DNA from: Pseudomonadota bacterium
GTDB taxonomy: Bacteria; Pseudomonadota; Gammaproteobacteria; Burkholderiales; Burkholderiaceae_C
NCBI GenBank assembly: GCA_021808445.1
Contig: JAKBBP010000023.1
Location: forward strand, 1 to 42,056
Direction of reading: 5' to 3'
DNA length: 42,056 bases
Positions 1 through 42,056 of this stretch are shown here, one piece after another (position 1 is the first letter of the stretch; every line of letters starts with the position of its first letter). The translations under genes were made by a program, and so were the position numbers. The notes beneath the pieces are model-generated. The model was not told the DNA's origin and made no database searches. It saw only the letters and a program-made list of their open reading frames with translations.

Positions 1-94
1 CTTCGCTGGCGACACGACCGAGGACCTTGTCCGTGGCGTCGATCACAAACCATTCATGCTTCACTTCGGCCGGCTTGGCGCTGAAGGTTTTCAT
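1..94 (-). CDS. rplM: 50S ribosomal protein L13, N-terminal part (cut by window edge)
   Basis: Reading the minus strand from the ATG at 94-92 gives about 31 codons beginning [20 protein letters not shown] and continuing [11 protein letters not shown] to the window edge. This is the typical N-terminus of betaproteobacterial ribosomal protein L13, an early-assembling 23S rRNA-binding protein of the large subunit. The rest of the gene, and normally rpsI after it, lies outside the window. A candidate promoter sits about 220 bp upstream, which implies a leader of roughly 210 nt. The identification rests on sequence recognition of a short but distinctive stretch. Confidence 0.9.
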
Positions 95-314
95 GGTGGT
101 GGATACGATGGTTCGATGGGGCCGTTTTTCCCGCTCTTGGCAAGGCGGGCTCTGCCCTGGCATTCGGAGGGGCGCGGGCCGGCGGACAGGAAGCCGGCCC
201 TCGTGCAGGCGGCTCGGGGGAGCCGTTGCAGTCGCTGCGAGGGCTTGCACCCCTGCGGCTTGCATCCCTGCAGATTCCGAAGCGTTTTCCGGTGGCCAAA
301 AACCGGAACCGTTC

Positions 315-344
315 ATTCTACGCCTATTTGCCGGCGATCCCCAA
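315..344 (-). promoter_or_regulatory. Candidate sigma-70 promoter for rplM with long leader (95-308)
   Basis: On the minus strand TTGGGG (344-339) and TAGAAT (320-315) are separated by 18 bp, a reasonable -35/-10 pair pointing at rplM. Transcription would start near 308, giving a leader of about 210 nt with no open frame that I believe. The leader holds two imperfect direct copies of TGCAAGCC followed by a CAG-containing tail near 238-275. The stretch 95-391 contains nothing else I can support. No experimental evidence; this is pattern recognition only. Confidence 0.4.
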
Positions 345-391
345 ACCGCCGCCGGTTTCCAACGAGGATGGGGCGCGGCGCCGCAACGGCC

Positions 392-1816
392 TCAGGCCCA
401 GCGTTTCATCACCGCGATCAGGCGCGCGAAGGTCCTGCCGTAGGGCGGGCGCACCAGCGCGGTGCCCGCCAGCCGGCGCTGCGCCAGGATCGGCTTGAGC
501 TTGCTGAAGGTGTCGAAGCCCCAGCGCCCATGGTAATGCCCCATGCCGGAGGGGCCGACGCCGCCGAAGGGCAATTCGTCCTGCGCCACGTGCATCAGCG
601 TGTCGTTCAGGGTCACGCCCCCGGAATGGGTCGTGCGCAGCATCTGCTCGATGCGCCGGTCGTCGTTGTCGAACCAGTACAGGGCCAGCGGGCGTGCTTG
701 CTCGTTGATGCGGGCGATGGCCTCGTCGGTCGATTCGTAGCCCAGCAGGGGCAGCAGGGGACCGAAGATCTCCTCCTGCATGGCCTGCAGGCGTGCCGGA
801 GGGTCCAGCAGCAGCGCCGGCGCCAGCCGGTGGCGGGCGTCCTGCGCCTGCTCGCCCTCGAACAACGGCACCACAGGCACGCCAGCCTCGCGCGCCTGCT
901 CGAGCATCGAGGCCAGGCGCACGTAGTGCCGGGTGTCGATGATGCTGCAGTAATCGGCGCTGAGCAGGCCTTGCGGGTACATTTCCCGAGCCGCGCGCAC
1001 GCATTCGTCCGCAAAGGCCTGCAACTGCCCGCGGGGAACGTGCACATGGTCCGGCGCCACGCAGGTCTGGCCGGCGTTGACCAGCTTGCCGTAGACGATG
1101 CGCCGCGCCGCCAGGCGCAGGTCGCAGTCCGGAGCCAGCACCGCGGGCGATTTCCCCCCGAGTTCCAGGGTCACGGGAACGAGCCGGGCGCTGGCGGCGC
1201 TCATCACCCGCCGCCCCACTGCGGTGGATCCCGTGAACAGCAGGTGGTCCAGGGGCAGCGAGGAAAAGGCCGCTGCCTGCTCGGCCCCGCCGGTGAACAC
1301 GGCCAGCTCGTCGGGGTCGAAGCGCTCGCGCACGAGCTCGGCGAACAGGCCCGCGAAGGCCGGCGCGTACTCGGACAGCTTGAGCATCGCCCGATTGCCC
1401 GCCACCAGCGCCGACGCCAGCGGGCCCACGGCCAGGTACAGCGGGTAGTTCCACGGCGCGATGATGCCCACCACGCCCAGCGGCTGCGGCAGGACCCGGG
1501 CACCGGCCGGGCGGAACCAGATGCCGGGACGGGCCCTGCGCACGCGCATCCACGCGCGCCCGTGGCGCAACGCGTGGCGCAGCGCCGACAGCGAGGGCAC
1601 CAGCTCCAGTCCCTGCGTCTCGGCATGGGAACGCTGGCCGAAGTCGGAGGCGATGGCCTCGCAGATACGCGGCTCGGCCTCGTCCAGCAGGGTCAGCAGG
1701 CGACGCAGGCGGTCGGCGCGCAACTCCCACGGCGGGTAGGGATCGGCGCGGAACGCGTCACGTTGCAAGGCGTACGCGGCATGCAGATCCGAAGAGAAAG
1801 GCTGGGCGCGTTCCAT
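392..1816 (-). CDS. Aldehyde dehydrogenase, coniferyl-aldehyde dehydrogenase type
   Basis: A 474-residue NAD(P)-dependent aldehyde dehydrogenase that should oxidise an aldehyde to the carboxylate. Visible landmarks are the PWN motif (121-123), the cofactor-binding lysine in MLKLSE (K146), the nucleotide-fold FTGS (194-197), the general base Glu218 in LELGGKSP, and the catalytic Cys252 in NAGQTCVAPD. EEIFGP and the C-terminal SGMGHYHG pattern also fit. The ending and the short N-terminus, without a long leader, resemble the coniferyl aldehyde dehydrogenase / long-chain aldehyde branch (CalB-like) rather than the betaine type. It stands alone, divergent from the MBL-fold gene. The true substrate cannot be read from the sequence; a fatty or aromatic aldehyde is likely. 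Confidence 0.88.
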   Translation of the reverse strand: MERAQPFSSDLHAAYALQRDAFRADPYPPWELRADRLRRLLTLLDEAEPRICEAIASDFGQRSHAETQGLELVPSLSALRHALRHGRAWMRVRRARPGIWFRPAGARVLPQPLGVVGIIAPWNYPLYLAVGPLASALVAGNRAMLKLSEYAPAFAGLFAELVRERFDPDELAVFTGGAEQAAAFSSLPLDHLLFTGSTAVGRRVMSAASARLVPVTLELGGKSPAVLAPDCDLRLAARRIVYGKLVNAGQTCVAPDHVHVPRGQLQAFADECVRAAREMYPQGLLSADYCSIIDTRHYVRLASMLEQAREAGVPVVPLFEGEQAQDARHRLAPALLLDPPARLQAMQEEIFGPLLPLLGYESTDEAIARINEQARPLALYWFDNDDRRIEQMLRTTHSGGVTLNDTLMHVAQDELPFGGVGPSGMGHYHGRWGFDTFSKLKPILAQRRLAGTALVRPPYGRTFARLIAVMKRWA

Positions 1817-1941
1817 GCGAAGTGGCCGAACGAGCGGCGGGGTGGGCGTGGCCTGCTCCCATGCTAGGCCACGCGCGCCGGGACGCCAAACCTGGCGTGC
1901 GCGGCGGTGTCGCCCGCGGCGCCGTATGCTGCGGCATCACG

Positions 1942-2895
1942 ATGAATGCCCTCCCGCAAACCCAGCTTCCTTCCGGCGTGCACGTGCTGGTCCACGACTG
2001 GCTGAGCGCCAACGCCGTCGTCCTGTGGGACGATGCCTGCACGGCCAGTGTGGTCGACACCGGGCATGTCTCGCGCGCGCGCGCGACCTGCGACGGCGTG
2101 GCCGGAGCCCTGGCCGGCCGGCGCCTGCGGCGCATCGTCAACACCCACCTGCATTCGGATCACTGCGGCGGCAATGCGAGCCTGCAGCGCGAGCTCGGCG
2201 CCGGCGCGGACTGCGCGATCCTCGTGCCGGCCGGGGAACTGCCAGGCGCGGGCGCCTGGGAGCAGCCCGAATCGGCCGTGGCGCAGGCGGGCCAGTGGGC
2301 CGAGCCTTTCCGGGCCGATGCCGGCTATGCGGCCGGCGACATCCTCTGGATGGGCGGCCTGCCCTGGCAGGCGCACGCCGCGGGAGGGCACGATGACCAC
2401 GCGCTGATGCTGTTCCAGCCCGACGCAGGGGTGTTGATCAGCGGCGATGCCCTGTGGGAGCACGGCTTCGGTGTCCTGTTCCCGGAGATCGACGGCGGCG
2501 ACGGCTTCGCCGCCCAGCGCCGCACCTTGCTGCGTATCGAGCAACTGGGGCCGCGCCTGGTGATTCCCGGCCACGGCCCCGTGTTCACGCAACCCGGCGC
2601 CGCGCTGGAGCGGGCGCATGCACGCCTGGACGTCTTCGAGGCCGATCCGATCCGGCACGCCGCGCACGCACTGCGGGTGTTGCTCAAGTTCCACGTCATG
2701 GAGCAGGCGCTCCCGCCGACCCGGGAAGCCCTGGCCAGCTGGTTTGGCTCCACCGCGATGGTGCGCCGCGCGTTGCGCCGTTTCTGGCCGGACCAGGCCG
2801 CGTCCGCCGTGTTCGAGCAGACCCTGGACGCTTTGGCGCGCGTGGGCGCGCTGCTGCCGCGCGGCGAACGGGTGGCCGATCCGGACCTGCACTGA
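1942..2895 (+). CDS. Metallo-beta-lactamase-fold hydrolase
   Basis: A 317-residue MBL-superfamily hydrolase. The metal-binding signature THLHSDHCGG is present (His69, His71, Asp73, His74). It is followed by the GGHDDHAL histidine, the bridging Asp in ISGDALW and the final histidine in IPGHGPVF, so both metal sites look complete. The C-terminal ~90 residues look like the winged-helix tail common in glyoxalase II-like/RNase Z-like family members. The substrate is unknown. I start at ATG 1942; the frame stays open back to 1822, but that would run almost to the divergent aldehyde dehydrogenase start, and the added residues look non-coding. recG follows 60 bp downstream on the same strand. Confidence 0.85.
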   Translation: MNALPQTQLPSGVHVLVHDWLSANAVVLWDDACTASVVDTGHVSRARATCDGVAGALAGRRLRRIVNTHLHSDHCGGNASLQRELGAGADCAILVPAGELPGAGAWEQPESAVAQAGQWAEPFRADAGYAAGDILWMGGLPWQAHAAGGHDDHALMLFQPDAGVLISGDALWEHGFGVLFPEIDGGDGFAAQRRTLLRIEQLGPRLVIPGHGPVFTQPGAALERAHARLDVFEADPIRHAAHALRVLLKFHVMEQALPPTREALASWFGSTAMVRRALRRFWPDQAASAVFEQTLDALARVGALLPRGERVADPDLH

Positions 2896-2955
2896 AGGGG
2901 CCAGGCTGCGCCCCTGTCCAGGACCCGCCGGGACCTTCCGCACAACCACCCCCCG

Positions 2956-5121
2956 ATGCCCGTCGCCGCTCCTTCCCCTTCCCGCAGGCGCGCTGCGCCG
3001 AGCAGCGTCGGCGCGCAGGCCGCGCCCGCCTCGCCGGGTGAGCGCCTGGGCCTGCGCAGCGACTGGGATTTCGCGCTGCACCTGCCGCTGCACTATGTCG
3101 ACGAAACCCGCATCACGCCCATCGTCCAGCTGCGCGAGGGGCGCATTGCCGTGGTGCAGGCGCGCGTGGTGCAGGCCGAGATCATGCCGGCGCGGCGCCG
3201 CGTGCTGCGGGTGACGGTGGAGGATGCCGAGGCGCGCCTGGAGTTGCGGTTTTTCCACTTCTATCCGAACTGGGCCCGCCAGTACGCGCCCGGCAAGGAG
3301 TTGCGCATCCGCGGCGAGCCGCGGCGCGGCCTGTTCGGTTTCGAGATGGTGCATCCGGTGTGCAGGGTGGCTGCTGCGGGCGAGGCCTTGCCCCGGAGCC
3401 TGACGCCAATCTATCCGGCCGGCGCGGGCATCAGTCAGGCCTGGTTGCGCAAGGCGGTGGCGGCGGCGCTGCGCCGCCTCGACGCGCGTGAGTGGCTGCC
3501 TGCGCAGCTGCTGGAGCGCCTGCGGCTGCCCCCCATCGCACAGGCGCTGCACCTGTTGCATGCCCCGCCGCCCGAGATGCCGCTGGAAGCGCTGGAACAG
3601 CGTAGCCATCCGGCCTGGCGCCGCGTGAAATTCGATGAGCTCCTGGCGCAGCAACTGGCGCAGCAAATGGCGCGCTCGCGCCGAGCCGAACAGCGCGCCT
3701 GGCCCATGCCCGAGCGCTCCGGAGGCCTGGTGCAGCGCCTGCTCCAGGCGCTGCCCTTCGCCTTGACGGCAGACCAGGCGGCCTGCGTTTCCGAGATCGC
3801 CCTCGATCTGCAACGCGAGCAGCCCATGCACCGGCTGCTGCAGGGCGACGTGGGTTGCGGCAAGACCGTGGTGGCCGCGCTGGCGGCGGCGCAAGCCATC
3901 GACAACGGTTTCCAGTGCGCGCTGATGGCACCCACCGACATTCTGGCCGCCCAGCATTTGCAGCGTCTGGCCGGCTGGCTGCAGCCACTGGGCGTGGGTG
4001 TGGCCTGGCTCAGTGGTGCCCAGCGCAAACGCGAGCGCGAGGCGGAACTGGCCCGCGCCGCCAGCGGCGAGGCGGCGCTGGTCATCGGCACCCACGCGGT
4101 CATCCAGGACAAGGTGCAGTTCGCCCGCCTGGGCCTGGCGCTGGTGGACGAGCAGCACCGTTTCGGCGTCGCGCAGCGCCTGAGCCTGCGCGCCAAGGGC
4201 GCCGGCGAGCAGCGCCAGCCCCATCTGTTGATGATGACCGCCACGCCGATTCCCCGCACCCTGGCGATGGCCGTGTTCGGGGACCTGGACATTTCCACCA
4301 TCGCGCACAGCCCGCCGGGCCGGCAGCCGGTGCGCACCCGCGTGTTCTCCTCCGATCAGCGCCGCGAGGCGGTCAAGGAGCGGGTGCGCGATCTCGTGCT
4401 CCAGGGACGTCAGGTGTACTGGGTATGCCCGCTGATCGAACCCAGCGAGCCCGTCGAAGGCGGGGCCGATGGCGGCGAGCCGGGGCCGGCCGCCGCGCGC
4501 CCGGCCGCGGGCGCCCGCGGCGGCCAGCCCGAGCTGCGCGCCGCGCTGGACGCCCACGCGGAACTGCAGGCGCTGCTGGGCGAGCAGGCCGGGTGCGTGG
4601 GGCTGCTGCACGGGCGCATGCCCTCGGCGCACAAGGCGCAGGTGATGGCGGATTTCGCCGCCGGGCGACTGCGCCTGCTGGTTGCGACCACGGTCATCGA
4701 AGTGGGTGTGGACGTGCCCTCGGCCAGCCTGATGGTCATCGAGCATGCCGAGCGCTTCGGTCTTTCCCAGCTGCACCAGCTGCGGGGCCGTGTGGGCCGG
4801 GGCAGTCAGGCCGCGCAATGCCTGTTGCTGTTTTCCGAGCCGCTGTCGCAGACCGCGAGGGCGCGCCTGCAGGCCATGCATGAAAGCAGCGACGGCTTCG
4901 TGCTCGCGCAGAAGGACCTGGAACTGCGCGGTCCCGGGGAACTTCTGGGGCAGCGGCAGTCGGGCCTGCAGGGCCTGCGCCACGCCGACCTGCGCGAGGA
5001 CGAGGATTTGCTGGAACTCGCGCGCGAGGCCGCGGCTTCGCTGCTGCGCGAACATCCCCTGGCCGCGCGCGAACACCTGCAGCGATGGCTGGGGGCCGGC
5101 ATGGACTGGCTGGCCGCCTGA
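2956..5121 (+). CDS. recG: ATP-dependent DNA helicase RecG
   Basis: RecG reverses stalled replication forks and branch-migrates Holliday junctions. The 721-residue product has the N-terminal wedge/OB domain (about 40-170), the Walker A motif GDVGCGKT (297-304), the DEQHRFGV box that serves as Walker B (near 395), the motif III MTATPIPRTLA, and the C-terminal helicase motifs ending in QLRGRVGRG. It is slightly longer than E. coli RecG (693). The extra length is mainly an N-terminal Ala/Pro-rich tail and a Gly/Ala/Pro-rich insert around residues 495-530 in the second helicase lobe. oxyR follows after 89 bp, a gene order common in Betaproteobacteria. Confidence 0.97.
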   Translation: MPVAAPSPSRRRAAPSSVGAQAAPASPGERLGLRSDWDFALHLPLHYVDETRITPIVQLREGRIAVVQARVVQAEIMPARRRVLRVTVEDAEARLELRFFHFYPNWARQYAPGKELRIRGEPRRGLFGFEMVHPVCRVAAAGEALPRSLTPIYPAGAGISQAWLRKAVAAALRRLDAREWLPAQLLERLRLPPIAQALHLLHAPPPEMPLEALEQRSHPAWRRVKFDELLAQQLAQQMARSRRAEQRAWPMPERSGGLVQRLLQALPFALTADQAACVSEIALDLQREQPMHRLLQGDVGCGKTVVAALAAAQAIDNGFQCALMAPTDILAAQHLQRLAGWLQPLGVGVAWLSGAQRKREREAELARAASGEAALVIGTHAVIQDKVQFARLGLALVDEQHRFGVAQRLSLRAKGAGEQRQPHLLMMTATPIPRTLAMAVFGDLDISTIAHSPPGRQPVRTRVFSSDQRREAVKERVRDLVLQGRQVYWVCPLIEPSEPVEGGADGGEPGPAAARPAAGARGGQPELRAALDAHAELQALLGEQAGCVGLLHGRMPSAHKAQVMADFAAGRLRLLVATTVIEVGVDVPSASLMVIEHAERFGLSQLHQLRGRVGRGSQAAQCLLLFSEPLSQTARARLQAMHESSDGFVLAQKDLELRGPGELLGQRQSGLQGLRHADLREDEDLLELAREAAASLLREHPLAAREHLQRWLGAGMDWLAA

Positions 5122-5166
5122 ACCCGGCGGCGACGCGGCAGCGGAGCGCGCTCAGGGGAGTTCTTG

Positions 5167-5181
5167 ATAGTTTTCAATCAT
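5167..5181 (+). promoter_or_regulatory. Candidate OxyR half-site upstream of oxyR
   Basis: ATAGTTTTCAATCAT matches the OxyR consensus half-site ATAG-N-T-NNN-A-N-CTAT at ATAG, the internal T and A, and two of the last four bases. It lies 30 bp upstream of the oxyR start, where an autoregulatory site would be expected. The adjacent second half-site, 22 bp downstream, is weak. Short AT-rich region in otherwise GC-rich DNA; no promoter elements were chosen with confidence. Confidence 0.4.
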
Positions 5182-5210
5182 TCGGCACGAAATGTGCTTT
5201 AATGGAAGCT

Positions 5211-6263
5211 ATGACCCTCACCGAACTGCGTTACATCGTCGCCGTCGCCCGTGAGCGCCATTTCGGGCGCGCAGCCGAGGCCTGCTTCGTGAGCCAGCCG
5301 ACCTTGTCGGTGGCGATCAAGAAGCTGGAGGAAGAACTCGATGTGAAGTTGTTCGAGCGCGGCGGCAGCGAGGTCAGCATCACCCCCATCGGGGCCGAGA
5401 TCATCGAGCAGGCGCAGCGGGTGCTGGAGCAATCCTCGGCCATTCGCGAAATCGCCAAGCGTGGCAAGGACCCCCTGGCCGGCCCCTTGCGCGTGGGGGT
5501 GATCTACACGGTGGCTCCCTACCTGCTGCCTCCGCTGGTGCGCCGGGTGATCGAGCTGACCCCGCAGATGCCCCTGCTGCTGCAGGAGCAGCTCACGGTG
5601 CGCCTTCTGGAAATGCTGCGCAATGGGGAGCTCGACGTGGCGGTGCTGGCCGAGCCCTTCCCCGATCACGGGCTCGCCACGGCGCCCCTGTACGACGAGC
5701 CGTTCCTGGTCGCGGTGCCGCGCGGGCACCGGCTGGCGCAGGCCGAGCCGGTGCGCAGCGAGGAAATCCGCGACGAAACCATGCTTCTGCTCGGAACCGG
5801 GCATTGCTTCCGCGACCACGTGCTGGAGGTGTGTCCGGAGTTTGCCCGGTTCTCGCCGGGCTCGGACGGCATCCGCAAGAGCTTCGAGGGCTCGTCGCTG
5901 GAGACCATCAAGCACATGGTCGCCTCCGGCATGGGCATCACGATCCTGCCCCGCATGTCGGCGCAGGTCGAGGCCGAAGGCGGGGGCGGTGGCCCCATCT
6001 GCTACGTGCCCTTCCTGGACCCGGTACCCACGCGTCGCGTGGTGCTGGCCTGGCGCAAGACCTTTACCCGCACGCTGGCCATCGAGGCGCTGCGCCGCGC
6101 CGTGCTGGAGTGCGAGTTGCCCGGGGTGCACAAGCTCGACCAGGCCATGGTGGATACGGTCCATGCCCCGGCAGCGGTGCAGGAGCAGGGGGCCGGGTCT
6201 GCGCTGGCGGCAGCGGCCACCGGTTCCGGCGGTCAGCGCGCGGCGGCCCAGGCCAGGCGCTGA
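5211..6263 (+). CDS. oxyR: Hydrogen-peroxide-sensing LysR-type regulator OxyR
   Basis: OxyR is oxidised by hydrogen peroxide through an intramolecular disulfide and then activates antioxidant genes. The N-terminal HTH reads MTLTELRYIVAVARERHFGR, and with the ATG at 5211 the redox cysteines fall at exactly 199 and 208 (GHCF and LEVC), the same numbers as in E. coli. That supports this start over the ATG at 5202. The product is 350 residues, about 45 longer than E. coli OxyR. The surplus is a C-terminal Ala/Gly/Gln-rich tail (about 305-350) with no recognisable fold. The likely target katG lies 2.3 kb downstream on the same strand. Confidence 0.96.
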   Translation: MTLTELRYIVAVARERHFGRAAEACFVSQPTLSVAIKKLEEELDVKLFERGGSEVSITPIGAEIIEQAQRVLEQSSAIREIAKRGKDPLAGPLRVGVIYTVAPYLLPPLVRRVIELTPQMPLLLQEQLTVRLLEMLRNGELDVAVLAEPFPDHGLATAPLYDEPFLVAVPRGHRLAQAEPVRSEEIRDETMLLLGTGHCFRDHVLEVCPEFARFSPGSDGIRKSFEGSSLETIKHMVASGMGITILPRMSAQVEAEGGGGGPICYVPFLDPVPTRRVVLAWRKTFTRTLAIEALRRAVLECELPGVHKLDQAMVDTVHAPAAVQEQGAGSALAAAATGSGGQRAAAQARR

Positions 6264-6300
6264 ACCTGGCGCAGGCACCGGCGCGGGCACCGGCGCGGGA

Positions 6301-6777
6301 CTATTCCACCTGCAGGGCCTGGGTGTTCTTGATCTCCTCCATGACGACGTAGGTGCGGGTCTCCCGCACGCCGGGCAGGCTGAGCAGGACCTTGTTCAGA
6401 AACTCGCGATAGGCGTCCATGTCGCTGACGCGGGTCTTCAGCAGGTAGTCGAAACCCCCGGCCACCAGGTAGCACTCGAGGATTTCCGGGCGTTCGCGAG
6501 CGGCTTCCTTGAAGCGCTCGAAGGCCTCCGGGGTGCTGCGGTCGAGCAGCACCTCGATGCACACCAGCAGCGAAGCCCCCAGCTTGTGGGGGTTCAGGCG
6601 TGCCTCGTAGCCGAGGATGTACTGTTCGCGCACCAGCCGCCGCACGCGCTCGAGCACCGCCGTCGGCGAAAGGTGCACCGCTTGCGCCAGTGCCAGATTG
6701 GACATGCGGCCATCGCCCTGGAGGAGGGCGAGAATGCGCCGGTCGACGCGATCGAGGGCGCTGGCGGCATCTTTCAT
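6301..6777 (-). CDS. Lrp/AsnC-family transcriptional regulator
   Basis: A 158-residue Lrp/AsnC (feast/famine) regulator. It has an N-terminal winged HTH (LDRVDRRILALLQ ... LSPTAVLERVRRL, residues 8-55) and a C-terminal RAM ligand-binding domain (CIEVLLD ... CYLVAGGFDYLLKTRV). It is of the leucine-responsive type, binding amino acids and acting as octamers. The start is the ATG at 6777, where the HTH begins in register; upstream in-frame codons give a proline/arginine-rich non-homologous extension. It is convergent with oxyR (37 bp apart) and divergent from proC, which makes an amino-acid or proline-related target plausible but unproven. Confidence 0.9.
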   Translation of the reverse strand: MKDAASALDRVDRRILALLQGDGRMSNLALAQAVHLSPTAVLERVRRLVREQYILGYEARLNPHKLGASLLVCIEVLLDRSTPEAFERFKEAARERPEILECYLVAGGFDYLLKTRVSDMDAYREFLNKVLLSLPGVRETRTYVVMEEIKNTQALQVE

Positions 6778-7300
6778 GGTTGGCAACCTCCGGAAGTCGG
6801 GTGGATCACGTCGGGGCGGCATGGCCGGCCCTGCGGCCGAACGCATGGGCCGGGCAAGCGTGCCGGGCAAGCCGCCTGACTGTGCGCCGCGCCAGGTAGG
6901 CGGCGACAAGAACAGGCGGCGACAGGAACAAGCGCGTATTGTCGCCCAGGAAATCTTTGGACGACATATTGAGCCTGTGCAATGTGTGCCCTTGTGGGGC
7001 TGCCCGCGGCCTGGACGGGTGTTGCACGAACGCGTCGGGCGGCGGTGGATCGGTGTGCGATTCCACGCCGGGGCTCATGGCTGGGCGCTCGGGCGCTGCA
7101 CGCGCCTGCGAGAAGCCAGCTTCGCTTGAAACTCGTTGATATGTCGAGAACTTGCGCCAACGCCTTGGACAATCGGTGAAAAAGTCATCGATTATGAATG
7201 GAATGTTCATTTCAAAAGCGAAACCATACGTATCAAGAGAGTACTATATGTGTTGCGGGGGGCTCCCAAGGCTGGAGCGTCGCCAGCGATAATGCGGCCC
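6778..7300. other. Non-coding region between the Lrp gene and proC, with an AT-rich patch
   Basis: This 523 bp divergent intergenic region has no gene I would defend. About 7,135-7,260 is markedly poorer in GC than its surroundings. It contains the inverted repeat ATGAA-TGGAATG-TTCAT (7194-7210) and a -10-like TACTAT (7242-7247) without a clear -35 partner. A 134-codon minus-strand frame (7210-6809) crosses it but has no recognisable sequence. The patch probably carries the proC promoter and operator; a decayed gene is an alternative. Confidence 0.5.
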
Positions 7301-8134
7301 ATGCAACCCATCACCATCGGCTTCATCGGCGGCGGCACCATGGCCGGCGCCATCCTCGGCGGCCTGCGCGCCGCGGGTGTCGCGGCCTCGAGCCTGCACG
7401 TGGTCGAACCTTTCGAGGCCCAGCGCCAGCGCCTGCGCGAGCAGTTCGGTGTCGAGCCCATCGCCGAGCCCGATGCGAGCCTGGAGGCCGTGGACCTCCT
7501 GGTCTGGGCGGTCAAGCCGCAACAATTCGCCCAGGCGGCCGGGTCCTTGCGGGAACGGTGCCCCCGGGCGGCTGAGCTGTTGCAATTAAGCATCATGGCC
7601 GGAGTCCGTTGTGCTGCGATATCGGCGCGCAGCGGGGCCGGGCGTGTCGTACGCAGCATGCCCAACACGCCGGCGCTGATCGGCCGCGGTGTGACGGGGC
7701 TGTACGCGAGCCCGGCCTGCGACGCGACGGATCGCGAGCTGGCCGAGCGCGTGCTGGGGGCCACGGGGCAGCTCGTCTGGGTGGACGAGGAGGGGCAGCT
7801 CGACGCCGTCACGGCCGTGTCCGGGTCCGGACCCGCCTACGTGTTCTACGTGCTCGAGGCCATGATCGCCTCGGGCGTGCGCCTGGGCCTGCCCGAGGCC
7901 GCCGCGAAGCGCCTGGCGCTGGGCACCATCGCCGGCGCCGCGGCCCTGGCCGAGGCCTCGCCGCTGAGCGCCGGCAAGCTGCGCGAGCAGGTCACGAGCA
8001 AGGGAGGCACCACGGCCGCCGCCCTGGAGGTGCTGAACGCGCGCGAGGTCGCCGGCGCCTTCGACCAGGCCTTGGAGGCCGCGGCCCGCCGGGCCGGCGA
8101 ACTTGCCGACGCGCTGGAACGGGACGCCTCCTGA
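7301..8134 (+). CDS. proC: Pyrroline-5-carboxylate reductase
   Basis: ProC performs the last step of proline synthesis, the NADPH-dependent reduction of 1-pyrroline-5-carboxylate. The 277-residue product opens with the Rossmann motif IGFIGGGTMAGAILGGL and has the SMPNTPALIG segment. It carries the family signature around VSGSGPAYVFYVLEAM, ending with the TSKGGTTAAALEVL region that shapes the active site in the dimer. I start at ATG 7301, just before the Rossmann strand; an in-frame ATG at 7292 would add three residues. Length and motifs are normal. tRNA-Ser follows 62 bp downstream. Confidence 0.96.
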   Translation: MQPITIGFIGGGTMAGAILGGLRAAGVAASSLHVVEPFEAQRQRLREQFGVEPIAEPDASLEAVDLLVWAVKPQQFAQAAGSLRERCPRAAELLQLSIMAGVRCAAISARSGAGRVVRSMPNTPALIGRGVTGLYASPACDATDRELAERVLGATGQLVWVDEEGQLDAVTAVSGSGPAYVFYVLEAMIASGVRLGLPEAAAKRLALGTIAGAAALAEASPLSAGKLREQVTSKGGTTAAALEVLNAREVAGAFDQALEAAARRAGELADALERDAS

Positions 8135-8196
8135 AGCCTGTCGCATCATCCGCGCGCCACGAGCGGGCAGCCTGCTGCTACGATGTCGGGCTTCCC

Positions 8197-8287
8197 GGAG
8201 AGATGGATGAGCGGTTTAAGTCGCACGCCTGGAAAGCGTGTAAGGGTTAACAGCCCTTCGGGGGTTCGAATCCCCCTCTCTCCGCCA
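8197..8287 (+). tRNA. tRNA-Ser (anticodon GGA)
   Basis: Acceptor arm GGAGAGA (8197-8203) pairs with TCTCTCC (8277-8283), followed by discriminator G and an encoded CCA (8285-8287). The anticodon stem CACGC/GCGTG encloses the loop CTGGAAA with anticodon GGA at 8231-8233, reading UCC/UCU. A long variable arm (about 8241-8258) marks a class II serine tRNA, and the T arm GGGGGTTCGAATCCCCC is perfect. Confidence 0.97.
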
Positions 8288-8296
8288 GAAAACCTG

Positions 8297-8329
8297 AGAA
8301 GCCCGACGCCGCGAGGTGCTCGGGCTTCT
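8297..8329 (+). terminator. Hairpin after tRNA-Ser
   Basis: AGAAGCCCGA (8297-8306) is perfectly complementary to TCGGGCTTCT (8320-8329) with a 13-nt loop, ten nucleotides past the tRNA CCA. Only a short, interrupted T run follows, so it could be an intrinsic terminator or a processing hairpin. Confidence 0.6.
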
Positions 8330-8361
8330 TGCATTGGAGCCTGCATGGTGTGTTGCAGGGC

Positions 8362-8395
8362 GTGGTGCATGGTGTGGTGCATGGTGTGGTGCATG
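8362..8395 (+). repeat. Short 12-bp tandem repeat (GTGGTGCATGGT, about 2.8 copies)
   Basis: Two perfect copies and most of a third of GTGGTGCATGGT lie between the tRNA terminator and katG, with a degenerate further copy just upstream (8344-8361). No protein or RNA function can be assigned. The rest of 8288-8600 holds the terminator above, a candidate OxyR site and the katG leader. Confidence 0.7.
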
Positions 8396-8469
8396 CGGGG
8401 CCGGTCGCCGCGGGGGACGCGAAGCGCCTATCGACATCATTGATTCATTTGAATTGTTGGCTTGATTCC

Positions 8470-8484
8470 ATCGTCATAAGCTAT
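8470..8484 (+). promoter_or_regulatory. Candidate OxyR half-site upstream of katG
   Basis: ATCGTCATAAGCTAT matches ATAG-N-T-NNN-A-N-CTAT with three of four bases in the first arm, the central A and all four bases of the last arm. It lies in an AT-richer patch 116 bp before the katG start. KatG is a classical OxyR target and oxyR is encoded 2.3 kb upstream. The neighbouring half-site is poor, so confidence is limited. Confidence 0.35.
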
Positions 8485-8564
8485 TCCTGCGTTTCCCGGA
8501 GCGTCGGCACCTCGGCAGCTTCCCAGCAAGCACAGGTCGTGCAGCCTACGGATCGCGAAATTAA

Positions 8565-10775
<2,211 letters not shown>

Positions 10776-10830
10776 TCCCCGGCCCGGCGGGGGACAGGGC
10801 ACTAGCATGGAGGCTTTGCGCGGAGATCCC

Positions 10831-11685
10831 ATGCAGTTCCTTGCCCTCGCCGTCTGTTTCAGCGTCGCCGTCTCGCTGTGGCTGCGTCAGGCGCCCGCAT
10901 GGCGCCTGGACCTCGGGCAGATGGTGCTATGGAACTACGCGGTCGCCTCGCTGCTGTGCCTGCTGCTGCTGCATCCGCGCATGGATGCGCAAAGCCTGGC
11001 GCGCATGCCCTGGGGCATCGCCCTGGCGCTGGGCGTGGTCCTGCCGGGCCTGTTCGTGATCATGGGCCGTGCCGTGCGAAGCGCGGGCATCGTGCGCGCG
11101 GACATCGCCCAGCGCCTGTCCCTGTTGTTGTCGCTGGGGGCGGCCTTCAGCCTGTTCGGCCAGAAGGTCGATGCCTGGCAGCTGCTGGGTATCGCGCTCG
11201 GACTGTTGGCCATGCTGGCGCTGCTGGCGCGTCCGGCGGCACGCGCCTTGCGCAGCGATGCGGCGATCTGGCTGCTCGCGGTGTGGTTCGGCTACGCGCT
11301 GGTCGACGTGCTGCTCAAGCTGCTGGCCCTGCGCGGCGCGAATTTCGGCACCGCGCTGCAAAGCAGTTTCCTGCTCGCCTTCGGCTGCATGGCCGTGGCA
11401 CAGCTGCTGCGCCTGGCACGCGGCACCCGCTTCGACCTGCGAAGCCTGGGCGGCGGGCTGGTGCTGGGCCTGCTCAACTATGCCAACATCGATCTGTACA
11501 TACGCGCGCACCAGAGCCTGAGCACCAATCCGGCGGTCGTGTTCGCCGGCATGAACCTGGGCGTGGTGGCGCTGAGCTCGCTGGTGGGCATGCTGTGGCT
11601 GCGCGAGCCGACCAGCCGGGTCAACCGCGCGGGCATCGTGCTGGCGGGTCTGGCCATCGCCGTGCTCACCCGCGCGGCTGCCTGA
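10831..11685 (+). CDS. EamA/DMT-type transporter
   Basis: A 284-residue membrane protein with about ten hydrophobic segments in two halves. The C-terminal end (VALSSLVGMLWLREPTSR and the following hydrophobic helix) is the typical last part of an EamA repeat in drug/metabolite transporters. The substrate cannot be inferred. I start at ATG 10831, which has GGAG eight bases upstream; an in-frame ATG at 10807 would add eight polar residues before the first helix. It lies 55 bp after katG and may be read through from it. It is convergent with the anti-sigma gene (17 bp). Confidence 0.8.
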   Translation: MQFLALAVCFSVAVSLWLRQAPAWRLDLGQMVLWNYAVASLLCLLLLHPRMDAQSLARMPWGIALALGVVLPGLFVIMGRAVRSAGIVRADIAQRLSLLLSLGAAFSLFGQKVDAWQLLGIALGLLAMLALLARPAARALRSDAAIWLLAVWFGYALVDVLLKLLALRGANFGTALQSSFLLAFGCMAVAQLLRLARGTRFDLRSLGGGLVLGLLNYANIDLYIRAHQSLSTNPAVVFAGMNLGVVALSSLVGMLWLREPTSRVNRAGIVLAGLAIAVLTRAAA

Positions 11686-11702
11686 AGCCGCGGCCCGCCC
11701 GC

Positions 11703-12452
11703 TCAGCCCGCCTGCTCCTGCGGGCTCGCGCTGGCCAGCTGGCGGCCGACATAGGTCACCGGGCCGGTGGGCTGCCCGGTGGGAGAGCCGCCCAGCGGCT
11801 CCACGCTGATCGCGAAACCCTTGGCCTGTACCGCGGCATCGACCAGCCTGGGCGGCATGGGCATGTGCTGGGTGCCGTGCAGGCTCACCACGCCGGCGGC
11901 GATGGGCTTGCCCTGGCGTGGCAGCACCCACAGTTCGAAGGACTTGCCGGGTGGCGGCGCCTGCGCCCCCACCGCCGTCAGCGCCGCCCGCGTGCCGCGT
12001 ACCTGCAGCACCGCGGCATGACCTGCCGGTCCGTCGAGCACCGCCACGAGCTCAAGCGGCGCGGGCGCCTGGCCCGGGCCGCGCACGAGCAGGGCCACCA
12101 GCAAGGCCAGCGACACGGCTGCCGTGGCGCCCAGGCTCAGCGCCAGGCCACGCCAGGCGCGCAGGCCCCAGCCAAGCATGCCGCCGGCGGGGGAATTCGC
12201 GGCGCCGGCGAGTGCATCGCCCGGGCGCGACGTGGCGATGCGCTGCTGCACGGCCTCCCAGACGCCATCGGGGGTGCGCTCGGGCAGCAGCCCCTGGTCC
12301 AGGCGCATGCGCCAGTGTTCGAGCGCGCGAGCCAGTTCCGGGCGATCGCCCAACAGGGACTCGTAGCGGCGACGCGCGCCAGCGCACATGCCGCCCGTGA
12401 GATAGTCGGCAGCCAGGCGCTCGAGCAGTTCGGGGTGGCGTTCCAGCCTCAT
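11703..12452 (-). CDS. Anti-sigma factor, RskA type
   Basis: A 249-residue single-pass membrane protein. The N-terminal ~95 residues form the cytoplasmic zinc-free anti-sigma domain (HPELLERLAADYLTGGM ...). One transmembrane helix follows at about 107-130 (LSLGATAAVSLALLVALLV). The periplasmic part has the RskA C-terminal signature (GKSFELWVLP ... PIAAGVVSLHG). It should hold the ECF sigma factor encoded just upstream at the membrane and release it after an envelope or oxidative signal. Its ATG overlaps the sigma stop codon by 4 bp (ATGA), so the two are translationally coupled. No ChrR-type cupin/zinc motif is seen. Confidence 0.88.
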   Translation of the reverse strand: MRLERHPELLERLAADYLTGGMCAGARRRYESLLGDRPELARALEHWRMRLDQGLLPERTPDGVWEAVQQRIATSRPGDALAGAANSPAGGMLGWGLRAWRGLALSLGATAAVSLALLVALLVRGPGQAPAPLELVAVLDGPAGHAAVLQVRGTRAALTAVGAQAPPPGKSFELWVLPRQGKPIAAGVVSLHGTQHMPMPPRLVDAAVQAKGFAISVEPLGGSPTGQPTGPVTYVGRQLASASPQEQAG

Positions 12453-13006
12453 GACACCGCCCCCCGCGCGAGGCACTCCCGCAGCGCCAGCACCGAGCGC
12501 CGGATCACGGTCTTCACGGTGCCCAGCGCCATGCCGAAGCGCTCGGAGATCTCGGAATGGCTCAGCCCCAGCACGTAGGACTCCGTCAACAGCTCGCGTT
12601 GCCGGGCTTGCAACTGCCCGAAGCAATCGAGCAGATGGCCTTGCGACAAACTGGCTTCCAGGCGTTGCTCGGGATTGGGCGCCGGGTCGGCGAACTCGGC
12701 GGCCTCGGGCAGTTCCTCGAGGCTGTCGGCCGGGTCGCGGCGTTGCGCGCGCAGGCGGTCTCGGCAGGTGTTGCGCACCACCGCGGCCAGCCAGGCCTCG
12801 GCAGCGCCCGCAGCCGGACGGAAGCTGGCGGCCTGGTGCCAGATTTTCACGTAGGCGTCCTGCATGGCGTCCTCGGCCTGGGTGGGGTCGCGCAGCAGGC
12901 GCAGGCAAATGGCCCAGGCGCGGCGGCGCGTGGCTTCGTACAAACGCGAGAAGGCCTCGCGGTCGCCGAGTGCGGTGAAGGCCAGCAGTTTTTCCAGGTC
13001 GGGCAT
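12449..13006 (-). CDS. ECF-family RNA polymerase sigma factor
   Basis: A 185-residue extracytoplasmic-function sigma factor. Region 2 (LGDREAFSRLYEATRR ... QDAYVKIWHQ, residues 10-70) binds the -10 element. After a short acidic linker, region 4 (LLTESYVLGLSHSEISERFG ... LGTVKTVIRR, about 125-180) binds the -35. There is no region 1 or 3. I start at ATG 13006, where homology begins; in-frame ATGs at 13081 and 13093 would add an Arg/Pro-rich extension. It lies in one operon with the ferritin-like gene upstream and the RskA-like anti-sigma factor downstream. The proposed recognition sequence is TGAATCC-N16-CGTA(A/T)G, found upstream of its own operon and of the lipid operon at 37064. Confidence 0.92.
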   Translation of the reverse strand: MPDLEKLLAFTALGDREAFSRLYEATRRRAWAICLRLLRDPTQAEDAMQDAYVKIWHQAASFRPAAGAAEAWLAAVVRNTCRDRLRAQRRDPADSLEELPEAAEFADPAPNPEQRLEASLSQGHLLDCFGQLQARQRELLTESYVLGLSHSEISERFGMALGTVKTVIRRSVLALRECLARGAVS

Positions 13007-13142
13007 GCCAGGCGGCGTCGTGCTGCCCCGCGCGCGGCGGGGCGCCGCACGCGGGGTCCACGGCCGGCCGGGATCGGCCATGGTGGCACGCATCTTAGCC
13101 GCTGGCGCGCTCCGGGCGGGGCTTGCTCCCAGGCGCCGGGTA

Positions 13143-13721
13143 TCAGGCGATGAAGGCCGCCGGAACCGGGTTCTCGCCCAGCGCGTTGAGCAGAATGGCC
13201 CAGTGCATGGTCTCGTCGCCCAGAATGCTCGCGGCCGCCTTGGCCAGGTCGCGGTTGTGGAACTGCGGCACCGTGCCCAGGTAGGCGCTGGCGGCGCCTT
13301 TTTCCAGGCCCGCGGCAAAGCGCAGCACATCGGCCTGGTTTTTCAGCTTGTCCGTGGGGAAGCCGTAGTCCGCCGGCTTTTTCGCCATCACCGCCGTGCC
13401 GCCCAGCTTGGAGATGGTGGCCTCGAGGATCCCGGCGTGCGCCTTGTGCTGACCCTGGAATTCCACCGCGACGGCGAGCACGGGCTTTTGCAGCAGCCCC
13501 GATTCGGCGCCCACCTGATAGGCGGCGATGGCCTGGTACTCCAGGCCCAGCGCGACGTTGAGCATGTCAATGTCGCCTTGCGTGGACATCGAGGCGGCGA
13601 AGCTGCGCGTGGGCAGGGCCAGCGCCGAGGCGGCGCTCAGCCCGGCCACGAACAGGCCTCCGCGCTTGAACCAGTCACGGCGATCGAGGGCAGGGAGCTT
13701 GCGCTCATCGGATGCGTTCAT
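13143..13721 (-). CDS. Tat-exported ferritin-like domain protein
   Basis: A 192-residue secreted ferritin-like four-helix protein. The N-terminus has RRDWFKR followed by a hydrophobic stretch and ALALPTRSFA, a twin-arginine signal peptide with cleavage near residue 43. Di-iron ligand candidates are Glu61 (LEYQ), Glu88 and His92 (EFQGQH), Glu140, and Glu170 with His173 (DETMH), the spacing expected for a ferritin/rubrerythrin-like carboxylate site. A role in periplasmic iron or oxidant handling is likely but not proven. AGGAG lies just before the start. It is the first gene of the sigma/anti-sigma operon, an arrangement that suggests it is a main target of that sigma factor. Confidence 0.85.
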   Translation of the reverse strand: MNASDERKLPALDRRDWFKRGGLFVAGLSAASALALPTRSFAASMSTQGDIDMLNVALGLEYQAIAAYQVGAESGLLQKPVLAVAVEFQGQHKAHAGILEATISKLGGTAVMAKKPADYGFPTDKLKNQADVLRFAAGLEKGAASAYLGTVPQFHNRDLAKAAASILGDETMHWAILLNALGENPVPAAFIA

Positions 13722-13786
13722 GGGATGCTCCTGGAAGTTGAGGTTGGGTCCAGGGCGAGCCGCCTTTCGCCGCCCGCCTGTCTGGA

Positions 13787-13815
13787 CTTACGCCTCAACC
13801 GGAGATTCGGATTCA
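13787..13815 (-). promoter_or_regulatory. Putative ECF promoter of the ferritin-sigma-anti-sigma operon
   Basis: On the minus strand TGAATCC (13815-13809) and CGTAAG (13792-13787) are separated by exactly 16 bp. The same pair with the same spacing occurs upstream of the FAD/DUF1365/CFA operon (37002-37030). The position would give a leader of about 58 nt before the ferritin-like start. I infer autoregulation by the sigma factor at 12449-13006. Confidence 0.6.
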
Positions 13816-13858
13816 CGCGCCTCGCGCCAGCTCCGGCCGCAAGGCCCCTCGCGTCCCG

Positions 13859-14566
13859 TCAGCGATCCGCCAGGTCGAACACCAGCACCTCGGCAGATTC
13901 GCCGTGGCGCAGCTGCAGCCTGTCCGCGTGGCGCAGCATCAGCGCATCGCCCGCGCCCAGCGCGACGGCATTGACGTGCACGCGGCCGCGCGCCACGTGC
14001 ACGTAGGCGCGGCGAGTCGGATCCAGGTCCAGTTCCGCGTGCTCGGCACCGTCGAACAGGCCGGCGTACAGGCTCGCATCCTGGTGCATGCTCAACGCGC
14101 CGTCGCGTGCCTGGCCGTCCACGATGCGGCACAGGCGGCCGCGACGCGCCTGCTCACCGAAGTGTCTCTGTTCGTATCCCGGGGCGATGCCGGTCGAGCG
14201 CGGCTTGATCCAGATCTGCAGAAAATGCACGGCCTTGGTGTGTGACGGGTTGAACTCGCTATGCAGCACCCCCGTGCCGGCGCTCATGCGCTGCACGTCG
14301 CCGGGGCGCAGCGTGGAGCCGTTGCCCAGGGAATCCTGGTGGGAGAGCTCTCCGTCCAGCACGTAGCTGATGATCTCCATGTCGCGGTGGCCGTGCTCGC
14401 CGAATCCCGCGCCAGGCTGCACGCGGTCCTCGTTGATCACACGAAGCGGGCCGAACTCGATGTGGTTCGGGTCGTAGTAGGACGCGAAGCTGAAGCTGTG
14501 GAAGGACTCGAGCCAACCGTGGCTGGCATGGCCTCGTTCTTCGGACCTGCGAATCTGCTGCAGCAT
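13859..14566 (-). CDS. Pirin-family bicupin protein
   Basis: A 235-residue pirin (YhhW-like). The N-terminal cupin carries the metal-binding pattern FGEHGHRDMEIISYVLDGEL, with His, His and Glu, and a further His in LSHQDS. A conserved SAGTGVLHSEFN segment follows, and a second, shorter cupin lies at the C-terminus. Relatives such as E. coli YhhW have quercetin 2,3-dioxygenase activity in vitro; the physiological role is unknown. It lies upstream of the ferritin-like gene on the same strand, but the ECF promoter sits inside the 137 bp between them. It is divergent from the YcgR gene. Confidence 0.9.
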   Translation of the reverse strand: MLQQIRRSEERGHASHGWLESFHSFSFASYYDPNHIEFGPLRVINEDRVQPGAGFGEHGHRDMEIISYVLDGELSHQDSLGNGSTLRPGDVQRMSAGTGVLHSEFNPSHTKAVHFLQIWIKPRSTGIAPGYEQRHFGEQARRGRLCRIVDGQARDGALSMHQDASLYAGLFDGAEHAELDLDPTRRAYVHVARGRVHVNAVALGAGDALMLRHADRLQLRHGESAEVLVFDLADR

Positions 14567-14750
14567 GGTGTTGTCTGGGTGGGAGGGGAGGGTGGTCGGC
14601 GCAGCGAAGGGACTCGCATGTGCGCAACCATAATCCAGATCCCGCGGCTTCGGCATGCCGCGCCCCCCCGCGGGGGCGCCTGTCGGCGTCGCGGCAGCCG
14701 TGGAAGCGCAAATTCGTACACTGTGGGCGCCGCTCTCCCCCTGACGCCGG

Positions 14751-15488
14751 ATGAAGCAATTGCTCGAAAGCCTGTTCTCGGAAAAACACCGCCTGACTGC
14801 GCGCAAGCGTGCCATGGGGGTATTGCACGAGATCTGTCGCAACCACGAGAGGTTGAACCTTTTCGCTGACGGTGCGCCGCGCGAGATGCCCTCCATCCTG
14901 CTGGATGTGGACGAAGATGCCGACACCGTCGTGTTCGACATTCCTCCGGAGGTGGAGGGTGTTCAGTGGGACCAGCGCGAGCCGGTGCTTGCCGTGGCGC
15001 GATTCGAGGGGGTGTACGTCGGATTCGAGCTGGACGATATCGAGCCCGTGCCCTGGAACGGCGCCAAGGCGCTGCAGGCCGCGCTGCCGCCGCGGGTGTA
15101 CTACCTGCAACGGCGCCAGTATTTCCGCGTGCCGGTGGGCAGCGGCGACATCAGCGCCGTGGTGCTGGTGCGCCAGGGCGCGGCGGCGGTCAATGGACGC
15201 TGCCACGACATCAGCGCGGGAGGCATGCGCGTACTGGTCACCCCGGTAGGCGGGGACTTCCCGCTGCGCGCCGGTGAGCTCCTGCAGGAGCTGCGTTTCC
15301 AGCTCAAGGGCACGGCGCTGCAGACGGCAGCGCGCATCCAGCATGTGGACGAGCCGGTGCAGTTGCCCAATGGCAAGAGCCTGGTGCCCCTGGGCCTGGA
15401 GTTCTGCGAAAAGACCTTCGCCTTCGACCAGGCGGTGGTGCGCTACGTGCAGCAGCGTGACCGGGACCTGCTCAGCGGGCGCACCTGA
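14751..15488 (+). CDS. ycgR: YcgR-type cyclic-di-GMP-binding flagellar brake protein
   Basis: A 245-residue two-domain protein. The N-terminal YcgR domain (1-115) is followed by a PilZ domain with the cyclic-di-GMP signature complete: RxxxR as Arg122-Arg126 in RRQYFR, and DxSxxG as Asp153, Ser155, Gly158 in DISAGG. Family members slow the flagellar motor when cyclic-di-GMP is high. The gene precedes a large GGDEF-EAL gene by 259 bp, on the same strand. A -10-like TACACT lies about 35 bp upstream of the start. Confidence 0.9.
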   Translation: MKQLLESLFSEKHRLTARKRAMGVLHEICRNHERLNLFADGAPREMPSILLDVDEDADTVVFDIPPEVEGVQWDQREPVLAVARFEGVYVGFELDDIEPVPWNGAKALQAALPPRVYYLQRRQYFRVPVGSGDISAVVLVRQGAAAVNGRCHDISAGGMRVLVTPVGGDFPLRAGELLQELRFQLKGTALQTAARIQHVDEPVQLPNGKSLVPLGLEFCEKTFAFDQAVVRYVQQRDRDLLSGRT

Positions 15489-15520
15489 GCGCGGCCCACG
15501 ATCGCCGGCTTCCGATGTGG

Positions 15521-15554
15521 GGAAATTGTCATAACTTTCCGGAATTTTTTTCCG
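15521..15554 (+). terminator. AT-rich hairpin region after ycgR
   Basis: GGAAA (15521-15525) and TTTCC (15536-15540) form an inverted repeat. CGGAA-TTTTT-TTCCG (15540-15554) forms a second hairpin with a run of seven T. This is compatible with an intrinsic terminator of ycgR. An alternative is an AT-rich promoter region for the next gene (TTGTCA at 15525-15530). The remainder of 15489-15747 shows nothing else. Confidence 0.4.
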
Positions 15555-15747
15555 TTTGGGCCTTCGCCAGCGGGGATCTGCGCGGATTCACGGCACAATC
15601 ACCCCAACATCACGACAGCTTCCTCTCGTCTGCCCCCCGGGCCCCCCGCGCGAGGGCGCTTGGCGGCGCGCCCGCGAGGGCCGTTGCCGCAGCGCGGGGC
15701 CGGCCGGTCCACGAAGTTCCGCATTCCCGATTCGCCAGCGCCCGTCG

Positions 15748-18700
15748 ATGACGTCCGAGCCGTCCCGCCAACGCCAGTGGCTTGAATTCGCCACTTCCAT
15801 CCTGCGCGAACTGGTCGCGGGGCATGCGCCTTCCGCGCTGGCGCAGCGCCTGTGTCGCCTGGCCGAGAGCCACGCGCCCGGGCGCGTGGCCAGCATCATG
15901 GTGCTGGGGGAGGACCGGCGACTCTACGTGTTCGCCGCACCCGGCGCTCCGCCCGCCCTGCTGGCCGAGTTCGACGGGCTGCGTCCCGGCCAGGGCAGCG
16001 GGTCCTGCGGCAATGTCGCCTTGCACGAACGGCCGGCGCTGGTCGACGACATCGCCTCCGACACGCGCTGGGAGGACCTGCGTGCTCCGGCTCAGCGCTG
16101 GGGTCTGGGTTCCTGCCATTCCTATCCCGTCTGGCACGAAGGCGAGCTCATCGGCACCTTCGCCCTGACGGCCATGGCCGCCGGCCCGGCGGCAGCCGAG
16201 GAACTGGAGTTGCTCGAGTTCGCGGCGACCATGGCCGGTACCTTGCTGGGTTTCGAGCGCCTGCGCCGCCGCGGCGAGCGCGAGCAGGCGCTGCACGCCG
16301 CGATGCTGGACAACGCGCTGGTGGGCATGGCCCTGCTGCAAGGGCGCACCATCCGCGCAGCCAATGCCACGCTGGCCCAGATGCTGGGGCACGCCGATGC
16401 GCGCGAGCTGGTCGGCCGGGGCGTCGACGAGCTCTACGCCGCTTCGACCGAGTTCAGGCGCTGGCGCCAGCAATTGGAGGTGCCGCTGCGCGACGTGGGC
16501 CAGGCCCGCGCGGAGGTCTGCGTGCGCCGCGCCGACGGCGACACGGCCTGGTGGGAGATCGCCGGACGGCGCATCGATCACGACGAGGGGGACTTCGATT
16601 CCGTGTGGTCGGCCGTGGACATCACGCAGCGCCGCCAGGCGCAGGAGCGCCTGCGCTGGCAGGCCCGGCACGACGCGCTGACCCAGCTGCCCAACCGCCA
16701 TGGTCTCGACCACTTCCTGCAGCGCGAGCTCGAGCAGGTGGCCCAGGAGGGTGCGCACCTGGCGCTGGGCTGGCTGGACCTGGACGATTTCGCCGCTGTC
16801 AACGAGCGATGGGGCCACCTGGTGGGCGACGCCGTGCTGCGCCAGGTGGCGCAGCGCCTGGGCGGCGCGCTGGGTCCTCGCGATCTGCTCGCGCGCATCG
16901 GCGGAGACGAGTTCGTGCTGGTGCTCAACCGCGTGGAGGGGGCGGAGCAGCTGGCCTCGCGCCTGCGGGCTTTCGAGCAGGCCATGCAGGCCGAGTTCGG
17001 CACCGGCTCGTCGGCCCTGCGCCTGGGCATGAGCCTGGGCCTGGCGATGTATCCCGATGACGAGACCACTGTCGACGGGCTGCTGCGCCAGGCCGATGCG
17101 GCCTTGCTGAGTTGCAAGATGCGCAAGGCCGAACGTGAGAACTGGTGGCTGCGCTGGGGTGAGCCCATGCGTGGGGAGCTCTCCGCGCTGGCGGCCGCGC
17201 GCACGCCTCAGGCCTACGGGGAGGCCGCCGCGCAGCTGATGGCCGAGGCGCAGTCCCAGGGACTGGGCCTCGACGAGGCCCTGCTGCGGGCTTACTTCGC
17301 GCGGCTCCATGAGGATGGGCAGACTGCCGCCGCGCTGGCTGCGCTGGACGGGGAGACGCGCGCGCGCCTGCGCGACCGCGAGACCGCGCAATTGCGCGCC
17401 TTGCTCCAGCCCGACGCGGTCGAGCACGAGCGCGGGAGCGTGGCCTTGCGCGCCGGGCGCAGGCATGCGTTGGTGGGCGTGGCCTCCGCCGCCCTGACCC
17501 GCGCGCTGTTCGGGCTGCATCATGAGCTTGCCGAGCGCATCGGACAGTTGCCCATGCACAGCCTGCGGCGCCTGCAGCTCCTGGATGTACTGGCGCAGCG
17601 GGTGAGCCGCGAGTTGCAGCAGCGCATCGTGGGAGCCGACGAGGTCACGCGCGCCTACCGGGAATGGGCCACGCAGGCGCTGGGCGACCTGGAGCGCTTC
17701 GGGGTGTGGGCGGATTTCGTCGGCCACGTCGGGCGCGCGCTGGAGGGGTTGCCGGGCATCGTCGGCGTGGCGCTGGCGCGCCCGCGCGAGGACGGTCGTT
17801 TCGTGTTCGAGTACCACAGCGCGGCCTTGCAGGCGCTGGTCGACGTGGGCGCCGAGGTCAGTGGCGAGGGCACGCTGGCGCGCTGCTGGATGCAGGGCCG
17901 GGTGCAGATGACCGTGGTGCATGCGCTCGACCCCACGGTGGCGCCCTGGCACGAGGCGGCCGCGGCCGCCGGAGTGCGCAGCAGCGCGGCCATCCCGGTG
18001 CTCGACGCCCATGGCCGTCCGGTGGCCGTGGTTTCGCTGTTCGCGCGCAATCCCGGCCAGTTCGGGCCCCAGGCGGTGGGCCCGTGGCTGGACACCGTGA
18101 TGCAGATCTTTCGCCAGGCCTGGGCACGATTCGAGGCTGCCGCGCTGACGCCGCCGATGTCGGGTGCCGCGATGGCGCGCTCGCGCGAGCTGATCGGCGC
18201 GCAGAAGGTGTGCATGCTGTACCAGCCCATCATCGACCTGCGCAGTGCCGAGTGCACCAAGGTGGAGGCGCTGGCGCGCCTGAGCGACGGCGAGCGTCTG
18301 CGCACGCCTGACGAATTCCTTCCCGCCTGCGGCAGCGTGGAGCTCGGCCAGGTGTTCAGCCAGGGCCTGACCCAGGTGCTGCGCCAGCTCGGGGAATGGG
18401 AACGCGAAGGACTGCGCGTCGACGCCTCGATCAACCTGCCGCCCAGCGTGCTGCGCCAGCGCGACCTGTGCGTGGTGGTCGAGCGCGCCCTGCTGGCACA
18501 TGGCATCGAACCCGCGCGCCTGACCTTCGAGCTGCTCGAGACCGAGCAGTGGATCGGCGACTCGAGCATCGATCGCACGGTGGAGTCGCTCAAGGCCCTG
18601 GGTACCCGCATGGCCATGGACGACATGGGGGCCGGACATTCCACCCTGCTGCGTCTGCGCCAGCTGCAGTTCGACCTGGTGAAGATCGACCGCGGGCTGG

Positions 18701-18957
18701 TGCGCGACATGCCTTCGAACCCTCAGGCGGTGGCGGCCATCGTCGGGGGGCTCACCGAGCTCATGCACCGCCTGGGACTGGCCGTGGTGGTCGAGGGCCT
18801 GGAAACCCCCGAGCTGGTGCGCCTGGCCGCGGATCTGGGGGCCGACGCCGGGCAGGGCTACGCCATCGCCCGCCCGCTGGGGCCCGTGCAGGCCCTGCAG
18901 TGGTTCCGTGCGCGCAGTGTTCCCCAGGGGCGCAGAGAGGTCGAGCCGGCCTTATAA
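15748..18957 (+). CDS. Multidomain cyclic-di-GMP protein: GAF-PAS-GGDEF-(globin-like)-GAF-EAL
   Basis: A 1,069-residue soluble protein (no transmembrane helix seen). Order: GAF (about 10-170), PAS (180-300), GGDEF with intact GGDEF at 385-389 but no RxxD inhibitory site (GPRD instead), a helical segment 475-625, a second GAF (650-800) and EAL (815-1055). The EAL domain looks catalytically complete: Glu840 in KVEAL, the Asn in SINLPP, FELLET, DDMGAGHS, LVKIDR, VVEGLE and GQGYAIARPL. In the central segment Tyr516 (RAYFARL) and His573 (GRRHALVGV) match the distal Tyr and proximal heme His of globin-coupled sensors. It could therefore be a gas- or redox-controlled phosphodiesterase/cyclase. Start at ATG 15748; upstream in-frame residues look non-coding. 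Confidence 0.88.
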   Translation: MTSEPSRQRQWLEFATSILRELVAGHAPSALAQRLCRLAESHAPGRVASIMVLGEDRRLYVFAAPGAPPALLAEFDGLRPGQGSGSCGNVALHERPALVDDIASDTRWEDLRAPAQRWGLGSCHSYPVWHEGELIGTFALTAMAAGPAAAEELELLEFAATMAGTLLGFERLRRRGEREQALHAAMLDNALVGMALLQGRTIRAANATLAQMLGHADARELVGRGVDELYAASTEFRRWRQQLEVPLRDVGQARAEVCVRRADGDTAWWEIAGRRIDHDEGDFDSVWSAVDITQRRQAQERLRWQARHDALTQLPNRHGLDHFLQRELEQVAQEGAHLALGWLDLDDFAAVNERWGHLVGDAVLRQVAQRLGGALGPRDLLARIGGDEFVLVLNRVEGAEQLASRLRAFEQAMQAEFGTGSSALRLGMSLGLAMYPDDETTVDGLLRQADAALLSCKMRKAERENWWLRWGEPMRGELSALAAARTPQAYGEAAAQLMAEAQSQGLGLDEALLRAYFARLHEDGQTAAALAALDGETRARLRDRETAQLRALLQPDAVEHERGSVALRAGRRHALVGVASAALTRALFGLHHELAERIGQLPMHSLRRLQLLDVLAQRVSRELQQRIVGADEVTRAYREWATQALGDLERFGVWADFVGHVGRALEGLPGIVGVALARPREDGRFVFEYHSAALQALVDVGAEVSGEGTLARCWMQGRVQMTVVHALDPTVAPWHEAAAAAGVRSSAAIPVLDAHGRPVAVVSLFARNPGQFGPQAVGPWLDTVMQIFRQAWARFEAAALTPPMSGAAMARSRELIGAQKVCMLYQPIIDLRSAECTKVEALARLSDGERLRTPDEFLPACGSVELGQVFSQGLTQVLRQLGEWEREGLRVDASINLPPSVLRQRDLCVVVERALLAHGIEPARLTFELLETEQWIGDSSIDRTVESLKALGTRMAMDDMGAGHSTLLRLRQLQFDLVKIDRGLVRDMPSNPQAVAAIVGGLTELMHRLGLAVVVEGLETPELVRLAADLGADAGQGYAIARPLGPVQALQWFRARSVPQGRREVEPAL

Positions 18958-18976
18958 CCGGCAAGCCTATGGGTAT
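18954..18976 (+). promoter_or_regulatory. Candidate CysB (LysR-type) site for the cys operon
   Basis: ATAACC (18954-18959) and GGGTAT (18971-18976) form a near-perfect inverted repeat with an 11-bp spacer, overlapping the stop codon of the preceding gene. Its centre is about 60 bp upstream of the predicted transcription start, the usual place for a LysR-type activator such as CysB. CysB itself is not in the window. Confidence 0.35.
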
Positions 18977-18989
18977 CACCACACGGTAG

Positions 18990-19018
18990 TTGGGATCGCG
19001 GGGGGGCCTGCCTAGCAT
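18990..19018 (+). promoter_or_regulatory. Candidate sigma-70 promoter of the cys operon
   Basis: TTGGGA (18990-18995) and TAGCAT (19013-19018) are 17 bp apart, four of six matches each. The predicted transcription start near 19025 gives a leader of about 54 nt to cysI. The weak -35 fits an activator-dependent promoter. Confidence 0.4.
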
Positions 19019-19078
19019 GCAGGCTGTGTCGAACCCTGCACGAGCGCCGCAGCCCGGTGTCGTGCGACCCACCGCCCC

Positions 19079-20797
19079 ATGTACCGCTACAGTGCATTCG
19101 ACCGCGCCTTCGTGCATGCGCGCGCCGCCCAGTACCGAGACCAGTTGCGCCGGCACCTGGAAGGTTCGCTGGGCGACGAGGAATTCAAGCCGCTGCGCCT
19201 GCAGAACGGCTGGTACATCCAGCGCCATGCTCCGATGCTGCGCGTGGCCGTGCCCTACGGCGCCCTGGCGACGCGCCAGCTGCGCGCGCTGGCCGACATC
19301 GCCGAGCGCTTCGACCGGGGTTATGCGCATTTCACGACCCGCCAGAACGTCCAGTACAACTGGATCGAGCTGCCGCGCAGCGCCGATGTCATGGACCTGC
19401 TGGCCGACGTGGACATGCACGGCATCCAGACCAGCGGAAACTGCGTGCGCAACATCACCACCGACGCGCTGGCGGGGGTGGCTCCGGACGAAGTCGCCGA
19501 TCCGCGCCCCTATTGCGAGATTCTGCGCCAGTGGAGCACCCTGCATCCGGAATTCGCGTTCCTGCCGCGCAAATTCAAGATCGCGGTGAATGGCTCGCTG
19601 GAGGACCGCGTGGCCTCGGGCTGGTATGACATCGGCATGCACCTGGTGCGCGATGACGCCGGCGAGCTCGGCCTGCGCGTGCTGGTGGGCGGCGGCATGG
19701 GCCGTACTCCGCTGATCGGCAGCGTGGTGCGCGAGTTCCTGCCGGTGCGTCACATGCTGCACTACACCGAAGCCATCCTTCGGGTCTACAACCTCTACGG
19801 ACGCCGGGACAACCTGTGGAAGGCCCGCATCAAGATCCTCGTGCGCTCCGAGGGACAAGCCTTCGTGGACGCGGTGGAGCGCGAATTCTCGACCATGCTC
19901 GAGCGCGACGTGGGAGCCGAGGCCCTGCTGGTGACCGAGGCCCAGGTGCAGGCCATGGCCGAGCACTTCGAGGCTCCGCCCGAGCAGGAGCCGACACCGG
20001 CGCAGATCGCCGAGGCGGCCGAGGCCAGGCGCCGCGCGACGGCCGACCCGGCGCACGCCCGCTGGATCGAGCGCAATGTGCGGGCCCATCGGCTGGCCGA
20101 TCACCGCGTGGTCACGCTTTCGCTCAAGCGGCCTGGGCAGGCGCCGGGCAACGCGACCGCGCAGCAGATGCGCGCTGCCGCCGCGCTGGCCGAGCGTTTC
20201 GGACGCGGCGAGCTGCGCGTGAGCCACGAGCAGAACCTGGTGCTGCCGTGGGTGCGCGAATCCGAGCTCGCACTGCTGTGGGAGCAGGCGCGCGAGGCCG
20301 GCATGGCCACTCCGAACATCGGCCTGCTCGGCGACATCATCGCCTGCCCTGGCGGTGACTTCTGCGCGCTGGCGAATGCCCGTTCGCTGCCGGTGGCCGA
20401 AGACATCGCCCAGCGATTCCAGGACCTCGATGAGATGTTCGACATCGGCGACCTGGATCTGAACATCAGCGGGTGCATCAACTCCTGCGGACACCACCAC
20501 AGCGGCCACATCGGCATCCTCGGCGTCGACAAGGACGGCTCGGAGTGGTACCAGATCACGGTGGGCGGGGGGGACGGCTCCACCCACGGCGGAAGCGCCT
20601 CGCCCGGACGCATCATCGGCGCTTCTTTCGCGGCCGACGAAGTCGCCGACGCGGTGGAAGCGCTGATCGAGGTGTACCGAGAGCAGCGCCTGCAGGGCGA
20701 GCGCTTCATCGATACGGCGCGCCGGCTCGGCCCGGCGCCTTTCGCGGCGGCCGCTGACGCGGTGCGACGCAGCACGGCACGCAAGGTGGCAGCATGA
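19079..20797 (+). CDS. cysI: Sulfite reductase hemoprotein (siroheme, 4Fe-4S)
   Basis: Six-electron reduction of sulfite to sulfide for cysteine synthesis. The 572-residue protein has two ferredoxin-like/heme half-domains. The siroheme and Fe4S4 ligands are Cys423, Cys429 (CPGGDFC), Cys466 and Cys470 (SGCINSC), Cys470 probably bridging to siroheme. TTRQNVQYNWIELP and the NCVRNIT segment mark the nitrite/sulfite reductase family. No flavoprotein CysJ gene is nearby, so the electron donor is probably ferredoxin or another partner. It is the first gene of an overlapping operon and shares ATGA with the DUF934 gene. Assimilatory nitrite reductase is the main alternative, excluded by the cys context. 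Confidence 0.93.
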   Translation: MYRYSAFDRAFVHARAAQYRDQLRRHLEGSLGDEEFKPLRLQNGWYIQRHAPMLRVAVPYGALATRQLRALADIAERFDRGYAHFTTRQNVQYNWIELPRSADVMDLLADVDMHGIQTSGNCVRNITTDALAGVAPDEVADPRPYCEILRQWSTLHPEFAFLPRKFKIAVNGSLEDRVASGWYDIGMHLVRDDAGELGLRVLVGGGMGRTPLIGSVVREFLPVRHMLHYTEAILRVYNLYGRRDNLWKARIKILVRSEGQAFVDAVEREFSTMLERDVGAEALLVTEAQVQAMAEHFEAPPEQEPTPAQIAEAAEARRRATADPAHARWIERNVRAHRLADHRVVTLSLKRPGQAPGNATAQQMRAAAALAERFGRGELRVSHEQNLVLPWVRESELALLWEQAREAGMATPNIGLLGDIIACPGGDFCALANARSLPVAEDIAQRFQDLDEMFDIGDLDLNISGCINSCGHHHSGHIGILGVDKDGSEWYQITVGGGDGSTHGGSASPGRIIGASFAADEVADAVEALIEVYREQRLQGERFIDTARRLGPAPFAAAADAVRRSTARKVAA

Positions 20798-21300
20798 AAT
20801 TCATCGATTCCTCCCGCGACCCCTGGCGCGCCCACGAGCCTGCGCATGGGCCGACCCCCACGCACGCACTGCTGGACCTGCGGCACTGGCTGGATCTCGA
20901 TCCCGCGGGGCGCGAGCGCCTGTCCCGGAGTTCGCGCATCGGCCTGCTGCTGCCCAACGATTTCGAGGTCGAGGCGCTCGCTCCCGAATTGCCCGGAGTG
21001 GCCCTGCTGGCTCTGCAGTTTCCCAAATGGACCGACGGGCGCGCCTACACCCAGGCCAGGCTGCTGCGCCTGCGGCATCGCTACACCGGCGAACTGCGTG
21101 CCACCGGCCAGGTTCTGGTCGACATGGTGCTGCCGCTGGCCCGCAGTGGCTTCGATGCCGCCCAACTCCGCGAGGACCAGGACCTCCTGGCGGCGCGGCG
21201 CGCGCTGGAATTCTTCCCCGGACACTACCAGGCCGACGCTCGCCAACCCCTGCAGAGACCCGTCGGCCTGGGCTGGGCGGCCCTCGGGGTCGCGGCATGA
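20794..21300 (+). CDS. DUF934 protein associated with sulfite reductase
   Basis: A 168-residue DUF934 protein. The recognisable part is the C-terminal FPKWTDGRAYTQARLLRLRHRYTGELRATG ... QLREDQDLLAARRALEFFPGHYQ region. In Proteobacteria this small protein is almost always found between cysI and cysH and is thought to help sulfite reductase. Its biochemical function is not established. The start overlaps the cysI stop by 4 bp. Confidence 0.9.
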   Translation: MKFIDSSRDPWRAHEPAHGPTPTHALLDLRHWLDLDPAGRERLSRSSRIGLLLPNDFEVEALAPELPGVALLALQFPKWTDGRAYTQARLLRLRHRYTGELRATGQVLVDMVLPLARSGFDAAQLREDQDLLAARRALEFFPGHYQADARQPLQRPVGLGWAALGVAA

Positions 21301-21331
21301 GCGCCGCGCCCGTCGCGAGAAGGGTCCTGTC

Positions 21332-22129
21332 ATGACCAGCGCGCCAGTCTTCGCCACCATCGACCAGGTCGCCACGCCGGACGCCCCGGTGCTGCCGGCG
21401 GCCCTGCGCCATGCGCGCGCCAGCGATCGCTACGAGCAAGGGCTTGCACGAGCCGTGGAGTTGCTGCGCCAGGCGGCCGCCGAGCACGCGGGCGCGGTGG
21501 TCCAGGCGAGCAGCCTGGGCGTGGAGGACATGGTGCTGAGCGATCTGATCCACCGTCATGGCCTGGATATCCGCGTGGCCACGCTGGATACCGGGACCCT
21601 GCACCTGGAGACCCTGGAACTGATCGAGCGCGTGCGGCGCCATTACGGCCTGGACATCGAGATCTGGCGGCCGGAGCAGCAAGCGGTGCTGTCCTTCGTC
21701 CAGCGCCATGGCCCGGATGCGATGTACCGCAGCGTGCCGCTGCGCAAGGCCTGCTGCGCCGTGCGCAAGCTCGAGCCCCTGGGGCGCATGCTCGAAGGGC
21801 GCAGCGCCTGGATCACCGGCCTGCGGCGCGAACAATCCGCCCAGCGAGGCGACGTGGGCGAGCGCGAACTCGGTGCCGACGGCCGGGTGAAGTTCAGTCC
21901 GCTCGCCTCGTGGGGCCTGGGCGATGTGTGGCATTACGTGGCCCAGCATGGCGTGCCCTACAACCCCTTGCACGATCGCTTCTACCCCAGCATCGGCTGT
22001 GCGCCCTGTACGCGCGCGGTGGCCGTGGGCGAGGACCAGCGGGCGGGTCGCTGGTGGTGGGAACTGGACGGAGCCAAGGAGTGCGGCCTGCACCCCGAGG
22101 CGCGGCATGCGGTGGGAGCGCAGACATGA
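21332..22129 (+). CDS. cysH: Assimilatory adenylyl-sulfate (APS) reductase
   Basis: Reduces activated sulfate to sulfite. The 265-residue protein has the PP-loop-like fold (QASSLGVEDMVL) and two cysteine pairs, Cys141-Cys142 (KACCAVRK) and Cys223-Cys226 (GCAPC), the 4Fe-4S ligand pattern that distinguishes APS-using from PAPS-using reductases. The catalytic Cys251 is in the C-terminal KECGLH tail. The missing APS kinase in the operon agrees with APS as substrate. Start at ATG 21332, 31 bp after DUF934; the longer upstream frame overlaps DUF934 and is not homologous. Its stop overlaps cysD. Confidence 0.93.
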   Translation: MTSAPVFATIDQVATPDAPVLPAALRHARASDRYEQGLARAVELLRQAAAEHAGAVVQASSLGVEDMVLSDLIHRHGLDIRVATLDTGTLHLETLELIERVRRHYGLDIEIWRPEQQAVLSFVQRHGPDAMYRSVPLRKACCAVRKLEPLGRMLEGRSAWITGLRREQSAQRGDVGERELGADGRVKFSPLASWGLGDVWHYVAQHGVPYNPLHDRFYPSIGCAPCTRAVAVGEDQRAGRWWWELDGAKECGLHPEARHAVGAQT

Positions 22130-23121
22130 ACGCGATCGTGCAACAACAGCAAGGCGCCGGGCCGGAGCGGCCGGCATCGCTCGAGCGGGCGCTGCCTGCG
22201 GTGGATCAACGACATCTGGATGCGCTGGAGGAAGAGGCGATCTTCATCCTGCGCGAGGTGGCGGGTGCCTTCGAGCGCCCGGCCCTGTTGTTCTCCGGGG
22301 GCAAGGACTCCTGCGTCGTGCTGCGCCTGGCGCACAAGGCCTTTCGGGAGCGCCGTGCCGAAGGTGGCTTCCACGGGCGCCTGCCCTTTCCCCTGCTGCA
22401 CGTCGACACCGGGCACAACTTTCCGGAGGTCCTCGAGTTCCGCGACCGGGAGGTGGCGCGCCAAGGCGACGAGCTCATCGTGGCCCACATGGAGGACTCG
22501 ATCCGCCGCGGCAGCGTTCGGCTGCGCGACCCGCAGGAGTCGCGCAACGCGCACCAGAGCGTGACCCTGCTCGAAGCCATCGAGCACCATCGCCTCGACT
22601 GCCTCATCGGTGGAGCCCGACGTGACGAGGAGAAGGCGCGAGCCAAGGAGCGCATCTTCAGTCACCGCGATGCCTTCGGGCAGTGGCAGCCCAAGGAGCA
22701 GCGTGCCGAATTGTGGTCCCTGTTCAATACCCGCCTGCGTCCCGGTGAGCATTTCCGCGCCTTCCCGATCAGCAACTGGACCGAGCTCGACGTGTGGATG
22801 TACATCGCCCGGGAGGACATCCCCTTGCCGTCGCTGTACTACAGCCATCGGCGCGACGTGGTGGCCCGCGACGGTCTGCTCGTGCCGGTGACCGAATGCA
22901 CCCAGCCTCGCCCCGGGGAGCGCGTCGAGGTGGCGGACGTGCGTTTTCGAACCGTCGGGGACATGAGCTGCACCTGCCCGGTGCCGAGTCGCGCGGCCAA
23001 CGCCGCGGAGGTGGTGGCGGAGACGCTCACGGTGACCTTGAGCGAGCGCGGCGCCACGCGCATGGACGATCGCAGCAGCCAGGCCGCCATGGAGCGGCGC
23101 AAGAAAGAGGGGTACTTCTGA
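22126..23121 (+). CDS. cysD: Sulfate adenylyltransferase subunit 2
   Basis: The ATP-sulfurylase catalytic subunit, making APS from sulfate and ATP together with CysN. The 331-residue protein has the PP-loop SGGKDS at 57-62, LLHVDTGHNFPEVLEFRD, and the GGARRDEEKARAKERIFS segment; it ends with the usual RRKKEGYF. The ATG overlaps the cysH stop and its own stop overlaps the cysN start. Length is slightly above the ~300 of E. coli because of an N-terminal Gln/Ala tail. Confidence 0.96.
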   Translation: MNAIVQQQQGAGPERPASLERALPAVDQRHLDALEEEAIFILREVAGAFERPALLFSGGKDSCVVLRLAHKAFRERRAEGGFHGRLPFPLLHVDTGHNFPEVLEFRDREVARQGDELIVAHMEDSIRRGSVRLRDPQESRNAHQSVTLLEAIEHHRLDCLIGGARRDEEKARAKERIFSHRDAFGQWQPKEQRAELWSLFNTRLRPGEHFRAFPISNWTELDVWMYIAREDIPLPSLYYSHRRDVVARDGLLVPVTECTQPRPGERVEVADVRFRTVGDMSCTCPVPSRAANAAEVVAETLTVTLSERGATRMDDRSSQAAMERRKKEGYF

Positions 23122-24425
23122 TGCGGGCCGAACACGAGATCCTGGCGCAGGCCCCGGCGCAACTTCCGGCCCTGCGTTTTCTCACCGCCGGCAGCGTCGA
23201 CGACGGCAAGAGCACGCTGATCGGTCGCCTGCTGCTGGACAGCCGTGCGCTGCTGGCCGACCAGCTCGACGCCGTGGGGCATGGCGGCGACGCCTCGCTG
23301 CTGGCCCAGCTCACCGACGGCCTCGAGGCCGAGCGCGAGCAGGGCATCACCATCGACGTGGCCTACCGCTACTTCGCGACTCCGCGACGCAAGTTCATCA
23401 TCGCCGACGCCCCGGGGCACGAACAGTACACCCGCAACATGGTCACCGCCGCCGCGGGAAGCGACTGCGCGGTGGTGCTGGTGGACGTGACCAAGCTGGA
23501 CTTTGCGCAGGGCCGGCCGCGGCTTCTCCCGCAGACCCGTCGCCATGCGCTGCTCGCGCACTTGCTGCGCGTGCGTTCCATCGTGTTCGCGGTCAACAAG
23601 CTCGACGCCGTCGACCGCGCCCGCGAGGTGTTCGAGGCGGTGCGCGGCGCCCTGCTGGAATTCGCCGATGGTGCCGGCATCGTGCCCGCGGGAGTGATTC
23701 CGCTCTCGGCGCTGCGCGCGGACAACGTGGCCGCTCCGAGCGAGCATTGGCCCTGGTGGAAGGGGCCGACGCTGCTTCGCCTGCTCGAGGGCTTGCCGGC
23801 CGGAGAGGGCGCCAGCGACGGCTCGTTGCTGCTGCCGGTGCAGTACGTGGCGCGCGGGCACGATGACGCCGGCCATCCCCGACGCGTGTTCTGGGGACGC
23901 CTGGCACGTGGCGGGCTGCGCCTGGGCCAGCGCGTGCGCGTGCATTCCAGCGGACAGACCGCGCAGCTGCGTGAGCTCTGGCAGGCCGGCGAGCGCATCG
24001 AGGAAGGCTTTCCGGGAAGCTCGGTTGGCCTGGTCCTCGACGCGCATGTGGACATCTCCCGTGGTGACTGGATCACGGATGCGCAGCTTCCCCCCGTTGC
24101 GGCTAGCGAATTCGACGCCACGCTGGCGTGGCTGGATCGGGATCCCGCGGTGGTCGGGCGCAAGTACTGGATCCGACACGGGCATGCCTGGATTGCCGCG
24201 CGCATCGTGCAAGTCCACGACCGGCTGGACATCCACAGTCTCGAGAAGGTCAACGCCCAGACCCTGGGGCCCAATGAGATCGGGCGGGTGCGGGTGCAGG
24301 CGCAGCAGGAGTTGCCCCTGGCCGAGTACGCGCACAACCGCGTGGCCGGAGGCATGATCCTGGTCGATCCGCATACGCACCGCACGAGCGGGGCGCTGCT
24401 CGTGGGCGCCGCGGCGCAGCCGTGA
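23121..24425 (+). CDS. cysN: Sulfate adenylyltransferase subunit 1 (GTPase)
   Basis: The GTPase that drives the sulfurylase reaction. The 434-residue product has the EF-Tu-type G1 loop GSVDDGKST (24-32), the switch EREQGITIDVAYRYF, DAPGH (G3) and NKLD (G4), followed by two beta-barrel domains. There is no C-terminal APS kinase (CysC) fusion, consistent with an APS reductase downstream in the pathway. The start overlaps the cysD stop by one base, and the stop overlaps the cobA start. Confidence 0.96.
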   Translation: MRAEHEILAQAPAQLPALRFLTAGSVDDGKSTLIGRLLLDSRALLADQLDAVGHGGDASLLAQLTDGLEAEREQGITIDVAYRYFATPRRKFIIADAPGHEQYTRNMVTAAAGSDCAVVLVDVTKLDFAQGRPRLLPQTRRHALLAHLLRVRSIVFAVNKLDAVDRAREVFEAVRGALLEFADGAGIVPAGVIPLSALRADNVAAPSEHWPWWKGPTLLRLLEGLPAGEGASDGSLLLPVQYVARGHDDAGHPRRVFWGRLARGGLRLGQRVRVHSSGQTAQLRELWQAGERIEEGFPGSSVGLVLDAHVDISRGDWITDAQLPPVAASEFDATLAWLDRDPAVVGRKYWIRHGHAWIAARIVQVHDRLDIHSLEKVNAQTLGPNEIGRVRVQAQQELPLAEYAHNRVAGGMILVDPHTHRTSGALLVGAAAQP

Positions 24426-25177
24426 TGGGACGCGTCGCTTTCGTCGGAGCGGGGCCCGGCGCGGTCGATCTGCTCACGCTGCGCGCTGCTCGACTGCTCG
24501 CCCAGGCCGACGTGGTGCTGGTGGATGCGCTGGCCGGAGCCGAGTTTCGCGAACTGGCTCCGCACGCCCGCTGGGTCGACGTGGGCAAGCGCGGGTTTCG
24601 CGCAAGCACCGCGCAGGACGTGATCTGCGCCCTGCTGGTGCGCATGGCGCGGGAACACGCGCTGGTGGTGCGGCTCAAGGGGGGAGACCCCAGCGTGTTC
24701 GGTCGCCTGGACGAGGAATTGCAGGCGCTGCACGCCGCGGGCATCGAATTCGAGATCGTGCCGGGGGTCAGCGCGGCGCTGGCCGCCGCGGCGGACACCG
24801 CGCGGCCCCTGACCCGCAGGGGACGGGGCCGCAGCGTGGCGCTGTGCACCGCAATGACCCGGGAGGGGCGTGTGCGCGCGGCTCGCGTGGCCGACACCGA
24901 GGTCTATTACATGGCCGGCTGCCGCCTGGGCGCCCTGTCGCGCGAGTTGCAGGCCGCCGGCTGGCCCGCCGCCACGGCAGTCAGCGTGGTCTCGCGCGCA
25001 GGCTGCGCCGATCGGCTGCAGAGCGAACACGTGGTCGCCGATCTCGGGCGTGCCGCGCTCTTGCACGCCGGACGGCCGAGCGTGGTGGTGGTGGGCGTGG
25101 GGGCCGAGCCCCTGCAGGGCCGCCCCGCCCCCGTGCTCCTGAGCGATCGGGCCGATGGCGCCTCGGTGCTCCGGTAG
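24425..25177 (+). CDS. cobA: Uroporphyrinogen-III C-methyltransferase
   Basis: SAM-dependent double methylation of uroporphyrinogen III to precorrin-2, the entry into siroheme, which is the cofactor of the sulfite reductase in the same operon. The 250-residue protein has the family motifs VAFVGAGPGAVDLLTLRA, LKGGDPSVFGR and the VPGVSAALAAAADTARPLT region. It lacks the N-terminal dehydrogenase/ferrochelatase domain of CysG, so another gene must finish siroheme. I use ATG 24425 (TGATG overlap with cysN); the GTG at 24422 would add one residue. Confidence 0.93.
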   Translation: MGRVAFVGAGPGAVDLLTLRAARLLAQADVVLVDALAGAEFRELAPHARWVDVGKRGFRASTAQDVICALLVRMAREHALVVRLKGGDPSVFGRLDEELQALHAAGIEFEIVPGVSAALAAAADTARPLTRRGRGRSVALCTAMTREGRVRAARVADTEVYYMAGCRLGALSRELQAAGWPAATAVSVVSRAGCADRLQSEHVVADLGRAALLHAGRPSVVVVGVGAEPLQGRPAPVLLSDRADGASVLR

Positions 25178-25345
25178 CACGCTGAAGGAACTCTTACGCC
25201 TCGGGCATGGAGCCCGCGATGCTCGACCGGTAGTCTGGCAGGCCAGCGTCCTCATCCGCCTGCCGTCTTGTCCGCGCGCCTCCGTCTCGACGTCCCATCC
25301 GCAGGCCCGCGCTCTCGCTTGCCGCGGGGCGCCGCGCCCTGGCAG

Positions 25346-25765
25346 ATGGCGGCCCTGTGTCTGGGCCTCCTGCTCCTGGCGGCCAGCGCGCGGGCGGCGC
25401 TTCCGCCGCCGGTGTCATGGAGCGCCGCGCAACAGCGAGCATCGGGGTTGCGCATCGCGCGTCTGGTTCCGGCAGAGTTCCGCCGCGTGCGGCAGCCGCC
25501 GGTGCGAGCGGTCCGGGTTCCCGATTCCGCCGTGCTGTTCGTGGACGGTCAGGCCCTGGCCTTCGTGGCGTCAGCGGCCGCCGCCGGGGGCGACCGCCAG
25601 TTCACCGCGCGGGCGATTTCCACGAAGTGGCCCAGTGGGGATGGCTATGTTCAACCGGGCTGGCAGGCCCTGGAGGTCGTCACCGGCGGAGCCGAGCTGC
25701 TTCTGACGCCGCCTCCGGAGGCGCATACCCTGCCTCCGGCCGGCGACGCCTGGAAGCGGCGCTGA
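25346..25765 (+). CDS. Small secreted protein resembling a truncated HME-RND adaptor
   Basis: A 139-residue protein with a clear signal peptide (MAALCLGLLLLAASARA, cleavage near 18). The mature part begins QQRASGLRIARLVP, like the N-terminal linker of CzcB/CusB adaptors. It then goes directly to VPDSAVLFVDGQALAFVA and a TGG-like end, which resemble the C-terminal adaptor domain. The central hairpin, lipoyl and beta-barrel parts of a normal ~400-residue adaptor are missing. It overlaps the pump gene by one base (TGATG). The resemblance is weak and my reading may be wrong; its function is unknown. The 168 bp between cobA and this start contain no identified feature. Confidence 0.55.
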   Translation: MAALCLGLLLLAASARAALPPPVSWSAAQQRASGLRIARLVPAEFRRVRQPPVRAVRVPDSAVLFVDGQALAFVASAAAAGGDRQFTARAISTKWPSGDGYVQPGWQALEVVTGGAELLLTPPPEAHTLPPAGDAWKRR

Positions 25766-28700
25766 TGGCGCGCGCACGCGGCCCGCAGGCGCTCCTGGCG
25801 CCGGCTTGCATCCGCCGTGCAGGCCTGGTGGTGGCCGCGGCCGCGCTGGCCGCGCTCTGTGCACTGCGCGCGCTGCTCGGGGCCGACGTGGAGGCCCTGC
25901 CACGCGTGCACTCCCGCCTGGTCGAGGTGCGCGCGCGGGTGCCGGGCTTGGGCCCGCGCAGGGTGGAGTCGCTGGCCACCGCGCCGATGGAGCGTGCGCT
26001 CCTGGGGCTGAGCGGGTTGCAGCGCATGACCTCGCGCAGTACGCCGGGACTTTCGCGGCTGCGACTTCACTTCGCGAGCGGGGTGTCCGCGGCCGAGGCG
26101 CGCGCAAGCGTGCGCTCACGTCTTGATGCCCTGCGTCTGGGAGCGCTGGTGCGGCCGCCGTGGGTCGGGGCCGCGCGCCGGGATCGCCCCCTGGTGCTGG
26201 CCCTGGGATTGACGGCTCCCGCGCTGGGGCCGATGCGTCTGCGTGGGATCGTGCGCTGGCAGCTGCGCCCGCGCCTGCTCGCGGTGCCCGGCGTGGCTTC
26301 GGTGCGCATGTTCGGCGGGCGCGATCGCGCCCTGCTCGTGCAGGTGCGGCCACGCCGTTTGTGGCATCTGGGCGTGGGCATCGATCAGGTACTGCGAGCC
26401 ACCCGGAAGGCCGTGATCACGCCGGGTATCGGCTACGTCGAGACGGCCCAGCAGCGCCTGCTGCTGCGGGCCGAGACGCCCGGAGGTGGTGCGCGGGGAC
26501 TGGCCGAGGCGGTGTTGCGCGTCACGCCCACGCGGGTGCTGACCCTGGGCGACGTCGCCAAGGTGGCTTTTGCGCCCTTGCCCGCGCGCAGTGGGGCGAG
26601 CATCGGTGCCATGCCAGGCATGGAGCTGGTCGTGCGCGCGCAGCCAGACGCTTCGACGCTGCGGGTCAGCCGCGGCGTGGAGCGCACGCTGGGCCGCTTG
26701 CGCGGGCTCCTGAGCCGCGAAGGGGTGGTGCTGCACAGGCCGGTACTGCATCCGGCGGATCTGCTGCGCCGGGTCTTGCGCGAGCTGGCGTGGGGGCTGG
26801 CGCTCGGCCTGCTGCTCGCGCTGGGGGGGCTGCGCCTGTTGTTGCCGGGCTGGCGCCTCGCGGTGGCATGCGCCAGCGCTTCGGCACTGACCCTGTTGCT
26901 CGCGCTCGGGCTCATGGCGGCAGGGGGCTGGGCGCTGGATCTGCAGCGTCTGTCCGCCGCCCTGTTCGGTGCGCTCCTGGCGGGAGCCGACGCACTGCTG
27001 TTGCTGGATGCGTGGCGGCGCCATTCCCGCGACGAGCAGGCGGCCCCGGAGGCGGTTCCGGAACGTCTGTGCGAGGCCGCCCTGGTCGCGCAGCGCGCGA
27101 GCCTTCCCGCCGGGGTGGCCTTGCTGCTCGCATTGCTGCTTCCGCAGCTGGTGCCCGGCGCGACGAGCAGGCTGCTCGCCGCCGTGGCACAGGCTGCCGC
27201 ACTGTCCTTGCTGGTGTCCCTGCTCGTGGGGGCCAGCTTCACGCCGGCGCTGGCGGCGCTTCTGCTCGGCTCGAATCGGTGCCCGACGGGTACCACGCCG
27301 GCCCTGCGTGGCCTGCGGCGTCGCTACATGAGCGTGCAGGCTCGACGCATGACCCGCCGGAGCTTCGTGGCCCTGCTCGCCGCGGCCCTGGTCGCGGCTG
27401 GTGCGTGGGGCTCGCTGCAGAGTCGCGAAGCCTGGCTCGGCAGCCCGCACGAAGGGCCCTTCATCGTGCACATGCGCATGGCACCGGGCTCGTCACTGCA
27501 GGCTTCGATGCTGATGGGAGCGCGCGTGGCGGCAGCCTTGCAACATCTGCCCCAGGTTCGTCTGGTGATGCAGCGTGCCGCGGATGCTGGCCTGGCTTCT
27601 CGCGGCGAGGGTGCGGCGCAGAGCCGGCTCGAGATCGCCCTGCGCGCGGGCGCGGATCCGGTTCAGGCGCTTCAGCGCATCCGCGAGGTGCTGGCCGGCT
27701 TCGCCGGCGCCACCTTCCGCGTCGACAGCCTGTTCGCGAGGCGTCTTCAGCAACTGGAGGGCGCGGGGCGAGACGGCGACGCGGATGTCGTTGCGGAACT
27801 CAGCGGCAGTCGCCTGGGACGCATCGAGCGGGGTGCGAAGCGCGCGGCAGCGATCCTCGGCGCCTTGCCCGGGGCCACGGGGGTGCAGCTTGCCATGCCA
27901 CCGCGCCTGCCCCAGCTGCGCCTGCACCTGCATGCGCGGGCCTTGCGCCTGAGCGGCTCATCCTCACTGGCGGTGCTGCAGCAGGTGCAGACCGCGCTGG
28001 TCGGAGGACACGCCGGTCGGGTGTTCGTCGGCGCGCAGCCGGTCCCCGTGCGCGTGGTGCTGGGTTCCGGCCAGCGCGAGGGACCCCAGGCTCTGGGCAG
28101 CCTGCCGATCCGCACGCCGCGGCGCGGCATGGTTTCGCTGGGCAGCCTCGGGGGATTGCGCCTGGGCACGGCGTCGGCGAGCATCGAGCATGTGGACGGC
28201 GTGCGCGTCCTGCGTGTGCTCGCGTCCACCACCTGGACCCATCCGGAGGCCTTCCTGCACGCTGCGAGCCTCGCCTTGCGTCGTCAGTTGCACCTGCCTC
28301 CGGGGGTGACGCTGCGCCTGCGCCTGCCCGTGGCGGGGCGTGCGCGCCAGCGTGGGCGCCTGCTCGCGGGGGCAGCGCTGGCGGGTGCCGCCGTGCTGCT
28401 GGTGCTGGGCCTGCGCCTGCGCCGGGACGGCCAGCTGTTCCTGGTCTTCGCCGGGCTGGTGGTGGCGTGGGCCGGGGCCATGCTCCTGAGCTGGCTGAGC
28501 GGAACCCGGCTCGGCCTGGGAACCGGGCTTGGGATGCTCGCGCTGGGCGCCGTGGTGCTGCGCGACACCCTGGGGATGTTCACTGCGGAACCTTCGCGCA
28601 GGCCGTCGCAGGCCGAACCCTGGGATGCCGACGCCGAGCTGCGACTGGCCGGCGAGGGTCTCGAGGCCCGGCTGGCGCTCACCCTCGCATGGGGTCTCGG

Positions 28701-28887
28701 GGTGCTTCCGCTGGCGCTGGCGCCCGGGCTCGGCGGCTGGGCGGTCGCCGGTCCCATGGCGCGCAGCCTGCTGGGAGGTCTGGTCGCCTTGCTGGCCTAC
28801 GAGCTGTTCGTGCTTCCGCAGCTGGCGCTGCGCCTGGGCGGGCTCAACCCACCGCGCAGATCGACGCCGAAAGACTCCAGTCGTTGA
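25765..28887 (+). CDS. Diverged HME-RND (CusA/CzcA-like) efflux pump
   Basis: 1,040 residues, the normal length of a CzcA/CusA pump. There is a membrane helix near 20-40, a first periplasmic half (VRARVPGLGPRRVESLATAPMERAL ... SRSTPGLSRLRLHFASG is the family's opening), a helix bundle (340-530), a second periplasmic half (from FIVHMRMAPGSS) and a final helix bundle (920-1020). The TM4 signature VDGAVVxVEN is not conserved. The corresponding stretch (about 396-417) keeps only Asp409 and Asp415, and Asp409 could replace the CusA Asp405 proton relay. Methionines in the HMRM segment are near the CusA copper-binding Met573. Whether it transports metal is unknown. The gene is convergent with, and overlaps by 44 bp, xdhC. 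Confidence 0.7.
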   Translation: MARARGPQALLAPACIRRAGLVVAAAALAALCALRALLGADVEALPRVHSRLVEVRARVPGLGPRRVESLATAPMERALLGLSGLQRMTSRSTPGLSRLRLHFASGVSAAEARASVRSRLDALRLGALVRPPWVGAARRDRPLVLALGLTAPALGPMRLRGIVRWQLRPRLLAVPGVASVRMFGGRDRALLVQVRPRRLWHLGVGIDQVLRATRKAVITPGIGYVETAQQRLLLRAETPGGGARGLAEAVLRVTPTRVLTLGDVAKVAFAPLPARSGASIGAMPGMELVVRAQPDASTLRVSRGVERTLGRLRGLLSREGVVLHRPVLHPADLLRRVLRELAWGLALGLLLALGGLRLLLPGWRLAVACASASALTLLLALGLMAAGGWALDLQRLSAALFGALLAGADALLLLDAWRRHSRDEQAAPEAVPERLCEAALVAQRASLPAGVALLLALLLPQLVPGATSRLLAAVAQAAALSLLVSLLVGASFTPALAALLLGSNRCPTGTTPALRGLRRRYMSVQARRMTRRSFVALLAAALVAAGAWGSLQSREAWLGSPHEGPFIVHMRMAPGSSLQASMLMGARVAAALQHLPQVRLVMQRAADAGLASRGEGAAQSRLEIALRAGADPVQALQRIREVLAGFAGATFRVDSLFARRLQQLEGAGRDGDADVVAELSGSRLGRIERGAKRAAAILGALPGATGVQLAMPPRLPQLRLHLHARALRLSGSSSLAVLQQVQTALVGGHAGRVFVGAQPVPVRVVLGSGQREGPQALGSLPIRTPRRGMVSLGSLGGLRLGTASASIEHVDGVRVLRVLASTTWTHPEAFLHAASLALRRQLHLPPGVTLRLRLPVAGRARQRGRLLAGAALAGAAVLLVLGLRLRRDGQLFLVFAGLVVAWAGAMLLSWLSGTRLGLGTGLGMLALGAVVLRDTLGMFTAEPSRRPSQAEPWDADAELRLAGEGLEARLALTLAWGLGVLPLALAPGLGGWAVAGPMARSLLGGLVALLAYELFVLPQLALRLGGLNPPRRSTPKDSSR

Positions 28888-29845
28888 GCGGTTGCGACAC
28901 GTCGGCCCCGCGACGGATCGCGGTCATCTCGGCCACGATGCTGGCGGCGATCTCGGGGGGAGTCAGCGCGCCCAGGCGCAGGCCCACCGGACCGCGCAGG
29001 CGCGCAGCCTGCTCGGGGCTGACGTCGAACTGCAAGAGTCGTTCGCGGCGCCGCTCGTTGTTCACGCGAGAGCCCAGCGCGCCGACGTAGAAGGCGGGCG
29101 TGCGCAGGGCTTCCATCAGCGCCAGATCGTCGAGCTTGGGATCGTGGGTCAGCGCCACCACGGCACTGGCTTCGTCGAGTTGCATGGCCAGCACTTCGTC
29201 GTCGGGCATGCGCGAGGACAACTCCACGCCGGCGAGTGCATCCCAGCCTTCGTGGTATTCGGTGCGCGGCTCGCACACGGTGACGCGGTAGTCCAGCATC
29301 ACCGCCATCGTGGCCAGGTAGCGCGAGAGCTGTCCGCCCCCGATGATCAGCAGGCGCTGGCGCGGACCGTGCACGGTGCGCAGTTCGCGCCCATCGTAGA
29401 ACAGCGCATCGCCTGCCCTGGCCCTGCGCAGGCGCACCGCGCCGGAGTCCAGATCGACCACGCGCTCGGTGCGCTCGGCGGCTTCCACGCGGCGCAGCAG
29501 CTCGGCCGGCCAGTCCCTGTCCACCATGGGCTCCAGCACCACCTGCACACTGCCACCGCAGGGCAGACCGAAGCGCTGGGCCTCCTCGGCGTTGTTGCCG
29601 TAGACCGTGGTCTCGGGGCGGTGCAGGGCCAGCTCGCCGGCCGCCACGCGCCGGATCAGATCGTCCTCGATGCAGCCACCCGAAAGCGAGCCGGCGACCT
29701 GTCCATCGTCGCGAATGATCATCAGCGAGCCAGGAGGACGCGGGGCCGATCCCCAGGTGCGCACCACCGTGCCGAGCACCACCCGCCGGCCCGCCGCCAG
29801 CCAATCCAGCGCAGTGCGCAGCACGTCGATATCGATGCTGTTCAT
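28844..29845 (-). CDS. xdhC: XdhC-family molybdenum-cofactor insertion protein
   Basis: XdhC proteins bind molybdenum cofactor and help insert it, sulfurated, into xanthine dehydrogenase-type enzymes. The 333-residue protein has the N-terminal XdhC_CoxI part (TWGSAPRPPGSLMIIRDDGQVAGSLSGGCIEDDL) and the C-terminal Rossmann part (LLIIGGGQLSRYLA ... THDPKLDDLALMEAL ... FYVGALGSR). It follows coxG by 15 bp and probably shares its operon. No molybdenum enzyme structural genes are in the window. Its 3' end runs 44 bp into the convergent RND gene. Confidence 0.9.
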   Translation of the reverse strand: MNSIDIDVLRTALDWLAAGRRVVLGTVVRTWGSAPRPPGSLMIIRDDGQVAGSLSGGCIEDDLIRRVAAGELALHRPETTVYGNNAEEAQRFGLPCGGSVQVVLEPMVDRDWPAELLRRVEAAERTERVVDLDSGAVRLRRARAGDALFYDGRELRTVHGPRQRLLIIGGGQLSRYLATMAVMLDYRVTVCEPRTEYHEGWDALAGVELSSRMPDDEVLAMQLDEASAVVALTHDPKLDDLALMEALRTPAFYVGALGSRVNNERRRERLLQFDVSPEQAARLRGPVGLRLGALTPPEIAASIVAEMTAIRRGADVSQPLNDWSLSASICAVG

Positions 29846-29860
29846 CGCAGCTCCCAGGCC

Positions 29861-30532
29861 TCAGCGCTTGCCACGGCCGAACAGCCCAGCCAACCAGGAC
29901 TTGAGCAGGGCCCACACGATGGCGAGGCCGTTGAGTTCGCCCGCGGAGGCGCGCGGCGCGGCCGCGGAATCCGGCTGCCGTGCCGGGCCTGGCCCGTTCG
30001 AGGCCGGAGATGCCTGCGAGGGCGCAGGGGCCTCGCCGGAGGCGGCGCCCGCCGATCCTGCGGGTGCCGCCGGAAGTTGCTGTGCCGCGGTCTGGAAGTT
30101 CGCGACGAACTGGCCGAGCAGCAGCTCGGAGACCTGCACCATCATGCGCCCGCCGAACTGGGCGAACTTGCCGTTGACCTCCACGCGGGCGTCGCCATGC
30201 AGCGTGGTCTGGCCCGGAGCGTCCGCGGAAGGCTCGAGCATGGCGTGCAGTTCCATCGACGCGGAGGACCCGCCCTTGTCGGCTCCCTTGCCACGCAGTG
30301 CCAGGCGGCGCGCGCCGGCGTCCAGCTCGAGCACCTCCACCGTGCCGCCGAACTGGGCCTGCGCCGGGCCCACTTTCACCTTCATCAGCCCCTGGTAGTT
30401 CGTCTCGGACAACTGCTCGGTGATCTGCGCGCCCGGCATGCAGCCGGCCACCGCGCGGATGTCCCTGAGCAGAGCCCACGCACGTTCGGGATCCACCTGC
30501 AGCGGGTAACGCTTGTCGATTTGGACTTCCAT
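29861..30532 (-). CDS. CoxG-family SRPBCC protein with C-terminal membrane anchor
   Basis: A 223-residue protein whose first 150 residues form the SRPBCC/CoxG domain (VDPERAWALLRDIRAVAGCMPGAQITE ... MKVKVGPAQAQFGG). CoxG proteins recruit carbon monoxide dehydrogenase-type enzymes to the membrane in Oligotropha. A Pro/Ala/Ser linker (150-195) is followed by a C-terminal hydrophobic helix (LAIVWALLKSWLAGLFG) and a basic end, which fits a membrane tether. It lies directly upstream of xdhC. Start at ATG 30532; longer frames have no homology. Confidence 0.85.
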   Translation of the reverse strand: MEVQIDKRYPLQVDPERAWALLRDIRAVAGCMPGAQITEQLSETNYQGLMKVKVGPAQAQFGGTVEVLELDAGARRLALRGKGADKGGSSASMELHAMLEPSADAPGQTTLHGDARVEVNGKFAQFGGRMMVQVSELLLGQFVANFQTAAQQLPAAPAGSAGAASGEAPAPSQASPASNGPGPARQPDSAAAPRASAGELNGLAIVWALLKSWLAGLFGRGKR

Positions 30533-30600
30533 GATCCTTCCGGAACCAGAGGTTGGCGCCGAGCCGGAGCCGGCGACGGGCCCAAGATTACCTGTCTGGG

Positions 30601-30612
30601 TGCAAGTTTGCA
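30601..30612 (+). promoter_or_regulatory. Palindrome TGCAAGTTTGCA between coxG and the purine permease
   Basis: A 12-bp inverted repeat TGCAA-GT-TTGCA sits in the 191-bp divergent region, 69 bp upstream of coxG and 112 bp upstream of the permease. It is a plausible repressor operator, but the regulator is unknown. No convincing -10/-35 pair was found; the permease has a strong ribosome-binding site (GGAGGAGA). Confidence 0.4.
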
Positions 30613-30723
30613 TCCAATCCGGCAATTTCGCAGCTTGCTGGTGTCCTGCAACAGCCCCTGGCGGGACAGGACACTCGTTGTCACTAGACTAAGCTTGGCT
30701 CGCGAAACCGGAGGAGAACAACA

Positions 30724-32022
30724 ATGAGTCTGCAATCCCTGTTCAAGTTGGGGGAGCACGGTACCGACGTGCGCACCGAGGTCATGGCCGGCGTGACGAC
30801 CTTCCTGACCATGTCGTACATCATTTTCGTCAACCCGTCGATCCTGTCCACGACGGGAATGGACCACAACGCCGTGTTCGTCGCCACCTGCCTCGCCGCG
30901 GCCTTGGGCACCTTCATCATGGCCTTCGTCGCCAACTGGCCGGTCGGGCTGGCTCCAGGCATGGGGCTGAATGCCTTTTTCGCCTTCACGGTGGTCAAGG
31001 GCATGGGTTTCACCTGGCAACAGGCGCTGGGTGCGGTGTTCATCTCCGGCTGCGTGTTCGTCGCGCTGACCATCACCGGCCTGCGACGCTGGCTGGTGGC
31101 GGGGATTCCGAGCTCCCTGCGCAGCGCCATCGCCGCGGGCATCGGCATGTTCCTGGCGATCATCGCGCTGTCGGGTGCCGGCATCGTGGTGGCCAATCCG
31201 GCCACCAAGGTCGGCCTGGGCGACCTGCACAGCCTGCCGGTGCTGCTCGCGGCGCTGGGTTTTCTGCTGATCGCGGTGCTGGACTATTTTCGTCTGCGCG
31301 GTGCCATCCTCATCGGCATTCTCGCCGTGACCGTGGTCAGCATGCTGCTGGGACTGACCCACTTCCAGGGCATCGTGTCGGCCCCGCCGAGCATCTCCCC
31401 GACCCTGCTCAAGCTGGATATTCCCGGGGCACTGCGCGGGGGCTTCTTTCACATCATCCTGGTGTTCGTGCTGGTGGAGATCTTCGACGCCACGGGGACC
31501 CTGACCGGGCTGGCCCGCAAGGCCGGCCTGCTCGACGGCGCGCGCGAGGAAGGCCTGGGCAGGGCGCTGTTCGCCGACAGCCTGGCGATCTTTTCCGGCT
31601 CGCTGCTGGGCACCAGCAGCACCACCGCCTATATCGAGAGCGCATCGGGCGTGCAGGCGGGAGGGCGCACGGGCCTCACGGCGCTGACCGTGGGGGTGCT
31701 GTTCCTGGCCGCGCTGTTCTTCGCCCCGCTGGCCGCGGTGGTGCCGCCTTGGGCCACCGCGCCGGCCCTGCTGTACGTGGCGGGGCTGATGATGCGCGAG
31801 TTGCTGCAGATCGACTGGAGCGACGTCACCGAGGCGGTGCCCTCGGCGCTGGCCGCGCTGGTCATGCCCTTCACCTACTCCATCGCCAACGGCCTGGCCT
31901 TCGGCTTCATCGCCTACGCGGCGCTCAAGCTGTTCACCGGGCGCGCGCGCGAGGTGCACCCGGCGCTGTGGGTGGTGGCTGCACTGTTCCTGCTGCGCTT
32001 CGCGCTGTTCCCCGCGGATTGA
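30724..32022 (+). CDS. NCS2-family purine (hypoxanthine/guanine-type) permease
   Basis: A 432-residue proton-coupled nucleobase transporter of the AzgA-like branch of NCS2. The conserved N-terminal TEVMAGVTTFLTMSYIIFVNPSIL, the GLAPGMGLNAFFAF motif, the EIFDATGTLTGLARKAG segment and the SSTTAYIESASGV motif all fit the hypoxanthine/guanine/adenine permease group. About 12 membrane segments. Substrate within the purines cannot be fixed. Divergent from the XdhC/CoxG genes, which suggests a link to purine (xanthine) catabolism. Confidence 0.93.
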   Translation: MSLQSLFKLGEHGTDVRTEVMAGVTTFLTMSYIIFVNPSILSTTGMDHNAVFVATCLAAALGTFIMAFVANWPVGLAPGMGLNAFFAFTVVKGMGFTWQQALGAVFISGCVFVALTITGLRRWLVAGIPSSLRSAIAAGIGMFLAIIALSGAGIVVANPATKVGLGDLHSLPVLLAALGFLLIAVLDYFRLRGAILIGILAVTVVSMLLGLTHFQGIVSAPPSISPTLLKLDIPGALRGGFFHIILVFVLVEIFDATGTLTGLARKAGLLDGAREEGLGRALFADSLAIFSGSLLGTSSTTAYIESASGVQAGGRTGLTALTVGVLFLAALFFAPLAAVVPPWATAPALLYVAGLMMRELLQIDWSDVTEAVPSALAALVMPFTYSIANGLAFGFIAYAALKLFTGRAREVHPALWVVAALFLLRFALFPAD

Positions 32023-32036
32023 ATCCGCCCGGGCGG
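32014..32036. terminator. Paired inverted repeats between convergent genes
   Basis: GCGGATT-G-AATCCGC (32014-32028) and CCGCCCGGGCGG (32025-32036) overlap in the 36-bp gap between the permease and MFS genes, ends facing. No T-tract; possibly a bidirectional terminator. Confidence 0.3.
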
Positions 32037-32058
32037 CCCGGCGAGCCGAGAGGCCCGC

Positions 32059-33300
32059 TCAGGACAGGCTGTCGTAGCGTGCCAGCGCGGGAAACATGCG
32101 GCGCCACAGCAGCACGACGCCCAGCGTGCCCAGACCGCCCAGGACCACCGCGGGCACGCTGCCGAACCAGGCCGCGGTGAAGCCGGACTCGAATTCTCCG
32201 AGCTGGTTGGAGGCGCCGATGAACAGGGAGTTCACCGCGTTGACCCGGCCGCGCAACGCATCCGGGGTTTGCAGCTGCACCAGGGTGCCCCGGATCACCA
32301 CGCTGATCAGGTCCGAGCCGCCCAGCACGGCCAGCGCGAGCATCGACAGCCCCGTCCAGCGCGACAGGCCGAACACCACGGTGGCCAGCCCGAACACTGC
32401 CACCGTGGAGAACATCAGGCGCCCGGCATGGCGCTGGACAGGGTGGCGCGCCAGCCAGGCCGCCGTGAGCAGGGCGCCGACCGCGGGGCAGGCGCGCAGC
32501 ATGCCCAGACCCCAGGGACCAATGTGCAGAATGTCCCGTGCGTACACCGGCAGCAGCGCGGTGGCGCCGCCCAGCAGCACCGCGAACAGATCCAGCGAGA
32601 TGGCGCCGAGCACGACCGGGTGCGCGCGGATGTAGCGCACGCCCTCGAGCATGGAGTCCAGGGTGATGCGCGCGCGTCTGGTGCCCTGCATGCGCGGCAG
32701 GCTCAGCAGCAGGCTCACGCCGAGCAGGTCGACCGCGCAGGTCAGGCCGTAGCCGAAGCCAGGGCCCAGGGCAAGCAGCAGGCCGCCAAGCGCCGGCGCG
32801 ATCACGCTGGCGGCCTGGGTGGCCGAGGCAGCCAGCGCGATGGCCCGGGCCAGCAGGGTCTCGGGGACCAGTGCCGGCAGCATGGCCTGCATGCCTGGCG
32901 TATCGAAGGCCCGGCAGGCGCCCACGAGGGCCGACAGGCCCAGGATCAGGGGACGTCCGGGCTGCAGGCCCCAGCCCTGGGCCGCGGCAACCAGCACCCC
33001 CGCGGCGACAGCCTGCAACGCCATGCTGACGGCGACCACATCCCGGCGCTCGAAGCGGTCCACCACGCTGCCGGCAACCAGCACCAGCGCCATGCGCGGC
33101 AGGAACTGCACCAGGCCGACGAGGCCGAGGTCGAGGGCGCTGCCGGTGATCGCGTACATCTGCCAGGCAATGGCCACGCTGAGCATCTGGTACGCGCCGG
33201 TGAGCGCGACACGGGCCAGCCAGAACCGGGCGAATCCCGGGACGCTCCAGACGGAGGTTTCCGAGGGGCTGCAGGACGCGGCAGGGTGGTTGGGTGGCAT
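32059..33300 (-). CDS. MFS transporter (EntS-like)
   Basis: A 413-residue major facilitator with about 12 membrane helices, of the enterobactin-exporter-like/MFS_3 type (FARFWLARVALTGAYQMLSVAIAWQMYAIT ... LVGLVQFLPRMALVLVAGSVVDRFERR). That group exports varied small molecules. Start at ATG 33300, just before the first helix-region homology; the longer frame upstream is non-homologous. Divergent from the ModE-type gene. Confidence 0.82.
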   Translation of the reverse strand: MPPNHPAASCSPSETSVWSVPGFARFWLARVALTGAYQMLSVAIAWQMYAITGSALDLGLVGLVQFLPRMALVLVAGSVVDRFERRDVVAVSMALQAVAAGVLVAAAQGWGLQPGRPLILGLSALVGACRAFDTPGMQAMLPALVPETLLARAIALAASATQAASVIAPALGGLLLALGPGFGYGLTCAVDLLGVSLLLSLPRMQGTRRARITLDSMLEGVRYIRAHPVVLGAISLDLFAVLLGGATALLPVYARDILHIGPWGLGMLRACPAVGALLTAAWLARHPVQRHAGRLMFSTVAVFGLATVVFGLSRWTGLSMLALAVLGGSDLISVVIRGTLVQLQTPDALRGRVNAVNSLFIGASNQLGEFESGFTAAWFGSVPAVVLGGLGTLGVVLLWRRMFPALARYDSLS

Positions 33301-33461
33301 CGGTCGGGGGCGGCAGCCGGGCGCTGGCGGGAAGCTCGAGATTGTCGGAGGGATCCGCCGGCGCTGCACGAGGCCGCGCACGACACGGGCCGCAAAGCGC
33401 ACCGGCCCTATGCTGTGGGCTGGGCGGCCGCGTGGCGCCGCCCTCGCCGTCTCGTCTTCGC

Positions 33462-33875
33462 ATGCCCGACCCTGCTGTCCGCAACGCCCCAGAACGTGCC
33501 GTCGCACAGGCCGCCGAGGACGCCCCCGTGGCGCGTTTCCGGCTGCGCCTGACCCTGGGCGCGCGCATTGCCGTGGGCCCCGGCAGGATCGAGTTGCTCG
33601 AGGCCGTGCGCGATGCAGGCTCGATCACCGCCGCGGCGCGCAGCCTGGGCATGTCCTATCGGCGGGCCTGGATGCTGCTCGACGATCTCAATCGCTGCCT
33701 GCGTGCGCCGGTGGTGGAATCGGTGCACGGGGGAGCCCAGGGCGGAGGCAGCCGCCTCACCGACACGGGGCTGGAGCTGGTGCGCCTGTACCGGCACATC
33801 GAGCAGACCGCGGCGCTCGCCTGCGCAGAGGACCTCGAGCTCCTCAAGGCCCTGCTGGCTGGGGGACGAAGCTAG
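33462..33875 (+). CDS. ModE-type winged-helix regulator (N-terminal domain only)
   Basis: A 137-residue protein with the ModE/LysR-like HTH: LTLGARIAVGPGRIELLEAVRDAGSITAAARSLGMSYRRAWMLLDDLN (residues ~30-78). The strand-wing segment follows with RLTDTGLELVRLYRHIE. There is no C-terminal Mop (molybdate-binding) domain, so molybdate sensing cannot be direct. Standalone ModE-like proteins often control molybdate uptake or molybdoenzyme genes. XdhC and CoxG (28.8-30.5 kb) are the nearest candidates. Its stop overlaps the last 4 bp of the convergent GGDEF-EAL gene. Confidence 0.83.
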   Translation: MPDPAVRNAPERAVAQAAEDAPVARFRLRLTLGARIAVGPGRIELLEAVRDAGSITAAARSLGMSYRRAWMLLDDLNRCLRAPVVESVHGGAQGGGSRLTDTGLELVRLYRHIEQTAALACAEDLELLKALLAGGRS

Positions 33876-35956
33876 CTAGTTGTCCGGCGCCGCGCCTGGT
33901 TCTGGTCCATCCATTCGCCCGCGGCCTGCGCGTCCAGCGGACGCGCGTACAGGTAGCCCTGCCCGAAATCGCAGTCGATGTCGCGCACGCGGGCCAGCTC
34001 CTCCTCGGTCTCGATCCCCTCGGCGATGACGCCGATCCCCAGGCGGTGGGCCATGGCGACGATGGCCTCGCAGATCGCATGCTTGCGCGTATCCCCGGGA
34101 AGTCTTCGCACCAGGGACTGGTCGATCTTGAGGTAATCCACCTCCACCCGGCTGAGCGAGGCGAGGTTGGAGTGGCCGGTGCCGAAGTCGTCCACCGCGA
34201 CCTGCATTCCCCGCGCCCGCAGATCCCGCAGGCGCTGCGCGATGCGCGGTGACTCGTCCAGGATCACCGTTTCGGTCACCTCCACCACCAGGCGTTGCGG
34301 CGGCAGCCCGATTCGGTCCAGGTAATCCACCCAGCCCTGCGTGGGGTCATGGTCGGCGGCCAGTTGCACCGGCGAGACGTTGAAACTCAGCTGCGGTCCT
34401 TGGCCGTCCGGGCCCTGCCAGCGCAGCGCCTGTTCCGCGGCGCTGCGAAACACCCATTCGCCGATTTCGACGATCAGCCCGCTTTCCTCGGCCAGCGCGA
34501 TGAACCGGGCGGGTTGCACCACGCCGAAGGCCGGATGGCGCCAGCGCACCAGGGCCTCGAACTTGGCCAGCGCGCCGTCAGCGGTACGCACCACCGGCTG
34601 ATACAGCAGGAACAACTCGCCCAGCTGGCAGGCGCGGCGCAGGTCGCCGGCCAGCACCAGGCGCCCGCGCGCCCGCTGGTCCATGGACGCCTCATAGACC
34701 ACCGTGCGGCCGCGCCCGGCATGCTTGGCCTCGTACATCGCCAGGTCGGCACAGCGCAGCAGATCGTCCGGGCCGCCGGCATCCTGCGGGAACACCGCCA
34801 GGCCGATGCTGGCGGACGTGTGGATGGCGTGGCCGTCGATCGGGAAGGGCGGCGCCAGCGCCTCGAGCAGCTTGGCGCCGACCCGGCGCGCCGTGCGCGC
34901 ATCGGCTGGGGCGGGCAGCAGCACGCTGAATTCGTCGCCGCCCAGGCGAGCCAGAACGTCGGAGGCGCGCAGCGCCTCGCGCATGCGCTCGGCCACTCCA
35001 CACAGCAGCGCGTCGCCTGCCGCATGCCCCAGCGAGTCGTTGACGGACTTGAAGTGGTCGAGGTCCACGTAGAGCAGGGCGAAGGCCTCCAGGTCGCGTC
35101 GTGCGCGCTGGGCCTCCATGCCCAGGCGCTGGCCGAAGGCATGGCGATTGGGAAGCCCGGTCAACGCGTCCTGGTTCGCCTGGCGCCAGATGGTCTGCGC
35201 GGCCAGGATGCGTTCACCGATGTCGCGCGCAATCTTGGACGCGCCGACGATGCGTCCGGCCGCGTCGCGCAGCGGGGATATGGTCACGGAGACATGCACG
35301 AGGTGGCCTTCGCGGTGCACGCGCACGGTTTCGAAATGCTCCACGCGTTCGCCGCTGGCGATGCGCTGCAGGATCATCTCCTCCTCGTGCAGGCGATCCA
35401 CCGGGATCAGCCTGGTGATCGGCTCGCCGATCATTTCCGCCGCGCTGTAGCCGAAGATGCGCTGGGCACCCGGGTTCCAGCTCAGCACGATGCCTCCGAG
35501 GGTCTTGGTGACGATGGCATCGTCGGTGGACTCGACCAGGGATTCGTAGACGTTGATCGGCTGCGCCCTGGGCCCGCCGTCCTGGGCCTGGGACAGGGCC
35601 TGGCGCAGCGGATGGACCGTGACCAGCGTGCCCACGTCGCCAAGCCGGGAGTCCTGCAGCGGGCGCCGCGTCACCAGCGCCGAGATCAGGGTGCCACCGG
35701 CTGCGCGCACCAGCGCCGGGGAACTCAGGGCCTGCGCCACCTCGGAGTCCTTGCCCGGCAGACGCGGGGCGTGCTGCACGAGCAGCGCCTCGATCGGCTG
35801 CCCAAGCGCCTGGGGCGCCGAGTGTCCGAACAGCCGCTGCGCGGCGGGATTCCAGCTGCTGACCAGGCCGTCGGGCGTCAGGCTGACCATGGCGTCGTCG
35901 TGCGATGCGACGATGGCCTCGAAAAGGCAGACCTTGGCTCGTGACTGCGAATCCAT
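33872..35956 (-). CDS. PAS-PAS-GGDEF-EAL cyclic-di-GMP protein
   Basis: A 694-residue protein without membrane helices. Two PAS domains (about 10-125 and 135-250) precede a GGDEF domain with intact GGDEF at 339-343 and the inhibitory I-site RASD at 330-333. The EAL domain has Glu467-Ala-Leu469 (FEALVRW), SFNVSPVQL, VEVTETVI, DDFGTGHS, YLKIDQS, AEGIET and GQGYLYARPL, and looks complete. Whether synthesis or degradation dominates cannot be read. Together with YcgR and the 1,069-residue protein this makes three cyclic-di-GMP proteins within 21 kb. Confidence 0.93.
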   Translation of the reverse strand: MDSQSRAKVCLFEAIVASHDDAMVSLTPDGLVSSWNPAAQRLFGHSAPQALGQPIEALLVQHAPRLPGKDSEVAQALSSPALVRAAGGTLISALVTRRPLQDSRLGDVGTLVTVHPLRQALSQAQDGGPRAQPINVYESLVESTDDAIVTKTLGGIVLSWNPGAQRIFGYSAAEMIGEPITRLIPVDRLHEEEMILQRIASGERVEHFETVRVHREGHLVHVSVTISPLRDAAGRIVGASKIARDIGERILAAQTIWRQANQDALTGLPNRHAFGQRLGMEAQRARRDLEAFALLYVDLDHFKSVNDSLGHAAGDALLCGVAERMREALRASDVLARLGGDEFSVLLPAPADARTARRVGAKLLEALAPPFPIDGHAIHTSASIGLAVFPQDAGGPDDLLRCADLAMYEAKHAGRGRTVVYEASMDQRARGRLVLAGDLRRACQLGELFLLYQPVVRTADGALAKFEALVRWRHPAFGVVQPARFIALAEESGLIVEIGEWVFRSAAEQALRWQGPDGQGPQLSFNVSPVQLAADHDPTQGWVDYLDRIGLPPQRLVVEVTETVILDESPRIAQRLRDLRARGMQVAVDDFGTGHSNLASLSRVEVDYLKIDQSLVRRLPGDTRKHAICEAIVAMAHRLGIGVIAEGIETEEELARVRDIDCDFGQGYLYARPLDAQAAGEWMDQNQARRRTTS

Positions 35957-36014
35957 GGCGCGAATCTCCCATTGCGCGACGCGATGATGTTCGCTGCGCC
36001 CAGGATAGTCGGTT

Positions 36015-36815
36015 TCAGGCGCGCTGGAATACTTTGTGTAGCAATTTCGTGGCGCCGCTCCCCGAAGCGAAGGCTACGTGGCCCAAGGCCGCGGCACCGA
36101 GGGCACCGACCAGGGCCAGGCCATAGGCGGCGGCCAGGCCGCCGCGCTGCAGCCACAGCGCCACGACCAGGTTGAAGGTGGCGGCGCCGAGGCAGCCGAC
36201 GATGATGCCTCGCAGCAGGGCGCGTGCCGCCTCGGGGCCCGCCTGTCGGTGCGTGAAGCCTCCCATGGTCGCCGACAGCACCGGAAGCGCGGCCAGCATG
36301 CCGCTCCAGGTGGGGCCCAGGTGCAGCGAGACGGCGGTGATGCCCAGCACCACGGCCAGGGCAAAGCCCATGCGCGCCGGCAGGTCCCACCAGGGGTGCC
36401 GGGTCTGCAGGATCGGCCCCTGCCGGCCGGCCAGCAGCGCCAGCGCAATGAGGGCCGGAAACACCATCGCCGCGGCCATGCCGGGGTGCTGGGGCAGGCG
36501 TGCCAGCAGCAGGAACAGGCTGCCGCTGGCCAGGCTGGCCAGCAACAGGGCCGGGGCCCAGCGGCGCCCCCGCGCGGCCCGCGCATAGGTCGCGCAAAAG
36601 CCGGCCGTTCCTGTCAGTCCCAGCAGGGTGCCCACGGCCGCGCGCGAGGCGAAGTCCGGGCCGTTCTGCATGGCCAGGAACACCGAGAGCGGCGCGGAGG
36701 TCAGCGGCAGGCCGGTCAGCAACCCGCCGACGGAACCCCCGAAGCGCCGCTGCAGCAAGGTCGCGCCGAGGACCAGCAGCGGGGTGACGGCGATCTTGAA
36801 CAGCAGCAGGCTCAT
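36015..36815 (-). CDS. Uncharacterised membrane protein with internal duplication
   Basis: A 266-residue hydrophobic protein with about eight membrane segments; I do not recognise the family. It contains an internal duplication: residues 30-62 (GLLTGLPLTSAPLSVF ...) correspond to 171-203 (GMLAALPVLSATMGGF ...), each followed by P-[DE]-x-A and a glycine-rich helix, so it is probably a two-repeat transporter or channel. Start ATG 36815. It is divergent from the lipid operon and its upstream region holds the TGTCC direct repeats. Confidence 0.75.
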   Translation of the reverse strand: MSLLLFKIAVTPLLVLGATLLQRRFGGSVGGLLTGLPLTSAPLSVFLAMQNGPDFASRAAVGTLLGLTGTAGFCATYARAARGRRWAPALLLASLASGSLFLLLARLPQHPGMAAAMVFPALIALALLAGRQGPILQTRHPWWDLPARMGFALAVVLGITAVSLHLGPTWSGMLAALPVLSATMGGFTHRQAGPEAARALLRGIIVGCLGAATFNLVVALWLQRGGLAAAYGLALVGALGAAALGHVAFASGSGATKLLHKVFQRA

Positions 36816-36894
36816 GGTGAAGCCTCAGTCTAAGGGTTTACCAGCTTCCCGGCATGGGAATCTCGGGGAGACGCCAAGCAGCGCGCAATCAGAA

Positions 36895-36909
36895 TGTCCA
36901 TGACAAACA
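36895..36909 (+). repeat. Operator-like direct repeat, copy 1
   Basis: TGTCCATGACAAACA. It shares 13 of 15 bases with copy 2, 53 bp downstream, with further partial similarity to the right (ATGCG). It lies between two divergent genes. Confidence 0.6.
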
Positions 36910-36947
36910 GCCGAGGATATGCGGTCAGACGAAAACGGGGCGCCATC

Positions 36948-36962
36948 TGTCCTGGACAAACA
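36948..36962 (+). repeat. Operator-like direct repeat, copy 2
   Basis: TGTCCTGGACAAACA. It contains the perfect 11-bp palindrome TGTCC-T-GGACA (36948-36958). It lies 40 bp upstream of the proposed ECF -35 element of the lipid operon, a place where an activator or repressor could act. Confidence 0.6.
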
Positions 36963-37001
36963 TGCGACAATGCGCTCGCAGACCCTCCCGCACGGGAATC
37001 C

Positions 37002-37030
37002 TGAATCCGTTGCGGTTCGCGCAACGTATG
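37002..37030 (+). promoter_or_regulatory. Putative ECF promoter of the FAD/DUF1365/CFA operon
   Basis: TGAATCC (37002-37008), 16 bp, CGTATG (37025-37030). This is the same pair, with the same spacing, as upstream of the ferritin-sigma-anti-sigma operon. Transcription would start near 37037, 27 nt before the first gene. The spacer itself includes a GTTGCG-N5-CGCAAC inverted repeat (37009-37025). Confidence 0.6.
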
Positions 37031-37063
37031 TAGCTCAGGTCCCCTTCTCCTTCGAGCGCAATC

Positions 37064-38434
37064 ATGTCCCAGCCGAACCCCTCGCGCCGCGATCGCGGCG
37101 AACAGCAGCCCAGGGTCGCCATCGTCGGCAGTGGCATCGCCGGGCTGGCGGCCGCCTGGGCGCTGAAGGACCATGCGCGGCTGACGGTCTTCGAGGCCGG
37201 CTCGCATTTTGGAGGCCATGTGCACACGGTGGACGCCACCGTGGATGGCATCAGCTACCCCGTGGACACCGGCTTCCTGGTGCTCAACGAGCGCACCTAC
37301 CCCGGGCTGCTGGGGCTGTTCGCCGAGCTCGATGTGGATCTGGCGAAGTCGGACATGTCCTTTTCCGTGCAGCGGCCCCTGAACGGGGGCGCAAGGCTGG
37401 AGTGGAGCGGCTCCAGCCTGGACACCGTGTTCGCCCAGCGCGCCAATCTGCTGCGTCCGCGCTTCTGGGGCATGCTGCGGGACATCCTGCGTTTCAACCG
37501 CGAGGCCACGGCGCTGGCGCAGGCGGGCCTGCGGGACGAGCAGCGCAGCGTGGGCCAGTTCCTGCGCGAAGGGGACTATGGCGAGGCTTTCGTGCAGGAC
37601 TATCTGCTGCCGATGGTGGCCTGCATCTGGTCCTGCCCGGCACGGCGCATGCTGGAGTTTCCGCTGGCCTCGATGGTGCGCTTCTGCCACAACCACGGGC
37701 TGCTGCAGGTCGAGGGGCGGCCCCAGTGGTACACGGTGCGCGGCGGCGCCCGGCGCTACGTGCAGCGCATCGTGGAGCAATTGCCCGATGCCCGGCTGGA
37801 ATGTCCGGTGCGTCGCGTCAAGCGCTACGAGGTCGGCGTGGAAGTGAGCACGGACTCCGGAACCGAATGGTTCGACCATGTGGTGCTGGCTTGCCACAGC
37901 GACCAGGCCCTGGGCCTGCTGGCCGATGCCGACGACACGGAGCGCGAGGTGCTGGGCGCCGTGCGCTATCAACCCAACCGTGCCCTGCTGCATACCGACG
38001 CCACGCTGCTGCCGCGCAGCCGCAAGGCCTGGGCGGCCTGGAATTTCGAGAGCGATCAGCCCGGCGGCGACGGCACCGACGGGGCCGAAGCCTCCTCGGT
38101 GTGCCTGCATTACCTGATCAACAAATTGCAGCCGGTACCGTTCCAGCGCCCCCTGCTGGTATCCCTCAACCCGCTGCGCGAGCCGGATCCTGCCCAGGTG
38201 CTGCAGGAAATGGAGTACGCCCATCCGGTGTTCGACGCAGCCGCCATCGCCGCGCAGGCCCGGGTGCCGCAGCTGCAGGGGCGGCGGCGAAGCTACTTCT
38301 GCGGAGCCTGGTGCGGGCACGGCTTTCACGAGGATGGCCTGCGCGCCGGACGCGCAGCCGCCCAGGCCTGGCTGGACCAGCAACGTGTGCATGCGTCGCG
38401 CGGCTTCGAGGAGGTTCTGGAGATGTTGGCATGA
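37064..38434 (+). CDS. FAD-dependent oxidoreductase (amine-oxidase fold)
   Basis: A 456-residue flavoprotein. The dinucleotide-binding motif VAIVGSGIAGLAAAWAL (about 18-34) and the flavin motif FEAGSHFGGHVHTVD follow the N-terminus. Further family signs are YPVDTGFLVLNERTYPGLL and the C-terminal SYFCGAWCGHGFHEDGL that closes the flavin site. Homologues sit beside DUF1365 and CFA-like genes and belong to singlet-oxygen operons. A role as fatty-acid desaturase (UfaD-like) is possible from context only. First gene of the operon; the next starts 22 bp downstream. Confidence 0.88.
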   Translation: MSQPNPSRRDRGEQQPRVAIVGSGIAGLAAAWALKDHARLTVFEAGSHFGGHVHTVDATVDGISYPVDTGFLVLNERTYPGLLGLFAELDVDLAKSDMSFSVQRPLNGGARLEWSGSSLDTVFAQRANLLRPRFWGMLRDILRFNREATALAQAGLRDEQRSVGQFLREGDYGEAFVQDYLLPMVACIWSCPARRMLEFPLASMVRFCHNHGLLQVEGRPQWYTVRGGARRYVQRIVEQLPDARLECPVRRVKRYEVGVEVSTDSGTEWFDHVVLACHSDQALGLLADADDTEREVLGAVRYQPNRALLHTDATLLPRSRKAWAAWNFESDQPGGDGTDGAEASSVCLHYLINKLQPVPFQRPLLVSLNPLREPDPAQVLQEMEYAHPVFDAAAIAAQARVPQLQGRRRSYFCGAWCGHGFHEDGLRAGRAAAQAWLDQQRVHASRGFEEVLEMLA

Positions 38435-38456
38435 GCGCTGCGAAGAGGGTATTGAC

Positions 38457-39230
38457 GTGACCGCTGCGCTGATCGGACGCGGGGTGGTGCACCACACGCG
38501 CCTGCGCCCGGCGCGTCATGCCTTCGCCTACCGCGTGTTCTTTCTCATGCTTCCCATGCGCGCGCTGGCGCGGGGCGAGGCCACGCTGGCGATCGCACGC
38601 AATCGCGCCGCTTGGCTGAGTTTCCACGATGCCGACCATGGCGAAGGCGGTGACGACAGCCTGGCCTGGATCGAGGGGCTGCTGCGCGAGCATGGCGTGC
38701 ACGACGCGCGGGGAGAAATCTGGCTGCAGACCTTCGCCCGCGTGCTGGGCTATGTGTTCAAGCCGGTGAGCTTCTGGTACTGCCACCGCGAGGACGGTTC
38801 GCTGGCCGCCGTCGTGGCCGAGGTCAACAGCACCTTTGGCGAGCGCCATTGCTACGTGCTGCGCTCCGGCGACGGTCGCAGCTTGGCCTGGGGCGAGGAG
38901 CTGCGCGCCGACAAGGCCATGCACGTGTCGCCCTTTTGCCGCATCGAGGGAGGCTACCGCTTCCGCTTCCTGCGCTGCACGCGCGACGGCGTCGAGCGCG
39001 TGGTCGCCCGCGTGGACCACGACGATGCCCTGGGCCCCCTGCTGCGCACCAGCCTGGGTGGCAGCCTGCAGGTTCTTACGCCGGGCTCCGCGCGGCTCGC
39101 GCTGCTCGCCCATCCCCTGCACAGTTTCGGGGTCATCGCGCGCATCCACTGGCAGGCGCTCGGCCTGTGGCGCAAGCGCGTGCCCTTTTTTTCCAGGCCG
39201 CAGGCCTCCCGAGAACCCCTGACACCATGA
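38457..39230 (+). CDS. DUF1365 protein
   Basis: A 257-residue DUF1365 protein starting with GTG at 38457 (MTAALIGRGVVHHTRLRPARHAFAYRVFFLMLPM is the family opening). Other conserved parts are VFKPVSFWYCHREDGSLAAVVAEVNSTFGERHCYVL and DKAMHVSPFCRIEGGYRFRF. The function is not established. It always travels with CFA-like and flavin genes, and I suspect an oxygenating or accessory role in fatty-acid modification (UfaO-like). The stop overlaps the methyltransferase start (ATGA). No upstream in-frame start has better support. Confidence 0.88.
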   Translation: MTAALIGRGVVHHTRLRPARHAFAYRVFFLMLPMRALARGEATLAIARNRAAWLSFHDADHGEGGDDSLAWIEGLLREHGVHDARGEIWLQTFARVLGYVFKPVSFWYCHREDGSLAAVVAEVNSTFGERHCYVLRSGDGRSLAWGEELRADKAMHVSPFCRIEGGYRFRFLRCTRDGVERVVARVDHDDALGPLLRTSLGGSLQVLTPGSARLALLAHPLHSFGVIARIHWQALGLWRKRVPFFSRPQASREPLTP

Positions 39231-40501
39231 ACGCCCGCTCCGACTCCACTCGTCCAGGCGCCCTGCACGGCGGCGCCGTCTCCGTGCCCCGCCGGCGCTC
39301 CGCCCGCGTGCCACTGGCCGCGCGCAGCGTGCTGGCCATGTTGCGCAAGCTGCGCCATGGGCGCCTCGAACTTCGCCTGCCCGACGGCCGCCAGCTCTCG
39401 CTGGGCCGCGACGAGCCCGGTCAGCCCGTGGCGCAGGCGCAGGTGCACGATTGGTCCGTGTTCGGTGCCGTGCTGCGTCGCGGGGACATCGGATGCGCCG
39501 AGGGCTACTTCCACGGGCAGTGGAGCAGCCCGGACCTGCCGGCGCTGCTCGGCCTGCTGGTGGCCAACCGCGCGGTGGTCGAGCGCGCGCTGCACGGAAG
39601 CCCGCTGGGGACCCTGATGGCGCGCCTGCGCCACCTCTTGTTGCGGCGCAACACCCGGCGCGGCAGCCGGGACAACATCCACGCCCACTACGACCTGGGC
39701 AACGACTTCTATCAGCTGTGGCTGGATCCGGGCATGAACTATTCCTCGGCGCTGTTCGCCCGGCCCGGCATGAGCCTGGAGCAGGCGCAACAGGCCAAGC
39801 TCGACCGCGTGCTCGGTGAACTGCAACCGAGCCCCGGCCAGCGCGTGGTCGAACTGGGTTGCGGCTGGGGAGGTTTCGCCGAGACGGCTGCACGTGCCGG
39901 ACTCCAGGTGGATGGCATCACCCTGTCCGAGCGACAGCTGGAGTTCGCCCAGGCGCGATTGCGCGACGCCGGGCTGGAGGAGCGGGCCAGGGTGCACCTG
40001 TGCGACTACCGGGATGCGCAGCGACTGGCACCCGCGGGCGGATTCGACGCGCTCGCCTCCATCGAAATGTTCGAGGCCGTGGGCGAAGCCTACTGGCCCA
40101 CGTATTTCCGCAGCGTGGCGGGACTGCTTCGCCCTGGCGGACGTGCCTGCATCCAGACCATCGTCATCGATGAGGCCTTGTTCGAGGACTACCGGCGCGG
40201 CACCGACTTCATCCAGCGCTACGTGTTTCCGGGCGGCATGCTCCCCAGCCGATCGGCCTTCGTCGAGCAGGCGCGAAAGGCCGGCCTCGAGGTCCTGGCC
40301 AGTCATGCCTTCGGCGCCGACTACGCGAGCACGCTGGCCCAGTGGCGCGAACGCTTCCTGGCGCGGCTTCCCGCAGTGCGCGGGCAGGGTTTCGATCGCC
40401 GCTTCGAACTCTTGTGGGACTTCTACCTGGCCTATTGCGAGGCCGGATTCGCGCATGGCAGCATCGACGTCCTCCAGTTCACCCTGCGCCGGCCGGCCTG
40501 A
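39227..40501 (+). CDS. CFA-like SAM-dependent fatty-acyl methyltransferase
   Basis: A 424-residue protein homologous to cyclopropane-fatty-acyl-phospholipid synthase, acting on acyl chains of membrane phospholipids. It keeps the HYDLGND substrate motif (about 154), the SAM motif VVELGCGWGGF (207-217), Glu283, Ile312, Tyr366 and Cys403. However, two bicarbonate-binding residues of E. coli CFA synthase are changed: Cys139 is Ser174 (NYSSALF) and His266 is Gln310 (IQTI). That suggests methylation without ring closure, as in UfaM-type enzymes. Overlaps DUF1365 by 4 bp and the next gene by 47 bp. Confidence 0.88.
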   Translation: MNARSDSTRPGALHGGAVSVPRRRSARVPLAARSVLAMLRKLRHGRLELRLPDGRQLSLGRDEPGQPVAQAQVHDWSVFGAVLRRGDIGCAEGYFHGQWSSPDLPALLGLLVANRAVVERALHGSPLGTLMARLRHLLLRRNTRRGSRDNIHAHYDLGNDFYQLWLDPGMNYSSALFARPGMSLEQAQQAKLDRVLGELQPSPGQRVVELGCGWGGFAETAARAGLQVDGITLSERQLEFAQARLRDAGLEERARVHLCDYRDAQRLAPAGGFDALASIEMFEAVGEAYWPTYFRSVAGLLRPGGRACIQTIVIDEALFEDYRRGTDFIQRYVFPGGMLPSRSAFVEQARKAGLEVLASHAFGADYASTLAQWRERFLARLPAVRGQGFDRRFELLWDFYLAYCEAGFAHGSIDVLQFTLRRPA

Positions 40502-41084
40502 GTCGCCGGCGCGGCGTGCCGCGCTGCTGGCGGGCGCGGCCTGGCTGGCCTGGGCCTCGACGCCTGGCCGCGCCGAGGCCGTGCGCCGCGCCCCGGCGCG
40601 CGTGGAGCAGGCGCTGGGCGGGGCCCGCCTGAGTGGCAGTGCCGAGCTGCGCTGGTGGGGGCTGGACATCTATCGCGCCTGGCTGTGGGTCGGTCCCGAG
40701 GGCCTGGACCCGGCGCACCTCACCGCCCGGCCTTTCGCGCTGGAACTGCGCTATGCACGCAGCCTGCGCGGGGTCGACATCGCCGACAAGTCGGCCGAAC
40801 TCATCGCGGGTCTCGGCCTGGGCAGCCCGGCAGAGCTTCGGGCCTGGCGAGAACACATGCGCAGGGTGTTTCCCGATGTGCGCGCCGGCGACACGCTGCT
40901 CGGCCTGTACCAGCCCGACACGCCCAAGGGCGCGCGCACCCGATTCCTGTTCAACGGCAGGCTCGTCGGGACCATCGAGGGTCGGGACTTCGCCCGCGCC
41001 TTCTTTTCCATCTGGCTGTCGCCGCGCAGCAGCGAGCCCGACTTGCGCCGAGCCCTGCTGGCCGGCGTGGAGCCGACGCGGTGA
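40455..41084 (+). CDS. Chalcone-isomerase-like secreted protein
   Basis: A 209-residue protein with an N-terminal signal peptide (ARRAALLAGAAWLAWASTPGRAEA, cleavage near residue 42). The mature domain matches chalcone isomerase-like bacterial proteins (LSGSAELRWWGLDIYRAWLWVG ... FALELRYARSLRGVDIADKSAELI ... GDTLLGLYQPDTPKGARTRFLFNG). Bacterial members of this fold bind fatty acids rather than flavonoids, which suits the operon. The start is uncertain: ATG 40455 lies inside the CFA-like gene (47 bp overlap); a later non-ATG start is possible. Confidence 0.75.
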   Translation: MAASTSSSSPCAGRPESPARRAALLAGAAWLAWASTPGRAEAVRRAPARVEQALGGARLSGSAELRWWGLDIYRAWLWVGPEGLDPAHLTARPFALELRYARSLRGVDIADKSAELIAGLGLGSPAELRAWREHMRRVFPDVRAGDTLLGLYQPDTPKGARTRFLFNGRLVGTIEGRDFARAFFSIWLSPRSSEPDLRRALLAGVEPTR

Positions 41085-42056
41085 GCACCCCGGCCGAGAA
41101 GCTGCGGGATCCGTCGCCCGCCTCTCTGGCGCGCTACGGCGCGGTCCAGTTCCCGCTGAACTTCGTCGCGTTGCCCTTGTACGTATTCCTGCCGGCCTAT
41201 TACGGGACCCGGGACGGCCTGCCGCTGGGGCTGCTCGGCGCGCTGCTGCTCGGTACACGCCTGGCCGACGCCCTGGTCGACCCGGCGCTGGGCCGCCTGG
41301 CCGACCGCATGCTCGCGCGCAGGCGAGCCTGGGAGCTCATCGCCGCGTCGGGCCTGGTCTCGCTTGCCGGCTTCGCCGCGCTGATGGCGCTGCCTGCCTG
41401 GCTCGGGCGGGGCGTCGACAGGGCGGCTTTCGCCAGCGCTTTTGTCGCGGCCCTGTGGCTGGCCCAGGCCGGCGGCACCGCGGCCGGTGTCGCCCACCAG
41501 GCCTGGGGGGCGGCGCTGGGGCAGGGCGAGGCGGCCCGCGCGCGGGTGTTCGCATGGCGCGAGGCCCTGGGCCTGGGCGGAGTACTTGCCGCCGCAGCGG
41601 CGACGCAGGCGGGGGGCGCCGCCGTGTTCACCCTGGGCTTCGCGCTCAGCCTGGGCGTGGCGCTGGTCCTGTTGCGCGGGGTGGAACTGCCGAGCCAGTT
41701 CGCGCCGCGCCCGCTGGCGATCGCGGGGCTTCGAGCCGTCATCGAGCCCCTGCGGCACCCGGCCTTTCGCAGCCTGCTCGCCACCTACGTGACCAGCGGC
41801 GTGGCGGCTTCGATCCCGGCCACGCTGGTGCTGTTTTTCGTGCGCGACCGCATCGGGGCGCCGCAGTGGGCGGGGGCCTACCTGCTCTTGTATTTCGCGG
41901 CCGCCGCCGCCGGGATGCCGCTCTGGCTGCGCGCGGTGCGGCGCTTCGGCGCCGCGCCGACCTGGCTGTTCGGCATCGGCGTCACCGTCTGCAGCTTTGC
42001 CTGGGCTGCCGGCCTGCAGCCCGGGCAGCGCCTGGGTTACGCGGCGCTGTGCGCGG
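41081..42056 (+). CDS. GPH/MFS-type transporter, 3' end cut by window
   Basis: GTG at 41081 overlaps the previous stop (GTGA). 325 codons are in the window and the frame is open at the end. Multiple membrane helices; the LADALVDPALGRLADRM segment is the DxxxDPxxGxxxDR signature of the glycoside-pentoside-hexuronide:cation symporter family. A GPH-family symporter is part of the comparable Rhodobacter singlet-oxygen operon. The substrate is unknown; a lipid or lipid-head-group is a possibility. Confidence 0.8.
   Translation, partial: MSTPAEKLRDPSPASLARYGAVQFPLNFVALPLYVFLPAYYGTRDGLPLGLLGALLLGTRLADALVDPALGRLADRMLARRRAWELIAASGLVSLAGFAALMALPAWLGRGVDRAAFASAFVAALWLAQAGGTAAGVAHQAWGAALGQGEAARARVFAWREALGLGGVLAAAAATQAGGAAVFTLGFALSLGVALVLLRGVELPSQFAPRPLAIAGLRAVIEPLRHPAFRSLLATYVTSGVAASIPATLVLFFVRDRIGAPQWAGAYLLLYFAAAAAGMPLWLRAVRRFGAAPTWLFGIGVTVCSFAWAAGLQPGQRLGYAALCA

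Follow-up and report, generated by a model that had tools for sequence, protein, structure and literature searches.

A predicted ECF promoter motif before a SigK/RskA-type sigma factor operon and a Ufa-type lipid operon in a Thiomonas-type betaproteobacterium

The stretch of DNA analysed here (the window; one entire contig of 42,056 bases) contains the motif TGAATCC-N16-CGTA twice, before a ferritin-sigma-rskA operon and before a distant operon of lipid-modification genes. We think it probable (roughly 85%) that the SigK-like ECF sigma factor encoded at 12449-13006 uses both sites as promoters and would thus serve its own operon and the lipid operon. Because the motif is conserved before both operons with varying spacers, this regulatory link is supported by comparative sequence evidence.

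The closest relatives of the window are Thiomonas-type betaproteobacteria. The sigma protein is 96% identical to its counterparts in two metagenome-assembled genomes, 93% to those of two Thiomonas sp. records and 66% to that of T. delicata DSM 16361, a laboratory strain in which the motif is likewise present before both operons.

The two sites and their operons

Features are listed in Table 1; the gene calls for the sigma factor, anti-sigma factor, ferritin and lipid operon agree with those of the preliminary description. Pattern search confirmed the pair of sites noted there, with identical N16 spacing. The lipid-operon site (37002-37030, +) reads TGAATCC-GTTGCGGTTCGCGCAA-CGTATG and the ferritin-sigma-rskA site (13815-13787, -) reads TGAATCC-GAATCTCCGGTTGAGG-CGTAAG, so that the spacers are indeed unlike each other. 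Counted from the end of CGTA, the start codon follows after 35 nt for the FAD gene (ATG 37064) and after 67 nt for the ferritin gene (ATG 13721), distances that fit the leaders of about 27 and 58 nt predicted earlier. A second half-site, GGAATCC, lies directly before the TGAATCC of the lipid-operon site, in an overlapping match at 36995-37021.

Table 1. Features of the window and the basis on which each was assigned
Feature	Coordinates	Strand	Basis
RskA-type membrane anti-sigma factor	11703..12452	-	PF10099 E 1.1e-20; hydropathy
SigK-like ECF sigma factor	12449..13006	-	PF04542/PF08281; best PDB match 4nqw
Ferritin_2 domain protein, twin-arginine-like N-terminus RRDWFKRGG	13143..13721	-	PF13668 E 9e-33; signal read by eye
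Predicted ECF promoter TGAATCC-N16-CGTA of ferritin-sigma-anti-sigma operon	13789..13815	-	pattern match; kept in Thiomonas-type loci
Predicted ECF promoter TGAATCC-N16-CGTA of lipid operon	37002..37028	+	pattern match; exact copies in relatives
FAD amine-oxidase-like protein, UfaD homologue	37064..38434	+	PF01593 E 6.3e-20
DUF1365 protein, UfaO homologue, GTG start	38457..39230	+	PF07103 E 2.5e-74
CMAS/CFA-like SAM-dependent methyltransferase, candidate UfaM	39227..40501	+	PF02353 E 1.3e-78
Chalcone isomerase-like (Chalcone_3) protein	40488..41084	+	PF16036 E 7.8e-11
GPH-type MFS transporter, cut by contig end	41081..42056	+	PF13347 E 1.9e-23

The preliminary description had proposed a genome-wide search for TGAATCC-N15-17-CGTA. 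In the source assembly (3.38 Mb, 92% complete; G000 in our genome labels) this pattern has exactly two matches, both in promoter position, one before ferritin-sigma-rskA and one before the lipid operon; the reversed-pattern control has one. Allowing one mismatch at N16 adds 10 matches (reversed control, 1), nine of them inside called genes and the tenth without a called gene downstream. Within the window a loose pattern with three mismatches is at chance level (41 found versus 45.6 expected), so the window alone proves little and the genome-wide and comparative counts carry the case. A possible third target is one of the nine one-mismatch matches inside genes, a CGAATCC-N16-CGTA match at a gene end, 46 nt before the next called gene (L008, G000:C22:50589-50615, +).

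The sigma factor has sigma2 and sigma4 domains only (Pfam). Its closest solved relative is SigK (4nqw, E 1.2e-22), and its C128 and C178 correspond in the alignment to the conserved cysteine pair of SigK; both cysteines are present in 19 of 19 aligned sigma proteins, all of which were picked for motif or orthology. The anti-sigma factor scores 74.7 bits with RskA_C (PF10099; cut-off 29.4) and has a single clear hydrophobic segment, from residue 105, in its hydropathy profile. The HxxxCxxC zinc motif was looked for in it and is absent, and a PDB sequence search with it gave no match even at E 1. By Pfam domains, PDB match, cysteine pair and adjacent RskA_C anti-sigma factor, the pair classes on sequence as a SigK-RskA type system.

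In the lipid operon the UfaD-type FAD gene adjoins the DUF1365 (UfaO) gene, the arrangement by which we recognize a Ufa operon. The two proteins are 43% (FAD) and 40% (DUF1365) identical to their Cereibacter johrii homologues. UfaD and UfaO, which are RSP1091 and RSP1090, are required for furan fatty acid synthesis according to the consulted part of PMC7380195, and that of PMC6852236 places the genes for furan fatty acids in the core ECF11 regulon. The earlier remark that operons of this lipid type are known from RpoE-ChrR regulons is borne out by the UfaD/UfaO homology. The start of the Chalcone_3 protein is uncertain, between 40488 and 40581, the latter being the start given by the gene caller.

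In the window clade, a gene oriented divergently to the lipid operon (36015-36815, -) encodes a 266-aa membrane-type protein that has no Pfam family and whose NCBIfam matches, of PRK09272 type, are weak and under the cut-off; in this place glutathione peroxidase and FolE2 genes are found in many other Thiomonas-type genomes. The gene between glutathione peroxidase and FAD in those genomes had been taken for the 266-aa protein, wrongly: it encodes FolE2 (277 bits, cut-off 215).

Conservation of the motif in relatives

One scan of the named genomes yielded 66 sigma loci, 27 of them Thiomonas-type (55-96% identity), 25 of these with an upstream region. The exact motif precedes ferritin-sigma-rskA in 24 of the 25, with varying spacers, and the remaining locus has CGTC in place of CGTA. 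The more distant SigK-like loci L275-L279 and L281-L300 have no TGAATCC match within one mismatch. At L275-L279 and L281-L296 (mostly Rhodobacterales and Halieaceae) the sigma factor is mostly 37-43% identical to that of the window, and some of these loci lie near fasciclin and DUF4331 genes.

Across 150 sampled family genomes, the exact motif occurs at 167 sites in 61 genomes and the reversed pattern at 15 sites. RskA is found in 33 of 38 genomes with at least two motif copies versus 53 of the other 112 (Fisher p 1.9e-5), and in 45 of 61 with any copy versus 41 of 89 (p 8e-4). For same-strand pairing, 60 RskA matches and 42 motif sites were entered, from motif-bearing genomes and on shared contigs. 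At least 26 genomes, our own among them, have a motif copy no more than 3.6 kb upstream of rskA and in the same orientation; this count is a lower bound. The distance from motif to RskA_C match is 948-1079 nt in 19 of those 26 genomes, which places the motif before sigma-rskA; in G000, G032, G049 and G113 it is 1664-1968 nt and the leading gene is the ferritin.

These counts bear on the possibility that the motif is the promoter of another ECF sigma factor, for which the ferritin-sigma-rskA operon is merely one more target. Such factors would not be lacking, the family genomes listed containing 6-54 first-look sigma-like candidates, and 16 of the 61 motif-bearing genomes have no RskA match. 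We nevertheless rate this reading as unlikely in view of the same-strand pairing with rskA and its tight spacing, the near-constant presence of the motif before Thiomonas-type sigma operons, and the RskA enrichment. It also fits poorly with G122, where the ECF-rskA pair has TGAATCC and the ChrR-linked sigma factor has TGATCC.

The motif before the lipid operon was followed in the same family. DUF1365 was found in 48 of the 61 genomes searched; the main scan for the motif covered 43 of these, and the other five (G110, G112, G139, G029 and G092) were scanned later. The 43 upstream regions of the main scan, from genomes picked largely for holding the motif somewhere, contain 10 exact matches and 19 within one mismatch. 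For 150 permuted motifs in the same regions, the means were 0.007 exact and 0.33 within one mismatch (maxima 1 and 4), and spacings of 13, 14, 15, 17, 18 and 19 gave zero matches. Several matches are coding coincidences or doubtful, so these raw counts were cut by hand. Site-by-site reading left 16 of the 43 as credible (9 exact, 7 one-mismatch; raw 19), a proportion that is not a family frequency because the genomes were largely picked for the motif. The support from the permutation and spacing controls is unchanged, since they do not hang on the removed sites. No match within one mismatch is present in 24 of the 43 regions, nor any such N16 match before the lipid operon in the five later genomes, in one of which (G139) the FAD gene is preceded, at a distance of about 490 nt, by an exact TGAATCC match with N17. 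The lipid-operon motif occurs across several genera, with N16 fixed and spacers changing.

The matches set aside were as follows. We did not accept every motif match near DUF1365 as a promoter: five of them (G006, G039, G054, G099 at 1635800, and G113) are located some 200-270 bp ahead of DUF1365, within the gene that precedes it. In T. intermedia-type genomes, the match before FAD whose spacer is ATCCACAACCATTCGG codes for the FolE2 C-terminus ESIHNHSAY and was rejected, as was the G103 match, inside a glutathione peroxidase gene. Those of G062 and G114 were removed, each being inside a called gene on the opposite strand. The G049 match before FAD is likewise a FolE2 coincidence; it was replaced by a credible site at 2345422, before the peroxidase gene and just beyond the region first scanned, which is counted among the 16. 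At the 3′ end of FolE2 genes (L384, L385, L401) the ESIHNHSAY codons often mimic the promoter motif exactly, a trap for motif counts.

Among Thiomonas-type lipid operons with usable upstream sequence (n = 30; four further genomes with a FAD match, G163, G171, G183 and G184, are truncated there by contig ends), a non-coding site is exact in 15 and differs by one mismatch in 2, and the remaining 13 lack any within one mismatch. On this evidence the predicted link between sigma factor and lipid operon is not universal. Seven of the 13 genomes without the motif there (G156-G159, G170, G172, G174) still have it, exact, at the sigma operon. The lipid-operon site is exact in six close relatives (L315-L320), and further Thiomonas-type genomes have it with other spacers; the seven window-clade sites are near-copies and amount to roughly a single event.

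A periplasmic-type glutathione peroxidase gene precedes FAD in 13 of 16 annotated family loci, and in Thiomonas relatives FolE2 sits between the two. The window clade has neither gene there, and its motif directly precedes FAD.

The preliminary description had one ECF sigma factor transcribing both its own and the distant lipid operon. Comparison supports this, N16 being kept before both and RskA being enriched with the motif.

Relation to RpoE-ChrR and SigK-RskA systems

The arrangement resembles the ECF11 RpoE-ChrR systems of R. sphaeroides and S. oneidensis, in which an autoregulated sigma operon is combined with UfaD/UfaO-type lipid genes. Reported members of those regulons include folE2 (R. 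sphaeroides) and a periplasmic glutathione peroxidase (S. oneidensis), and both families occur in the lipid operon of Thiomonas relatives. The promoter is near-identical to the ECF11 motif TGATCC-N16-CGTA, the -35 element here having one extra A (TGAATCC). The ECF11 motif stands before the FAD gene of the homologous Cereibacter johrii operon and, for S. oneidensis RpoE2-ChrR, before the periplasmic glutathione peroxidase gene and the cfa operon (PMC4336711, the part consulted). Unlike in RpoE-ChrR, the anti-sigma factor is RskA-type rather than the zinc-binding ChrR, the sigma factor is SigK-like, and the FAD protein belongs to another clade.

That the anti-sigma factor is RskA-type and not ChrR had been proposed earlier, and it holds both for the protein, by its PF10099 match, and for the genome, whose best ChrR match (TIGR02451) is 32.5 bits against a cut-off of 124.5, with none passing. 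ChrR is over cut-off in 14 of the 150 family genomes. At 15 ChrR loci that were read, the UfaD-type FAD gene adjoins chrR in 11, and exact TGATCC-N16-CGTA is present in 11, in 8 of them immediately ahead of the sigma gene; no exact copy was seen at these loci in front of FAD itself. In the ChrR-linked operon of G116 (L243 3999-4025, +) GGAATCC-N16-CGTA stands 27 nt before the FAD gene, which may be an intermediate or cross-regulated promoter, and in G139 TCAATCC-N16-CGTA lies upstream of the ChrR-linked sigma factor. With these one-mismatch TGAATCC-type matches in promoter position at two of the 15 ChrR loci, the two motifs do not sort perfectly. ChrR and the presence of at least two motif copies show no exclusion (3/38 versus 11/112, Fisher p 1); exclusion is limited to the motif in front of the lipid operon, where none of the 19 genomes with a raw match has ChrR. 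A tree of 64 FAD proteins groups the 11 ChrR-linked sequences on a single branch next to alpha- and gammaproteobacterial proteins, and the other branch holds 19 raw-motif rows and 27 rows without the motif, with bootstrap support not fully settled.

The lipid operon might instead be under ECF11 RpoE-ChrR or another light or oxidative regulator, the TGAATCC match being incidental. We give this little credence: no ChrR passes in our own genome or in the 19 raw-match genomes, TGATCC-N16-CGTA has no match in the window, and the ChrR-linked FAD proteins are a separate clade, all of which weighs more with us than the frequent adjacency of FAD and chrR in the family, the 13 motif-less Thiomonas-type operons and the G116 site. 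Chance matches in a GC-rich genome, which the chance-level three-mismatch count in the window might suggest, are a negligible explanation, given that both exact genome matches are in promoter position and that the motif is kept from species to species while the sequence of its spacer, but not the N16 length, varies.

The sigma sequence, both cysteines and the RskA_C membrane anti-sigma factor are shared with SigK-RskA of Mycobacterium tuberculosis and Yersinia (ECF18/ECF19). Fasciclin, the fold of MPT70/MPT83, is a further point in common, its genes lying behind the motif in three relatives. Unlike there, the leading gene is ferritin-like and not mpt83, and the predicted regulon includes a Ufa-type lipid operon.

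An RpoE-ChrR-like locus of R. capsulatus also has a SigK/RskA-like pair (reported identities to SigK and RskA, 34% and 25%) with a gene for glutathione peroxidase next to it; the consulted part of the source reports that it is singlet-oxygen induced and that R. capsulatus is without homologues of RSP_1087-1091, the Ufa operon (PMC7074977). Our case differs in that a Ufa-type operon is a predicted target. The gene order resembles R. palustris RPA2571-2570-2569, where FAD and DUF1365 homologues adjoin and a CFA-type methyltransferase is next, and the system differs from the UfaM-UfaD-UfaO furan fatty acid pathway in its regulator and in the 40-43% identity to the Cereibacter homologues (PMC7380195, the part consulted). 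No report of a SigK/RskA-to-Ufa link was found in titles and abstract beginnings among the literature matches listed.

Proposed mechanism and wider predicted regulon

At rest, the sigma factor would be kept in check by the product of the adjacent gene, the RskA-type membrane anti-sigma factor. Oxidizing stress, sensed in the envelope or by the cysteine pair C128/C178, would free the sigma factor, which may then transcribe its own ferritin-sigma-rskA operon (autoregulation) and also the UfaD/UfaO/methyltransferase-type operon, so that membrane acyl chains would be remodelled. The products, probably methylated-unsaturated or furan fatty acids, would scavenge reactive oxygen. By analogy with the R. 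capsulatus SigK/RskA-like pair, singlet oxygen may be the inducer; peroxide, hypochlorite or a different oxidant are further candidates, and besides the cysteine pair the periplasmic part of RskA may be the sensor. In relatives the predicted promoter also stands before periplasmic glutathione peroxidase (mostly as first gene of the lipid operon), MsrP, fasciclin and DUF3034/DUF3455/DUF4331 genes, which could together form an envelope oxidative-repair regulon.

More tentatively, the furan-fatty-acid lipid operon may have, in this betaproteobacterial family, an ancient second lineage under a SigK-like sigma factor that is RskA-gated and senses envelope oxidation through its own cysteine pair, with operons switchable between sigma factors. 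The two promoter types differ by about one -35 base (TGATCC versus TGAATCC), so a one-base indel could move operons from one sigma factor to the other.

If the main reading is true, the singlet-oxygen lipid core, known from work on RpoE-ChrR in Rhodobacter, answers to a second regulator in betaproteobacteria. It would provide a concrete promoter for listing and testing the genes that a SigK-type sigma factor controls in Gram-negative bacteria, and allow the zinc anti-sigma sensor (ChrR) to be compared with the SigK/RskA-type sensor on homologous lipid genes.

Downstream genes were read for 126 of the 167 exact family sites, and a called gene starts within 300 bp at 96 of them. Counted by genomes, the downstream clusters at the 126 sites are ECF sigma factor (16), DUF3034 (12), DUF3455 (10), DUF4331 (7), glutathione peroxidase (6), DUF1365 (5, coding coincidences), ferritin (4), FAD (3, that of G049 being a coding coincidence), alpha/beta hydrolase (3), fasciclin (3) and MsrP (2), the rest being pairs and singletons. 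Families were checked by Pfam with one protein each, and MsrP by NCBIfam (477 bits, cut-off 207). With MsrP, periplasmic glutathione peroxidase and acyl-chain modification among its members, the predicted regulon points to oxidative damage in the envelope.

DUF3034, DUF3455, DUF4331 and fasciclin proteins recur behind the motif in other genera (L107, L109, L111, L189, L215 and others). A DUF4148-like protein, below the Pfam cut-off, lies downstream at three sites in one genome: G085 has three near-identical promoter copies on three contigs (L046, L171, L172), each 50 nt before a small DUF4148-like exported protein.
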